The notes below the pieces were generated by a model, which was given only the letters and a program-made list of their open reading frames with translations, ran no database searches and was not told the origin of the DNA. Shown here in pieces: positions 1-64,000 of a stretch of DNA of 64,000 bases (its first letter is position 1; each line of letters begins with the position of its first letter). The translations under genes and the position numbers were made by a program. Source of the DNA: an uncultured Pelagibacteraceae bacterium (GTDB taxonomy: Bacteria; Pseudomonadota; Alphaproteobacteria; Pelagibacterales; Pelagibacteraceae); contig CACLXL010000002.1 of NCBI GenBank assembly GCA_902610975.1, positions 1-64,000 on the forward strand, read 5' to 3'.

Positions 1-37
1 TAAAAGGGAGGTGCTCTACCAACTGAGCTAAGGGCCC
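1..37 (-). tRNA. tRNA-Lys (UUU), 3' part truncated by window edge
   Basis: Reverse complement GGGCCCTTAGCTCAGTTGGTAGAGCACCTCCCTTTTA: acceptor 5' strand, D-arm and anticodon loop CTTTTA with TTT anticodon. Confidence 0.85.
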
Positions 38-81
38 TTTAACACGATCTTTTATATTTTTATTAAATAAAATTCAAATAA

Positions 82-1197
82 TTAATCGTAAAAATTAATA
101 TATTTTTTGTAAAAATTCGTATAAGTCCCTTTTTTAATATTATCTCTAATTTCTCGCATAAATTGTTGGTAAAAATATATATTGTTAAGTGAAATTAACA
201 TTGAAGCTAACATTTCGTCAGATTTTATTAAATGATGCAGGTAGCTTTTAGAATATTTATTTATTTCTTTAATGTCGCACCTTTCATCTAACGGAGAGTA
301 GTCATTTTTGAATTTAGAGTTTTTTAAGTTAAGTTTACCTTCCCAAGTAAAAGCTAAACCAGTTCTACCTGATCGAGTTGGAAGCACGCAATCAAACATA
401 TCTATTCCCTCTTTAACTGCACCAAGAATATCTGAAGGTGTGCCAACTCCCATTAAATATCTGGGTTTATTTTTAGGGAAATATTTAAGTGTCTCATTTA
501 ATATTTTAAACATGTCCTCTTGATTTTCTCCGACTGCTAAACCCCCCATAGCGTAACCATCAAAACCTATTTCAATTAATTTATTTATACTTTCAATTCT
601 TAGATCTTTATTTAAACCTCCCTGTGCAATTCCAAATAATGCTTTTGTTTTTACATTTCCAAGTTCTACCTTGCATCTCTTCGCCCAATGCGTGGAGACA
701 TCAATTGCATTTGATAAAATCTTCTTATCACGTGTTAATTTAGGACACTCATCTAAAACCATTAAAATGTCTGAATTAATTGCTTTCTGAACTTGTATGC
801 TTTTTTCAGGACTTAAAATAATTTTTTTTCCGTCTAGATGTGATTTAAAGATAGCACCAATTTTTTTGTCTATCTTATTTAGTTTTGATAAGGACATAAT
901 TTGATATCCACCAGAGTCTGTTAAAATTGGTTTTTGCCAGTTCATAAAATTATGTAGACCATTAAATTTTTTTAGAATTTCTATTCCCGGTCTTAAGAGC
1001 AAATGGTAAGTATTTCCTAAAATAATTTCAGATTTAGTTTTTAAAAGATCATCTGTAAAAACTCCTTTTATTGTTCCTTGAGTACCAACAGGCATAAAGG
1101 CAGGAGTATTAACAGTCCCTTTTGATGTAATTATTTTGCCTAATCTAGCGTTTTCATTTTGAGTAATTAACTCAAAAGAGAATTCATTTTTAGGCAT
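82..1197 (-). CDS. tgt: queuine tRNA-ribosyltransferase
   Basis: ORF protein: GTQGTIKGV, LTDSGGYQIMSL, FGIAQGG, YLMGVGTP motifs. Confidence 0.96.
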   Translation of the reverse strand: MPKNEFSFELITQNENARLGKIITSKGTVNTPAFMPVGTQGTIKGVFTDDLLKTKSEIILGNTYHLLLRPGIEILKKFNGLHNFMNWQKPILTDSGGYQIMSLSKLNKIDKKIGAIFKSHLDGKKIILSPEKSIQVQKAINSDILMVLDECPKLTRDKKILSNAIDVSTHWAKRCKVELGNVKTKALFGIAQGGLNKDLRIESINKLIEIGFDGYAMGGLAVGENQEDMFKILNETLKYFPKNKPRYLMGVGTPSDILGAVKEGIDMFDCVLPTRSGRTGLAFTWEGKLNLKNSKFKNDYSPLDERCDIKEINKYSKSYLHHLIKSDEMLASMLISLNNIYFYQQFMREIRDNIKKGTYTNFYKKYINFYD

Positions 1198-1202
1198 TTA
1201 TT

Positions 1203-1757
1203 TTATTTTAATTTTAAAGATAAAATTTTATCAGGTTCAGCTACGGCTCCAGAATTAGGATCACCTTTTTTTATTTTATCAATAAATTCCATTCCTTTGA
1301 CAACTTTTCCAAAGGCTGAATATTGTCTGTCTAGATGTGGGGCTGACTCAAAACATATAAAAAACTGACTATTCGCACTATTAGGATCCGCAGATCTAGC
1401 CGCAGAGAGAATTCCTCTTGTATGAGCAATATCAGAAAATTCTGCTTTTAAATTTGGTAAATCAGATCCACCTGTTCCAGCTAAAGATAAATCAAAACTA
1501 GATTTTTTACTATTTCCAAATTTCACATCTCCAGTTTGAGCCATAAAACCTTCTATAACTCTGTGAAAAACAACACCGTCATACTCGCCAGCACTGGCCA
1601 AATCTTTAAATCTTTTGACATGGTTTGGAGCCTTATCTGGATAAAGTTCAATTTCAACATCTCCATAAGTTAATTTAAGTATCATTATCTCATTTGCCAT
1701 AAGCTTTGTATTTACTAAACTAAAAAAAAATATAAATAAATAGATAAATTTTCTCAT
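1203..1757 (-). CDS. peptidyl-prolyl cis-trans isomerase, cyclophilin type, with N-terminal signal peptide
   Basis: GVVFHRVIEGFMAQTGD, NSQFFICF, FGKVVKGM cyclophilin motifs; hydrophobic N-terminus. Confidence 0.93.
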   Translation of the reverse strand: MRKFIYLFIFFFSLVNTKLMANEIMILKLTYGDVEIELYPDKAPNHVKRFKDLASAGEYDGVVFHRVIEGFMAQTGDVKFGNSKKSSFDLSLAGTGGSDLPNLKAEFSDIAHTRGILSAARSADPNSANSQFFICFESAPHLDRQYSAFGKVVKGMEFIDKIKKGDPNSGAVAEPDKILSLKLK

Positions 1758-2245
1758 AAGAATTTATTTTTTAACATTTTAACAGTATATTTAGATACGA
1801 ACCTATCAATATTTCCTCCTAAATTTGCTATTTCTTTCACAAATTTCGAAGAAATTATTTGATTTTCAACGTCGGACATTAAAAACATTGTCTCTATTTT
1901 GGAGTTCAGTTTTTTGTTCATACCTGCTAATTGAAATTCATATTCAAAATCTGATACAGCTCTTAATCCTCTAATTATTGCTGAGGCATTATATTTTTTA
2001 CATAATTCAATTGTTAAATTACTGAAGGCAATGACTTTAATTTTTTTTTTATCAAATCTTAAATCTTTAAATAAAGAGTTATCAATTATTTCAAGTCTTT
2101 CCTCTATGGAAAAAAAATAATCCTTATCAGTGTTATCAGTAGTAGCAACAATTAATTTATCAAAAATTTTTAGTGATTTTTTGATTACGTCAATGTGTCC
2201 ATAGGTTATAGGATCAAAAGTGCCCGGGTAAACTGCAGTTTTCAT
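1754..2245 (-). CDS. coaD: phosphopantetheine adenylyltransferase
   Basis: YPGTFDPITYGHIDVI, IIRGLRAVSDFEYE, ISSKFVKEIA motifs. Confidence 0.96.
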   Translation of the reverse strand: MKTAVYPGTFDPITYGHIDVIKKSLKIFDKLIVATTDNTDKDYFFSIEERLEIIDNSLFKDLRFDKKKIKVIAFSNLTIELCKKYNASAIIRGLRAVSDFEYEFQLAGMNKKLNSKIETMFLMSDVENQIISSKFVKEIANLGGNIDRFVSKYTVKMLKNKFL

Positions 2246-4815
2246 ATAATATTATTTTCAATTTTTATAACTGAAACTACTTTTTCAGTACCTGATAATT
2301 TTTTTATTCTAACACCTTGGGTATTTCTTCCTGCTATTCTTATTTCTTTTACAGCACATCTCATAATACTCCCTTTATCTGTAGATAATAGAATTTCATC
2401 AGTCTCATCAACTACTAAGGAAGAGGCTATATTTCCATTTCTCGGGGAATTTATAATACCAATAATACCTTTACCGCCTCGATTAGTTACTCTGTAATCC
2501 TCGTAAGATGATCTTTTTCCATAGCCATTTTCAGAAACTGATAAGATAAACTTATCTAAAGCATTTTTAATTTTTTTATCTTTATCAATTATTTTCTTAT
2601 CAAGTTGAGAATTACCTAAAATTGATATTGATATTACTTTATCATTCTCGTTAAGTTTTATTCCTTTTATTCCTTTAGAAGATCTACCTTTAAAAAGTCT
2701 CAATTTTTTAGATTTGAATCTTATACATTTGCCAAATTTAGTGCTCAATAATATATCTTGATCGTCTTTACAAATTTTAACTCCTATAATTTTATCATCT
2801 GAGTCAAGTTTCATTGCAATTTTTCCACTGTTATTTATGTTTGAAAAATCTTCTAAAGAATTTTTTCTTACATTACCTTTTGCTGTTACAAATATGACCA
2901 TATGTTTCTTCCACTCATTTTCGTCTTCAGGTAATGGCATAATTGAACTTATTGAGTGATGGCTTTTTAAGGGTAATATATTAAATATTGATTTTCCTTT
3001 TGAGGCAGAGGTTCCTTCAGGTATTTTATGAGCTTTAATTTTATATACTAAACCTTGTGTTGAAAAAAATAGCACAGGAGTATGAGTATTAGCTGTAAAT
3101 ATTTGGACAACAAAATCGTCTTCTCTTGTCGATATTCCAGCCTTTCCTTTTCCTCCCCTTTTTTGAGCTTTTAGTAAACTTAATGGTCCCCTTTTGATGT
3201 AACCTTGATTTGTAATATTAATTACAACAGATTCTTTTTGAATAGTTTCTTCAATATTATAATTCAAAACTGCATCAATAATTTTAGTTTTTCTAGGAAA
3301 AGAAAATTTATCTTTTATTTTTGTAAGTTCGTCGACTATCAAATTATTTAAAGCTTTTTTTGAATTTAAAATTTTATTAAATTCAACTATTAATTTTGAA
3401 AGTTTTGAGATCTCTAATTCAATTTCACTTATTCCAAAAGCTGTCAACTTTTGTAATTTAAGTTCTAATATCGAGTCTACTTGCTCATTGCTTAATTGAT
3501 AGCTTGATACATTTTTTTTCTTTTCGATTTGAGAAATAATTCTAATACTTTTTTTAATTTTCCATTTTTTTGATAACAGATTTTTTTTAGCTACATTTGA
3601 GTCTTTTGAGCTTTTAATTATTTTAATAACTTCATCTATATTTTCAACAGCAGCAGCTAAACCAATCAAAATGTGTGCTCTCTCTTCTGCTTTTTTTAAA
3701 TCAAATTTTACTCTTTTAATTACTGTATCTTCTCTAAATTTAAGAAATTCTGAAATGAACTCTTTTAAATTTAAAATTTTGGGTTTGTTATCTACTATGG
3801 CTAATGTATTAAAGCCAAAAGAACTTTCAATATTAGTTAATTTATATAATTGTCTTCTTACAGTTTCTGCTTCAACACTTTTTCTAAGTTCAATTACAAC
3901 TCTTATTCCTTCTCTATTTGACTCATCTCTTAGATCTCTTATACCATCAATTTTTTTATCTCTCACTAGTTGCGCAATCCTTTCAATTAACAATGATTTA
4001 TTTACTTGATAAGGAATTGATTTGATTATTAATAAATCTCGACCGCCTTTTTTTTCTTCAAACTCTATTTCTCCCCTTATTTTAAACGAACCTCTACCTT
4101 TGTTATATCCCTGTTTAATTATATCTTTTCCAATAATTACTCCACCAGTTGGAAAATCAGGTCCGGGAAGATATTTCATTAATTGAGCAATTGTGATTTC
4201 TTTGTTATTTATAAAAGCTATAGTCGCATTAATAACTTCCCCTAAATTGTGAGGCGGTATACTAGTAGCCATACCAACAGCGATGCCTCCTGCTCCATTG
4301 ACTAATATATTTGGATATTGAGAGGGCAAAACCTCAGGTTCTTTTTCAGTTTCATCATAATTGCTCCTAAAATTAACAGTATTTTTTTCTAAATCTTCTG
4401 TTAAAAATTGAGCTATTCTTCCCAATTTTGTTTCAGTATATCTCATAGCTGCAGGAGGATCTCCATCAATTGAACCAAAATTTCCTTGACCTGAAATTAA
4501 AGGAACACTCATAGAAAAATCTTGTACCAATCTTACAAGTGCGTCATAGACTGATTGATCTCCGTGTGGATGATATTTACCAATAACGTCTCCTACAATT
4601 CTTGCAGATTTTCTGAATGGTTTTGACCAATCGTAACCCCCTTTGTACATTGCATAAATAATTCTTCTATGAACAGGTTTTAAGCCATCTCTTACATCAG
4701 GCAAAGCTCTACTAACAATTACGCTCATTGCGTAAGATAGATAAGAAGAACTCATCTCATCTTGAACAAATATAGGTTTAAAAGATTTATTATTTTCTAC
4801 TAAATTTTTTTCCAT
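2242..4815 (-). CDS. gyrA: DNA gyrase subunit A
   Basis: SYAMSVIVSRALPDVRDGLKPVHRRI, AARIVGDVIGKYHPHGD-like region, QRGGKGK, C-terminal beta-pinwheel repeats. Confidence 0.97.
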   Translation of the reverse strand: MEKNLVENNKSFKPIFVQDEMSSSYLSYAMSVIVSRALPDVRDGLKPVHRRIIYAMYKGGYDWSKPFRKSARIVGDVIGKYHPHGDQSVYDALVRLVQDFSMSVPLISGQGNFGSIDGDPPAAMRYTETKLGRIAQFLTEDLEKNTVNFRSNYDETEKEPEVLPSQYPNILVNGAGGIAVGMATSIPPHNLGEVINATIAFINNKEITIAQLMKYLPGPDFPTGGVIIGKDIIKQGYNKGRGSFKIRGEIEFEEKKGGRDLLIIKSIPYQVNKSLLIERIAQLVRDKKIDGIRDLRDESNREGIRVVIELRKSVEAETVRRQLYKLTNIESSFGFNTLAIVDNKPKILNLKEFISEFLKFREDTVIKRVKFDLKKAEERAHILIGLAAAVENIDEVIKIIKSSKDSNVAKKNLLSKKWKIKKSIRIISQIEKKKNVSSYQLSNEQVDSILELKLQKLTAFGISEIELEISKLSKLIVEFNKILNSKKALNNLIVDELTKIKDKFSFPRKTKIIDAVLNYNIEETIQKESVVINITNQGYIKRGPLSLLKAQKRGGKGKAGISTREDDFVVQIFTANTHTPVLFFSTQGLVYKIKAHKIPEGTSASKGKSIFNILPLKSHHSISSIMPLPEDENEWKKHMVIFVTAKGNVRKNSLEDFSNINNSGKIAMKLDSDDKIIGVKICKDDQDILLSTKFGKCIRFKSKKLRLFKGRSSKGIKGIKLNENDKVISISILGNSQLDKKIIDKDKKIKNALDKFILSVSENGYGKRSSYEDYRVTNRGGKGIIGIINSPRNGNIASSLVVDETDEILLSTDKGSIMRCAVKEIRIAGRNTQGVRIKKLSGTEKVVSVIKIENNII

Positions 4816-4821
4816 TAAAAT

Positions 4822-5280
4822 TTAAAAAGGAATTTCATCATCTAAATCAACACTATCTTGATTTAAATTATCATTTGGTAAAGAACTTTTATTTTCAGAT
4901 ACTAAGTTAGAGTTATTTCCACTATTTTTACTATCTAGCATTGTTAAACTAGAATTGTAACCTTGTAAAATTACTTCCGTAGAATATTTGTCCTGACCAG
5001 TGGTTTCATCTTTCCATTTTCGAGTACTTAATTGCCCTTCAACGTAAACATTCGCTCCTTTTTTAACATATTGTTGCACAACATTTACTAATCCTTCATT
5101 AAAAATCACAACTCGATGCCATTCGGTTTTCTCTTTTCTCTCTCCACTAGATTTATCTTTCCAAGATTGGCTGGTAGCTAGACTTAATCTAGCAACATTT
5201 TTACCGTTAACCATTTGTTTTATTTCAGGATCTGCGCCTAAACGACCTATTAATTGTACTTTATTTAAACTTCCAGCCAT
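4822..5280 (-). CDS. ssb: single-stranded DNA-binding protein
   Basis: MAGSLNKVQLIGRLGADPE, TEWHRVV, acidic tail DLDDEIPF. Confidence 0.97.
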   Translation of the reverse strand: MAGSLNKVQLIGRLGADPEIKQMVNGKNVARLSLATSQSWKDKSSGERKEKTEWHRVVIFNEGLVNVVQQYVKKGANVYVEGQLSTRKWKDETTGQDKYSTEVILQGYNSSLTMLDSKNSGNNSNLVSENKSSLPNDNLNQDSVDLDDEIPF

Positions 5281-5380
5281 AATATTTTGAATAAAATTTG
5301 ATTTTTTATTGTTAAATTTCAGTAATTTATATCATATTTGAATGGTAAATATAAGATGATTATTATTTAATAGAAAAGAA

Positions 5381-8260
5381 ATGTTGAAAAAAATCGTTGT
5401 AAAAGGCGCTAAAGAACACAATTTAAAAAACGTTTCTCTAGAAATACCAAAAGAGAAATTAGTTGTTATAACTGGTCTGTCAGGATCTGGAAAATCATCA
5501 CTTGCGTTTGATACAATTTATGCTGAGGGACAAAGAAGATATGTAGAAAGTCTCTCATCTTATGCTCGTCAATTTTTGGATAAGATGAAAAAACCCAATG
5601 TGGATTTTATTGAAGGGTTAAGCCCAGCGATTTCTATAGAGCAAAAAAATACATCTAAAAACCCTAGGTCGACAGTAGCAACAGTGACCGAAATTTATGA
5701 TTATATGAGAGTTTTATTTGCCAGAATAGGAATTCCTTATTCTCCGTTTACAGGAAAACCAATCAGATCACAGTCGATTAGTGAAATGGTAGATAAAATA
5801 AAAAAGCTTCCAAAGAATAATACCATTTTTATTTTAGCTCCTATTATTAGAGGTCGTAAAGGTGAATACAAAAAAGAAATACTTAATTACAAAAAAAGAG
5901 GTTTTTCAAAAATTAAAGTAGATGGTAAATATTTAAATATTGACGAATTTCCAAACTTAAACAAAAAAATCAAACACGATATTTCAATTATTGTAGATAG
6001 AATAATTTTGAGTTCAAATTTAGGTAATAGGCTTGCAGATAGTGTTGAAACAGCAGTAAATCTTTCAGATGGATTATTAATGGTAGAATATGAAAATGAA
6101 ACTTTACCAAAAAAATTTAGAAAAAAAGAGTCTATAACATTTTCGTCAAAATTTTCTTGCCCTGAAAGTGGTTTTACAGTTGAGGAAATTGAACCGCGAT
6201 TATTTTCATTTAATTCTCCTTATGGAGCATGTGAAGAATGTGAGGGAATAGGACATAATTTAAATGTTGATCCAAATTTAGTTGTTTCCGATGTAAAAAA
6301 AAGTCTTCAAGATGGGGTTATTGAACCGTGGTCAAAGTCAACTTCTTTGTATTATGCTCAAACTTTGGCGTCTTTAGCTAAACATTATAAAATTTCAATG
6401 TCAGACCCTTGGAAAAAAATTCCAAAAAAAATACAAGATATTATTCTTTACGGTTCTAATGATGAAGAAATTAAATTCTCATATGATGATGGGTATGAGT
6501 CTTATTCAACAAAGAAGGCTTTTGAAGGTGTGATTAATAATTTAGAGAGAAGATATCTTGAAACTGATAGTGAGTGGAAAAGAGAGGAAATTGCTCAGTA
6601 TCAGAGCGAGACAGATTGTGAAAAATGTAAAGGTATGAGATTAAAAGATGAGGCCTTGTGTGTTAAAATAAATAATCTTAACATTAGTCAAGTTACAGAG
6701 AAATCGATAGATATTGCGCAAAAATGGTTTGCAAATTTAGAAAATGTTTTAAATGAAAAAGAAAATAAAATTGCTCAACACATATTAAAAGAGATAAATG
6801 AAAGGTTAAACTTTTTGCTAAACGTAGGATTAAATTATCTTACTTTATCGAGAGAGTCAGGAACTTTATCAGGTGGTGAAGCCCAAAGAATTAGATTGGC
6901 TTCACAAATAGGATCAGGTTTAACCGGTGTTTTGTATGTTTTAGATGAGCCATCTATTGGTCTGCACCAAAGAGATAATAAAAAATTAATTACAGCTTTA
7001 AAAAAATTAAGAGATTTAGGTAATACAGTAATAGTTGTCGAACACGATATTGAAACAATGGAAAGTTCTGATCACATAATTGATATAGGACCAGAAGCAG
7101 GATTAAAAGGAGGCCAGATTGTTGCTGAGGGTGAGGTAAGAGAAATTATAAAAAATGAAAATAGTATTACAGGAAATTATTTATCTGGAAGAAAATTTAT
7201 TCCGGTCCCAAAAAAAAGGAGAACAGCAAAGAATGGTAGATTCATCGAAATAAGTGGCGCAAGTGGAAATAATTTGAAAAAAGTAAATTTAAAAATACCA
7301 GTTGGAACTTTTACTTGTGTAACAGGAGTTTCAGGAAGTGGGAAATCTACTTTGATTTTACATACTTTATACAACGCATTTAATTTAATATTAAATAAAA
7401 ATAAAAGTCGAAAAGTTCCAAAAGCATTTACTGGATTTAAAGGTACAGAGTTAATAGATAAAATTATAGATATAGATCAATCACCAATAGGTAGAACTCC
7501 AAGATCTAACCCGGCTACTTATACTGGAGCTTTTGGACCGATAAGAGAATGGTTTGCAAGTTTACCAGAGTCAAAAGCAAGAGGATATAAAGTTGGGAGA
7601 TACTCTTTTAATGTAAAAGGAGGCAGATGTGAGACTTGCGAGGGAGATGGAGTGTTAACTTATGAAATGCATTTTTTGCCTGATGTTTTTATACCTTGTG
7701 ATACTTGTAAGGGAGCAAGATATAATAGAGAAACTTTAGAAATAAGATTTAAAAATAAAAATATCGCAGATGTTTTAGACATGACAGTTGATGAAGGTTG
7801 TGAATTTTTTGAGAATATTCAAAGTATTAAATCAAAATTAATCACCTTAAAACATGTCGGTCTTGGATATATGAAAATAGGTCAACAAGCCACAACCTTA
7901 TCAGGTGGAGAAGCCCAAAGAATTAAATTAGCCAAAGAGCTTTCAAAAAGACCTACTGGTAGGACTTTATACATATTAGATGAACCGACAACTGGGTTAC
8001 ACTCACATGACATCAAAAAATTGTTAGAAATTTTACAAGCATTTGCTAATACAGGTAACACTGTTGTTGTTATTGAACATAATCTTGATGTAATTAAAAC
8101 CGCAGACCATATTATTGACATGGGACCTGAGGGAGGAATAAATGGAGGAAAAATTATTGCAGAGGGATCACCTGAAAAAGTGTCCACAGTAAAAGAGAGT
8201 TTTACAGGAAAATTTATTAAAGAAATTATTGGTAATACTTCAATGAAAAAGACTGCTTAA
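5381..8260 (+). CDS. uvrA: excinuclease ABC subunit A
   Basis: Two ABC domains ([18 protein letters not shown]), CxxC zinc motifs, LSGGEAQRI twice. Confidence 0.98.
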
Positions 8261-8287
8261 TATTTAAAATTATGATATGAATGAATC

Positions 8288-8890
8288 ATGACAAGTATAC
8301 TACAATCATTATCTAAAACAGTTCACCTCTCACTGGGGATAGCTGTAATACTATTATTATTTTTGCATTTTTTTGGTGACGGATTTGCATTCGACAGATA
8401 CTTCTTTAGTTGGTTATTTAGATATTTACACGTATTAACAGGAATAATGTGGATAGGTTTACTATGGTATTTTAACTTTGTACAAATTCCATCAATGCCG
8501 AATATTCCTGATGAACAAAAGCCTGCGATTGGAAAAGTGATAGCACCTAAAGCTTTATTTTGGTTTAGATGGGCCGCTTTAGGTACAATTATAACTGGAT
8601 TAATAGTTTCATATCTGCAAGGATATGTTCATCAAGCAATGATATTAGGAATAGGCGGTGGAGATCCAAAATCTACCGCAATAGGAATAGGTATGTGGTT
8701 AGGAATAATAATGGCTTATAACGTTTGGTTTGTAATTTGGCCTAATCAAAAAATAGCTTTAGGAATAGTAGATAGCTCGCCAGATGAAAAAGCTAAATCG
8801 GCAAAAACTGCAATGTTATTTTCTAGGGCAAACACTTTATTATCTTTTCCAATGTTGCTTTCGATGGTAGCGGCACAAAATCTTTATTAA
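8288..8890 (+). CDS. membrane protein related to the urate oxidase/PuuD N-terminal domain family
   Basis: Multi-TM protein with HVLTGIMWIGLLWYFNFVQIPSMP; no cytochrome c CxxCH domain. Confidence 0.7.
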   Translation: MTSILQSLSKTVHLSLGIAVILLLFLHFFGDGFAFDRYFFSWLFRYLHVLTGIMWIGLLWYFNFVQIPSMPNIPDEQKPAIGKVIAPKALFWFRWAALGTIITGLIVSYLQGYVHQAMILGIGGGDPKSTAIGIGMWLGIIMAYNVWFVIWPNQKIALGIVDSSPDEKAKSAKTAMLFSRANTLLSFPMLLSMVAAQNLY

Positions 8891-9796
8891 TTACGGAACA
8901 ATTTTTTCTTCTTCTTTTTCTAAAGTCTTATAACTTACTTTAAAAAATTTAAGTATTGGTGAAGCGACGAATATTGAAGAATATGTTCCAATAATCACTC
9001 CTAATATCATAGCAAAAGAAAATCCTCTTAAAATTTCTCCACCTAAAATATAAATTGATACTAGTGCAAGTAAAGTAGTTGCTGATGTTATTATTGTTCT
9101 AGAAAGTGTTTCATTAATTGATAAATTTGAAATATCACTGATACTTATTTTAGTATACTTAAATAGATTTTCTCTTATTCTATCGTAAATTACAACAGTA
9201 TCATTCATTGAATAACCTACTATTGTTAATACTGCTGCAATTATTGATAAATTAATTTCCAAAGATAAAACTGAAAATATACCCAATGTAATTACTACAT
9301 CGTGAAACAAAGCAATTATCGAACCTACACTAAACTGCCATTCGAATCTTACCCAAATATAGAAAAGCATTGCAGCTAGGGCTAAAGAGATCGCTATGAC
9401 AGATGACTCTAATAATTCTGAACTTACTTTAGGACCAACATTTTCCACTCTTCTAAAATCAACTGCTGAATTTAGGTTATTTGTTAATTTTTCCTTGATT
9501 TCAGGAATTAAATTATTATTCGTAGTATTCTTTTGTTCAACTTTGACCAGAAAATCTCCCTCTTTTCCAAATTTTTTTACATTTATATCGCCTAAATCCA
9601 TGGTGCTTAAAGAATTTCTTATAGAGTATGCTTCAACAGTTTTTTCAGTTCTTAATTCAATTAAGGTACCCCCTTTAAAATCTATTCCATAATTCAATCC
9701 CTTAAATGATATAAAAATTATACTTAAAATAAAAAATACTATTGAAAAGAAGTTTGCTTTTTTAAATTTTGATACAAAATTAATATTTTTAATCAT
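8891..9796 (-). CDS. secF: protein translocase subunit SecF
   Basis: GIDFKGGTLIELR, VGYSMNDTVVIYDRIREN. Confidence 0.96.
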   Translation of the reverse strand: MIKNINFVSKFKKANFFSIVFFILSIIFISFKGLNYGIDFKGGTLIELRTEKTVEAYSIRNSLSTMDLGDINVKKFGKEGDFLVKVEQKNTTNNNLIPEIKEKLTNNLNSAVDFRRVENVGPKVSSELLESSVIAISLALAAMLFYIWVRFEWQFSVGSIIALFHDVVITLGIFSVLSLEINLSIIAAVLTIVGYSMNDTVVIYDRIRENLFKYTKISISDISNLSINETLSRTIITSATTLLALVSIYILGGEILRGFSFAMILGVIIGTYSSIFVASPILKFFKVSYKTLEKEEEKIVP

Positions 9797-11340
9797 GATA
9801 TTTTAACATCCTTATTGTTATCTCTTAATACGATAATTGATGTAAGGTGTCTTGCTAGAAAATAAGCTGTAAAAAGTGTAGTTACGATGCCTATTCCAAG
9901 AGTTATAGCAAAACCTTTTACTGGACCAGATCCAAATGCAAATAAGATTATAGCGGCGATTAAAGTAGTTATATTAGCATCAAGAACTGTTATTTTTGCT
10001 TTTGAATATCCTGTGTCAAAGGCGTGTATAACTGATTTTTCTGTTTTTAATTCCTCTTTAATTCTCTCAAATATTAATACATTTGCATCTACAGCCATTC
10101 CGACAGTTAAGATAATTCCTGCTATCCCAGGTAAGGTCAGAGTTGCCTCTAATATTGTTAAAACGCCTACTAACATTAACAAATTTGCAATTAAAGCAAT
10201 GTTAGCAACTAATCCGAATACCCTATACTTATAGAACATAAAAATAATTACTAAAATAAACCCAACTATTAAAGAGGTAACACCGGATTTGATTGAGTCC
10301 TCTCCTAAATCAGGTCCAACAGTCCGCTCTTCAACAATATCAAGAGGAGTAGGTAGAGCGCCTGACCTAAGAAGTAATGCTAAATCAGTTGCTTGTTGAA
10401 AAGTGAAATTTCCAGAAATCATTCCTTTTCCGGAAGTAATTGGCTCATTTATATTAGGCGCACTTATTATTTTACCGTCTAAAACTATTGCAAGTCTTTT
10501 TCCTACATTATCAGTAGTTGCTCTTCCAAATTTTTGAGCACCAAGTCTATCTAAAGTAAATGAAACAGTTGGTTCATTTTGTTGATTTTGAATACTTGGT
10601 TGAGCGTCAATTAAATTTTCACCACTCATCACAATTCTTTTGCTAATTTTCAATATTTCTCCAGTTTCTGAGATTAACTCATCAACACCAAATTCAGAAT
10701 TTTCACTAACCAATCTAAAATTTAATTGAGCAGTCTTGCCTAAAAGATTTTTTATTCTCTCAGGGTCTTTTAATCCTGGTAATTCAACCAAAATTCTTTT
10801 ATCACCCCTTTGAAGTATAGTTGGTTCTTTAGTGCCTACATCATCTATTCTCCGTCTTACAATTTCGATAGATTGTTTTAGAGCAGCATTATTTATAGTC
10901 AACAATCCATATTTTGAAAATAAAACCTCAACATAATTATCTTTCTTTTTTTGATAATCTAGTTCAAATGATCTGTAATTTTCTATATAAGGATTTACTA
11001 AATTATTTTTTTTTGAAAAAAAAAGTAAATCAAATTTGCTTATGTCATCTATTTTGAACGATAAGTTTTTATTCTTAATCTTAAAATCTTGATAGTTTAA
11101 TCCATTATCTTTTAATAATTTTTTTAACGGAATAACTTTTGATTGTATTTTTTCCTCAACAAGACTGTCAGAGTTTATCTCGAGTAAAAGATATGAACCT
11201 CCTTGTAAATCAAGTCCCAAATTCACTTTTTTTTCTAAAAAAGTTTTATCTGTGGTTTGTAAATTAAGTAAAGAAAAAATCGAGATAAAGAAAAATATTA
11301 AATAAATTATAATGACGTTTATTTTTGAAAAATTTAACAC
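9793..11340 (-). CDS. secD: protein translocase subunit SecD
   Basis: LGLDLQGGSYLLLE, GMAVDANVLIFERIKEE. Confidence 0.97.
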   Translation of the reverse strand: MLNFSKINVIIIYLIFFFISIFSLLNLQTTDKTFLEKKVNLGLDLQGGSYLLLEINSDSLVEEKIQSKVIPLKKLLKDNGLNYQDFKIKNKNLSFKIDDISKFDLLFFSKKNNLVNPYIENYRSFELDYQKKKDNYVEVLFSKYGLLTINNAALKQSIEIVRRRIDDVGTKEPTILQRGDKRILVELPGLKDPERIKNLLGKTAQLNFRLVSENSEFGVDELISETGEILKISKRIVMSGENLIDAQPSIQNQQNEPTVSFTLDRLGAQKFGRATTDNVGKRLAIVLDGKIISAPNINEPITSGKGMISGNFTFQQATDLALLLRSGALPTPLDIVEERTVGPDLGEDSIKSGVTSLIVGFILVIIFMFYKYRVFGLVANIALIANLLMLVGVLTILEATLTLPGIAGIILTVGMAVDANVLIFERIKEELKTEKSVIHAFDTGYSKAKITVLDANITTLIAAIILFAFGSGPVKGFAITLGIGIVTTLFTAYFLARHLTSIIVLRDNNKDVKIS

Positions 11341-11349
11341 AAAAAAGAA

Positions 11350-11634
11350 TTATTTTTTAACTTCTTCTTTTTTAAGCAGACTTGTAATTGTTGATCTTAT
11401 GATTTGGACTTTAGTACCTTCTCCAATTATAACCTCAATTCTATCATCTTCCATTACTCTATCAACTATTCCTATTATTCCCCCAGAAGTAATTACTTCG
11501 TCGCCTCTCTTCAAAGACTCAACCATAGCTTTATGGTCTTTCACTCTTTTTTGCTGTGGTCTGATCAAAAAAAAGTAAAAAATTACAAATATTAGAATTA
11601 AAGGTATAAATTGTGCAATTCCTTGTCCGCTCAT
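11350..11634 (-). CDS. yajC: preprotein translocase subunit YajC
   Basis: FYFFLIRPQQKRVKDHKAM, GDEVITSGGIIG; upstream of secD. Confidence 0.95.
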   Translation of the reverse strand: MSGQGIAQFIPLILIFVIFYFFLIRPQQKRVKDHKAMVESLKRGDEVITSGGIIGIVDRVMEDDRIEVIIGEGTKVQIIRSTITSLLKKEEVKK

Positions 11635-11681
11635 GATGAGACAAATATAATAAAAGTATTAAATTAACAAGTTAAATTTAG

Positions 11682-12929
11682 TCAAATTTTATCTAAATTA
11701 TTCATATATTTTTTTAAAACTTTCGGTATTGTAACCGAACCATCCTCATTTTGATTATTCTCTAATAAAGCAATTATAAGTCTTCCAACTGCTAATCCCG
11801 AGCCATTTAATGTGCCGACAAAATCACTGCCATTTTCAGTTTTAAATTTGGCCCCCATTCTCCTAGCTTGGAAAGAGCCACAAGATGAACAACTTGAAAT
11901 CTCTCGATATTTTTTTTCAGAAGGTATCCAAGCCTCGATATCAAAGGTTTTTTCTGCGCTAAATCCCATATCACCAGTAGATAGTAATACTACTTGATAG
12001 GGTATTTCTAAATTATCTAATACTTGTTTTGCGCAATTTAACATACGCTCTAACTCAATATTGCAATCTTTAGGATCTACTATGCTAACTAATTCAACTT
12101 TATAAAATTGATGCTGCCTAATCATACCTTTTGTATCTTTACCATAACTGCCGGCTTCTTTGCGAAAACACGGAGTTGAAGCAACATATCTATGAGGTAA
12201 ATCTTCTTTATTAACTAGGCTTTTTCTAACTAAATTGGTTAGAACAACTTCAGCTGTTGGGATAAGAAATTTTCTCTGATCTGAGTTTTCATATTTAATT
12301 TCAAATTGATCCGACTCAAATTTTGGTAGCTGGCCAGTTCCAAACATAACATCTTCATTAATAATTAAAGGAGGTGAGATTTCATCATATTTAAATTCAT
12401 TAGTGTGTAAATCAAGCATATAATTAATCAAAGCTCTTTCTAATAAAGCTATTTTATTTTTCAGAATAACAAATCTTGATCCAGATAATTTTGAAGCAAG
12501 ATCAAAGTCAATTTCATTGGACTTCGATCCAAGTTCCGTATGAGATTTGATTTTAAAAGAGAATTCTTTAATTTTTCCAAATTTTTTGATTAATTTATTG
12601 GATTTTTGATCTTTTCCAATTGGTACATCGTTTTGAGCTAGGTTTGGTAATATAAATAACAAATCATTAAGTTTTTTTTGTGAAATTGACTGTCTTTTTG
12701 AAATTTCAGATATTTTTTCAGAAATCTTTTTTGACTTTTCAAAATTAGATTTTTCTTTTGATTTTGATAGAATGCCTTTTTCTTGTTCTAATTTCTCTTT
12801 TTCACTTATTAACTTTCTGTTTTCATTATCCAAGATTTCAAAGTTATTTATATCAAAATCAAAATTTCTGTCTGATAATTTTTTTTTGTAATCTTTTAAT
12901 TTTTTTCTTAACTCTTTAATATTATGCAT
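11682..12929 (-). CDS. serS: seryl-tRNA synthetase
   Basis: Class II motifs TPCFRKEAGSYGKDTKGMIRQHQF, SSCSSCGSFQARRM; coiled-coil N-terminus. Confidence 0.97.
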   Translation of the reverse strand: MHNIKELRKKLKDYKKKLSDRNFDFDINNFEILDNENRKLISEKEKLEQEKGILSKSKEKSNFEKSKKISEKISEISKRQSISQKKLNDLLFILPNLAQNDVPIGKDQKSNKLIKKFGKIKEFSFKIKSHTELGSKSNEIDFDLASKLSGSRFVILKNKIALLERALINYMLDLHTNEFKYDEISPPLIINEDVMFGTGQLPKFESDQFEIKYENSDQRKFLIPTAEVVLTNLVRKSLVNKEDLPHRYVASTPCFRKEAGSYGKDTKGMIRQHQFYKVELVSIVDPKDCNIELERMLNCAKQVLDNLEIPYQVVLLSTGDMGFSAEKTFDIEAWIPSEKKYREISSCSSCGSFQARRMGAKFKTENGSDFVGTLNGSGLAVGRLIIALLENNQNEDGSVTIPKVLKKYMNNLDKI

Positions 12930-13686
12930 TTTCTATTTCTTGTTCTCCTTTCTTTTCGGTAAATTTTACAGTCAATATAGATAGTTCATAAAGAAATAAC
13001 AAAGGTATTGCTAATCCAATCTGAGTTATTGGATCCGGAGGAGTTAAAATTGCTGCTATGGCAAAAATTATAACAATAACATATCTTCTTCTGGTTTTGA
13101 GATAATTTGAATTTACAACACCAATCCTAGCTAATAAATTTAGTAATACTGGCAATTGAAAACTTATACCAAAAGCAAATATTAATCTCATTATTAAGGA
13201 AAGGTATTCATTTACTTTAGCTTCAAGTTGAATAGGTAGGTTGGAACTTGAACCTAATGTTTCAAATGATAGAAAAAACTTTATCGCCAAAGGCATAACT
13301 AAATAATAAACTAATAGACCGCCTAACAAAAAAAGAATTGGTGTTGATACTAAATAAGGTAGTATTGCTTTTTTTTCATTTTTATATAAACCTGGCGCAA
13401 TAAATTTATAAATTTGAATTAATAAAACCGGGCTGCCTAAAAAAATTGCAGCAAAAAAAGCAACTTTAATATAAGTAATAAAAGTTTCATGAAGTGCTGT
13501 AAATATAAGACGTCTTGATGTTTCATCATCTTTTACAGCATTTGCGTATGGTTCAACCAAAAAATTATAAATTTGCTCTGCAAAAAAATAAGAAATTATA
13601 AAAACTATGAAAATAAATATTAATGAATTGAGAAGTCTTGAACGCAGTTCAATAAAATGACTTGCAAATGAATTATTTTCAGCCAT
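12922..13686 (-). CDS. tatC: Sec-independent translocase TatC
   Basis: HFIELRSRLLNSL start and multi-TM topology; adjacent to tatB/tatA. Confidence 0.96.
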   Translation of the reverse strand: MAENNSFASHFIELRSRLLNSLIFIFIVFIISYFFAEQIYNFLVEPYANAVKDDETSRRLIFTALHETFITYIKVAFFAAIFLGSPVLLIQIYKFIAPGLYKNEKKAILPYLVSTPILFLLGGLLVYYLVMPLAIKFFLSFETLGSSSNLPIQLEAKVNEYLSLIMRLIFAFGISFQLPVLLNLLARIGVVNSNYLKTRRRYVIVIIFAIAAILTPPDPITQIGLAIPLLFLYELSILTVKFTEKKGEQEIENA

Positions 13687-13915
13687 TTTTATCTAAATCT
13701 TCTTTGATATTATTATTTTTGTTCACGATTTTTTCGTCTAAATCAACATCTTTTGTTACAGATGAAACCTCTCTTTGAAAACTACTTAATGTATTTTTAA
13801 ATTTTCCTATATAAGAACCAATTTTTTTTAAAGCTATCGGAAATTCCTTTGGTCCTAATACTAAAATTGCAATTATTACTACTGATAAAATCTCTAACCA
13901 TCCAATTTGAGGCAT
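13679..13915 (-). CDS. tatB: Sec-independent translocase TatB
   Basis: IGWLEILSVVIIAILVLGPKEFPIALKKIG. Confidence 0.92.
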   Translation of the reverse strand: MPQIGWLEILSVVIIAILVLGPKEFPIALKKIGSYIGKFKNTLSSFQREVSSVTKDVDLDEKIVNKNNNIKEDLDKNG

Positions 13916-13920
13916 TTCGA

Positions 13921-14118
13921 TTATTTATTTTCAGTGTCAGAATTGTCTGACTTAGAGTTGTCTTCTTGATTGTTTGTTTGGGGATCATCAGACATACCTT
14001 TTTTAAAACTTTTTATTCCTTTGGCTACATCACCCATTAAACTTGATATTTTTCCCCTTCCAAAGAGTAAGACAACAAGAACTACAACTATTGCTATTTG
14101 CCAGAAACTAATTCCCAT
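13921..14118 (-). CDS. tatA: Sec-independent translocase TatA (start moved to MGISFWQ)
   Basis: [44 protein letters not shown] track start at 14136 adds MYIFRI. Confidence 0.92.
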
Positions 14119-14159
14119 AATTCTAAATATATACAATAAAAAGTGTCAAATAAATATAA

Positions 14160-14846
14160 TTATTTCTCGTCTTCAGGAGCTTTTTTAATAGCTTCATCTA
14201 TATCTTTGTAAATATTCTGGTTTTCAGACATAGACTGCTCTTTAAAGAATTTTCCAGTGCCAAAAATAGATTTATCTATTACTGATGTATCAATCAATCC
14301 TGCAGAGCCAAGCTCATCTATAGTAGGTAAATCAGATATTTTTTGAATATTGAAATGATTTAAAAAATTTTCAGTTGTAGCATATTGAATTGGTTTACCA
14401 GGTACATCTTTACGGCCGGCAGGTCTTACCCAATCTAATTCCAATAAAATTTCTAGTGTGTTTGAGGCAAAAGATACACCTCTAATTTCTTCGATTTCAG
14501 ATCTTGTAACAGGTTGATGATAGACTATAATTGCTAAAGTTTCTATTGTTGCTTTTGATAATTTTTTTTGAGTAGATTTTTGCAATGCCATTAATTTTGA
14601 TAAATCCTCAGCAGTTCTAAAAGACCATTTATTTTTGATGCAAACTAAGTTTATACCTCTTTTTTTGTAAATTATTTGCAAATCTTCCAATATTTTTTTC
14701 AAGTTAGAATTTATTTGTAATCTCTTCTCAATAGTCTCTAGATCTAATGGTTCAGATGCTGCAAAAAGTATCGCTTCAATCTGTCTTTCAATTTTTGAAG
14801 GGGACGAAGGAAAGTCAATGATATTATTTTTCTTTTTATTTTTCAT
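14160..14846 (-). CDS. scpB: segregation and condensation protein B
   Basis: IEAILFAASEPL, ETLAIIVYHQPVTRSEIEEIRGV. Confidence 0.95.
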   Translation of the reverse strand: MKNKKKNNIIDFPSSPSKIERQIEAILFAASEPLDLETIEKRLQINSNLKKILEDLQIIYKKRGINLVCIKNKWSFRTAEDLSKLMALQKSTQKKLSKATIETLAIIVYHQPVTRSEIEEIRGVSFASNTLEILLELDWVRPAGRKDVPGKPIQYATTENFLNHFNIQKISDLPTIDELGSAGLIDTSVIDKSIFGTGKFFKEQSMSENQNIYKDIDEAIKKAPEDEK

Positions 14847-15576
14847 TTGTTTTCTTTATCATTAATTTATCGAAAATTTTTTTTTGCGATAATGAAATAA
14901 TGCCCTCTTTTGTTAATTCAAGACTTGCTGCAAAAATTCCTGCAATTCCTGTCCTTTTCATTTTATTATCTAAATAAAATTTAGGTATTAAATCTTTTAA
15001 ATTTTTCCAATCTAAAATCTTGTCGAGATTATTTTTTATCTGCTTTATACCTTCCTCAGCAGTAAATACAGGAAGTTTAGGAATACTTATATTCTGAAAA
15101 GTTTTTTGCATTTGAATGCTAGAATAAGTTTTTAAAAGTTCGTAAAGAGAAACATCATAAATAGGTGTATTTATTGATCTTATTCCACCTTTCATTCCTC
15201 TGGTAAAAATATGAATACCAAGTCTTTTTTTTTTAAGCATTTGATCAGATAATATTCTTATTAACTCTAATTTTTTCAGTTGAAGCTTAAGTTTTTCTGC
15301 TACTTCTAATGCTTTAAAATCATCTTCATCATCTTCCGGTAATAACAATTTTGATTTTAAATATGCTAACCATGTTGCCATCAATAAAAATTCTGAAGCA
15401 GTTTCAAGGTTTAGGTTTTTATTATTTTTTATGAATTCTAAAAATTGATCAGCTAATTTTGTAATTGAAATCTCAGCCAAATCAACTTTTTGTGATTTTG
15501 CAAGATCCAAAAGAACTTCAAGTGGTCCATTGTAGTTTGGTATATCAATTGAAATTTGATCTGCTTTTGATTCCAT
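14836..15576 (-). CDS. scpA: segregation and condensation protein A
   Basis: YNGPLEVLLDLAKSQKVDLAEISI; adjacent scpB. Confidence 0.95.
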   Translation of the reverse strand: MESKADQISIDIPNYNGPLEVLLDLAKSQKVDLAEISITKLADQFLEFIKNNKNLNLETASEFLLMATWLAYLKSKLLLPEDDEDDFKALEVAEKLKLQLKKLELIRILSDQMLKKKRLGIHIFTRGMKGGIRSINTPIYDVSLYELLKTYSSIQMQKTFQNISIPKLPVFTAEEGIKQIKNNLDKILDWKNLKDLIPKFYLDNKMKRTGIAGIFAASLELTKEGIISLSQKKIFDKLMIKKTNEK

Positions 15577-15584
15577 AGGTAATT

Positions 15585-16529
15585 TTACCTTAAAAATTTA
15601 TAAAATTCTGATGTTTTTTTTGAAGTAAATTTATCAATATAAGGCAAGGATTTAATCAATTTAAAGTTGTCATTAGTATTGCCTGCACAATAAAGAACAA
15701 GGTTGCATCCAGCTTTTATTGATTTTTCAGCATTAGTTAGTAGATCGTACTTTAAAGCTTTCATTGAAATATCATCTGAAATTAAAATACCTTTAAATCC
15801 AATTTTTTTTCTAATTATTTTTTTAATTATATCTTTTGAGAAAGTGGCTACATTCCTCTTATCGATTTTACTATAAAGAATGTGTGCAGTCATAGCTAAC
15901 TTTGCTTTTGACTTCTTAAATGGATAAAAATCTTTCGTATTAAGTTTATTGAGACTTAGTGGAACTTTTGGCATTTTTTTATGACTGTCAGATTTTGCTG
16001 CCCCGTGCCCAGGTATATGTTTTATAATAGAGGCAATCTTATTTGAGTGTAGATTTTTTACTGTGAGTTCACCAAGTTTTCTAACAATTTTTTTATCGTT
16101 TGAAAAACTTCTGTTTCCTATAATTTTGTTTGTTTTTTTTCTTAATATATCAAGGACTGGAATAGTATTAATATTGATGCCAAGATCTTTTAATATTTTA
16201 CTCAAACTTCTTAAATACTCTTTTAATATTTTAAAACAGGCATTTTTATCGTTTTTAAATAAATTACCAAAAAAATTCGCGCTTATATTATGACTTATTA
16301 GATTTTCTAGTCTTGAAACACTTTGCCCCTCCTCATCAATTATAATTGGAAATTTTTTATTTTTAGTCAAGGACCTTATGTTAGAGGTGAGTTCTTTAAT
16401 TTGTTTTGGCGTGTTTAAATTTCTTCTAAACAAAATTATTCCCCACGGTTTTTCCTTTGAAAGAAGTATTTTCTCTCTTTTTGACAATTTCACACCTTTA
16501 ATACTTACTATAATTGCTTTACGTTTCAT
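15585..16529 (-). CDS. nagZ: beta-N-acetylhexosaminidase (GH3 family)
   Basis: WGIILFRRN, IDEEGQSVSRL, KHIPGHGAAKSDSH, ISDDISMKAL. Confidence 0.92.
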   Translation of the reverse strand: MKRKAIIVSIKGVKLSKREKILLSKEKPWGIILFRRNLNTPKQIKELTSNIRSLTKNKKFPIIIDEEGQSVSRLENLISHNISANFFGNLFKNDKNACFKILKEYLRSLSKILKDLGININTIPVLDILRKKTNKIIGNRSFSNDKKIVRKLGELTVKNLHSNKIASIIKHIPGHGAAKSDSHKKMPKVPLSLNKLNTKDFYPFKKSKAKLAMTAHILYSKIDKRNVATFSKDIIKKIIRKKIGFKGILISDDISMKALKYDLLTNAEKSIKAGCNLVLYCAGNTNDNFKLIKSLPYIDKFTSKKTSEFYKFLR

Positions 16530-16530
16530 A

Positions 16531-16791
16531 TTATTTTTTTAGTAAATCCCAAAAATTTCTTTTCTTATCTTCGTTTATTTCTCCATCTAAAGAATTATTA
16601 AATTCTATAATACTATTAGTATCATTTTCTAAAACTTTTAAATCGGTTATCTTTTCTTTTAAAATTTCCTCTATATTAGAACGGTTATAACTTTTTTTAT
16701 CAAGATTTTTATTAGAAAAATAATATTTTGAAATTGTTAAAATAAATAGAGCAACTAAAAATAGCATGAATAGGTTAATGATTTTATACAT
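16531..16791 (-). CDS. small membrane-anchored protein in the position usually held by a SPOR-domain protein
   Basis: 86-aa ORF, one N-terminal TM plus polar tail; tightly packed between argS and nagZ. Confidence 0.65.
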   Translation of the reverse strand: MYKIINLFMLFLVALFILTISKYYFSNKNLDKKSYNRSNIEEILKEKITDLKVLENDTNSIIEFNNSLDGEINEDKKRNFWDLLKK

Positions 16792-18515
16792 TACATTTTT
16801 TCAGGAAGTGACACCCCAAGTATATTCATTCCATTTTTAATTACAATTGCAACAAGATAGATATAGGCTAAAGAGTCTTCTTTTTTTATTTTTCCATCCT
16901 TTATTAATCTGAATTTACTATCCTCATTTCCTTTACTCCAATATGAGTGGAATAAAGTTGATAGTTCATATAGGTAAAAAGGTATTTTGTGAGGTTCAAG
17001 TTTATAAGCTGCAGACTCTATTATTTTTGGCCACTCAAAAACTTTTCTTAATATCTTTTCCTCGTACTCATTTGGTTGAAATATATTTATATCAACTGAA
17101 ATTTGATAATTAAAATCTATTTTAAGTGTTCTTAAAATTGAGTTTATCCTAGCATATGCATATTGAACATAAAAAACAGGATTATCTTTTGTTTTCTCTT
17201 TTACTTTTTCAAAATCAAAATCTAGCTCTACATCATTGCTTCTATTTAACATCATAAACCTTATTGAGTCTTTATTAACTTCATAAAGTAAATCTTGGAC
17301 AGAGATAAAATCACCTGCTCTTTTTGACATTTTAAAGGGTTTTCCATTCTTATAAAGTTTCACTAATTGACAAACTTTACAATTCAACTTCACTTTTTTA
17401 TCAGAAAGTGCTGATACTGCTGCGCTAATTCTTTTAATATAACCTGTGTGATCGGCTCCAAGAATATTTATCAAATTATCATATTTTCTATTAATTTTAT
17501 CAGAATGATAAGCAACATCATTTGCAAAGTAAGTCCATGATCCATCATCTTTTTTTAATGCTCTATCTGTATCATCTCCAAATTCTGTTGATTTAAATAT
17601 TAGTCTTTTCATCTTTTTCCAATTTTTTGACTTCTCACCTTTAGGAGGAGCTAAATAACCTTCTTCTACAAAATTTTTATTTTTTAATTGCTTTATTGTT
17701 TTATTTACCAAATCTTTCTTTATAAGCTGGGTTTCGGAGAAAAAATTATCATGCTGTATTCCAAGTCTTTTAAGATCATCTTTAATTAAAGTCATTGAGC
17801 CTTGCAAAGAAAGTTTTTTTAATTCATCGAAAGAATTATTTAGATTTTCAACATTAATATCTTTATTTTCTTTAATTATATTATTTGCAATTTCTTTTAT
17901 GTATACACCCGGGTATAAATTTTTTTTCAAAATGAATTTTTCTTTATATTTAATTTCTCTTATTCTCAAGTAAACTGACTCTACAAAATTCTTAATTTGG
18001 TTACCGTAATCGTTGATATAGTATTCTTTGATTACTTTATTTCCGTTAAATAATAATAAATTGGATAAAACATCACCAAAAACCGCCCCCCTACAATGAC
18101 CTACATGCATTGGCCCTGTTGGATTAGCTGAAACAAATTCTATATTATAAACTTTATTTGATTTTTTTGATCCATAATTGTTCTTATTTTTGAATATATC
18201 TTTAATGTTATCAATAAAACCATTTTTTGAAAGTTTTATGTTAAGAAAACCAGGTCCTGCTATATCAATTTTTTCGAAATGATTAATCTTTTTTAACAGT
18301 AAATCTTTTATATCCTCTGCTAAATTAATTGGATTAAGTTTATTTGTTTTTGCTAATACTAATGAAATATTTGAAGATAAATCGTAATTAAAATGATCAG
18401 GTGGAACTTCTAAATTTATATTATCTAGATTTTCTAAATTCGTTAGTTTTAAATTATCTTTGTTATCTAAAATAGTCTTATTAATTTTCGATAAATAATT
18501 TTCAAATATATTCAT
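16791..18515 (-). CDS. argS: arginyl-tRNA synthetase
   Basis: VSANPTGPMHVGHCRGAVFGD, ADHTGYIKR, MSKRAGDF. Confidence 0.97.
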   Translation of the reverse strand: MNIFENYLSKINKTILDNKDNLKLTNLENLDNINLEVPPDHFNYDLSSNISLVLAKTNKLNPINLAEDIKDLLLKKINHFEKIDIAGPGFLNIKLSKNGFIDNIKDIFKNKNNYGSKKSNKVYNIEFVSANPTGPMHVGHCRGAVFGDVLSNLLLFNGNKVIKEYYINDYGNQIKNFVESVYLRIREIKYKEKFILKKNLYPGVYIKEIANNIIKENKDINVENLNNSFDELKKLSLQGSMTLIKDDLKRLGIQHDNFFSETQLIKKDLVNKTIKQLKNKNFVEEGYLAPPKGEKSKNWKKMKRLIFKSTEFGDDTDRALKKDDGSWTYFANDVAYHSDKINRKYDNLINILGADHTGYIKRISAAVSALSDKKVKLNCKVCQLVKLYKNGKPFKMSKRAGDFISVQDLLYEVNKDSIRFMMLNRSNDVELDFDFEKVKEKTKDNPVFYVQYAYARINSILRTLKIDFNYQISVDINIFQPNEYEEKILRKVFEWPKIIESAAYKLEPHKIPFYLYELSTLFHSYWSKGNEDSKFRLIKDGKIKKEDSLAYIYLVAIVIKNGMNILGVSLPEKM

Positions 18516-19651
18516 TTTATCTTTTTATATAGATTTATTGCATATCTGTCAGTCATGCCAGCTATAAAATCACAAATTGATCTTGCAACATTTGTTTTAT
18601 CGTACTTACTCACATTTATATATTTTTCTGGTTTTTTTCTTATTGAATAAAATAATTTTCTTATAATTTCTTTTCCATCGTTCGTATTGGATTTTACTCT
18701 CCTATGATAGTACATATTTTTTCTTAAAAAACTTTTTATTTTTTTATCGAATTTTCTCATTTTGTGTGAAAAAGCTACTAAAGGGTATTTAGATTTAAAA
18801 ACATCCTTTAAATTTTTTATTTTATTTTTTTTAAGATTTTTTTGAGTGGTTATTATCAAGTCTTCGACCATTTCATTGATTATTTCTCTTACTATTTGTC
18901 TTATTACCAAATCTATTGAGTAATCTTTTAATTTTTTTTTATGCTTTCTAACAATTTTGTTGAGAATTGGAATATTTTCTAAATCATCAAGAAAAAATAA
19001 ATTAGATTTCAATCCATCTTCTAAATCATGACTGTTATATGCTATATCATCAGATATAGAGGCTACCTGCGCTTCAAGTGAAGGACTCTCATCAAAATTA
19101 ATCTTGTTTTTAAAATATTTTACTCCTAAAATTTTCTTGAACTTTTTTAAATTTTTTATTGGTCCATTATGTTTAATTAATCCATCTAAAGTTTCTAAAG
19201 TAAGGTTTAAACCTTTAAATTCATAATACCTGTTTTCTAAAAATAAAATCGTTCTTAAAGTTTGTATATTGTGATCAAATCCTCCAAATCTTTTCATACA
19301 ATCGTTAAGTGCCTCTTCACCTGCATGTCCAAAGGGTGTATGACCCAAATCATGGGCCAAACTAAGAGTTTCGCATAAATCTTCATTTAAATTAAAAAAT
19401 TTAGACAAGGTTCTAGCAATTTGAGCTACCTCTAAAGAGTGAGTAATTCTAGTTCTAAAATGATCTCCAGTAGTATTTACAAACACTTGTGTTTTATGTT
19501 TAAGTCTTCGAAAAGCCGTTGAGTGAATTATTCTATCTCTGTCTCTTTGAAAATCTGACCTTAAATGAGTTTTTTTTTCATTAAAAAACCTACCCTTTGA
19601 CTTCAATGGTACAGCTAATTTAGATAAAGTTTGAATTGAATTTTTTTGCAT
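18512..19651 (-). CDS. dgt: deoxyguanosinetriphosphate triphosphohydrolase-like HD protein
   Basis: FRRLKHKTQVF, RTRITHSLEVAQIAR, AHDLGHTPFGHAGE HD motif. Confidence 0.94.
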   Translation of the reverse strand: MQKNSIQTLSKLAVPLKSKGRFFNEKKTHLRSDFQRDRDRIIHSTAFRRLKHKTQVFVNTTGDHFRTRITHSLEVAQIARTLSKFFNLNEDLCETLSLAHDLGHTPFGHAGEEALNDCMKRFGGFDHNIQTLRTILFLENRYYEFKGLNLTLETLDGLIKHNGPIKNLKKFKKILGVKYFKNKINFDESPSLEAQVASISDDIAYNSHDLEDGLKSNLFFLDDLENIPILNKIVRKHKKKLKDYSIDLVIRQIVREIINEMVEDLIITTQKNLKKNKIKNLKDVFKSKYPLVAFSHKMRKFDKKIKSFLRKNMYYHRRVKSNTNDGKEIIRKLFYSIRKKPEKYINVSKYDKTNVARSICDFIAGMTDRYAINLYKKIK

Positions 19652-19682
19652 GCTTACTATATAGATTATATACTAGATAATT

Positions 19683-19997
19683 ATGGAAAAAAAATTAGAA
19701 TTTACTGATAGCGCAAAAAACCAGATAGAAAAAATCACTAAAAGTGAAGAAAAAAAATATTTTAGAATTTCTGTTCATGGGGGCGGGTGTTCTGGATTCA
19801 AATATAATTTCAGCTTTGATGATAAAATAGAAAAAGATGATATCTTATTTAACAAAACTCTAATAGATAAACAGTCGCTTGATATTATAGCTGGCTCAAC
19901 AGTAGATTTTAAAAAAGAAATGATTGGTGAATCTTTTTCTATAAATAATCCTAAGGCTTCAGCTTCATGTGGTTGTGGTCTTTCTTTTTCAGTTTAA
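19683..19997 (+). CDS. erpA: A-type iron-sulfur cluster carrier (ErpA/IscA family)
   Basis: RISVHGGGCSGFKYNFSFD, C-terminal CGCG. Confidence 0.93.
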   Translation: MEKKLEFTDSAKNQIEKITKSEEKKYFRISVHGGGCSGFKYNFSFDDKIEKDDILFNKTLIDKQSLDIIAGSTVDFKKEMIGESFSINNPKASASCGCGLSFSV

Positions 19998-20773
19998 TGA
20001 AAATAATTTCATGGAACGTGAATTCAGTTAGAGCAAGAATTACAAACATTTTAGATTATATCAAACAATCGAGTCCTGATATTTTATTACTTCAAGAAAT
20101 TAAAACACAAGATATTAGTTTCCCTTATGAAGAATTTAAAAATATTGGATATAATTCTTATGTTTTTGGTCAAAAAAGTTACAATGGAGTTGCTATTATA
20201 TCTAAACAAGAATTAGATAAAATTAGTAATAGCTTTATCAAAGATGATTTAAAACAATCTAGAATAATCACCGCTGAGTTAAAATTTAAAAAAAAAGAGA
20301 TAGAACTTATTAATATTTATGTTCCAAATGGAAATCCTGTAGATACAGAAAAATATAAATATAAAAAAGAGTGGTTAAAAAAATTTATATCAAGTATTAA
20401 AAAGAAAATTCAAAGAAACTCAAATCTGCTAATCGGCGGAGATTTTAATATCATTCCTGAAGAAATAGATGTTTATGATTTTAAAAGATATGAAAACGAT
20501 GCTTTAGGTAGATTGGAAATAAGAAAAAAATATAGAGAACTAATTAATCTAGGTTTTAAAGATGTTTATAGATTTAGAAATAAAACAAAACAAGAGTATA
20601 CATTTTGGGACTACTTTGCGGGTTCCTGGGAAAAAAATTATGGAATGAGAATAGATCATTTTTTACTTTCAAACAGTTTAATCGATAGTATCAAATCAAT
20701 TAATATTAATAAAAAACCAAGATCCAAAGCAAAACCATCTGATCACACACCGATTGAACTTGAAATTATTTAA
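19997..20773 (+). CDS. xthA: exodeoxyribonuclease III (start at MKIISWNVNSVRAR)
   Basis: SWNVNSVRARI, LLQEIKTQD, GGDFNIIPEEIDVYD, RIDHFLLS, SDHTPI; ATG overlaps the erpA stop (TAATG). Confidence 0.95.
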   Translation: MKIISWNVNSVRARITNILDYIKQSSPDILLLQEIKTQDISFPYEEFKNIGYNSYVFGQKSYNGVAIISKQELDKISNSFIKDDLKQSRIITAELKFKKKEIELINIYVPNGNPVDTEKYKYKKEWLKKFISSIKKKIQRNSNLLIGGDFNIIPEEIDVYDFKRYENDALGRLEIRKKYRELINLGFKDVYRFRNKTKQEYTFWDYFAGSWEKNYGMRIDHFLLSNSLIDSIKSININKKPRSKAKPSDHTPIELEII

Positions 20774-21968
20774 CTCTACCGTATATATCTTGATATCTAA
20801 CTATATCAGTTTCTTTTAAAATTGATCCTAATTGAGCTTCAATTATTTTTACCGGTATCTTATATGGGTTTTCTATTCTGTGAATAGATTTGACTGGTAT
20901 AAAAATAGTTTCATTAATTTTTAAAAAAAATTTTTTTCTGTTGAGAGTAATTTTTGGAGTTCCTTGAGTTACAACCCAATGTTCAGAACGATGAAAATGT
21001 TTTTGAAGACTTAGAACTCCTTTAGGTTTTACATAAAGTTCTTTAATTAAAAAATTTTTACCGTTGTACAAATTTGTATATCTACCCCAAGGTCTGTAAA
21101 AAATATTTTTCTTTTTTTGATATTTAGTCTTTAATTTATCATAGATTTTGCAAATTTCTTTCCAACTACCAAGATCAGACCAAGGTATATTTAATTTGAT
21201 AGCATTTATATCATTTGATTTTTCCAATATGGCGTAATCAAAAGAAATTGTCTTGCACTTTAAAAAATCATTTTTATTAAGATAATAAACATTATTTTTA
21301 AATTTTGATTTATTTACAGAATTTAAACAACAATTAAAGTTTCTGTTTTGATACATCTTGAAGTTATTAATTATTGATTTTTTTGTAAGAAAAAACATTC
21401 CTGAATTCCAATAAGCATTCATTTTAATGATTTTTTTTGCCTTTTCTAAATTTGGTTTTTCAATAAATTTTGAAACCTTATATTTATTGTTCACTCGTTT
21501 TGATAAAAAATAACCAAACTCAGATGAAGGGTTAGAAGGTTTAATTCCAAATATAAAGATATTTTTATCTGTAAGATATTTTTGGTGTTTTTTAATAGAT
21601 TTATTAAACAAGTTTACTTTCTCAATAAAATGATCTGATGTAAGAAAGATTAATGGTTGATTATCAGGTATTTCTTTTATTAAAGCCGAACTGAGTATAG
21701 CAGGAGCAGTATTTCTTTTTGCTGGTTCAAGAATAATTTTATATTTCTTAAAGCCTTTTAATCTTAAATGTTTTTTAATTTCGTTTATATATCTTTTATT
21801 AGTACTTATAATTGGATAATCGAATATAGAATTTTTTATCCTCTCTAGAGTTTTGCCAAATAATGTCCAATTTCCAAAATCAATAAACTGCTTTGGTTGA
21901 TGATGTTTTTTATCGGGCCAGAGTCTTGTGCCAGAACCGCCACATAAAATTACTGGACGTATTTTCAT
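20766..21968 (-). CDS. mannose-1-phosphate guanylyltransferase / mannose-6-phosphate isomerase type II
   Basis: VILCGGSGTRLWPDKKHHQPKQF, C-terminal cupin RPWGRYTNL..LQKHFHRSEHWVV. Confidence 0.92.
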   Translation of the reverse strand: MKIRPVILCGGSGTRLWPDKKHHQPKQFIDFGNWTLFGKTLERIKNSIFDYPIISTNKRYINEIKKHLRLKGFKKYKIILEPAKRNTAPAILSSALIKEIPDNQPLIFLTSDHFIEKVNLFNKSIKKHQKYLTDKNIFIFGIKPSNPSSEFGYFLSKRVNNKYKVSKFIEKPNLEKAKKIIKMNAYWNSGMFFLTKKSIINNFKMYQNRNFNCCLNSVNKSKFKNNVYYLNKNDFLKCKTISFDYAILEKSNDINAIKLNIPWSDLGSWKEICKIYDKLKTKYQKKKNIFYRPWGRYTNLYNGKNFLIKELYVKPKGVLSLQKHFHRSEHWVVTQGTPKITLNRKKFFLKINETIFIPVKSIHRIENPYKIPVKIIEAQLGSILKETDIVRYQDIYGRVK

Positions 21969-23686
21969 TAAATTTTCGAATATTCTTTAACTTCTTTTTT
22001 CTTACCTGGATGTGTTGGAGCACCAAGATAAGCAGGACCTACTGTTTGAGCATATTTCCAAATTGTTCCCGATCCAAAACTTGATTTTTTTTCTTTCCAT
22101 TTTTTTCTTCTAGCTTTTAATTGTGCGCTAGTAAGCCTTACATTAATTGATCCTTTTTTTGCGTCTATATCTATTACATCTCCATTTTTGAGAAGTGCAA
22201 TTGGACCGCCCATTGCAGCTTCTGGGCCAACGTGACCAACACAGAAACCTCTAGTAGCACCCGAAAACCTTCCATCAGTTATAAGTGCAACTTTTTCACC
22301 TTTGCCTTGACCATAAATAGCTCCAGTTGTTGAGAGCATTTCCCTCATTCCTGGTCCACCTTTTGGACCTTCGTATCTGATTATTATTACATCACCGTCC
22401 TTATATTTTTTTGTCTGTACAGCTTTCATTGCATCTTCCTCATTATCAAAGCATCTAGCTTTACCTGTAAATTGTAATTTTTTTAATCCTGCAATTTTTA
22501 CGATTGCTCCGTCTGGAGCTAAATTTCCTTTTAATCCAACAACTCCCCCATCTGGAGAAAGAGGATTATTATATTCTCTTAAAACTTTTTGATTAGTATT
22601 AAACTTAACATTGGATAAATTTTCTTTCATAGTTTTACCTGTAACTGTCATGCACTCGCCGTGAATATATCCTCCGTTATATAAAGTTTTTAATAACATA
22701 GGAACGCCACCAGCTTCCCACATGTCTTTTGCAACGTATTTTCCTCCAGGTTTTAAATCAGCAAGATAAGGAGTTTTTTTAAATATTTTTGCAACGTCCA
22801 TTAAATCAAATTTTACTCCTATCTCATTAGCTAGTGCAGGTAAATGAAGGGCTGCATTAGTGGAGCCTCCAGTAGCAGCAACAATTGTTGCTGCGTTTTC
22901 TAAAGATTTTTTAGTTACTATTTCTCTTGGTTTAATTTTTTTTTCTAATAAATTCATAACAGCTTGACCACTTTCATAAGCATATTTATCTCTTTCTTCA
23001 TAAGGAGCTGGCGTCCCAGCCGAATAAGGTAAAGCCAATCCTATCGCTTCAGATACACACGCCATTGTATTTGCTGTGAACTGACCTCCGCAAGCCCCAG
23101 CACTTGGGCAAGCTACTAATTCTAATTCTCTTAATTCTTCAGATGACATTTTTCCAGAGGAATGTTTACCAACTGCTTCAAACACATCTACAACGGTGAC
23201 ATCTTTCCCCTTAAATCTTCCAGGTAAAATTGAACCTCCATAAATAAATACGCTAGGAACATTTAATCTTAACATGGACATCATTAAACCTGGTAATGAT
23301 TTATCACATCCCGCAATGCCAACTAGTGCGTCATAACAATGTCCTCTCACTGTAAGTTCTGCTGAGTCAGCTATCACTTCCCTTGAAATTAAGGATGATT
23401 TCATTCCTTCATGACCCATGGCAATTCCATCTGTTACAGTTATCGTGCAAAATTCTCTTGGGGTTCCACCAGATTGTTTTACTCCTTTTTTAACTGACTG
23501 TGCCTGTCGCATTAAAGCTGTATTGCAAGGTGCAGCCTCGTTCCAAGTGGATACTACTCCTACAAACGGCTTAGCTACATCCTGTTCAGTTTCGCCCATT
23601 GCATAATAAAATGATCTATGAGGGGCTCTATCTGGGCCTAATGAAGTATGACGACTTGGTAGTTTTTTTTTATCAATTTTAGACAT
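21968..23686 (-). CDS. ilvD: dihydroxy-acid dehydratase
   Basis: [45 protein letters not shown]. Confidence 0.96.
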
Positions 23687-26335
23687 TTAATTAATACTAG
23701 ATACAATACTTCTTAATTTTTCATCTTCAATAGTTAATTCTTTAACTAAATTTTTATCATTTTGTACTATTTCTTTAGGTGCATTAGTCACATAGGCCTT
23801 ATTTTTAAGCTTATTATTTAAACTAGTTATTTGTTTATTAATTGTCTCAATTTTTTGTAAAATTCTCTCTTTTTGAGATCCTAAATTTATATCCTCATTA
23901 AAATTTAATGAGAGTTTTTCCTTAAGAACTAAGATTTCTATTGAATTTTTATCTCTTATCTTTGTTGTAAGAACATTATTTACTCTACCAACCTGTTTTA
24001 TCAAATTTACATTTTTATTTACTAATTTTTTTAATTTCCCTGATTTGTCATCAAAAAATATGTCACAATATAATTTTGGCGTAATTTTTAACTCTGCTTT
24101 AGTAGATCTAATGTTAGAAATTATTTCAATTAAATCATTTATATTATTTTGATTTTTATTGAATTTATTAATTATTTTAAAATCTGGCCAACTGGAACTG
24201 ATCAAATAATTATTGAAAATCTTTTTATAAGCATTTAAAGACCACAAGTTCTCAGTAAAAAAAGGGATAAAAGGATGAAGAATTCTAAGAATATTTGCCA
24301 TCATAAATGATGAGAAAGTTTTAGCTTCTTTAATTTCATTTTTATTTTTTGAATTAAAAATAGGTTTTAAGAACTCTAAATACCAATCACAATAAGAATG
24401 CCAAACAAATTGATATGCATACCTAGCAGCCTCATCGAACCTAAATATTTCAATATTTTTTGTGATTAAATTTTGTGTTTTTATAAATTCGTTGTAAATC
24501 CAATGGTTTATTGAAAGTTTAATTGAGGTCAAATTTATCTTTTTATCTAATTTACAATTATTAAGTTTTAAAAAATTATTTGCGCTCCAAATTTTTGTTA
24601 TAAAGTTTCTATTTCCAGTAACTCTATCTTTTGATAATTTTACATCTCTTCCTGGAGAGGCCATCGAAATTAAAGTAAACCTTAAACTATCTGCTCCATA
24701 TTCATTTATTAAATCTAATGGATCAATCACATTACCTTTTGACTTTGACATTTTTTGCCCCTTTTCATCCCTTACCAAGGCATGAACATATACTTTATGA
24801 AAAGGTGTGTTTTTTCTAAAATAATTTCCCATCATCAACATCCTTGCTACCCAAAAGAAAATTATATCAAAACCAGTAACAAGAACTGAAGTTGGGTAAA
24901 ATTTAATAAGTTCTTCAGTTTTCTTTGGCCATCCAAGAGTAGCAAAAGGCCATAGAGCTGATGAAAACCAAGTATCTAAAACATCTGTTTCCTGACTTAA
25001 TTTAAATTGTTTATTTTTATTTTTTTTCTTTGCTAGTTTTACTGCATCTTTTTCACTTTCAGCTACAAAAATATTTCCATTTTCATCATACCAAGCAGGT
25101 ATTCTATGACCCCACCAAATCTGCCGAGATATACACCAAGGCTCAATATCATTCATCCATTGAAAAAATGTTTTTGACCAATTGCTAGGAAAAAAAGTAG
25201 TTTTGCCCTCTTTAACTATCTTAATTGGTTTTTTTGATAATTTTTTAGCATCAACAAACCATTGCTCTGTTAAGAGAGGTTCGATTATAGTGTTTGATCT
25301 ATCTCCATATGGAACTTTATTTTTAATATTTTCAATTTTTACAAGAGAGCCTTTGTCCTTTAATTTTTTAATTATAAGTTTTCTTGCTTCAAATCTGTCT
25401 AAACCACGAAACTCTTCAATCCCATTTTTGTTTATTTTACCGTTCTCTTCAAAAATATTTATTATTTCTAATTTATTTCTCTTGCCTACCTCATAGTCAT
25501 TAAAATCATGTGCTGGCGTAATTTTTACTGCTCCTGAACCTTGTTCTGGATCAGCGTAATTGTCAGAAATAATTTTTACAGTCCTATTAACAATTGGAAT
25601 AAGAACATTTTTTCCGACTAAATTAACATATCTTTCATCCTTTGGATTTACAGCAACCGCGGTATCTCCCATCATTGTCTCTGGTCTGGTGGTGGCAATA
25701 GTGATTTTTTGATCTGAGTTCTCTATCGCATAATCAATGTAATACAATTGAGATTGAACATCTTTTTGGTTTACTTCCAAGTCAGAAATAGCAGTTTGAA
25801 GTTTAGTATCCCAGTTGACTAATTTTTTATCCTTATAAATTAGATTGTTTTTATGAAGATCAACAAAAACTTTAATTACAGCTTTAGAAAGATCCTTATC
25901 CATGGTGAACCTCGTTCTTGACCAATCACACGAACAACCTAATTTCTTAAGTTGATTTAAAATTATTCCGCCAGACTCCTCTTTCCAATCCCATATTTTT
26001 TTAATAAATTTTTCTCTTCCTAAATCATTTTTTTTAATTCCTTCTTTTAAAAGCATATTTTCAACAACTGCTTGAGTTGCAATTCCAGCATGATCTGTTC
26101 CTGGTTGCCATAGAGTTTCGAGGCCTTTCATTCTATTAAATCTAACTAAAACATCTTGAAGACTATTGTTTAGTGCATGTCCCATATGTAATCTGCCAGT
26201 TACATTAGGTGGGGGAATTACTATAGAAAATTTTTTATTTGATTTGTTTTTTTTTGGTTTGAATAAGCCTTTTTTTATCCAAAAATCTGAGATTTTTTTT
26301 TCTTCTTCATTATGATTGTATTTTTTAAATTCCAT
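23687..26335 (-). CDS. valS: valyl-tRNA synthetase
   Basis: PPPNVTGRLHMGHALN, KMSKSKGNVIDPLDL, C-terminal coiled coil. Confidence 0.97.
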   Translation of the reverse strand: MEFKKYNHNEEEKKISDFWIKKGLFKPKKNKSNKKFSIVIPPPNVTGRLHMGHALNNSLQDVLVRFNRMKGLETLWQPGTDHAGIATQAVVENMLLKEGIKKNDLGREKFIKKIWDWKEESGGIILNQLKKLGCSCDWSRTRFTMDKDLSKAVIKVFVDLHKNNLIYKDKKLVNWDTKLQTAISDLEVNQKDVQSQLYYIDYAIENSDQKITIATTRPETMMGDTAVAVNPKDERYVNLVGKNVLIPIVNRTVKIISDNYADPEQGSGAVKITPAHDFNDYEVGKRNKLEIINIFEENGKINKNGIEEFRGLDRFEARKLIIKKLKDKGSLVKIENIKNKVPYGDRSNTIIEPLLTEQWFVDAKKLSKKPIKIVKEGKTTFFPSNWSKTFFQWMNDIEPWCISRQIWWGHRIPAWYDENGNIFVAESEKDAVKLAKKKNKNKQFKLSQETDVLDTWFSSALWPFATLGWPKKTEELIKFYPTSVLVTGFDIIFFWVARMLMMGNYFRKNTPFHKVYVHALVRDEKGQKMSKSKGNVIDPLDLINEYGADSLRFTLISMASPGRDVKLSKDRVTGNRNFITKIWSANNFLKLNNCKLDKKINLTSIKLSINHWIYNEFIKTQNLITKNIEIFRFDEAARYAYQFVWHSYCDWYLEFLKPIFNSKNKNEIKEAKTFSSFMMANILRILHPFIPFFTENLWSLNAYKKIFNNYLISSSWPDFKIINKFNKNQNNINDLIEIISNIRSTKAELKITPKLYCDIFFDDKSGKLKKLVNKNVNLIKQVGRVNNVLTTKIRDKNSIEILVLKEKLSLNFNEDINLGSQKERILQKIETINKQITSLNNKLKNKAYVTNAPKEIVQNDKNLVKELTIEDEKLRSIVSSIN

Positions 26336-26367
26336 TTTTTTTGATAACTAGAGATATATATCAGATT

Positions 26368-27630
26368 TCAATAACTATTAAGTTTAAAATCTAGATATAA
26401 GGCAGCAGTCCAAGAAAAATTTTTAGCACCCATTCCTAAACCTGATTTACAACTGTAATATTCTCGAAATTTTTTTTTTTCGACTAAATTCAAGGTCTTT
26501 TTTCTTATTATTTCTGCAAACTTCTTATCTTTATTTTTCAAACCTTGATATATAATCCAATTGCAATTAACCCATACTGGCCCTCTCCAGTAACGTTTTT
26601 CTTCGAATGATTTGTGTTTAGAATTTATTGAGGGAAAAAGATATTTATTATTTTTACTATATTTTTTTAAACTTTTTATTAATGATCTATTAATTGAATT
26701 ATTATTTAAATCAGCAAATAGCATGAAAAAATTAGTTATTGAAGGTACAACTACTAAACTATTATTTTTTATATCTTTATTCTTGAACGTCATTTTTTTT
26801 GAATCAAATAATTTTACAAGTTTACTTTCATTTAAAAAAATATATTTTTTTATGGAAGAATTTCTTTTATCTATACATCTAAGTAAAAAATCTACATCTT
26901 TTAAAGCTTTTAGAAAAAGCGAATTAAATCCAACATCTACGACATTAAATTTTGATTTGGAGTAAAGTTTTTTTGGATCATAATTCATTCCCTTTAAATG
27001 ATTTTTAATAGTTACATATCTATCATAATCAATTTTCAAAGGTCTTTGGCCTTGGCTAACAATTTTATTATCCTTTCTCTTATAATTAAGATTTAATTCT
27101 GTTTTGATCTTACTCATCGGTTTGTCCCATAAAGGAGAATTATCATAACCACTTTCCCATGGGTGAAGTATAGAAATTAAACCAGTACGTTTAGGATCTC
27201 TGTATCTAATAAACCATTCTAAATATTTTTTAATCTTTAAAATTAAAGGCCGGTATTTTTTTATTTCTTTTTTTGAAAACTTTTGTCTCTCAATAATTAT
27301 CCTTAAAATACTTGCTAAGATCGGTGGTTGAGTTATTCCAGATGAGGAAACTTTTTTACCACAATTCCAAGCTTTATAGTTAGGAGTATAATTTAAATCT
27401 TTAATATGGAAAAGAATGTGAGGTATCATTCCATCATTCCATTGTCCTGAAATCAGAGTTTCAAGTTCTTTAAATGAATAGTCTAAATTGAAATTAGAAT
27501 ATCCTAATGCAATAAAAGCTGAGTCCCAATTCCATTGGGCTGGATAAAGATTTGTATTAGTTGGTAAAGTGTAATTTAATCTTCTATTATTTATTAAGGT
27601 TTTCTTTGCTTCATTAATTGAGTTATTCAT
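26368..27630 (-). CDS. GH63/trehalase-like (alpha/alpha)6 glycoside hydrolase, cytosolic; possible mannosyl-/glucosylglycerate hydrolase
   Basis: QWNWDSAFIALG, HPWESGYDNSPLWD, RYWRGPVWVNCNWIIYQGL, FSWTAALYLD; no signal peptide; downstream of the sugar ABC permeases. Confidence 0.75.
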   Translation of the reverse strand: MNNSINEAKKTLINNRRLNYTLPTNTNLYPAQWNWDSAFIALGYSNFNLDYSFKELETLISGQWNDGMIPHILFHIKDLNYTPNYKAWNCGKKVSSSGITQPPILASILRIIIERQKFSKKEIKKYRPLILKIKKYLEWFIRYRDPKRTGLISILHPWESGYDNSPLWDKPMSKIKTELNLNYKRKDNKIVSQGQRPLKIDYDRYVTIKNHLKGMNYDPKKLYSKSKFNVVDVGFNSLFLKALKDVDFLLRCIDKRNSSIKKYIFLNESKLVKLFDSKKMTFKNKDIKNNSLVVVPSITNFFMLFADLNNNSINRSLIKSLKKYSKNNKYLFPSINSKHKSFEEKRYWRGPVWVNCNWIIYQGLKNKDKKFAEIIRKKTLNLVEKKKFREYYSCKSGLGMGAKNFSWTAALYLDFKLNSY

Positions 27631-28838
27631 TATCCTTTAACGCTTCCAGCTGTTAAACCGCTAACTAAATATTTTTCAAAATATATAAAAATTAAAAGTA
27701 TTGGTAAAGTAACTACCACAGATCCAGCCATTAGATATTGCCGTGGTGTTTCGGCGTCACCGGTTAAATGATTTATTGCTCTAGATAATGTAAATGTTTT
27801 TGGATTATCCAAAAACATAAGAGAAAATAAAAATTCATTCCAAGCTATCATAAAGACATACAATGACACTGAAGCGATAGCAGGTAAACTGAGAGGAATT
27901 ATTATTTTAATAATTATACCAAACCAATTTTGTCCATCTATAAGTCCCGCTTCTTCAATTTCTTTAGGTATACTTTTAAAGTATCCCTGGAGCATATAGA
28001 TGGCTACTGGTAAAGTAGTTGCTGTATAAACTATTAGGAGGCCTTCCACAGAATTCCTCAAACCTAATTGACTAAAAACAGTGTATAAAGGAATTACTAA
28101 TACTATTGCTGGAAACATATAAATTATTAAAATTGATGTTGAAAGAAAGGTCTTTCCAAAGAAATTTAATCTTGCAACAGCGTAAGCTGCGGGGATAGCA
28201 AATAATAAGGTTATTAAAACAGTTCCAACTGATACATACGAGCTTGTAAGAATATATCTACCAAAATCATATGTTTTGAAAATGACAAAGTAAGATTTGA
28301 ATATCTCAAAAATATTTTTTGAAAAATCAATACTTAGATCAATCGGGTTCATTAATAAAGCTGATTGCGTTTTAAAGCTAGTAACAACCATTATGTAAAA
28401 TGGAAATAATATAACTAACGCAAAAAATACTATTGCAAATAAAGATAAGAACTCAAACACAATTTTTTCAGATATAAAATCCTGATTTAAATATTTTAAA
28501 TCATATTTTTTTAATTTATTTGTAAAAAATAAAATTATTAAAAAAATACCTACTGAAAACCACATAGGGGAGTTTTCATTTAAAAAAGTATATAAAATTG
28601 TAAATAATAAGGATATTATAAAAATTTTTAATTTATGATTAAACTTTTTTCCAATAAATACACAAGTTATAACTAATCCGAGTGATAATAATAGATTTAG
28701 ATTAAATTTAAGATTTGTAAAACTTAAACCTTGCAAAGTTGCTAATATTTTCCATATACAAATTATTATTGTAAGAAAAATTGATGATGCAAGTAAAGTT
28801 ATTATTAAAGATTTAAATTTCATTTGCCTTTTTTCCAA
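27630..28838 (-). CDS. carbohydrate ABC transporter permease (MalG-like, N-terminally extended)
   Basis: EAGLIDGQNWFGIIIKIIIPLSLPAIASV EAA loop; extra hydrophobic N-terminal ~130 aa. Confidence 0.9.
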   Translation of the reverse strand: MEKRQMKFKSLIITLLASSIFLTIIICIWKILATLQGLSFTNLKFNLNLLLSLGLVITCVFIGKKFNHKLKIFIISLLFTILYTFLNENSPMWFSVGIFLIILFFTNKLKKYDLKYLNQDFISEKIVFEFLSLFAIVFFALVILFPFYIMVVTSFKTQSALLMNPIDLSIDFSKNIFEIFKSYFVIFKTYDFGRYILTSSYVSVGTVLITLLFAIPAAYAVARLNFFGKTFLSTSILIIYMFPAIVLVIPLYTVFSQLGLRNSVEGLLIVYTATTLPVAIYMLQGYFKSIPKEIEEAGLIDGQNWFGIIIKIIIPLSLPAIASVSLYVFMIAWNEFLFSLMFLDNPKTFTLSRAINHLTGDAETPRQYLMAGSVVVTLPILLIFIYFEKYLVSGLTAGSVKG

Positions 28839-30072
28839 TTAATTTAAAATAAATAATCATAAAAGTTATTAATAATAATACGATTACTATTGAAACTGCT
28901 GAGCCCATGCCAATATTTGATACTGCAAATCCTTGTTGATACACACTTATTGGTAACGTTAAAGTACCCGAAGCACCGCCTGTTAATAAAAATATATCTT
29001 CAAATTTATTAAAGTTCCAAATAAATCTAATCATGAATAATATTGATAAAATAGCTGTAATTTGCGGAAGAGTAATATAAAAGAATTTTCTAAATGGCCC
29101 AGCACCATCAACATCCGCAGCCTCATAAAGATCCTTTGGAATAGCTTGTAGTCTAGCTAATATAAATAAAAAAGCTAAAGGAAAATATCGCCAAATCTCA
29201 AAAAATATAACTGTGGTCAATGCTAATCTAAGTTTCAACTCAAATCCTAAAATATTAACTATTAAATACTTTTGTCCAAGTAAATTAATAGGTTTTTCAA
29301 TGACTCCGTAATTAACAAGAAGAGAATTTATCGTACCGCTATTAGGATCTAAGAGTAAAGTCCAAGTATAAGCCAGAGCAACCACAGGTCCTACATAGGG
29401 AAAAAGCAATATACTTCGCATAAAAGTTCTTCCATAAAATTTTTGATTTACAAGTTGGGCAGCGAATATGCCAAGTAAAATAGCTCCAAGTGTTCCAAAA
29501 AAAGTAAAGTAAAAGGTCGTCATTAAAAGCTCAACAAAATTGTTATTTATGAAGACATTTTTAAAATTTTTGAAAGTAAAATCAGTAGTCAATAAAATAT
29601 TATTTGATTTTCCATTCAAATCTGGCTTATTAGATTTAATGTATTTACTGTTAATTGCATTGTTATTCACATCTTTTACAAAAATTTCGAAATTTTCACG
29701 ATAGCCTGACTCCCAATTTCCAAAAAAACATTTAACTTTTTGTGACTTAAATTCACATCTTTTGTCCAAATTAACTGGTTCAATATTTTTTGGAAATTTA
29801 TCTGAAAATTTAACTTCTCTAATATCTTGGATTAAAGAACTATTTCTTAATTTATAGATAATTTTTAATTCAGAATTGCTATCTTGTATATTTTTTACAA
29901 TTTTTTTTGCCCTAGGCTCAGGAATTCTTATATCTTTAAGCCCAACTTCTTTGAAACTAATCCAGACGTTTGCAAAAATTGGAAATAAAATTATTGCAAA
30001 TACCAGGCATACAGCAGGTAAAAGAAGTGTATATGCAGTCCTTTTTTCTATTTTTGATAATGTGGAACTCAT
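28813..30072 (-). CDS. carbohydrate ABC transporter permease (MalF-like, with large inserted first periplasmic loop)
   Basis: EAADVDGAGPFRKFFYITLPQITAI EAA loop; polar insert after TM1. Confidence 0.9.
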   Translation of the reverse strand: MSSTLSKIEKRTAYTLLLPAVCLVFAIILFPIFANVWISFKEVGLKDIRIPEPRAKKIVKNIQDSNSELKIIYKLRNSSLIQDIREVKFSDKFPKNIEPVNLDKRCEFKSQKVKCFFGNWESGYRENFEIFVKDVNNNAINSKYIKSNKPDLNGKSNNILLTTDFTFKNFKNVFINNNFVELLMTTFYFTFFGTLGAILLGIFAAQLVNQKFYGRTFMRSILLFPYVGPVVALAYTWTLLLDPNSGTINSLLVNYGVIEKPINLLGQKYLIVNILGFELKLRLALTTVIFFEIWRYFPLAFLFILARLQAIPKDLYEAADVDGAGPFRKFFYITLPQITAILSILFMIRFIWNFNKFEDIFLLTGGASGTLTLPISVYQQGFAVSNIGMGSAVSIVIVLLLITFMIIYFKLIGKKANEI

Positions 30073-30107
30073 TTAAAAGCGGATAATAACCTATTATCCG
30101 CTTTTAA
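30073..30107 (-). terminator. Hairpin between SBP gene and permease genes (16-bp perfect arms, 3-nt loop)
   Basis: TTAAAAGCGGATAATA-acc-TATTATCCGCTTTTAA. Confidence 0.8.
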
Positions 30108-30119
30108 GGAATAAATTTG

Positions 30120-31442
30120 CTAGAATTTTGCTAATTCTGCGTTAATTTTTTTTACTGCCTCATCAACAGTTATCTGGTCATCAATGTATTCTCTTGTAAT
30201 TCTATTCAAGAATTGGGCATTGATTATTTTTGATGCTCTTGAAAGCTCTCCTTCTTTAACACCCCATCTGTTTGCAGTATCTAATCCAGCAACAATGTTG
30301 TTGATTACATCAGGTGAATAAAGTTCAGTTAATGGTTTTTTTCTATCTACACCAACTGGTAATTTACTCCAAGCTTTTGTAAACGCAGCAGGATCTGAGG
30401 AATTTCCTCTTCTTACAGGAAATTTACCTTCAGGAGCGATTGCTAACGTGCTTGTGTAACCTTCGTCCATAGAATACTCAACAAACTTTTTAGCTTCATC
30501 AGTATCTGCATCAGCTGTAATACCGAAATATCTTACATCTGCCCATGCAGCACCCTTCTTGTTATTTGGTCCACTAAAATTTGTTATGAAACCAGTTTTA
30601 GAAGCAAGTTCAGGTGATGTTGGATCGCTATTTATTGTTGGTGGAGCTGAGTCTCTTAGTCCAGCTAATTCATCCATTATAAACGGTGACCAAATTATCA
30701 TTGGCGTTTTGCCAGCAAAGTATAACTCTCTAGATTGTTTCCAAAATAGTTCTCCTGGAGGACTCGCTTTAGCTATAACTTTATAAAACTCTAAAGAGTT
30801 TTTAAGAGCTTTTCCTTGTTTTTTTGTTCCACCCTTTTTAACAAAGTTAACGCCATTTGCTAAAAGAACATGTTCAAGAACTTGGCTCATAAAGTTTTCA
30901 TCAGTTTTAGTCGCAGCTACAAATCCAAACATGTCTCCGCTTGAAAGAACTTTCACAGCTTTTGTTATATTTTCATAACTCGTCGGTGGTTCAAGGCCTG
31001 CTTGTTTAAATAAGTCTTTCCTATAAACTACCATCTGTGTCCATCCATCAACTGGAACGGCAGCAATTTTTCCACCTTTTTTTGCCATGTTCAATGCTCC
31101 TGGAGCAAACGTTTTTTTTCCTAAACTTTTAACAACATCATTGTTTGCATTTACATCAAGTATACCTGCCTCTGCCCAAGGTAAAACATATTGAAGTGTG
31201 TGATAAATTACATCCGGAAGATTTCCAGCAGCTGCAGCGGCAGTTGCTCTAGAACCTAAATCTTTTTCTTCAACCGGTATAACTTCGACTTTTATTCCAG
31301 TTTTGGATTCAAACGACTTAGCCATCTCCATTTGTTTTTCCATTCTTGCTGGTTGCACTTCTGTAGTCCAAAAAGTGATATCTGCATAACTATTAGACGT
31401 TAAAAAAGTTAAAGCAAAAATGAAGGCTATTATTTTTCTCAT
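30120..31442 (-). CDS. sugar ABC transporter extracellular solute-binding protein
   Basis: Signal peptide; family-1 SBP features (ADITFWTTEVQ..FESKTGIKVEVIPVEE). Confidence 0.93.
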   Translation of the reverse strand: MRKIIAFIFALTFLTSNSYADITFWTTEVQPARMEKQMEMAKSFESKTGIKVEVIPVEEKDLGSRATAAAAAGNLPDVIYHTLQYVLPWAEAGILDVNANNDVVKSLGKKTFAPGALNMAKKGGKIAAVPVDGWTQMVVYRKDLFKQAGLEPPTSYENITKAVKVLSSGDMFGFVAATKTDENFMSQVLEHVLLANGVNFVKKGGTKKQGKALKNSLEFYKVIAKASPPGELFWKQSRELYFAGKTPMIIWSPFIMDELAGLRDSAPPTINSDPTSPELASKTGFITNFSGPNNKKGAAWADVRYFGITADADTDEAKKFVEYSMDEGYTSTLAIAPEGKFPVRRGNSSDPAAFTKAWSKLPVGVDRKKPLTELYSPDVINNIVAGLDTANRWGVKEGELSRASKIINAQFLNRITREYIDDQITVDEAVKKINAELAKF

Positions 31443-31520
31443 TTTTCCTCCTATTAATTATTTAAATAATGTTTTAAGCTTAACAATAAGATAATGAATT
31501 TTCTATGATAAATACGCATT

Positions 31521-32579
31521 ATGGCATTTTTAAAATTTGAAGATATTGATAAATCTTTTGGTAAAAACAATGTAATTAGTAAATTTAACCTAGAGGTTGA
31601 AAAAGGAAAATTTTTAGTTTTGTTAGGACCATCTGGGTGTGGAAAATCTACTTTGCTCAGAATGATAGCTGGTTTAGAAAAAATAGATAATGGGAAAATT
31701 CTATTAGAAAATAATCTTCTTAATGATTTATTGCCTTCCAAAAGACAAATAGCAATGGTTTTCCAATCTTACGCTTTGTATCCCCACATGAATGTTTTTC
31801 AAAATATCTCTTTTGGTCTAAAAACTGAACAAATTTCTAAAAATGAGATTAGAGAGAAAGTAATTGAAGCTGCAAAGATCCTAAAAATTGAAGAACTTTT
31901 AGATAGAAGGCCAAAGGAACTTTCTGGAGGACAAAGACAACGAGTTGCGATCGGAAGAGCTATAACTAGAAATCCTAAATTGTTTTTGTTCGATGAACCT
32001 CTTTCTAATTTAGATGCAGCACTCAGATCAGAAATGAGAGTTGAAATTTCAAAATTACATAAAAAACTTAAAAGTAATATTGTCTACGTAACTCATGATC
32101 AAATTGAAGCAATGACTTTAGCAGATAAGATTGTAATAATGAATAAAGGAAATATTGAACAATTTGGAAGCCCTGATGACATATATAATAAACCAAATAA
32201 TATTTTTGTAGCTGAATTCATTGGAAATCCAAAAATGAATATTTTTAAGGTTAAAAGTGAAGATATTATTAACAAAGATACATTCAAATTTTTAAATAAT
32301 CAAATAAAATTCGAAAATTTAAATTTTAGAAATGGACTTTATGTAGGTATTAGACCAGAAGATATATCTTTAGAAAATCAAGATGAATTATCGGTTGAAG
32401 TCAATATAGACCTAATTGAAAATTTAGGATCGGAAAAAATTATATATTCACATTTTAATAATACAGAAATCAGAATAAAAACCGCTAAAAATATTAAAAG
32501 TAAAAATATTACAATTTACTTCCAAAAAAATAAGATATATTTATTCGATAATAACAAAAATAGATTAATTTCAAGATGA
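31521..32579 (+). CDS. sugar ABC transporter ATP-binding protein (MalK/UgpC type)
   Basis: GPSGCGKST, LSGGQRQRVAIGRAI, LFDEPLSNLDA, VTHDQIEAMT, C-terminal TOBE region. Confidence 0.95.
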   Translation: MAFLKFEDIDKSFGKNNVISKFNLEVEKGKFLVLLGPSGCGKSTLLRMIAGLEKIDNGKILLENNLLNDLLPSKRQIAMVFQSYALYPHMNVFQNISFGLKTEQISKNEIREKVIEAAKILKIEELLDRRPKELSGGQRQRVAIGRAITRNPKLFLFDEPLSNLDAALRSEMRVEISKLHKKLKSNIVYVTHDQIEAMTLADKIVIMNKGNIEQFGSPDDIYNKPNNIFVAEFIGNPKMNIFKVKSEDIINKDTFKFLNNQIKFENLNFRNGLYVGIRPEDISLENQDELSVEVNIDLIENLGSEKIIYSHFNNTEIRIKTAKNIKSKNITIYFQKNKIYLFDNNKNRLISR

Positions 32580-32604
32580 GTTTAATGATTTTATCTATAA
32601 CAAC

Positions 32605-32678
32605 GGCCACGTGGCGGAATGGTTACGCAGAGGATTGCAAATCCTTTTATCCCAGTTCGATTCTGGGCGTGGCCTCCA
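32605..32678 (+). tRNA. tRNA-Cys (GCA), CCA encoded
   Basis: GGCCACGTGGCGGAATGGTTACGCAGAGGATTGCAAATCC...GTTCGATTC...GTGGCCTCCA. Confidence 0.95.
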
Positions 32679-32726
32679 AAAAAATTAGTTGTTTTATATT
32701 ATTAAAAAAAGTATGTTGCGTTTTAT

Positions 32727-32802
32727 TCCTCGGTAGCTCAGTTGGTAGAGCAGTTGACTGTTAATCAATTGGTCGCAGGTTCGAGTCCTGCCCGAGGAGC
32801 CA
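32727..32802 (+). tRNA. tRNA-Asn (GTT), CCA encoded
   Basis: TCCTCGGTAGCTCAGTTGGTAGAGCAGTTGACTGTTAATCAATTGGTCGCAGGTTCGAGTCCTGCCCGAGGAGCCA. Confidence 0.97.
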
Positions 32803-32803
32803 A

Positions 32804-33169
32804 TTAACCGACTTTTTCAAATTTTGAAGTATTGTTTAAAATTTGTAAAATTTTCTCTTTCTGGATTTTTGATAATGATGAAAATGTCCTGCTTAAAAAA
32901 GAGTAATTTAAATCGTCATTATTATTCTCTTCTGCACTAATATCTTTAAACTCTTTATAGTCTTCAAAAAAATAAATAATTGGAACTTTTAAAAACTGTG
33001 ATAATTGCATCAATCTATTAGAGCTAACACCGTTTGTGCCTTTTTCGTACTTTTGAATTTGTTGAAATGTTACATTAATTGCTTGTGCAACTTTTGTTTG
33101 TGTTAAACCTAAAGATAATCTCCGCATTCTTAATTTTTTACCTAAATGAATATTGAAATTTTCTTCCAT
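32804..33169 (-). CDS. XRE-family helix-turn-helix transcriptional regulator
   Basis: LRMRRLSLGLTQTKVAQAINVTFQQIQKYEKGTNGVSSNRLMQLSQFLKV. Confidence 0.92.
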   Translation of the reverse strand: MEENFNIHLGKKLRMRRLSLGLTQTKVAQAINVTFQQIQKYEKGTNGVSSNRLMQLSQFLKVPIIYFFEDYKEFKDISAEENNNDDLNYSFLSRTFSSLSKIQKEKILQILNNTSKFEKVG

Positions 33170-33313
33170 AGAACTCCCTAAATTTTTAATTATAAAACCT
33201 CAAAATGAACTTTTTAGCAATACATATAATTTTTTTTTTTAAGGTCAAAAAAAGCTAAAAAAACTGTTTTTTGCTATTGACTAAAGCTCAAAAATGAAGT
33301 GATAAGAAATAAA

Positions 33314-33997
33314 TTATTCAGCCTTTTTCAGCCTATATTCCCAATATCCAGTCTTATCAAATGCAGCTTTTATCCAAAGATATGTTCCCTCCTCATACCA
33401 GATGTCTGTGTTAAGTTTTTTGTCTCTAGATAAACTTGGGTCAGATGAGCTAAAATTAAATCTAAGTGTATTATAAGTTTTATTTCCAATTTTTACTTCT
33501 TCTTTGCCTATAAATTCTACTTTTTGTTCAATAATTCTTCCAGATACAGCGCTAATTTGAGCTTTTTTTTGAACAATTTCATGATTCCACCAAGTCCCTA
33601 TGATCATATTTTTATCAGCTTTACCCTTATAAGATGATCCATCAATAATTAAGTTTTTATCATTCGGGTCAATTGAAATATTTACATATTTTTCTTTTTT
33701 ATTTTGATTGGTTTCAGATTTAAATCCTGAAAAAACTCCATTTTCATAAGTTTCTAATCCTTTTGCATAGTATTTATATAGATCTACTCCTAACTTTGTT
33801 ATTTTGAAACTTACTTCATTATCAATTTTCAAATTTCCATTTTCTCTATAAAATTTATATTTATGATATCCTATTAATTTATTATTTCTAAATAGCTCAT
33901 ACTCCAAATAATTATATTTTGAGTAATGATCAACATGAGCATTATTTTCTGAAGATAAAAGTAAAATTAAAGTAATTGAAAGAAGGAATTTTTTCAT
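33314..33997 (-). CDS. secreted protein of unknown function (DUF6134/DUF3108-like beta-rich)
   Basis: Signal peptide MKKFLLSITLILLLSSENNAHVDH; IIGTWWNHEIV, YNTLRFNFSS..LNTDIWYEEGTYLWIKAAF pattern. Confidence 0.65.
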   Translation of the reverse strand: MKKFLLSITLILLLSSENNAHVDHYSKYNYLEYELFRNNKLIGYHKYKFYRENGNLKIDNEVSFKITKLGVDLYKYYAKGLETYENGVFSGFKSETNQNKKEKYVNISIDPNDKNLIIDGSSYKGKADKNMIIGTWWNHEIVQKKAQISAVSGRIIEQKVEFIGKEEVKIGNKTYNTLRFNFSSSDPSLSRDKKLNTDIWYEEGTYLWIKAAFDKTGYWEYRLKKAE

Positions 33998-34009
33998 ATA
34001 TTTAATGAT

Positions 34010-35005
34010 ATGGATAGCAATTCTATTATATCACAAATCGGGAATACACCATTAATCAAACTAAAACAAGCCTCTGAATTAACTGGTTGTAACATTTATG
34101 GTAAAGCAGAATATTTCAACCCTGGAGAGTCAGTAAAAGATAGAGCAGCCCTTTTTATCGTTCAAGATGCTTTAAAAAAAAACCTTGTAAGTAAAGGTGG
34201 TACTATAGTTGAGGGAACTGCGGGAAATACAGGTATAGGTTTAGCGGTAGTTTGTAAACAATATGATCTAAAATTGAAAATTGTAATACCTAATACTCAA
34301 TCGATTGAAAAAAAAGAAACATTAAAAAAATTAGGCGCTGAATTAATAGAAGTTGATGCTGTTCCTTATTCAAACCCTAAAAATTATATAAAGCAGTCAA
34401 AAAAAATAGCGGAAGATTTAAGTAATAAAACAAAATATGGAGTTTATTGGGCTAATCAATTTGATAACATAATTAATACTGAGGCCCATATAAAAGGAAC
34501 AGCAGAGGAAATCTGGAGTCAAACTTCTGGACAAATAGACGGTTTTACTTGCGCTGTGGGCACAGGAGGCACTTTAGCTGGAGTGTCTATAGGCTTAAAA
34601 GATAAAAATAAAAATATCAAAATCGCATTATCAGATCCAATGGGATCATCTCTTTACTCATACGTAACAAACAGAACACTTGAAAGCTCAGGTAGTTCAA
34701 TAACTGAAGGTATAGGAACTGCTAGAATAACAAAAAATTTTGATAAAGCACTTGTAGATGAAGCTTTTCAAACCAATGATACAGAAGCATTAAATATTGT
34801 TTTTAATTTAATTGAAAATCAAAAAATAATTTTAGGTGGTTCTTCAGGTATTAATATTGCTGGAGCAATCAAATTAGCAAAAAATTTAGGTCCAGGAAAA
34901 ACGATTGTTACTATCCTTTGTGATCACGGAAGAAGATACGCAAGCAAAATTTTTAACAAAGAGTTTTTAAAAGATAAAAATTTACCAATACCAAAATGGT
35001 TATAG
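34010..35005 (+). CDS. cysK: cysteine synthase / PLP-dependent beta-replacing enzyme
   Basis: [51 protein letters not shown]. Confidence 0.88.
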
Positions 35006-35731
35006 TATTTGACTTAAAAAAAGTTTTGTTCTCTCAGATTTAGGATTTTCAAAAAATTCATTAGTTTTCGCTCTTTCAACAATTTTTCCCTCATCCATAA
35101 AAATCATGTAGTCTGCTACTTCCTTTGCAAATCCCATTTCATGTGTCACCACAATCATAGTCATTCCACCTTTTGCAAGGTCAACCATTACATCTAGTAC
35201 TTCTTTTATCATTTCTGGATCTAAAGCCGAAGTTGGTTCATCAAACAACATTATCTTAGGCTCCATGCAAAGAGCTCTTGCTATAGCTGCTCTTTGTTGT
35301 TGACCTCCGGATAGTTGTCCAGGAAATTTAAGTGCCTGATCGTCAATTTGAACTCTTGTCAAATTTTTCATGGCTAATTCTTCAGCTTCTTTTTTTGGAA
35401 GTTTTTTTACCCAGATAGGTGCTAAAGTACAATTGTCTAAGATTGATAAATGTGGAAATAAGTTAAATTGTTGAAAAACCATTCCTACTTCAGCTCTTAC
35501 TTTTTCAATATTTTTTGTGCTTTCAGAAAGTTCTGTTCCATCAACTACGATGTTACCTTCCTGATGTTCTTCTAATCTGTTTATACATCTGATTAAAGTC
35601 GACTTTCCAGATCCAGAGGGTCCGCAAATTACTATTTTTTCTTGAGGAGCAACTTCAAGGTCGATATTCTTTAAAACTTGAAATTTATCAAACCACTTAT
35701 TGACTTTTTTTAATTCAATTATTTTTCCCAT
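35000..35731 (-). CDS. aapP: polar amino-acid ABC transporter ATP-binding protein (AapP/GlnQ type)
   Basis: [46 protein letters not shown]. Confidence 0.92.
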
Positions 35732-35733
35732 TT

Positions 35734-36987
35734 TTATCTTTCTGTACTCAATTTTTTCTCTAAATTTTGACTATATCTACTCATTGCATAACATATTATC
35801 CAAAAAACTAAACCTGCAAAAACATAGCCCTCCATTGCCATTCCCAGCCATTTAGGATTAGTTTTTGCTAAACCTATCATACCTGCTAATTCCATCAACC
35901 CCACAACGAAAATTAATGGAGTATCTTTTACTAGTGCTAATAATGTATTTGCTATTCCAGGAATAACTAATTTTAAAGCCTGAGGTAATATTATTAACAA
36001 ATTCATTTTCCAATAACCCATACCTAATGATCTTGCGGCCTCATATTGGCCTTTTGGTAAAGCTTGCAATCCTCCCCTGACAACTTCTGCCATGTAAGCT
36101 GCTTCAAATAATGTAATAGCTATTAAAACTCTTATTAACTTATCTATAAATGTCCCATCAGGTAAAAACATTGGGAACATAACAGCTGACATAAATAAAA
36201 CAGTAATTAAAGGAACTCCTCTCCACAGTTCTATAAAGCCTATAGATATATATCTTATAGCGGGCAAAGAGGATCTTCTACCTAGAGCTAGAAATACGCC
36301 AATTGGAAAACAAAATAAAATAGCAAAAGCTGATATTATAAATGTTAAAGATAGCCCTCCCCAAGCAGCAGTCTCCACATATTTTAAGCCAAAACTTCCT
36401 CCAGAGATAAGTTCGATACCTAAAAAAGGGTATATAAAAATTAAAAATAAAATAAAATATTTTTTAAGTTTTGCTGAAACAAAAAAAGAAAAGCCAACAA
36501 TAGTAAATAAGATTAAAAACGCAGTATTAATTCTCCATTGTTCAGCATCTGGATAAAGACCGTACATAAACCTGTTAAACCAAACTTTAATAAAGATCCA
36601 ACAAGCACCATCGCCTGTACAATCATCTTTAGAATTTCCTATAAAATTGGCGTCTAAAACAAACCAATTTAACAAAGGAGGAATAGATTTAATGATTATA
36701 AAGATTGTTAAAAGAGTTAAAAAAGCATTGAAATTATTTGAATTTATATTTTTATTTACGATGTCCAAAAATCTTATTCCACTAAATTCAATTCTTATTA
36801 AATAAAGTCCAATAAAACCAAATAATAAAGGTAAAAAATAACTAATTTGACTTGGGAAAAAAACCAATGAATTATAATTAAAAAAAGCATTTACAAAAAC
36901 ATCTAAGAAACTTACAGAAATAAATACAATCCCTAAAGGAAGGTAAGATTTAATGTTTTCTTTAGATGGTTTACTAATTATATTCAT
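35734..36987 (-). CDS. aapM: general amino-acid ABC transporter permease (AapM type)
   Basis: [51 protein letters not shown] periplasmic segment. Confidence 0.9.
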
Positions 36988-38162
36988 TATTTTTCCTTGA
37001 TAGCCATTTTTTTATTATACCAATTCATAAATATTGAAATTGAAATACTTAAAGTTAAATAAGTAAGCATAGTAATAGAAATTATTTCGATTGCTCTGCC
37101 AGTTTGCATTAACGCAGTCCCTGCAAAAACTAAAACTATATCGGGGTAAGCGATAGCCGCTGCTAAAGAGGAATTTTTAGTCAAGTTAAGATATTGATTT
37201 GTTGTCGGAGGTATAATTATTCTTAAAGCTTGGGGCATTACAACTAATTTTAAAATTTGATTTTTTGTTAATCCTATACTTGCTGCGGCTTCTTTTTGAC
37301 CTTTGCTTACTCCAAGAATTCCAGCTCTTACATTTTCTGCAATAAATGTGGCAGTATACATTGATAAGGCTAAAGCTAACGCGATCAATTCAGGAATAAT
37401 ACTTACACCACCTTCGTAAGTGTAAACTGTTGGTGAAAGTTGTTTTAAAACTGGATATTCAAAAGTAAGAGAAACCCCAAGAAAAAGAAAAGTAATTAAA
37501 GGAAATAATATTAATGTTGATAAAGATATTATTGCAGTAGGTAATTGTTTTCCATACTGCTCTCTTTGTTTTGTAGCATAAGAATTAATAAAATAAATTG
37601 CAATAAACGCGGCTATGGCTGATAAAAGAAAAATATTAAAATTTGTCCATATAAATTTTGGTACGTACCACCCTTTTATCGTTAAAAATGAAATATCATT
37701 AAAACTAATACCATTTTCTGGTAAAGGTAATGCTCGCAATGCTGCGAAATACCAGAAAAAAATTTGTAATATTAAAGGAATATTCCTAAAAATTTCTACA
37801 TACCATTCAGCTACTTTTGCGATTAAATAATTATCTGATAATCTAGATACACCTACAATTACACCAGCTATTGTTGCAAAAAATATCCCGATTACTGAAA
37901 CTAAGATTGTATTTAATAAACCTACTAAAAATGCTCGTCCGTACGAGTGTGAACCGTCATACTCAATCATTGAAAAAGTAATATCGAATGATGCTTCTTG
38001 ATTTAAAAAACCAAATCCAAAAGATATTCCTCTGTTACCCATATTGATTTGAGCATTAGTAGCAAAATAAATAATTACTGATATTAATGCTAAAACAGTA
38101 ATTAATTGAGGAATTAAATCTCTTGCTTTTTTATTTTCAATGCTGAATTTTTTAAAAATCAT
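36987..38162 (-). CDS. aapQ: general amino-acid ABC transporter permease (AapQ type)
   Basis: EAAASIGLTKNQILKLVVMPQALRIIIPPTTNQYLNLTKNSSLAAAI. Confidence 0.9.
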   Translation of the reverse strand: MIFKKFSIENKKARDLIPQLITVLALISVIIYFATNAQINMGNRGISFGFGFLNQEASFDITFSMIEYDGSHSYGRAFLVGLLNTILVSVIGIFFATIAGVIVGVSRLSDNYLIAKVAEWYVEIFRNIPLILQIFFWYFAALRALPLPENGISFNDISFLTIKGWYVPKFIWTNFNIFLLSAIAAFIAIYFINSYATKQREQYGKQLPTAIISLSTLILFPLITFLFLGVSLTFEYPVLKQLSPTVYTYEGGVSIIPELIALALALSMYTATFIAENVRAGILGVSKGQKEAAASIGLTKNQILKLVVMPQALRIIIPPTTNQYLNLTKNSSLAAAIAYPDIVLVFAGTALMQTGRAIEIISITMLTYLTLSISISIFMNWYNKKMAIKEK

Positions 38163-38173
38163 TATCTAAGAAT

Positions 38174-38206
38174 AAAAAAAAGGGCCAGATAAATCTAGCC
38201 CTTTTT
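38174..38206 (-). terminator. Hairpin with T-tract between aapJ and aapQ
   Basis: Minus-strand RNA sense: AAAAAGGGCTAGATTTATCTGGCCCTTTTTTT (8-bp GGGCTAGA/TCTGGCCC core with one G-T pair, plus A/T flanks). Confidence 0.82.
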
Positions 38207-38220
38207 AATTTTATTAGCAA

Positions 38221-39267
38221 TTATCTTGCTGGTGGTACGTAAAGAATTCCACCTTTTGTCCATAATTGATTTGGACCTCTATTAGGCAAAATTCCAGTAT
38301 CAGCTATATGTTTTTTATAGCTTTCACCATAGTTACCAACTTGCTCGATAATTCTTAAGCTCCAGTCATTATCTAAACCGAAAGCAGCACCTAATTCACC
38401 TTCAGAACCAACTAATCTCTTGATTGCTGGGTTCTCTGAGTCTTTTAGGCTAGAAGCGTTTGATGAATTTACACCATACTCTTCCGCTTCGATCATAGTA
38501 TTTAGAGACCATCTAACGATATCTTCCCAAACTGAATCCCCTTGTCTTACTACAGGACCTAGTGGTTCTTTAGAAATCGTTTCAGGTAATACTTTGTGTT
38601 CATCTGGATTTGACATTTTTGTTCTTTGTGCCGCTAAACCAGATTTATCAGTTGTATAAGTATCACATCTTCCAGCATCATAAGCTTGAACAACTTCGTC
38701 TGCTTTTTCAAACGCGATTGGTTCATACTTGATGTTTTTAGAATTAAAAAAGTCTCTCATGTTAAGCTCAGTAGTTGTACCTGTATTTGTACAAGCAGAA
38801 ATACCGTCTTTGAAATCATTCACAGAATTAATTCCAGAATTTTTTCTAACCATGAAACCTTGACCATCATAAAAGTTTACGCCAACAAAAGTTAAACCAA
38901 TGTCAGCATCTCTAGATAATGTCCAAGTAGTGTTACGTGCAAGCACGTCGATTTCACCAGATGTTAATGCAGTGAATCTTTCTTTTGCACTTAATGGAGT
39001 ATATTTAACTTTATCAGCATCACCTAATACTGCGGCTGCAACAGCTCTACATACATCCACATCAATACCAGACCAGTTTCCAGACTCGTCAGCATTAGAG
39101 AAACCAGGAAGACCTTGCGAAACTCCACATTTCACAAATCCAGCTTTCTTAGTATTGTCTAATGTTTTAGATTTTTTTGAACCAGCTCCTCCTCCGCCTT
39201 GGCCGCAAGCAACCAATAACAAAGATGCAAATCCAACTAAAATCCATGTTTTAATAGATCTAATCAT
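38221..39267 (-). CDS. aapJ: general amino-acid ABC transporter solute-binding protein (AapJ type), lipoprotein-like signal
   Basis: LLVACGQGG lipobox; FVKCGVSQGLPGFSNADESGNWSGIDVDVCRAVAAAVLGD. Confidence 0.93.
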   Translation of the reverse strand: MIRSIKTWILVGFASLLLVACGQGGGGAGSKKSKTLDNTKKAGFVKCGVSQGLPGFSNADESGNWSGIDVDVCRAVAAAVLGDADKVKYTPLSAKERFTALTSGEIDVLARNTTWTLSRDADIGLTFVGVNFYDGQGFMVRKNSGINSVNDFKDGISACTNTGTTTELNMRDFFNSKNIKYEPIAFEKADEVVQAYDAGRCDTYTTDKSGLAAQRTKMSNPDEHKVLPETISKEPLGPVVRQGDSVWEDIVRWSLNTMIEAEEYGVNSSNASSLKDSENPAIKRLVGSEGELGAAFGLDNDWSLRIIEQVGNYGESYKKHIADTGILPNRGPNQLWTKGGILYVPPAR

Positions 39268-39426
39268 TTAAGATTTCCTTTATTTATTGTTAACAATATT
39301 TTTGAATTTAGAATTCAAAACTGACTTAATATAATTTCATTTTATTCTTACTTCAATTTTATGATAGTCAACATATAGATTAATAATTATAATTAGTTAC
39401 TAAATATGTGTATTTACAACCAAAAT

Positions 39427-40467
39427 TTAAGAAAATTTTGATGCAGTCATTTCGTGTAATCTACTCGTAGTTCTTTTGAAAATTTCAGAATGTTTTTTTG
39501 AAGTCCCTATTTTACTTAAATCCGACTCCATTGATAGAGTGAGACTTATTTTTTTTTCATAGAGAATATCTATTAATGTAATAAATCTTAATTGTTGATT
39601 AGAATTATATTCATTAAATGCTGGTACCTGCTCGAGAAAGATATGCTTACATACTTTAGATATATTAAGATAATCCTCAGCTCCTAAGTTTTGATCACAA
39701 AGCTCTTTAAAATAAAATCTAGCTAAACCACCATAATAATTATTGATTTTAAAAACACGTCCTTTTGTATAAATTGATTTTTCCTCTTTTTTTAAATTTT
39801 TTGTAAATATCCTAAATTTTTGATTAATTTTAAATAAAGTTTTTTCATTTAAAGGATAAAAAATCCTCTGATTATTGTCCAGATTTTGAGTCCTGTAATC
39901 ATCCTCTAAAATCAGTTCTTTTTGCATCGATTTTTTTTCGATTAAACTAATAAAAGGGATAAATTGCTCTCTTTGTAGACCGTCTTTATATAAATCAACT
40001 AATCTAGTATTTGTTGTAATTAGAATTTTGATATTATTTAAAAAAATATTCTCAAATAATTTTCCTAGTATCATAGCATCAACTATATTTGTAACTTGAA
40101 ATTCGTCTAAATATATAAAATCATATTTATTTTTAAGATTTTTAACAAATTCAGAGATAGTATTATCATCTTTTTTTTGATGTCTAAAATCATGAAAATT
40201 AATCATAAATTCGTTAAAATGAAATTGAGTTTTTTTCAAATTTACTTTGTCATATACAAAATTAGCTAACATTGTTTTACCAACTCCAACACTTCCGTAA
40301 AGATAGAAACAAGTGAGATCTGCTTTTTTTGAAAAAAAATTAAGTAATTTATTTCTTGGAAAAATGAATTTTTCTATACTGTCCAATATTTCTGTTTGTT
40401 TTTTATTTATCTCAAATTTATTATTATTACAAAATTCACTAAAAGAGTTTTGTAGACTCGATGGCAT
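39427..40467 (-). CDS. zapE: AFG1/ZapE-like cell division ATPase (start probably MPSSLQNS)
   Basis: YLYGSVGVGKTMLANFVYD, HFNEFM, IYLDEFQVTNIVDAMIL. Confidence 0.9.
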   Translation of the reverse strand: MPSSLQNSFSEFCNNNKFEINKKQTEILDSIEKFIFPRNKLLNFFSKKADLTCFYLYGSVGVGKTMLANFVYDKVNLKKTQFHFNEFMINFHDFRHQKKDDNTISEFVKNLKNKYDFIYLDEFQVTNIVDAMILGKLFENIFLNNIKILITTNTRLVDLYKDGLQREQFIPFISLIEKKSMQKELILEDDYRTQNLDNNQRIFYPLNEKTLFKINQKFRIFTKNLKKEEKSIYTKGRVFKINNYYGGLARFYFKELCDQNLGAEDYLNISKVCKHIFLEQVPAFNEYNSNQQLRFITLIDILYEKKISLTLSMESDLSKIGTSKKHSEIFKRTTSRLHEMTASKFS

Positions 40468-41438
40468 TACTGTCTTTTTTCCCAATTTATGCAGCTTTTA
40501 ACTATTGTATTTAAGTTATTAAATTTTGGTTTCCATTTAATAAAATTTTTTAACTTACTATTTGAAGCAATAATTTTAACCAAATCGCCTTTTCTTCTTT
40601 TTGAAACCCAGATTTCTACCTTTTTTGAAGTTTGTTTTTTAAATGTTTTTGCAACCTCAAGAACTGAAATACCTTTGTTGTATCCGCAGTTAAGTGTTTT
40701 AGAATTATTTAATTTATTAATCTTTTCCAAAACTTTGTAATGAATTTCTGCTATGTCAGAAACATGAATAAAGTCTCGTATACAAGATCCATCTTTTGTA
40801 TCGTAATTATCTCCATAAATTTTTAGAATAGGCCTTTTTTTAATAATTTCTCTCGAAAAATTTTTGAATAAATGGTCGCTTTTATTTATTAATCCAATTT
40901 TTCCAGAAGGGCTTGAACCTGCGATGTTAAAATATCTGAGAATGCAGTAATTAATGTTATTTTTTTTACAAAATTGTTTAATAATTTTTTCAGCTTTAAT
41001 TTTTGTTTTCCCGTAAACACTTTTTGGCTTAATAACAGAATTTTCATGTACTTTATATTGACCATCTTTGTAAACAGCTGCTGTTGAGGAAAAGACTAAG
41101 TTTTTCACTCCTGTATTTTCACATGCTTTTAATAAGTTTTGAGTTCCTGAAACGTTATTTTTAAAATATTTTTTTGGATATTTTTCACCTTCCCCAATTA
41201 TTAAATTTGCAGCTAAATGAATGACGGAGTCTATTTCATTTTTTAAGATTATTTCTCTAATTTTTTTATTTTTTAGAATATCTACTTTAAAAAATTTAGC
41301 TTTTTTATTAATGAGTCTTCTATAACCTGTAGATAAATTATCTGCTATAAAAATTTTTTTTTTATTTTTAATTAAAACTTCTGAAATATGAGAACCTATG
41401 TAGCCAGCACCTCCAGTAATAAGAATGTTTTTAATCAT
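40467..41438 (-). CDS. galE: UDP-glucose 4-epimerase
   Basis: ITGGAGYIGSHISEVL, NLSTGYRRLI, SSTAAVY, YGKTK, YFNIAGSSPSGKIG. Confidence 0.93.
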   Translation of the reverse strand: MIKNILITGGAGYIGSHISEVLIKNKKKIFIADNLSTGYRRLINKKAKFFKVDILKNKKIREIILKNEIDSVIHLAANLIIGEGEKYPKKYFKNNVSGTQNLLKACENTGVKNLVFSSTAAVYKDGQYKVHENSVIKPKSVYGKTKIKAEKIIKQFCKKNNINYCILRYFNIAGSSPSGKIGLINKSDHLFKNFSREIIKKRPILKIYGDNYDTKDGSCIRDFIHVSDIAEIHYKVLEKINKLNNSKTLNCGYNKGISVLEVAKTFKKQTSKKVEIWVSKRRKGDLVKIIASNSKLKNFIKWKPKFNNLNTIVKSCINWEKRQ

Positions 41439-41447
41439 AATATTGAT

Positions 41448-41525
41448 TGGCGCGCCCTGAAGGATTCGAACCTACGACCCTCGGTTTAGAAAACCGATGC
41501 TCTATCCAGCTGAGCTAAGGGCGCC
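41448..41525 (-). tRNA. tRNA-Arg (TCT), CCA encoded
   Basis: Reverse complement GGCGCCCTTAGCTCAGCTGGATAGAGCATCGGTTTTCTAAACCGAGGGTCGTAGGTTCGAATCCTTCAGGGCGCGCCA. Confidence 0.96.
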
Positions 41526-41543
41526 AAATATTATTATATTTAC

Positions 41544-42614
41544 TTAAAAACATACTAGATGGTCAATATAAATCGGAGACTTTACACCAAATTGTTCTGA
41601 CTTCTCGTGTTGATGAATGTGATGAGAGTGAACAAATACCGGTAAATGCTCGCCTTTTTTTGTTCTCAAAGTGTATATAAAATTTGTTCCTCTAAATTTT
41701 CTATCAACCACTTCCAATTTTAATTCACTTTGATCGTCATGAATTAAGTCCTCTGGTTGCAAAAGAAGTTTTACTTTAGAGCCTGATGGAAAATTATTTG
41801 AGAGCTTTCCCCTGATTTCACCTAATTCATCATGTTTAAGCCTATGAACTGCACACTCACTATCCACAACATGTACGTCGATAAAAATCCCTTTGTTTAA
41901 AAAATTCGCAACATCAATTGAATTTGGCTCATGATGTACATTATATGGCACGTCGTACTGTTTAAGTTCTTGGTCTAAAATAATTCCACATTTATCAGCC
42001 ATCGAAAAAGCTTCGTACGAATCATGTGTTACTATAATGGTTGTTAAATTTATTCTTTTTAAAAGTTTTTTAACAGAAACCTGAATTTCTTCCTTAAGAC
42101 TTTGATCTATATTTGAGAATGGTTCATCTAATAATAATAAATCAGGCTTAGAAATTAAAGATCTAGCTAATGAGACTCGTTGTGCTTCCCCTGCACTAAT
42201 TTGATGGGGATATTTTTCTAATATAGGTTCAATTCTTAGTAATTTAATTATTTCTCTAACGTCTATATTCGATCCATGGCCATTAGATCTTTTTTCTCCA
42301 AAATTTATGTTGTCAATTACTTTATAATTTGGAAAAAGAGAATTATCTTGAAAAGAAAGAGCTACATTTCTTTTTTCTGGCTCAATATGAATTTCGTCAG
42401 AGGCTAAGATTGTATCTCTAAGTTTTATCTTGCCTCTGCTAAGTTTTTGTAAACCGGCGATCGTTCTTAGAACAGTGGTTTTACCTATTCCTGAAGGTCC
42501 CAGCAAAGAAATAATCTCACCCTGTTTTTCTATTACTAAATTTACATTATTTACTTTATTTTTTTCACTTGCAGTAAAATTACCATTTTGAATCTCAAAA
42601 AAATTACTAGTCAT
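41544..42614 (-). CDS. fbpC: Fe(3+) ABC transporter ATP-binding protein
   Basis: GPSGIGKTTVLRTIAGL, SAGEAQRVSLARSL, LLDEPFSNID; adjacent to fbpB/fbpA. Confidence 0.88.
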   Translation of the reverse strand: MTSNFFEIQNGNFTASEKNKVNNVNLVIEKQGEIISLLGPSGIGKTTVLRTIAGLQKLSRGKIKLRDTILASDEIHIEPEKRNVALSFQDNSLFPNYKVIDNINFGEKRSNGHGSNIDVREIIKLLRIEPILEKYPHQISAGEAQRVSLARSLISKPDLLLLDEPFSNIDQSLKEEIQVSVKKLLKRINLTTIIVTHDSYEAFSMADKCGIILDQELKQYDVPYNVHHEPNSIDVANFLNKGIFIDVHVVDSECAVHRLKHDELGEIRGKLSNNFPSGSKVKLLLQPEDLIHDDQSELKLEVVDRKFRGTNFIYTLRTKKGEHLPVFVHSHHIHQHEKSEQFGVKSPIYIDHLVCF

Positions 42615-42627
42615 TAAAATGATTATA

Positions 42628-44244
42628 TTAATTTTTTTTTGAAAGTATATATCTAGATGACAGAAGTATCAAAATTGTAGACCAAAATATTAAAAAAAGA
42701 GATGGTAATGCAGCCGCTTCAAGTAAATCTTGGGATGCATATATATAAGCCTGAGTAGCAAATGTTTCGAAATTAAAAGGCCTCAAAATCATTGTCATGG
42801 GCAATTCTTTAATTACCTCTAGAGAAATCAATAAAATTATCAAAATTATATTTGTACTTAGATAAGGAACATGAATTTTTAAAAATGTATTAATCTTAGA
42901 ATAACCAAGAAGATAAGCACTTTCATCAATGGAATTATTTATTTTTTCATAACTTGATTTAATTCCATTGAAGGATAAAGAAAAAAACCTTATAAAATAT
43001 GCCAACAATAATCCAAAAATAGATCCGATGAATAAGCTCTTAGAACTTTTAAAATCAAAATTATTTGTAAAAAAATCACTTAAATTTGAAAAGAATGTAA
43101 TAAAAGCAACTGCTAAAATAACTCCTGGTATCGCGTACCCAGAAATTGAAAAAGTTGTAATATAGTTCAAAATTTTACTTTTTGATATTCTACTTCCATA
43201 ATTGATAAATAGGGAAATAATTACAATTATTACACTAGCTAAACCTACTAGCATTAAAGTATTCAAATTAATTTTTAATATATTGATATCTTGAAAATAT
43301 TTAGGAAATTTTATTGTCCAATAAATCATCTGGGAAACTGGAAAAATAAAACTCAATAATAAAATTAATGAACAAATAATAATTGGAAATACAGACTTTC
43401 TTCCAGTTAATTTGATTTTTGTAATTGGTTTAAACCCTCTGCCTGGCTGATGATATCTTGCTTCCTTTCTTGAGTAAATTTCTATCGAAAAAAGTAAAAG
43501 AATGAAGATTAGCAATATAAAAGATATCTGATTAGCCGTATTTAGGTCATCAAAAGATAACCAAGAATTATAAATTCCAGTGGTTAATGTATTAACACTA
43601 AAAAAAGATACAGTACCAAAATCTGATAAACACTCCATTGATACTAGAGCTAAACCTGCAATGATTGCTGGTCTTGCAGAGGGTAAAACTATTCTTAAAA
43701 AAGTTTCCTTTGTAGAAAGACCAAGATTTTTTCCTACCTCAATATAATTATTTGATTGATAATAAAATGATGCTCTTGTTAATACATAAACATACGGAAA
43801 CAAAGAAAACGATATAGATATTATGGCTCCAATTAATCCATCTATTTTTGGAATAATGGTATTATAATTATTTTCACCAAATAGAAATGTTAATAATGAA
43901 AAAGCAGTACCGTAATTTTCAAAAAAGGCAATTATTGAAAAAGCATAAATATAACCTGGAACTGCGAATGATAAGATTAATGCCCAACTAAAAAATTTGG
44001 ATAAAGGAAAATCATAAAAAGATACAAAATATGCTGAAAAAATTCCAAGAATAAAAGTAAAAAATATTACAAATAATAAAATTGTTATTGAATTAAAAAT
44101 ATAATCAAGTAAAAAAGTTTCTTTTAAAACGTAAAAATAATTGCTTGTCTCGCTAAAAAAGCTAAAAAAAACAGTAATAATAGGCATGGCAACCACTGAG
44201 GCCACAACCAGTGATCCAAAAAACCATACGTTATACTTTGTCAT
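42628..44244 (-). CDS. fbpB: Fe(3+) ABC transporter permease, fused double domain (start probably MTKYNVW)
   Basis: Two EAA-like loops (GKNLGLSTKETFLRIVLPSARPAIIAG; AYLLGYSKINTFLKIHVPYL). Confidence 0.9.
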   Translation of the reverse strand: MTKYNVWFFGSLVVASVVAMPIITVFFSFFSETSNYFYVLKETFLLDYIFNSITILLFVIFFTFILGIFSAYFVSFYDFPLSKFFSWALILSFAVPGYIYAFSIIAFFENYGTAFSLLTFLFGENNYNTIIPKIDGLIGAIISISFSLFPYVYVLTRASFYYQSNNYIEVGKNLGLSTKETFLRIVLPSARPAIIAGLALVSMECLSDFGTVSFFSVNTLTTGIYNSWLSFDDLNTANQISFILLIFILLLFSIEIYSRKEARYHQPGRGFKPITKIKLTGRKSVFPIIICSLILLLSFIFPVSQMIYWTIKFPKYFQDINILKINLNTLMLVGLASVIIVIISLFINYGSRISKSKILNYITTFSISGYAIPGVILAVAFITFFSNLSDFFTNNFDFKSSKSLFIGSIFGLLLAYFIRFFSLSFNGIKSSYEKINNSIDESAYLLGYSKINTFLKIHVPYLSTNIILIILLISLEVIKELPMTMILRPFNFETFATQAYIYASQDLLEAAALPSLFLIFWSTILILLSSRYILSKKN

Positions 44245-44407
44245 TCTTAAACATTGAAGATACAATCACTTTTACTTCCTCAATTTTAATTTCAGAAATC
44301 TTTCTATTTGAGAATTTCTGTTCCATTTTTTTGGCTTCTGACATACAAGGCGAACAACCTGTGTTAAACCTATTCAAGTTAATTTCTTTTTTAATTGTTC
44401 GCTCCAT
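44231..44407 (-). CDS. 58-aa CxxC micro-protein between fbpA and fbpB (absent from the supplied ORF track)
   Basis: My translation: MERTIKKEINLNRFNTGCSPCMSEAKKMEQKFSNRKISEIKIEEVKVIVSSMFKNDKV*; 3' end overlaps the fbpB start, 5' end follows fbpA. Confidence 0.65.
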   Translation of the reverse strand: MERTIKKEINLNRFNTGCSPCMSEAKKMEQKFSNRKISEIKIEEVKVIVSSMFKNDKV

Positions 44408-44418
44408 ATAATTAGCTA

Positions 44419-45438
44419 CTACTTCCAGCCTGCTGCTGTCATTACTTCTAAAGCATCTGCTTGTCTTTTTCCGTAATTTACAACTTTTGTTTTTAGATCC
44501 TGTTTAAAATCTAATCCCATATTTACTACAAGTGGATGTGGAGACACACCTTTTATCATTGGATATTCAAAAGTATTATTTACAATATGATTTTGAGCTT
44601 CTTCGCTTAATAGGAACTCAACTAACTTAATTGCATTAGCTTTATTTGGCGCACCCTTTACAAGTCCTGCACCGCTAATATTCATATGAGTTCCTCTTCC
44701 ATCTTGATTAGGAAAGAAAGGTTTTACTTTTTTAGCAGCAGCTTGCTGTTCTGGTCCTTTTTTTCCAGAGAGCATAAGTGCTAAATAATAAGTGTTAGCT
44801 ACAGCTATATCTGCTTCTCCTGCTGCAACAGCAAGTATCTGAGCTCTATCATTTCCCTTTGGAGATCTAGCCATATTTGAAACCATACCTTTTGACCAAT
44901 CAGCTATTTTACCTTTTCCATTGTTTTTAATTAATGAAGCTACAAGTGATTGATTATAGATATTGTTTGAGGCTCTTATTACTAGTCTGCCTTTCCATTT
45001 AGGATCAGCTAAACTCTCATAAGTTAAACCAGCCAATTCTGCACCACTTACTCTTTCTGGAGCAAAATATACAATCCTTGCTCTCTTAGCTATACCAGTC
45101 CATTTTGATGTTCTGAAGTTACTTGGTACAGCAGATTTAATAGCTGCACTAGTAAGTCCCCCTTGAAGATTAGCTTCAAAAGCACCTAATCTCCCAGCGT
45201 CTGCTGTTATATATAGATCTGCTTGGCTATCAGCTCCCTCTTCAATTATCCTTTTTTCTAAAGCACCTGACTTTCCTGATACAACGTTTACTTTAATTCC
45301 TGTTTTAGAAGTAAACTTTTCATAAAGTTGAACATCAGAGTCATAATGCCTTGCGCTAAATATATTTATCTCATTAGCAAAAAGACTTCCTGCAAATGCA
45401 ACTAAAAATAGATAGCTGATTATTATTGTTTTTCTCAT
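44419..45438 (-). CDS. fbpA: Fe(3+) ABC transporter substrate-binding protein
   Basis: Signal peptide; NEINIFSARHYDSDVQLYEKFTSKTGIKVNVVSGKSGALEKRI; ferric-binding C-terminal region. Confidence 0.93.
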   Translation of the reverse strand: MRKTIIISYLFLVAFAGSLFANEINIFSARHYDSDVQLYEKFTSKTGIKVNVVSGKSGALEKRIIEEGADSQADLYITADAGRLGAFEANLQGGLTSAAIKSAVPSNFRTSKWTGIAKRARIVYFAPERVSGAELAGLTYESLADPKWKGRLVIRASNNIYNQSLVASLIKNNGKGKIADWSKGMVSNMARSPKGNDRAQILAVAAGEADIAVANTYYLALMLSGKKGPEQQAAAKKVKPFFPNQDGRGTHMNISGAGLVKGAPNKANAIKLVEFLLSEEAQNHIVNNTFEYPMIKGVSPHPLVVNMGLDFKQDLKTKVVNYGKRQADALEVMTAAGWK

Positions 45439-45455
45439 TACTTCCCTCGTTTATT

Positions 45456-45472
45456 GATAATGATTATCATTT
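45456..45472. promoter_or_regulatory. Fur box 1 upstream of fbpA
   Basis: GATAATGATTATCATTT, near-match to Fur consensus GATAATGATAATCATTATC. Confidence 0.85.
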
Positions 45473-45482
45473 ACAATATATT

Positions 45483-45499
45483 GAGAATGATTATCATTT
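45483..45499. promoter_or_regulatory. Fur box 2 upstream of fbpA
   Basis: GAGAATGATTATCATTT, 27 bp from box 1. Confidence 0.85.
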
Positions 45500-45567
45500 G
45501 CATAATTGACGCACTCTTAGTGGGTATAATATGTTGATAACTTCAGTAAAATAGAGTTAATAGATTC

Positions 45568-45783
45568 ATGTTGCAAATCAATCCAAAAAAATTCAAGAAT
45601 ATTGAGAACAAATCAATTCCATCGCCATTAAGACCCAAGTTCAGAAATAAATCTGAAACTAATATCTATTTTCTATCCAAAAGAAAATTTCAAAGTGAAA
45701 AAAGACAATCGTTTCTAAGGAATATTAAGTTTATCTCTGGAATTGTTATTTTAGTAGTTGGAGGCTACTTGTTGTCTAATTAA
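45568..45783 (+). CDS. small hypothetical protein with basic N-terminus and one C-terminal TM
   Basis: 71-aa ORF divergent from fbpA; ...FLRNIKFISGIVILVVGGYLLSN. Confidence 0.55.
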   Translation: MLQINPKKFKNIENKSIPSPLRPKFRNKSETNIYFLSKRKFQSEKRQSFLRNIKFISGIVILVVGGYLLSN

Positions 45784-46552
45784 TTTTAGTTTTAACAAAT
45801 CCCAACTTTTCAATTTTTCCCTTGTAGATGCCTTTGCTTAAAATTGGGACAACTCCTACTGATGAGCCAGTAAAAACGTAAAAATCTTTATCATGTTTTA
45901 CTTTATCTTTTTGAAGTTTTTTTAAAACAAATAACAAAGAATTCATTGGATTTATATAAACTGTATTGGTATTTCCATTTACGGATTGATTTATCTTTGA
46001 ATTAGAAATATTAGTTTTAAGGTTTCTAACGTTATTATTTCTAAATTTTTTTTTTGGACCTATGATAAATTTTATATTAGCGCCAAAATCAGAACATAGG
46101 TCTCCAAAACTCTTTATACCTTTTTTCTTTTGTCTATAGCCAACCACCTCAATACACGGTGCAATATAATTTATAAATCTTTTCATATTGTTAATTGATA
46201 TTTTTTTTTTAAAATTGAAAAAACTTTTTTTTAGGAGATAACAAACTTCAAGTTCAATGCCTAAAGTATATTTATTTATTTTTACAGATTTATTATTTTT
46301 CAATACGTTATGTTTGTAGACAGAAGCGTAGAAAGGTTCTTTTTCTTTTAGTTTTTTTATAACAGGTATCCCTGTCCCACCTGCTTTAAATCCTACAATT
46401 GGTTTTTGAATTTTACTCTCACATAATTTCCTAAATTTATCAGCATTCGAAAGTTTTTTTGTATATTTACTTGAAATAGGATTTATAATTTTATTTTTAA
46501 GGAATGCATTCACAAGTCTATTAGCTATTAGATTTGAATTTTTATCTTTCAT
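45776..46552 (-). CDS. 2-keto-4-pentenoate hydratase-like protein (fumarylacetoacetase superfamily)
   Basis: PIVGFKAGGTG, LGIELEVCYLL, YIAPCIEVVGYR, DFGANIKFIIG. Confidence 0.75.
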   Translation of the reverse strand: MKDKNSNLIANRLVNAFLKNKIINPISSKYTKKLSNADKFRKLCESKIQKPIVGFKAGGTGIPVIKKLKEKEPFYASVYKHNVLKNNKSVKINKYTLGIELEVCYLLKKSFFNFKKKISINNMKRFINYIAPCIEVVGYRQKKKGIKSFGDLCSDFGANIKFIIGPKKKFRNNNVRNLKTNISNSKINQSVNGNTNTVYINPMNSLLFVLKKLQKDKVKHDKDFYVFTGSSVGVVPILSKGIYKGKIEKLGFVKTKIN

Positions 46553-47640
46553 TAAATATCGTCTCCTAAATAAATTCCTAATGAAAGGGCTGTTTCAACT
46601 AAAGAGTCTTTTCTTTCGACATTTTTATATGTTTTGATGCCTTCATCAATAGGTACATCAACCACTCTTCTGTCTCTCCATGCAACCATTCGATCAAATT
46701 TTTTTTGGTTTAATAAATCTACAGCATAAACTCCAAAAGCACTAGCTAGTATTCTGTCACTTGCTGTTGGGGGAGCTCCTCTTTGAACGTGACCAAGTGA
46801 TGTTACTCTACATTCAACATCTGTTTTCTTCATCAATTCCTGAGCTATATAATCTCCGATACCGCCAAGTCTTTGTTCACCATCCATATATTTATGAACC
46901 ACTCTTGAACCATCTTCTTTTTTAACTGCTTCAGCAACTACAATTAATGAATGTTGAATATCATTTTTTTTCATTGAATTAAGTTTATTAATAATTCCAT
47001 TTATCGAATAATTTATTTCAGGAATTAAAATAATATCTGCCCCTCCTGCTATACCCGCATTAAGTGCGATATGTCCTGCATCACGACCCATAACCTCAAG
47101 TATCATAGATCTTCTATGGCTAGCTGCTGTAGATTGTAAATTATCCAATGCTTGAGTTGCAACATCTACCGCTGTATGAAAACCTATTGAACTTTCGGTT
47201 GCGCCTACATCGTTATCTATTGTCTTTGGAATAGCTACTATTTTCATATCACCATCTTTAGCTAATTTTTTTAAAATTTGCATACTACCATCTCCGCCGA
47301 TAATTATTAAGCCATCAAGTTTCATTGAATGATATCCCTCTATAATTTCTTTTGATTTATCGACATGTTTACCGTTACCTGTAGGAATTTTAAAAGGATT
47401 GCCTTTATTAGTAGATCCTAAAAAAGTTCCACCTTGTCTTAATAAATATCCTCCAAAAGTTTTATGAGTTAGTTGTATAACATCTAATGGACGTTTGATT
47501 AGGCCAGCAGTACCATCTCTTATTCCGTATACATCCATTTTGTATTTATTTTTTGCTCTAAAAAAAATTGATCTAATAGCAGCATTAAGGCCTCCGCAAT
47601 CACCTCCACTAGTTAAAATTCCTATTTTTTTATTACTCAT
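46552..47640 (-). CDS. pfkA: 6-phosphofructokinase
   Basis: GILTSGGDCGGLNAAIR, IIGGDGSMQIL, PKTIDNDV, EVMGRDAGHIAL. Confidence 0.95.
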   Translation of the reverse strand: MSNKKIGILTSGGDCGGLNAAIRSIFFRAKNKYKMDVYGIRDGTAGLIKRPLDVIQLTHKTFGGYLLRQGGTFLGSTNKGNPFKIPTGNGKHVDKSKEIIEGYHSMKLDGLIIIGGDGSMQILKKLAKDGDMKIVAIPKTIDNDVGATESSIGFHTAVDVATQALDNLQSTAASHRRSMILEVMGRDAGHIALNAGIAGGADIILIPEINYSINGIINKLNSMKKNDIQHSLIVVAEAVKKEDGSRVVHKYMDGEQRLGGIGDYIAQELMKKTDVECRVTSLGHVQRGAPPTASDRILASAFGVYAVDLLNQKKFDRMVAWRDRRVVDVPIDEGIKTYKNVERKDSLVETALSLGIYLGDDI

Positions 47641-47705
47641 TTAAATTATTTTTTCTTTAATATTCTTTTTTAAGAGAAGTGGTGTTATAACATAAAAATC
47701 TCTTA

Positions 47706-49118
47706 ATGGAAAAAAAAGCAAAAATTATAGCTACTTTAGGCCCAGCAATTTATAGCGAAAATAAGTTAAAAAAGCTTGTAGATCTCGGTGTTGATGCATT
47801 TAGAATAAATTTTAGTCATAACACAAATGGGATTAAAAAAATAATTTCACGGATAAGAAAAGTAGAGAAAAAAAATGTAAAAAAATTATCTTTGATAGCA
47901 GACCTACAAGGCGTAAAGTTGAGAATAGGTAAAGTTAAAGATGAAAGTCAAAAAATTAGTTTTAATCAAAAATTTGTATTTGATAATAAAAAAATACCTG
48001 GAGACTCACAAAGAGTAACTTTTCCTTATCCAAAAATTATAAAAAAATTAAAAAAAGGTAATAAAATTTTAATTGATGATGGAAAGTATTTATTCTCTGT
48101 AATTGGAAAAAAAGGAAATTCTGTAATAACAAAGTGTCGAAGTCAAAATTGTATAATTAAAAGTAATAAAAGTTTTCATGTTCCAAATTTAGATATAACT
48201 TTCAATAAACTTACTGTAAAAGATAAGAAGGATATTAAAACTGCAATTAAACTTGGATGTAATTGGATTGCCCTTTCTTATTTACAAAATGAAAAGTTGA
48301 TTCTTGAGACAAGAAAATTAATTAAAAAAGATATGGGCATAATTTCTAAAATAGAAAATAAACATGCGTTAAAAAATATTAAAAAGATTATTCAATATAC
48401 TGACTCAATAATGATTGCACGAGGAGATTTGGCAATTGATATTGGTCATAGCGAAGTACCAAAAGTTCAATTAAGTCTTATAAAAAAATGTTCTCAATTT
48501 TCTAAATCAGTAATTGTCGCCACACAGATGTTAGAAAGTATGATTGAAAATAACACTGCAACCAGAGCAGAAATAAACGATATTGCGACAGCGATATTTC
48601 AAGGCGCAGATACCGTAATGTTGTCTGCCGAAGCTGCCGTTGGCAAATTTCCAACTCAAGCTGTCTCAACTATGACACAGACAATTCTATCTACAGAAAA
48701 ATATAAGAGAGAACATATTGAAGATTTTAAAAATTCTATCATTACAAACAAAGATCCGGTTAAATCTATTCTCCTCTCTGTCAAAGATATGGCTTATAAC
48801 CCGGACGTTAAAGCTATAATTGTTTTTTCTAATTCTGGAAAATCTGCGAAACTTGTTTCTGCTATGCGTCCAGCAGCAAAAATAGTAACTATTTCTCCAA
48901 ATATAAATGTAAGTAGACAAGTGTCATTACTTTGGGGTGTTCAATCTATAAATAGTAGAGATGCAAATGGATGGAAAGATATGATGTCTATTTCTAAAGA
49001 AATTATTAAAAAACTAAGATTTATTAAAAAGAATGATTTTGTAGTTATAACTGCTGGTTTACCTTTTGGAAAGGCAGGTATGACTAACATGGTGAGACTT
49101 TATAAAGTTGGTTCCTAA
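47706..49118 (+). CDS. pyk: pyruvate kinase
   Basis: KIIATLGPA, DAFRINFSH, MIARGDLAIDIG, ATQMLESMIENNTATRAEINDIATAIFQGADTVMLSAEAAVGKFP. Confidence 0.97.
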   Translation: MEKKAKIIATLGPAIYSENKLKKLVDLGVDAFRINFSHNTNGIKKIISRIRKVEKKNVKKLSLIADLQGVKLRIGKVKDESQKISFNQKFVFDNKKIPGDSQRVTFPYPKIIKKLKKGNKILIDDGKYLFSVIGKKGNSVITKCRSQNCIIKSNKSFHVPNLDITFNKLTVKDKKDIKTAIKLGCNWIALSYLQNEKLILETRKLIKKDMGIISKIENKHALKNIKKIIQYTDSIMIARGDLAIDIGHSEVPKVQLSLIKKCSQFSKSVIVATQMLESMIENNTATRAEINDIATAIFQGADTVMLSAEAAVGKFPTQAVSTMTQTILSTEKYKREHIEDFKNSIITNKDPVKSILLSVKDMAYNPDVKAIIVFSNSGKSAKLVSAMRPAAKIVTISPNINVSRQVSLLWGVQSINSRDANGWKDMMSISKEIIKKLRFIKKNDFVVITAGLPFGKAGMTNMVRLYKVGS

Positions 49119-49291
49119 TGGAAGACAATTATAGTATTGATGAAATTCTCTCAGCAGTAGATGATCTTCAAAATTTGAAAAGGAATAAAACTAAAAAGGT
49201 TTCTAGCGTTTCAAATGCTAAAACCGATAATTCTGATATTCCAAAAAATACCTTAAAATTAATTGAGGAAGCTGAAAAATCAAATAACTAA
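49118..49291 (+). CDS. 57-aa small protein coupled to pyk (absent from the supplied ORF track)
   Basis: My translation: MEDNYSIDEILSAVDDLQNLKRNKTKKVSSVSNAKTDNSDIPKNTLKLIEEAEKSNN*; ATG overlaps the pyk stop (TAATG). Confidence 0.6.
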   Translation: MEDNYSIDEILSAVDDLQNLKRNKTKKVSSVSNAKTDNSDIPKNTLKLIEEAEKSNN

Positions 49292-50292
49292 ATTAAACCG
49301 GCTATTTGTAGTGAAGTATCACACATTCTGTTAGAGAAACCCCATTCATTATCGTACCATGAAAGCACTCGACTAAATTTTCCTTTTATTACTTGAGTTT
49401 GGGTTACATCAAAAATCGAACTATGAGGGTTATGATTAAAATCTTTTGATACAAGAGGTTTTTGGTTTATATCTAAAATTCCTTTTAATTCACCTCTCGC
49501 TGCTTTTGTCATAGCTTCATTAATACTTTGAGGTGTTGCTTCTTTATCGGTAACTAATGTTAGATCAATTAATGAAACATTTGGTGTAGGAACTCTTATA
49601 GCTGTTCCATCTAACTTTCCTTTTAAACTCGGCAGAACTAAACTCATTGCTTTGGCGGCTCCTGTTGAAGTAGGTATCATTGCTCCTTCTGTAGAACGAG
49701 CTCTTCTTAAATCTTTATGTAATGTATCTAGCAATTTTTGATCACCTGTATAACTATGGATTGTAGTCATATAACCATAGCTTATTCCAAAAGTTTTTTC
49801 TAAAACCATTGCAACAGGAGCTAAACAATTTGTCGTGCACGAGCCATTGGATATAATATTATGCTCTTTTTTTAACTCCTTGCTATTAACGCCTTGAACG
49901 ATTGTAAAATCTACTTCTTTACCAGGAGCAGAAATTATTACTTTTTTTGCTCCACCTTTTATATGTTTTTCTGCTGATGACTTGTCTAAAAATATACCAG
50001 TGCATTCAAAAACTACGTCAGCACCTACTTTCCCCCAGGAGATATTAGCTGGATCCATTTCTGCAAAAACTTTTATTTCTTGGTTGCCGATTTTAAACCC
50101 GTCTTTTGAAGTTAGAATGTCTTCATTAATGATACCATGAGTACTATCGTATTTAATTAAGTGCGCATTAGTTTCTATTGACCCTAAATCATTGATTGCA
50201 ACAACTTGAATTTTATTTTTGTAATTTTCTAAAATAGCTCTTAAAATTAATCTACCTATTCTACCAAAACCATTAATGCCAACTTTAACCAT
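49288..50292 (-). CDS. gapA: glyceraldehyde-3-phosphate dehydrogenase
   Basis: VGINGFGRIGRLILRA, SNGSCTTNCLAPVA, WYDNEWGFSNRM. Confidence 0.97.
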   Translation of the reverse strand: MVKVGINGFGRIGRLILRAILENYKNKIQVVAINDLGSIETNAHLIKYDSTHGIINEDILTSKDGFKIGNQEIKVFAEMDPANISWGKVGADVVFECTGIFLDKSSAEKHIKGGAKKVIISAPGKEVDFTIVQGVNSKELKKEHNIISNGSCTTNCLAPVAMVLEKTFGISYGYMTTIHSYTGDQKLLDTLHKDLRRARSTEGAMIPTSTGAAKAMSLVLPSLKGKLDGTAIRVPTPNVSLIDLTLVTDKEATPQSINEAMTKAARGELKGILDINQKPLVSKDFNHNPHSSIFDVTQTQVIKGKFSRVLSWYDNEWGFSNRMCDTSLQIAGLI

Positions 50293-50316
50293 TTAATCTC
50301 CTTTAATGAATAATAT

Positions 50317-50676
50317 TTAGACGTATCTAAATACAACAACTGCATAGCCAATGCAAATTATTGTTGCAATCCACAATACACTTCCAACTAGAGCTAACCA
50401 AAATAAATGAATGAATGCACTGCCTAGTAATGAAATAAATAATCTATCGCCTCTAGTTGTATCTAATCCCAAAATTCCCTTTCTTGGGTTACCTCCTGGT
50501 GATTTTTTTTCCCAGATAACCATTGCTGTTAAACATAAAGCTATGAATATAAAAAATGCAGCTGTCTGCCAGGTCCATGCCATCCAAGTAATAAATTCGA
50601 AGTCGAAAAAGCTTTTTTCTTTTTCTTTAGCCATGTCACCCCATGTTGCAGCATTTAAAACGTTAAACATCATCAT
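50317..50676 (-). CDS. small integral membrane protein, DUF2160-like, of the glycerol ABC operon (GlpU-like)
   Basis: WMAWTWQTAAFFIFIALCLTAMVIWE; directly follows the GlpQ-like permease. Confidence 0.75.
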   Translation of the reverse strand: MMMFNVLNAATWGDMAKEKEKSFFDFEFITWMAWTWQTAAFFIFIALCLTAMVIWEKKSPGGNPRKGILGLDTTRGDRLFISLLGSAFIHLFWLALVGSVLWIATIICIGYAVVVFRYV

Positions 50677-51473
50677 ACTCTTCCTAATGCAAATCCTTTA
50701 GCTATATAGTTTCTTACAAAATAAATTACGATAGCACCCGGAATAATTGTCAAACTTCCTGCAGCAGCAAGTAGTCCTAATTCATATCCTGATGTACTGG
50801 CGGTTCTTGTCATTGTTGCAGCGATCGGTTTTGCTGCCACCGCAGTTAGTGTTTTTGCTAATAATAATTCAACCCAAGAAAACATGAAACAGAAAAACAT
50901 TGTAATACCTATACCTGCAGTAATTGTTGGAATAAATATCTTGAAGAAAAATCTCCAAAAAGAATAACCATCAACATAAGCTGTTTCATCTAGTTCTTTT
51001 GGTACAGAAGACATAAATCCTTCTAAAATCCAAACTGCCAAAGGAATATTAAACAAACAATGTGATAAAGCTACAGCGACATGAGTATCAAACAAGTTTA
51101 CTGATGAATAAAATTGAAAAAATGGCAAAGCAAATACTGCTGGTGGGGCCATTCTGTTAGTTAATAGCCAGAAAAATAAATGTTTATCTCCTAAAAATTT
51201 ATATCTAGAGAAAGCATAAGCTGCTGGTAGTGCAGCTGCGACTGAAATCACGGTGTTCATCACTACGTAATAAATAGAATTAAGATATCCAGTATACCAA
51301 GTACTGTCGGTAAAAATTTTTTTGTAATTATCTAATGTAAATTCTTGAGGCCATAATGTGTAAGTGTTTATAATCTCAGTTGTCGTTTTAAATGACATAT
51401 TGAGCAACCAATAAATTGGAAGCATCAAGAAAATAATATAAATTGTAGGAACTACCCACTTAGCTTTCTTCAT
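50673..51473 (-). CDS. glpQ: glycerol ABC transporter permease (GlpQ-like)
   Basis: DETAYVDGYSFWRFFFKIFIPTITAGI EAA loop; operon context. Confidence 0.82.
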   Translation of the reverse strand: MKKAKWVVPTIYIIFLMLPIYWLLNMSFKTTTEIINTYTLWPQEFTLDNYKKIFTDSTWYTGYLNSIYYVVMNTVISVAAALPAAYAFSRYKFLGDKHLFFWLLTNRMAPPAVFALPFFQFYSSVNLFDTHVAVALSHCLFNIPLAVWILEGFMSSVPKELDETAYVDGYSFWRFFFKIFIPTITAGIGITMFFCFMFSWVELLLAKTLTAVAAKPIAATMTRTASTSGYELGLLAAAGSLTIIPGAIVIYFVRNYIAKGFALGRV

Positions 51474-52336
51474 GATTTCTCCTCATTTCTCATCATTAAT
51501 GTGTAGAATACCCAACAAACTAAAAGCACTATAAAGAAGTATATCAACGACATTGCTGCAGCCGGTCCTAAATCAAACTGTCCTAATGCCATTTTAACTA
51601 AGTCTATAGATAAAAATGCAGTAGCATTACCTGGGCCGCCACCAGTTAAAACAAATGGCTCTGTATAAATCATGAAACTGTCCATGAATCTTAAAAGTAT
51701 TGCAATCGTTAATACTTTTTTCATTTTAGGTAATTCAATTTTCGTAAAAATTGCCCATCGACTAGCCCCATCAATTTCTGCTGCTTGATAGTAAGCAGGT
51801 TGAATAGATCTTAATCCTGCATAAGACAATAAAACTACTAAAGATGTCCAATGCCATACATCCATTAGAATAGTTGTGAACCAAGCATCACCAATTTGTT
51901 GAGTAAAGTTATAATCAAACCCCAAAGCATTAAGTGAATGACCTAAGAAACCAATATCTGGTAACGCAAAAATATTCCACATAGCTCCTACAACGTTCCA
52001 TGGAATTAAAAGTGGCATGGACATTAAAACTAAACAAACAGGTACTCCTATTCCCTCTTTAGGCATAGTAAGAGCAATAGCTATTCCTAATGGAATTTGA
52101 ATGAATAAAATTATAAATGTAAATAAAAATTGTCTACCAAGTGATGCGTGAAATCTTTCAGATAACATGATTTGTTTAAACCATCTTGTGCCTTCCCACA
52201 TAAAAACATTATTCCCGAAAGTTTCCTGGAAAGCATAGTTTACTACTGTCATTAATGGGATAATGGCATTGAAAGCTACCAGTACAAATACTGGTATTAC
52301 AAAGAACCATGCTTTTTGATTTACTGTTTTATTCAT
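51470..52336 (-). CDS. glpP: glycerol ABC transporter permease (GlpP-like)
   Basis: QAAEIDGASRWAIFTKIELPKMKKVLTIA EAA loop; operon context. Confidence 0.82.
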   Translation of the reverse strand: MNKTVNQKAWFFVIPVFVLVAFNAIIPLMTVVNYAFQETFGNNVFMWEGTRWFKQIMLSERFHASLGRQFLFTFIILFIQIPLGIAIALTMPKEGIGVPVCLVLMSMPLLIPWNVVGAMWNIFALPDIGFLGHSLNALGFDYNFTQQIGDAWFTTILMDVWHWTSLVVLLSYAGLRSIQPAYYQAAEIDGASRWAIFTKIELPKMKKVLTIAILLRFMDSFMIYTEPFVLTGGGPGNATAFLSIDLVKMALGQFDLGPAAAMSLIYFFIVLLVCWVFYTLMMRNEEKS

Positions 52337-53397
52337 TCAATTATCCAACTATCTCCATATGTATAAGTATATTCTTTTTTAAATTTCAAAAATGCAGATC
52401 CTGATGGAATATCTTCATTAGATTTTGCAATAATTTTAATTTTTCCGGTTTCACTTTCAGTATCTACAATTTTATGTCTACCAGTATTGCTTACCGATAA
52501 AACTTTAACTGGAATTCCTTCATTGCTAAAGGATATAAATTCAGGTCTAACACCAACTTCTGTCTTGTTAAAATTACTTTTTTTAATTTTTTGGTGAGTT
52601 TCTATTTTTTTTCCATTAACGATCACATCATTTCCTTTAATTTGACAAGGCAAAACATTCATGCCTGGTGAACCAATAAAATATCCAACAAATGTATGCT
52701 TTGGTTTTTCAAACAAATCTACTGGTGTTCCTGTTTGAACAATTTGACCTTCATGCATTACAACTACTTGATCAGCAAATGTTAAAGCCTCTGTTTGATC
52801 GTGTGTTACATAGATCATTGTTCTATTAATCTTTTGATGAAGTTCTTTAAGTTTAGATCTTAAAATCCATTTCAGATGTGGATCGATTACTGTTAATGGT
52901 TCATCAAACATAATAGCATTTACATCTGATCTTACCAATCCGCGCCCTAGTGAAATTTTTTGTTTACCATCTGCAGTTAGACCAGAGGCTCTATTGTTTA
53001 ATGTTGAAGATAGTTCCAACATTTCAGCTATCTCATGAACCTTTACTTTGATTTCTTCCTCTGGAATTTTTCTATTTCTTAAAGGAAAAGCTAAATTATC
53101 ATACACTGTCATCGTGTCATAAATAACCGGGAACTGAAAAATCTGTGCGATATTTCTCTCTACAGGATTCAACCCTGAAATAACTTTATCATCAAATAAT
53201 ATATCGCCTTTAGTTGGTGTAATTAATCCAGAAATAATATTTAACAATGTTGTCTTTCCACAACCTGAAGGGCCTAATAAAGCATAAGCGCCACCATCAT
53301 TCCAATCAATATCTACTCCTCTAATTGCCCAGTCAGCATCTGAAGACTGAGTTTTTAAATAACTATGGCTTAAACCTTTCAATGTAACTTTAGCCAT
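52333..53397 (-). CDS. glpT: glycerol ABC transporter ATP-binding protein (GlpT-like ABC ATPase)
   Basis: LGPSGCGKTTLLNI, MFDEPLTVIDP, VTHDQTEALTFAD; divergent signature SGLTADGKQKISLGRG. Confidence 0.85.
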   Translation of the reverse strand: MAKVTLKGLSHSYLKTQSSDADWAIRGVDIDWNDGGAYALLGPSGCGKTTLLNIISGLITPTKGDILFDDKVISGLNPVERNIAQIFQFPVIYDTMTVYDNLAFPLRNRKIPEEEIKVKVHEIAEMLELSSTLNNRASGLTADGKQKISLGRGLVRSDVNAIMFDEPLTVIDPHLKWILRSKLKELHQKINRTMIYVTHDQTEALTFADQVVVMHEGQIVQTGTPVDLFEKPKHTFVGYFIGSPGMNVLPCQIKGNDVIVNGKKIETHQKIKKSNFNKTEVGVRPEFISFSNEGIPVKVLSVSNTGRHKIVDTESETGKIKIIAKSNEDIPSGSAFLKFKKEYTYTYGDSWIIE

Positions 53398-54454
53398 TAG
53401 ATACTAACCTTTCATTTTGATCAAAATAAACAAATTCATCTGTATTCATGTATAGATTCATCTCATCGCCAACGTTTTTTTGAAAAACACCGTTAGACAA
53501 AGAAACCCAATTCAAATTTCCGTTTGTAAAGTGGATTAAGCTCTCAGAGCCACTAATTTCAGAAATTAAAACTTTACCTTTTATCTCAAGTGTATTGTTG
53601 CCCTCTTTATACGTAGTAATATTATGGGGTCTAATACCTACTTTATATTCACCATCTTTGATATTTAATTTAGTCCTCCATTGAATGTCATTTTGTAAAA
53701 ATGAACACTGGTCTCCTGATTTTTTTATTTTAGCAATATTCATTGGTGGATCACTAAAGACCTGAGCTGAAACTAAAGAGTTAGGTTTATTATAAGTATC
53801 TAAAGTTTTTCCATATTGAATAATCTTACCTTCCTGTAACGTTGCAGTATTACCGCCTAAGAGTAAAGCTTCAGAGGGTTCTGTGGTAGCATAAACTACA
53901 ATACAATCTCTATTTTCAAATAATTTTGGTAATTCTTCTCTTAATTCTTCTCTTAATTTAAAATCCAAGTTTGCAAGTGGTTCATCTAGAAGAATTAAGT
54001 CTGAGTCTTTTACAAGTGCCCTTGCTAAAGCAGTTCTTTGTTGTTGTCCTCCAGAAAGCTCATTTGGTTTTTTATTCAACATTCCAGAGAGTTTTAGTAA
54101 TTCTGCAACTTTACCAACTCTTTGTTTTGTTTCATCTGAACTTACTCCAGTAATTTTTAATGGAGATGCAATATTGTCATAAACTGTGAAATTAGGATAA
54201 TTAATAAATTGCTGGTAAACCATTGAGACATTTCTTTTTTGAACTTTCGTTCCAGTAACATTTTCATTATTAAACCAAATTTCTCCTGATGTTGGATTAT
54301 CAAGACCAGCCATAATTTGCATTAAAGTCGTCTTTCCGGCTAAAGTTGACCCTAAGAGAATATTAATTGTATTTTTTTCTAATTTTAAATTTGTTGGATA
54401 AATATGAGTATCTAACCCTATTTTTTTTTCTACGTTTTTTAATTCTAAGCTCAT
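53390..54454 (-). CDS. glpS: glycerol ABC transporter ATP-binding protein (GlpS-like)
   Basis: [45 protein letters not shown]-loop replaced by YATTEPSEA. Confidence 0.85.
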   Translation of the reverse strand: MSLELKNVEKKIGLDTHIYPTNLKLEKNTINILLGSTLAGKTTLMQIMAGLDNPTSGEIWFNNENVTGTKVQKRNVSMVYQQFINYPNFTVYDNIASPLKITGVSSDETKQRVGKVAELLKLSGMLNKKPNELSGGQQQRTALARALVKDSDLILLDEPLANLDFKLREELREELPKLFENRDCIVVYATTEPSEALLLGGNTATLQEGKIIQYGKTLDTYNKPNSLVSAQVFSDPPMNIAKIKKSGDQCSFLQNDIQWRTKLNIKDGEYKVGIRPHNITTYKEGNNTLEIKGKVLISEISGSESLIHFTNGNLNWVSLSNGVFQKNVGDEMNLYMNTDEFVYFDQNERLVSNG

Positions 54455-54478
54455 ATTTTTTTGAAATCTGTTTTAAAA

Positions 54479-54502
54479 AAAGGGGGCCGTTAAGCCCCCT
54501 TT
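54479..54502 (-). terminator. Hairpin with T-tract between the glycerol SBP gene and the ATPase genes
   Basis: AAAGGGGGC-TTAACG-GCCCCCTTT followed by TTTT on the minus strand. Confidence 0.88.
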
Positions 54503-54522
54503 AAATTTAGATTAAACCTAAA

Positions 54523-56256
54523 TTACTTCCAAGCTCTTTCGAATGGAACTGTTTTACCTTTAGGTTTTTCATTTCGTTTAGCTTTTGGTGATCCTGGTTG
54601 TTTCAACCAATAATCAGCACCTTTCGGTTTAGCTAATCTTGGACCACATCCACCGTATGTATTGTTTGCTTTATCAGCAGCTTCCATACGAGACATAACT
54701 AAGTTCATCTCTTCTGCAAGACGATCCATAGCTTGTTGTGGAGTAAACGCACCCGAATTTACATCTCCAATTTGTTGCCACCAGATTTGTGCAAGTTTCG
54801 GATAATCCGGAACATTGATGCCTGTCGGTGACCACAATACTCTGTTTTTAGATCTGTAGAATTCTACAAGTCCTCCAAGTTTTGGAGCTCTTTTAGTAAA
54901 GTGTTTGTGGTTGATTGTACTATCTCTAATGATAGTTAAACCAACATCACTTTTCTTAAGATCAACAGTTTTTGATACTACGAACTGAGCGTATAACCAT
55001 GCAGCTTTTCTTCTGTCAACTGGAGTAGACTTAAATAAAGTCCATGATCCAGCATCTTGATAACCAAGCTTCATACCTTCATCCCAGTAAGGACCTTTTG
55101 GTGATGGTCCCATTCTCCATAGAGGATTACCGTTATCATCAACTGTTTTGTTTCCAGTGCTCTTTGGAGCAACCATTGATGCCGTGAAAGCTGTATACCA
55201 GAAAATTTGCTGAGCAACGTTTCCTGATGATAAAGCTGGCAGAGACTGATAGAAGTCCATCGCTGCAGCACCTGGAGGTGCATAAGCTCTTAACCACTCG
55301 TCCCATTTTCTGATTGCATATACGGCAGCAGGACCATTTGCAGCCCCACCTCTTGCTACGTCAGCACCAACTGGGTTACAAGAACCTTTTTCCATTCTTA
55401 TTCCCCACTCATCTACTGGTACTCCGTTAGGTTTACCAACTGAACCTGCACCAGCCATTGATAACCACGCGTCAGTCATTCTCCATCCTAAGTCTGGAGC
55501 TCTCTTACCGTAGTCCATGTGACCGTATACTCTAACACCGTCAATATTCTTTACATCTTTTGTAAAGTATTCAGCGATATCTTCGTAAGCAGACCAGTTT
55601 ACTGGCACACCTAGATCGTATCCGTATTTAGCTTTGAAACCTTTTTTGATTTCAGGTCTGTCAAACCAATCTTTTCTAAACCAGTAAAGGTTAGCAAATT
55701 GTTGGTCAGGTAATTGATATAAATCACCATCTGGACCTGTAGTAAATGATTTACCGATGAAATCATCGATATCTAATGTTGGTAAAGTTACATCTTTACC
55801 TTCACCTTTCATCCACTTTGTTAAGTTTACAGCTAACTGAAGTCTTGAGTGTGTACCGATCAAATCAGAGTCATTGATATAGGCATCATACAAGTTTCTT
55901 CCAGTTTGCATTTGAGTTTGCACTGCTTGTACTACTTCTCCTTCTCCAAGTAACTGGTGATTAACTTTGATTCCAGTTATCTCTCCAAAAGCTTTTGTTA
56001 AAACTTTTGACTCATATTCGTGAGTTGGAATGGTTTCTGACAATACATTTATTTCCATTCCTTTGAATGGCTTTGCAGCATCATGGAACCAATTAAGTTC
56101 TTTCTCTCTTTCTTTTGCAGAAATTGTTGAAAGACTAAACTCACCATTTGACCATTTCTTAATTGCAGCTCCGTGTCCGTCAGCTACAGCGTTTGAAATA
56201 GTTAATAGAGAAATTGAAACAGCAACAGCTAAAATACTCTTCAATGTTTTAAACAT
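54523..56256 (-). CDS. glpV: glycerol ABC transporter substrate-binding protein (GlpV-like, 577 aa)
   Basis: Signal peptide; large family-1 SBP; operon with glpSTPQ-like genes and glpK. Confidence 0.83.
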   Translation of the reverse strand: MFKTLKSILAVAVSISLLTISNAVADGHGAAIKKWSNGEFSLSTISAKEREKELNWFHDAAKPFKGMEINVLSETIPTHEYESKVLTKAFGEITGIKVNHQLLGEGEVVQAVQTQMQTGRNLYDAYINDSDLIGTHSRLQLAVNLTKWMKGEGKDVTLPTLDIDDFIGKSFTTGPDGDLYQLPDQQFANLYWFRKDWFDRPEIKKGFKAKYGYDLGVPVNWSAYEDIAEYFTKDVKNIDGVRVYGHMDYGKRAPDLGWRMTDAWLSMAGAGSVGKPNGVPVDEWGIRMEKGSCNPVGADVARGGAANGPAAVYAIRKWDEWLRAYAPPGAAAMDFYQSLPALSSGNVAQQIFWYTAFTASMVAPKSTGNKTVDDNGNPLWRMGPSPKGPYWDEGMKLGYQDAGSWTLFKSTPVDRRKAAWLYAQFVVSKTVDLKKSDVGLTIIRDSTINHKHFTKRAPKLGGLVEFYRSKNRVLWSPTGINVPDYPKLAQIWWQQIGDVNSGAFTPQQAMDRLAEEMNLVMSRMEAADKANNTYGGCGPRLAKPKGADYWLKQPGSPKAKRNEKPKGKTVPFERAWK

Positions 56257-56360
56257 AGATTATTTCCCTCGTTGTTGTTGTTATAAGTTTACGTATTCAA
56301 CCAAAATAAATGTGAAAAGTACAGTGTAGAAACTTTTAAAAAATACAACTCTCAATTGTG

Positions 56361-57842
56361 TTAATTTATTAAAGCTCTTTTGACAGCTTTTTCCCAGCCC
56401 TTAATAAGAATTGTTCTAGGTTTATTTTTCATTTTTGGTGAAAATTTTTTATCTAAGTTCCAGTTTTTAGAAATATCTTTTAATGATTTGTATATCCCTA
56501 TGTACAAACCAGCCATAAAAGCTGCACCTAAAGCAGTAGTTTCTTGAACTTTAGGTCTTAATACTTTTACATTCACTATGTCAGATAAAAATTGTGAAAA
56601 CCAATTATTCATTACCATCCCACCATCAACTTTTACAATTTTAGGTCTTAAACCGTCATGTTTCATAGCTTCAAAAAGATCGTGAGTTTGATAAGCAACT
56701 GCCTCGATCGTGGCTCTGACTATTTCTTTAGGACTAGTATCTCTAGTAATGCCGCTTAAAACTCCTCTAGCGTTAGCGTTCCAATACGGAGCTCCTAATC
56801 CAGTGAATGCTGGAACTAAATAAATATCATTGTTGTTTTGAAGTGATTTGACTATTTTTTCTGTTTCAGGTGCTTTCTTAAAAAATTTCATTCTATCTCT
56901 TAACCATTGAACACCAGCACCAGCTATAAAAATAGACCCCTCCATTGCGTATGTTGTCTTTCCGTTAATTCTATAAGCAATTGTCGTTAACAGTCGATTT
57001 TTTGAGTAAATTTTTTTAGAGCCAGTATTTAATAGTACAAAAGCTCCAGTTCCGTAAGTACTTTTCAAAGAACCTGGCTCAAAACAGCATTGACCAATGG
57101 TTGCTGACTGTTGATCTCCTACTACTCCGTTAATTGGAATTGATTTACCAGTTAATGAAGAGTGAGTTTTTCCATAATCATCTGCACAATCTTTTACTTC
57201 TGGCAAAATATGTTTTTTTATATTAAGTAGATTTAATATTGCATCATCCCATCTATTTGAGGAAATATTATATATCATTGTTCTACTTGCATTTGTTGCA
57301 TCCGTTGCATGAACTTTTCCTTTAGTAAGTCTCCAAATTAAAAAGGTATCAATCGTTCCAAATAGCAACTGTTTCTTATTCATTAACTGCCTTGCTTTCG
57401 GGGCATTATCTAAAATCCATTTGATTTTTGTACCTGAAAAATATGAATCAATTAAGAGGCCAGTTTTATTAAAAACCATTGTATCTTTATTTTGCTTTCT
57501 CAACTTTTTACAAAAATCTTCAGTTCTTCTATCTTGCCAAACAATAGCTTTGTAAACAGGTTTTCCTGTTTTTTTATCCCATAAAACCGTGGTCTCTCTT
57601 TGATTGGTAATTCCAATGCTTAAAATTTCGCCTTTTAAACTTTTAGCTTTTTGTATCACATCCTTTAAAGTTTTTATTGTAGTTCTCCAAATTTCATCTG
57701 GATTATGTTCAACCCAACCACTTTTAGGAAAATATTGTGTAAATTCTTTTTGGGAAGAAAAAATCGGCTTACCTTTCAAATCAAATAATATTGATCTATT
57801 AGATGTTGTTCCTGCATCAATTGAAACAATAAACTTTTTCAT
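56361..57842 (-). CDS. glpK: glycerol kinase
   Basis: SIDAGTTSNRSILFD, GITNQRETTVLWD, GDQQSATIGQCCFEPG, STYGTGAFVLLNTG. Confidence 0.96.
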   Translation of the reverse strand: MKKFIVSIDAGTTSNRSILFDLKGKPIFSSQKEFTQYFPKSGWVEHNPDEIWRTTIKTLKDVIQKAKSLKGEILSIGITNQRETTVLWDKKTGKPVYKAIVWQDRRTEDFCKKLRKQNKDTMVFNKTGLLIDSYFSGTKIKWILDNAPKARQLMNKKQLLFGTIDTFLIWRLTKGKVHATDATNASRTMIYNISSNRWDDAILNLLNIKKHILPEVKDCADDYGKTHSSLTGKSIPINGVVGDQQSATIGQCCFEPGSLKSTYGTGAFVLLNTGSKKIYSKNRLLTTIAYRINGKTTYAMEGSIFIAGAGVQWLRDRMKFFKKAPETEKIVKSLQNNNDIYLVPAFTGLGAPYWNANARGVLSGITRDTSPKEIVRATIEAVAYQTHDLFEAMKHDGLRPKIVKVDGGMVMNNWFSQFLSDIVNVKVLRPKVQETTALGAAFMAGLYIGIYKSLKDISKNWNLDKKFSPKMKNKPRTILIKGWEKAVKRALIN

Positions 57843-58885
57843 CTAAAAGACTCCCAATTTAATTCAAGTTTTTTATCTTCAACAATAGCATTTATCATAC
57901 TTAGCATTAAAGGTAATTTTTTTTCATCAAAATCTTCATTTACTTTTTTTGCAATCTCTTTTGCTAAATCTGCTCCTTCAACAGTAACGTTTTTCATTTT
58001 TGTTTTTTTGGCTTCTGAAAATCTTAAACCCTCTCCGATATAAGCTCCCATTTTTGCATTTCTTCCTCCTCCCGAGCTTACGTATAAATCACCCAACCCG
58101 GCTAATCCTTTTACAGTCTCCTTTTTTCCTTTAAGATGTTCTACAAAAATCTCCATTTCGAAAATTGACTGTTTTATTAAGGCTGAAGCTGTATTTAAAT
58201 AATTCTTTTCTCTAACTTCATTAGAGATATCTTTACCGCATAAACCTTTGGCTGCACCTACAGCCATTGAAAAAATATTTTTAATTGCTGCAGAAACTTC
58301 TACTCCATTTAAATCATCTGAATATGATGTATGATAATAGTTAGTATTCAAAATTTCAGATATTTTTTTTGCTGTTTGAATATCTTTGTTTGCTATAACA
58401 ACACTACTATGAACTCTATTGGCAAGTCCTGTTGCTAAACATGGCCCACCTACTGCTGAAATATTTATATTAGATATACCTTTATCAACTAATAATCTTT
58501 CTAGTTTATCAACTAATAATTCGTAATTATTTTTATAAATGCTTAAACCTTTAGTTAACATTAGTAAATTAGGTATTTTTTTATCTTTATAAAATCTACT
58601 TAATTGATCAGACACCCATTCTATTCCTTTTGAACTTATTCCCAACACTATTAAATCTACATTTGAATTTAAAAGTTGATCAAATTCTTCAACTTTAAAA
58701 ATCTTAACTTGCTCAGGGATTTGAATATTCAAACCAGGATGTAAATTTTTATTTTTTTTTAAATTTTCAATAAATTCATTTTCGAGGTGAGTTCCAATAA
58801 TATTTGTATCATGATTGTTATCTATACAAGGTAACGAAAACGCCGTACCCATAGCTCCTGCTCCAATAATAATAATTTTTGACAT
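57839..58885 (-). CDS. gpsA: NAD(P)-dependent glycerol-3-phosphate dehydrogenase
   Basis: IIGAGAMGTAFS, TKGLSI, GVEVSAAIKNIFSMAVGAAKG, GLAGLGDLYVSSGGGRNAKMG. Confidence 0.93.
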   Translation of the reverse strand: MSKIIIIGAGAMGTAFSLPCIDNNHDTNIIGTHLENEFIENLKKNKNLHPGLNIQIPEQVKIFKVEEFDQLLNSNVDLIVLGISSKGIEWVSDQLSRFYKDKKIPNLLMLTKGLSIYKNNYELLVDKLERLLVDKGISNINISAVGGPCLATGLANRVHSSVVIANKDIQTAKKISEILNTNYYHTSYSDDLNGVEVSAAIKNIFSMAVGAAKGLCGKDISNEVREKNYLNTASALIKQSIFEMEIFVEHLKGKKETVKGLAGLGDLYVSSGGGRNAKMGAYIGEGLRFSEAKKTKMKNVTVEGADLAKEIAKKVNEDFDEKKLPLMLSMINAIVEDKKLELNWESFR

Positions 58886-60319
58886 TTAATCCTTAAAAAA
58901 TATTTTTTTGAAAATTAAAAAGATTGATATTAACTCAATTTTACCAATTATCATAAAAATAATTAAGCTTATTTTTGATGATGTCAGCATATTTTCAAAA
59001 TTTAAATTTGGTAAACTAAACATTTCAGAATTTACGGTGTTAGTTAAAGCTAAGATAGATAGTTTAAAAGAACTTTCAAAATCAATTTCATCTAAAACTA
59101 AAAAACAGGATAATATAAATAGACTCAAGAAAAATGAAATAAATATTAAGAAAGAAATTTTAATTCCCTCGTCTGTAATTTTATTTTCAGAACTAAATAT
59201 TGTTTTATTAATAATGCTATTAGGGCTGATTAATCTTATTATTTCTGCTGATGTAATTTTTAATAGAATATAAAACCTACAAAGTTTTATACCAGAAGTA
59301 TTTGACATTATTGAACCGCCTATAATAGTTAAAAAAAGAAAAAATAAACTCAAATTATAATCAGTTTTTACTAAAGTTATACCTGAATTAGCAAGGCTAC
59401 TTGCAACATTTATTGCAGCATCAAAGCCTGTTAAATTATTTAAATATACTAATATTACAAAAACAATTACTAAAACAATAAGATAAAAATCTTCTTTATG
59501 GCGATTTAAAAATATATTTTTATTAAACATATTAAAGATTATAAAAAAATTTAAATATGATAATAACAAGAAAATTAATAAAATTATTTTTTGGAAGTTT
59601 GATTTAATAATTTCATTTAGATTATCCAAAGGGAGAAACCCACCGGAAGAAATAAGTGTCATTGTTAAATTTAGAGAATTAAACAGTCTAACTCCAGAAA
59701 TATTTAATAATGAAAGACAAATAAAACTTAATATAGAATAAAAAATGAATATTTTTAATAAATTATTTCTAATATTTTCTTCAGATTTGAAATTATTTTC
59801 TCCTGAATAAGTAAATGTAGTCATTTTATAATCAAAATTCTTTTTAGAAAATAATAAAGTTAAGAAATATAAAAAATATAACCCTCCAATCCATTGGGAA
59901 GATGATCTCCATAGAATTAAAGTTGGATCTAAATATTTAATATTTTTAAAAGATGAAAATCCTGTTCCGGTCAAACCTGAGACTGACTCGAATAAAGCAC
60001 TGATAAATGTTACCTGAAAATTACTTAAATAAAATGGAATACAAATTAAAAATCCTACTAATAAATATACAAGAATTATTAATATTAATTGATCTATAAA
60101 ATCAATTCTTTTATCGGCTTTTTTGCCATAATGATATAAAGCTAAACCAAATATAAAAGAAATCGCGAGAGTTATAAAATAAGATTCTATGCTTAGAAAA
60201 TAGTCAAAATATGAGGAGTAAAGAATATTTATAAAAGATAATATACTAATTGGAAAACAGAAAAGTCCAAGGTAGAAACTTATACTCTTAATTTTCATAG
60301 AATTGTTAAATAGACCCAA
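58886..60319 (-). CDS. trkH: Trk-type potassium transporter membrane subunit
   Basis: FESVSGLTGTGFSSF, WRSSSQWIGGLYFL, GGSIMSNTSGIKLCRF; adjacent trkA. Confidence 0.92.
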   Translation of the reverse strand: MGLFNNSMKIKSISFYLGLFCFPISILSFINILYSSYFDYFLSIESYFITLAISFIFGLALYHYGKKADKRIDFIDQLILIILVYLLVGFLICIPFYLSNFQVTFISALFESVSGLTGTGFSSFKNIKYLDPTLILWRSSSQWIGGLYFLYFLTLLFSKKNFDYKMTTFTYSGENNFKSEENIRNNLLKIFIFYSILSFICLSLLNISGVRLFNSLNLTMTLISSGGFLPLDNLNEIIKSNFQKIILLIFLLLSYLNFFIIFNMFNKNIFLNRHKEDFYLIVLVIVFVILVYLNNLTGFDAAINVASSLANSGITLVKTDYNLSLFFLFLTIIGGSIMSNTSGIKLCRFYILLKITSAEIIRLISPNSIINKTIFSSENKITDEGIKISFLIFISFFLSLFILSCFLVLDEIDFESSFKLSILALTNTVNSEMFSLPNLNFENMLTSSKISLIIFMIIGKIELISIFLIFKKIFFKD

Positions 60320-61679
60320 GGCTAAAAATATTTTCTACAGCTTTTAACTCTTCTCTTTTTGCAAGAAAAACTATTAAATCGTCTTTTTCAAATATAAAAT
60401 TTGATCTTGGAATAATTACCTTGTCTTTTCTAATAATTGCACCAATTCTTATATCCTCTGGCAAATTTGAATCTCTTATTTTTTTATTTAATAGCTCAGA
60501 CTTTTCTAGAATTTTAGCTTCAATAAATTCAAATTGACCATCTAATACTGAATAAACTGTACCAATGGTTCCCTTATGTACATGCTCCATTATTCTTGAA
60601 ACAGTTGTCATTCTTGGATCAACTAAATCATCGATATTAAGAGAGTCCTGAAGTAAATTATAATTAGATTTGGTAACTATAGCTATAGTCCTTTTCCTTT
60701 GCCCTGATTTCTCAGCTAAAACACAAGCCATCATATTATTTTCATCATCATTTGTTAAAGCCAAAACAGTTTCAGATCCCTCAAGGTTTGCCTCTTTTAA
60801 AATTTCCTCATCTAGTGCATCACCATTAATAACTATTGAGGATGATAATTCATTTGCTATCTCTTCTGCTCGTTTTTTATCTTTTTCAATTATTTTAATT
60901 CTTAAATCATTAAAATTTTCTTCAAGCATTTTTGCTAAATTTAAACCTATATTGCCCCCTCCGATAATTAGTACATTTTTTGAAATTTTTTCTTCATGAC
61001 CAAATGCCTTTAGTATTGGATTAAGTTGATCACTGCTAACCACAACATAAACATTGTCATCTTCAAGTATTTGATCATTTTTTTTTAAATAAATAAATTT
61101 ATCTTTTCTTAATGCACCTACAATATTTGCTTTAAAATCTGGAAATTTTTCTGTTAATTTTTTAAGAGGAATATTTTTAATTGGACAATTTTTTTCAATA
61201 GATATTTCTAACATTTTAACCTTATTATTTCCGAAAGGAACATTATCTAAAGCACCTGGGGCCTCTAACCTTCTATAAAGAGACCTCGCTACTTCAATTT
61301 CTGGCGAAATAATTACATCAATAGGAATATTAGATTTATTGAAAAGTTTTCCCCATTTTCCTTCAAGAAAATCTTTAGTTCTTATTCTTGCAATTTTCTT
61401 TGAAACATTAAACAAAGAGCTTGCGAGTTGACACACTATCATATTAGTTTCGTCATTTCTTGTAACTGCTATAATCATATCTGCTTTTTCTGCTCCAGCA
61501 TTTTCTAAAACCGTAGGTAACGTAGCTCTCCCTACTATTCCTTTAACGTCTTGAGTATCATTAATTTTTTTAATGTCTTCAGATGACTGATCGATAACTG
61601 TTACAGAATGACCTTGAGCAGATAATTGTTTGCTAATTGAAAAGCCGACTTTGCCAGCTCCACATATTATTATATTCAT
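60306..61679 (-). CDS. trkA: Trk system potassium uptake regulatory protein TrkA
   Basis: Two Rossmann/RCK-N domains (IICGAGKVGFSISKQL; LIIGGGNIGLNLAKML). Confidence 0.96.
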   Translation of the reverse strand: MNIIICGAGKVGFSISKQLSAQGHSVTVIDQSSEDIKKINDTQDVKGIVGRATLPTVLENAGAEKADMIIAVTRNDETNMIVCQLASSLFNVSKKIARIRTKDFLEGKWGKLFNKSNIPIDVIISPEIEVARSLYRRLEAPGALDNVPFGNNKVKMLEISIEKNCPIKNIPLKKLTEKFPDFKANIVGALRKDKFIYLKKNDQILEDDNVYVVVSSDQLNPILKAFGHEEKISKNVLIIGGGNIGLNLAKMLEENFNDLRIKIIEKDKKRAEEIANELSSSIVINGDALDEEILKEANLEGSETVLALTNDDENNMMACVLAEKSGQRKRTIAIVTKSNYNLLQDSLNIDDLVDPRMTTVSRIMEHVHKGTIGTVYSVLDGQFEFIEAKILEKSELLNKKIRDSNLPEDIRIGAIIRKDKVIIPRSNFIFEKDDLIVFLAKREELKAVENIFSLGSI

Positions 61680-61680
61680 T

Positions 61681-63048
61681 TTAATTTATCCCTTTTATCC
61701 CGAGCTCTTTTAATTTTCGATGTAGTGCAGATCGTTCCATACCGATAAAATCAGCTGTTTTAGAGACATTGCCGTGATTTTTTTTGAGTTGAGTAGTTAA
61801 ATACTCTTTTTCAAAATGTTTTCTCGCCTCTTTAAGAGGTGATGTAAAAGATTTTTCTATTAAATTGCTATTTGAGTCGGATGGTGAAGATGGGTTAAGA
61901 ATATCTTCGATTAACTTGTTTATGTTAGATTTAGACTCATTTGATGATAGTATAGTAATTCTCTCTACTAAATTTCTTAATTCTCTTACATTTCCTGGCC
62001 AGTTATATGTATACAAATTGTCATTTTTGATATCTATTTTAGGTTGTTGAACTCCATTTATATCTGCTAGTTTTTTTTTAAAATATTCAATTAATAAAGG
62101 AATATCCTCAGTTCTAGAACTTAAAGATGTGAGTTCGATTGGCATTACATTTAGTCTATGAAACAAATCCTCTCTAAATTTATTAATTTTTACCAAATCG
62201 TCTAAATTTTTTGATGTTGATGAAATTAATCTTATATTTACATTAATATTTTTTGAACCATTAAGTCTTTTAAATTTTTGATCAATTAAAACTCTTAGAA
62301 CATTTGCTTGTGTCACGTAAGGGATTTCAGAAACCTCATCAATTAATAATGTTCCTTTATTAGCTCTTTCAAGAGCACCAAATGATATGCTTCCATCTTC
62401 TAATTCTTCACCAAATAATTCTTTTTCGTAAGTATTTTCTTTTAGTAATGCTGCATTTATTATTACAAAAGGTTCTTTAGCTCTCAAAGAATTCTTATGT
62501 ATTTTTCTTGCTACTAATTCTTTTCCAGCTCCTGTAGGTCCAGAGATAAGAACTCTACTTTCTGAGGATGATAATTTTTCTATTATTTTTTTGATTTTTA
62601 CAATTGACGGACTTTTACCTACAAGTTCAAATGAATGAAATAATTTGTTTTCAATTATATCTTTTTCTTTTTGTAATTGAGAGGATTCCAAGGCTCTGTT
62701 TACGTAATTTAAAATTTTTTCTTTTGAAAATGGTTTTTCTATAAATTCATAAGCTCCTAGTCTAGTAGCTTCAACAGCAATTTGTACGGTAGCATGTCCT
62801 GAGATCATGATAACCGGTGTCAATTTATCTTTTTTAGTTACAAGTTTTAAAAGATCAATGCCATCCTTATCGGCTTTATCCAATTTGATGTCTATTATAG
62901 CAAGATCAGGTAGTTTTTTATTTATTTCAAAAACAGCCTGATCAAAGTTCGCTGCAGTTCTGACGTCAAAATTTTGTTCCCTTAATATATTGCTTACAAG
63001 AGTTCGAATATCTGGATTATCGTCAATGACTAAGATTTCTTTATGCAT
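61681..63048 (-). CDS. ntrX: nitrogen-regulation-type response regulator NtrX (receiver-AAA-Fis HTH)
   Basis: ILVIDDNPDIR, GPTGAGKELVARKIH, GTLLIDEVSEIP, C-terminal Fis helix; trkA adjacent. Confidence 0.93.
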   Translation of the reverse strand: MHKEILVIDDNPDIRTLVSNILREQNFDVRTAANFDQAVFEINKKLPDLAIIDIKLDKADKDGIDLLKLVTKKDKLTPVIMISGHATVQIAVEATRLGAYEFIEKPFSKEKILNYVNRALESSQLQKEKDIIENKLFHSFELVGKSPSIVKIKKIIEKLSSSESRVLISGPTGAGKELVARKIHKNSLRAKEPFVIINAALLKENTYEKELFGEELEDGSISFGALERANKGTLLIDEVSEIPYVTQANVLRVLIDQKFKRLNGSKNINVNIRLISSTSKNLDDLVKINKFREDLFHRLNVMPIELTSLSSRTEDIPLLIEYFKKKLADINGVQQPKIDIKNDNLYTYNWPGNVRELRNLVERITILSSNESKSNINKLIEDILNPSSPSDSNSNLIEKSFTSPLKEARKHFEKEYLTTQLKKNHGNVSKTADFIGMERSALHRKLKELGIKGIN

Positions 63049-63955
63049 TTATTTTAGGTAACGAAATAGTTATTAAAGCTCCTGTTTGTTTTTTTAAATT
63101 TTTGATTGTAAAATTTCCATAGTGTTCGTTAATAATTTTTGTTATAATTGGTAATCCTAATCCAGTTCCTTTTTTTTTTGTAGTGAAATAGGGTGTCATT
63201 GCTTTTTTAGCATCAGTAATACCTGGTCCATTATCTTTAAACTTACAGATTATATAGTCATTATTCTCATCAATTTCTATGTCAATATTCCCCTTAAATT
63301 CTGGGTCTTTTATTAACATTTCTTCAAAAGCTTCTTCTGAATTCTTAAATAAATTAATAAAAACTCTATTTATTTGATCTTCATCTCCTTTAACATAACT
63401 ATTTTTTATTTTATTTACTAATTTGATTTCATTTTTAGAGGACATTTTTATAAATTCTAAAGATTTTTTAACAACTGTGATAAGATTAATCTTTTTAAGT
63501 ATTGGTCTTGGCATTCTTGCAAAATTGGAAAATTCATTCACAAGATTCTCAATATCCTTAATTTGTCTGTTGATGGTTTCTAAATATTTTTCAAATTCTT
63601 GACTTTGGTTAGTAAATTTTTTTTTGTATTTTTCTCTTAAACTATCAATGGATAATTGTATTGGTGTTAATGGATTTTTAATTTCATGTGCTAGTTTTCT
63701 TGCAACTGTTTCCCAAGCTTCATATCGCTCTGTGATAAGCAATTTATCTTGTTGTTCTTTAAGTCTTTCTATCATCAAATTAAAATTTTTAATAAGTTGT
63801 TTCAATTCATCGTCAGTTTCTATTTCTGGTACCTTCACATCTAATGCACCTTTACTTATTGAGTCAGATGCTCCGATTAAATTTACAATTGGTTTAGTCA
63901 ATCTCGACGCAAAAGAAATAGCGATAGACGTAGATAGAAATAACAATAATGTCAC
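63041..63955 (-). CDS. ntrY: NtrY-like sensor histidine kinase, N-terminal part probably cut by window end
   Basis: HAMP segment, KLAHEIKNPLTPIQLSID H-box, GTGLGLPII; upstream of ntrX. Confidence 0.9.
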   Translation of the reverse strand: MTLLLFLSTSIAISFASRLTKPIVNLIGASDSISKGALDVKVPEIETDDELKQLIKNFNLMIERLKEQQDKLLITERYEAWETVARKLAHEIKNPLTPIQLSIDSLREKYKKKFTNQSQEFEKYLETINRQIKDIENLVNEFSNFARMPRPILKKINLITVVKKSLEFIKMSSKNEIKLVNKIKNSYVKGDEDQINRVFINLFKNSEEAFEEMLIKDPEFKGNIDIEIDENNDYIICKFKDNGPGITDAKKAMTPYFTTKKKGTGLGLPIITKIINEHYGNFTIKNLKKQTGALITISLPKINA

Positions 63956-64000
63956 TACAATGATATAAATTATCGCAAAAGTTACCTTTATACCTGTTTG

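Follow-up and report, generated by a model that had tools for sequence, protein, structure and literature searches.

The glycerol importer of Rhizobium leguminosarum is encoded by a plasmid operon, glpR-glpD-glpSTPQUV-glpK, with two different ATPase genes, glpS and glpT. This operon type was reported to be necessary for glycerol utilisation in Rhizobium, according to the account of Ding 2012 given in PMC7912956. ABC ATP sites are composite: each is made of the Walker A and Walker B motifs and the A-, Q- and H-loops of one NBD, and of the signature of the other NBD (PMC7756269). A hallmark of degenerate sites, according to PMC7544095, is that the Walker B Glu is lost, ABCG5/G8 being described as a different pattern and an exception in this respect (PMC7756269). 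The effects of His, Glu and signature changes on ABC sites are treated in PMC7756269 and PMC7544095.

We analysed a 64,000-nucleotide stretch of DNA from an uncultured Pelagibacteraceae bacterium (hereafter the window), whose GC content of 29% is of the SAR11 type. Its minus strand carries a glycerol utilisation cluster, in the order gpsA-like, glpK, glpV, glpS, glpT, glpP, glpQ and glpU. The products of glpS (53390..54454) and glpT (52333..53397) were recognised as MalK-type ATPases from motifs, alignment and Foldseek. They are followed by the permease genes glpP (51470..52336) and glpQ (50673..51473), both PF00528, with respectively 70% and 77% identity to the R. leguminosarum operon, and by glpU (50317..50676), coding for a small membrane protein of the DUF2160 family (PF09928), of which no mention was found in the searchable literature. 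Upstream of glpS lie glpV (54523..56256; substrate-binding protein, PF01547, 60% identity to the R. leguminosarum operon), the glycerol kinase gene glpK (56361..57842; TIGR01311 above cut-off), and a gpsA-like gene (57839-58885) for an NAD(P)-dependent glycerol-3-phosphate dehydrogenase that has diverged from curated equivalogs. Glycerol as the substrate of the window importer is supported by the linked glpK.

The S, T, P, Q, U and V proteins, encoded by one operon in the window, are all 50-77% identical to those of the annotated R. leguminosarum operon, and on these identities the window transporter is the orthologue of GlpSTPQUV. The two loci share the STPQU order, a linked glpK, and non-consensus motifs in GlpS and GlpT: R. 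leguminosarum GlpS has GPTLAGKTS, ATTEP and LSGGQQQR, and its GlpT has GPSGCGKTS, LTADQKQK, LTVID and VTHDQ. They differ in that glpV and glpK are upstream of glpS in the window, and in that a gpsA-like gene replaces the neighbouring glpD and glpR. Since the operon type is needed for glycerol utilisation, as PMC7912956 relates from Ding 2012, this motif pattern is present in a working transporter. The gpsA-like gene adjoins glpK, at the place where the R. leguminosarum operon has its neighbouring glpD, and the dehydrogenase may have a role in glycerol catabolism. The nearest relatives of the window GlpS, 78-98% identical, belong to uncultured Pelagibacteraceae genomes. The importer is present in 25 of the 37 genomes of the window's genus (its own included) and in none of 24 from the sister family in the order, a distribution which suggests that it was gained or differentially retained within SAR11.

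A sequence-only reading of this locus had proposed that the motif defects of GlpS and GlpT all fall in one composite site, and the motifs it quoted are all exact upon re-reading the window. In GlpS (coordinates on the minus strand here and below), the Walker A is GSTLAGKT (54329..54352), Leu replacing the second Gly, and the switch/H-loop VVYATTEPSEAL (53864..53899) has Thr191 (53882-53884) at the His position. The signature LSGGQQQR (54035..54058) is consensus, the Walker B LILLDEP (53978..53998) keeps the catalytic Glu, and the D-loop is LANLD. GlpT has a consensus Walker A, GPSGCGKTT (53248..53274), the Walker B AIMFDEP, an aromatic A-loop residue, Tyr13, and an H-loop, MIYVTHDQTEAL (52783..52818), in which His is kept; its signature is LTADGKQK (52957..52980), in place of LSGGQ. 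That SGLTADGKQK is indeed the signature follows from its gapless alignment to LSGGQQQR. Two deviations came in addition, the loss of the A-loop aromatic in GlpS, where alignment places the non-aromatic Ile12 (54419..54421), and the non-consensus D-loop LTVID of GlpT (52882..52896). GSTLAGKT remains within the P-loop pattern in its general form, GxxxxGK[ST], and it would be premature to take nucleotide binding as lost.

The D-loop is placed in the composite site on the side of the signature of its own subunit. With the standard geometry (PMC7756269), the five deviations all map to the site formed by the GlpS Walker A and the GlpT signature, and the other site is fully consensus; the confinement of the defects to one site thus holds for the original as well as for the added deviations. 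The chance that n deviating motifs all fall in one of two sites is 2 x 0.5^n, that is, for a single pair, 1 in 4 with three motifs and 1 in 16 with five. The arrangement in a single genome is therefore weak evidence, and a test of conservation was needed.

We collected 149 GlpS/GlpT pairs: 91 from loci found via GlpS similarity, 57 from genomes recruited only via the neighbouring DUF2160 family, with no selection on ATPase motifs, and the window pair, a few pairs coming from genomes present in both sets. In GlpS, the H-loop His is found in 0 of 149 pairs, its position being occupied by Thr (140) or Ser (9), the signature is LSGGQQQR in 149/149, and the A-loop position is Val or Ile in 137 of the 149. 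Walker A position 4 is more variable, with Leu in 130 pairs, Gln in 8, Gly in 6 and other residues in 5. In GlpT, LSGG is found in 0/149; the signature has Asp at position 4 in 148/149 and Lys-Gln at positions 6-7 in 149, and the LTVID D-loop, the A-loop Tyr and the consensus Walker A are each present in 149/149. The GlpT H-loop His is present in all 148 readable sequences. Both proteins have the Walker B Asp-Glu in every pair (149/149), and the P-loop Lys and Thr of GlpS are invariant. The substitutions are fixed, with no drift, other than at position 5 of the signature and at positions 2 and 4 of Walker A.

The alignment across Alphaproteobacteria called for by the sequence-only reading, R. 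leguminosarum included, thus finds the pattern kept in every orthologous pair examined, and a homologue with intact motifs in both subunits, which would speak against that reading, was not encountered among the 149 pairs of orthologues. Its two GlpS defects fared differently: loss of the H-loop His stands, whereas the Walker A change is the least essential and least constant of the defects, the canonical Gly being present in 6 pairs. In one alphaproteobacterial clade, Gly at Walker A position 4 goes with a Ser in the switch of GlpS and with LSPDN as the GlpT signature. We rejected the idea that this lineage represents an ancestral intact state: in the tree it arises within the Leu clade, with an Asn form as its sister, so the Gly state is derived and amounts to a partial reversal. 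Leu at Walker A position 4 is accompanied by Thr at GlpT signature position 2 in 124 of 130 pairs, as against 4 of the 19 pairs without Leu. These raw counts might be taken for strong covariation at the interface, a reading that was rejected, as the tree of pairs (113 pairs below 88% identity) leaves only 4-5 independent changes; on the tree, interface covariation is consistent with a shared site, and not significant.

As controls, we used about 40 further ATPases of the CUT1 type or related to it, among them MalK and UgpC of E. coli and a UgpC-like protein elsewhere in the window. Their Walker A and His are canonical, their signatures are LSGG save for a few exceptions (ISAGE, LAGGD, LSSGD), and their D-loops are of the LSNLD/LGALD type, in contrast to LTVID in GlpT. 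With a one-sided pattern in 149 pairs, and almost no such deviations in these related ATPases, the motif asymmetry is not due to chance. Another ABC ATPase of the window, at about 41548-42669 on the minus strand (also in L230, 11548-12669), has the signature ISAGE with a canonical Walker A and His. Weak DUF2160 matches (L188-L190, L231-L236) were rejected as glpST loci: they are single-ATPase CUT1 importers with GlpP/GlpQ-like permeases, a short DUF2160-like protein, and motifs that are all canonical.

Alternatively, the deviations might reflect degenerative drift in the streamlined genome of a SAR11 host. This would fit with a genome that is small and AT-rich, and with the lack of the gene in the 24 sister-family genomes sampled. 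Yet the same residues are fixed throughout the Alpha-, Beta- and Gammaproteobacteria sampled, also in large genomes and in the operons of Rhizobium, and the gene is present in 25 of 37 genomes of the genus, with no internal stops in the copies listed. Drift is therefore hardly credible as an explanation.

The GlpS and GlpT models have a mean pLDDT of 90-91, and both give full-length Foldseek matches to MalK-type structures (TM about 0.8-0.87), while GlpT is just below the Pfam OB_MalK cut-off and GlpS has no match to this family. On these models, each protein is an NBD followed by a C-terminal MalK-like regulatory (OB) domain, and belongs to the CUT1/MalK type. Two such complete folds, each predicted with its own C-terminal domain, might form separate homodimers with separate roles, one of them regulatory for instance, all the more as MalK relatives are homodimeric as a rule. 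Several observations make this very unlikely. The two ATPase genes are side by side at 57/57 full-length DUF2160 loci, together with two different permeases, and GlpS keeps precisely what GlpT is missing, and vice versa. Moreover, a homodimer of either protein would carry two defective sites and could form no consensus site, which we counted in favour of a heterodimer.

From the conserved motifs, we consider it probable that the ATPase of this CUT1 glycerol importer is an obligate heterodimer of GlpS and GlpT, in which one site matches the consensus and the other departs from it in a conserved way. In site 1, the Walker A and B, A-loop and His of GlpT would meet the LSGGQ and D-loop of GlpS; every motif there follows the consensus, and ATP hydrolysis is predicted. 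In site 2, the Walker A and B of GlpS would face the LTAD signature and TVID D-loop of GlpT, and the catalytic His, the A-loop aromatic and the contacts normally made by LSGG are all lacking. The prediction for this site is that bound ATP has a structural or gating role and is hydrolysed slowly or not at all, so that the transporter would spend about one ATP per cycle. That the two proteins dimerise with each other, that site 2 binds ATP without hydrolysing it, and this stoichiometry are what we infer from the motifs. As site 2 has lost its His, the glycines of the signature and the residue that stacks on adenine, its ATP binding is probably weak or structural and its turnover slow or nil; given a GlpS Walker A that matches GxxxxGK[ST] and an invariant Walker B Glu, ATP binding is likely, and there may be residual hydrolysis.

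Site 2 shows one feature of degenerate sites, non-consensus motifs in one composite site facing a fully consensus one, and not the other, replacement of the Walker B catalytic Glu, which is there in 149/149 in GlpS and GlpT alike. This Glu in GlpS, the intact P-loop Lys and Thr, the Gly of 6 pairs and the non-significant covariation are points against the reading as a heterodimer with two unequal sites, and with both Walker B Glu intact and the Walker A change the least essential, a strict one-active-site reading appears weakened. Both sites might then hydrolyse ATP, site 2 being re-engineered yet active, with the GlpS Glu acting and the GlpS Thr and GlpT Thr-Ala-Asp replacing the His and Ser-Gly-Gly contacts. 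The invariance of the Walker B Asp-Glu and of the P-loop Lys and Thr in GlpS would agree with this, as would the altered residues being as strongly conserved as active ones. On the other side, the H-loop His and the catalytic Glu are both described as needed for efficient hydrolysis (PMC7544095), the signature is changed in all human degenerate sites (PMC7756269), and in GlpS/GlpT the His, the signature and the A-loop deviate jointly. On balance we find activity at both sites unlikely, though less so than separate homodimers, and prefer a heterodimer with a single consensus site.

A second two-ATPase CUT1 system was found (L227-L229, L237-L247), in which Walker A, His and Glu are intact in both ATPases, and signature changes in the first ATPase are only mild (LAGGD, LSSGD). 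It adjoins dihydroxyacetone-kinase genes in all three loci inspected (in L228 Pfam identifies DhaL; in L227 and L229 the genes look DhaK/DhaL-like on visual inspection), and is a candidate importer of dihydroxyacetone or of a triose or polyol. These loci span L227 4514-8237, L228 1122-9745 and L229 5043-8801, and L228 also contains PTS EIIA/HPr/EI genes. In a tree of 100 ATPases, GlpS forms one clade and GlpT another (support 100 each), and the first gene of the second system is sister to GlpT (SH-aLRT 90). The tree does not settle the placement of GlpS, which has the Thr of GxTxxGKT in common with the second gene of this system. The possibility that having two ATPases is by itself what leads to degeneracy was rejected, the dihydroxyacetone-kinase-linked pairs being intact. 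The simplest history would be a single change to asymmetry, in an intact two-ATPase importer at the base of the glycerol family. More tentatively, and with rather less than even confidence, we propose that site 2 is a permanently rebuilt site (Thr for His, TAD for SGG, a TVID D-loop) in which the Glu is kept, hence a distinct non-consensus class, which became fixed a single time when the family arose out of the intact importer still visible beside the dihydroxyacetone-kinase genes, and that this type I importer may run on one ATP per cycle.

Work on the mechanism of type I importers has relied for the most part on MalFGK2, in which the two ATPases are identical, so that mutating only one of them requires engineering. 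GlpS and GlpT offer a natural, genetically separable pair for testing the role of each ATP site by subunit, with built-in controls in the intact sister pair and in the lineage with a regained Walker A Gly. Compared to GlpS/GlpT, the dihydroxyacetone-kinase-linked importer likewise has tandem ATPases, the first sister to GlpT and the second sharing the GxTxxGKT Thr with GlpS, but Walker A, His and Glu are intact in both, and only the first departs from consensus, by LAGGD or LSSGD. The heterodimeric type IV exporters TM287/288, BmrCD, TAP, CFTR and Pdr5 also distribute over two NBDs one consensus site and one site with a changed signature, and often a changed H-loop (PMC7756269); they differ in being exporters, and in that the Walker B Glu is usually lost, whereas GlpS keeps it. 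For Pdr5, the asymmetry is reported to be required for function (PMC7756269).

Such asymmetry had been called unusual for a solute importer, which is overstated. LivF and LivG, the ATPases of a textbook importer of branched-chain amino acids, examined in E. coli, in the genome of the window and in loci sampled from Alphaproteobacteria (L254, L256, L262-L291; E. coli livF and livG, L261 225-1707), have the same cross-subunit pattern. In LivF, the H-loop His is replaced by Gln in 33/33 and the Q-loop Gln by Glu in 32/33, with an intact signature; in LivG, the His is kept in 31/31 and the signature is mostly LPYG, LAYG or similar instead of LSGG. As in GlpS/GlpT, LivFGHM (HAAT) thus has two different ATPases, an H-loop defect in LivF and a signature defect in LivG within one composite site, and the Walker B Glu kept. 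It differs by its ATPase family, the canonical Walker A of LivF, the Q-loop change, the LPYG or LAYG of LivG, and the absence of a MalK-type C-terminal domain. The importers RbsA and NupO were also reported with one degenerate ATP site (PMC11466899); in these CUT2-type systems, the two NBDs are fused in one chain and the second Walker A has lost its Lys, which GlpS keeps. The new element here is that, throughout a family of the MalK/CUT1 class, the deviations are fixed in one site, while the Glu is kept and a sister system is intact; no prior description of it was found in the searchable literature, which left out the original 2012 operon study. Asymmetric sites in importers bear on the ATP cost of nutrient uptake, a matter relevant to an oligotroph such as SAR11. 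Taken together, LivFG, RbsA and GlpST suggest that asymmetric ATP sites are widespread among bacterial importers.
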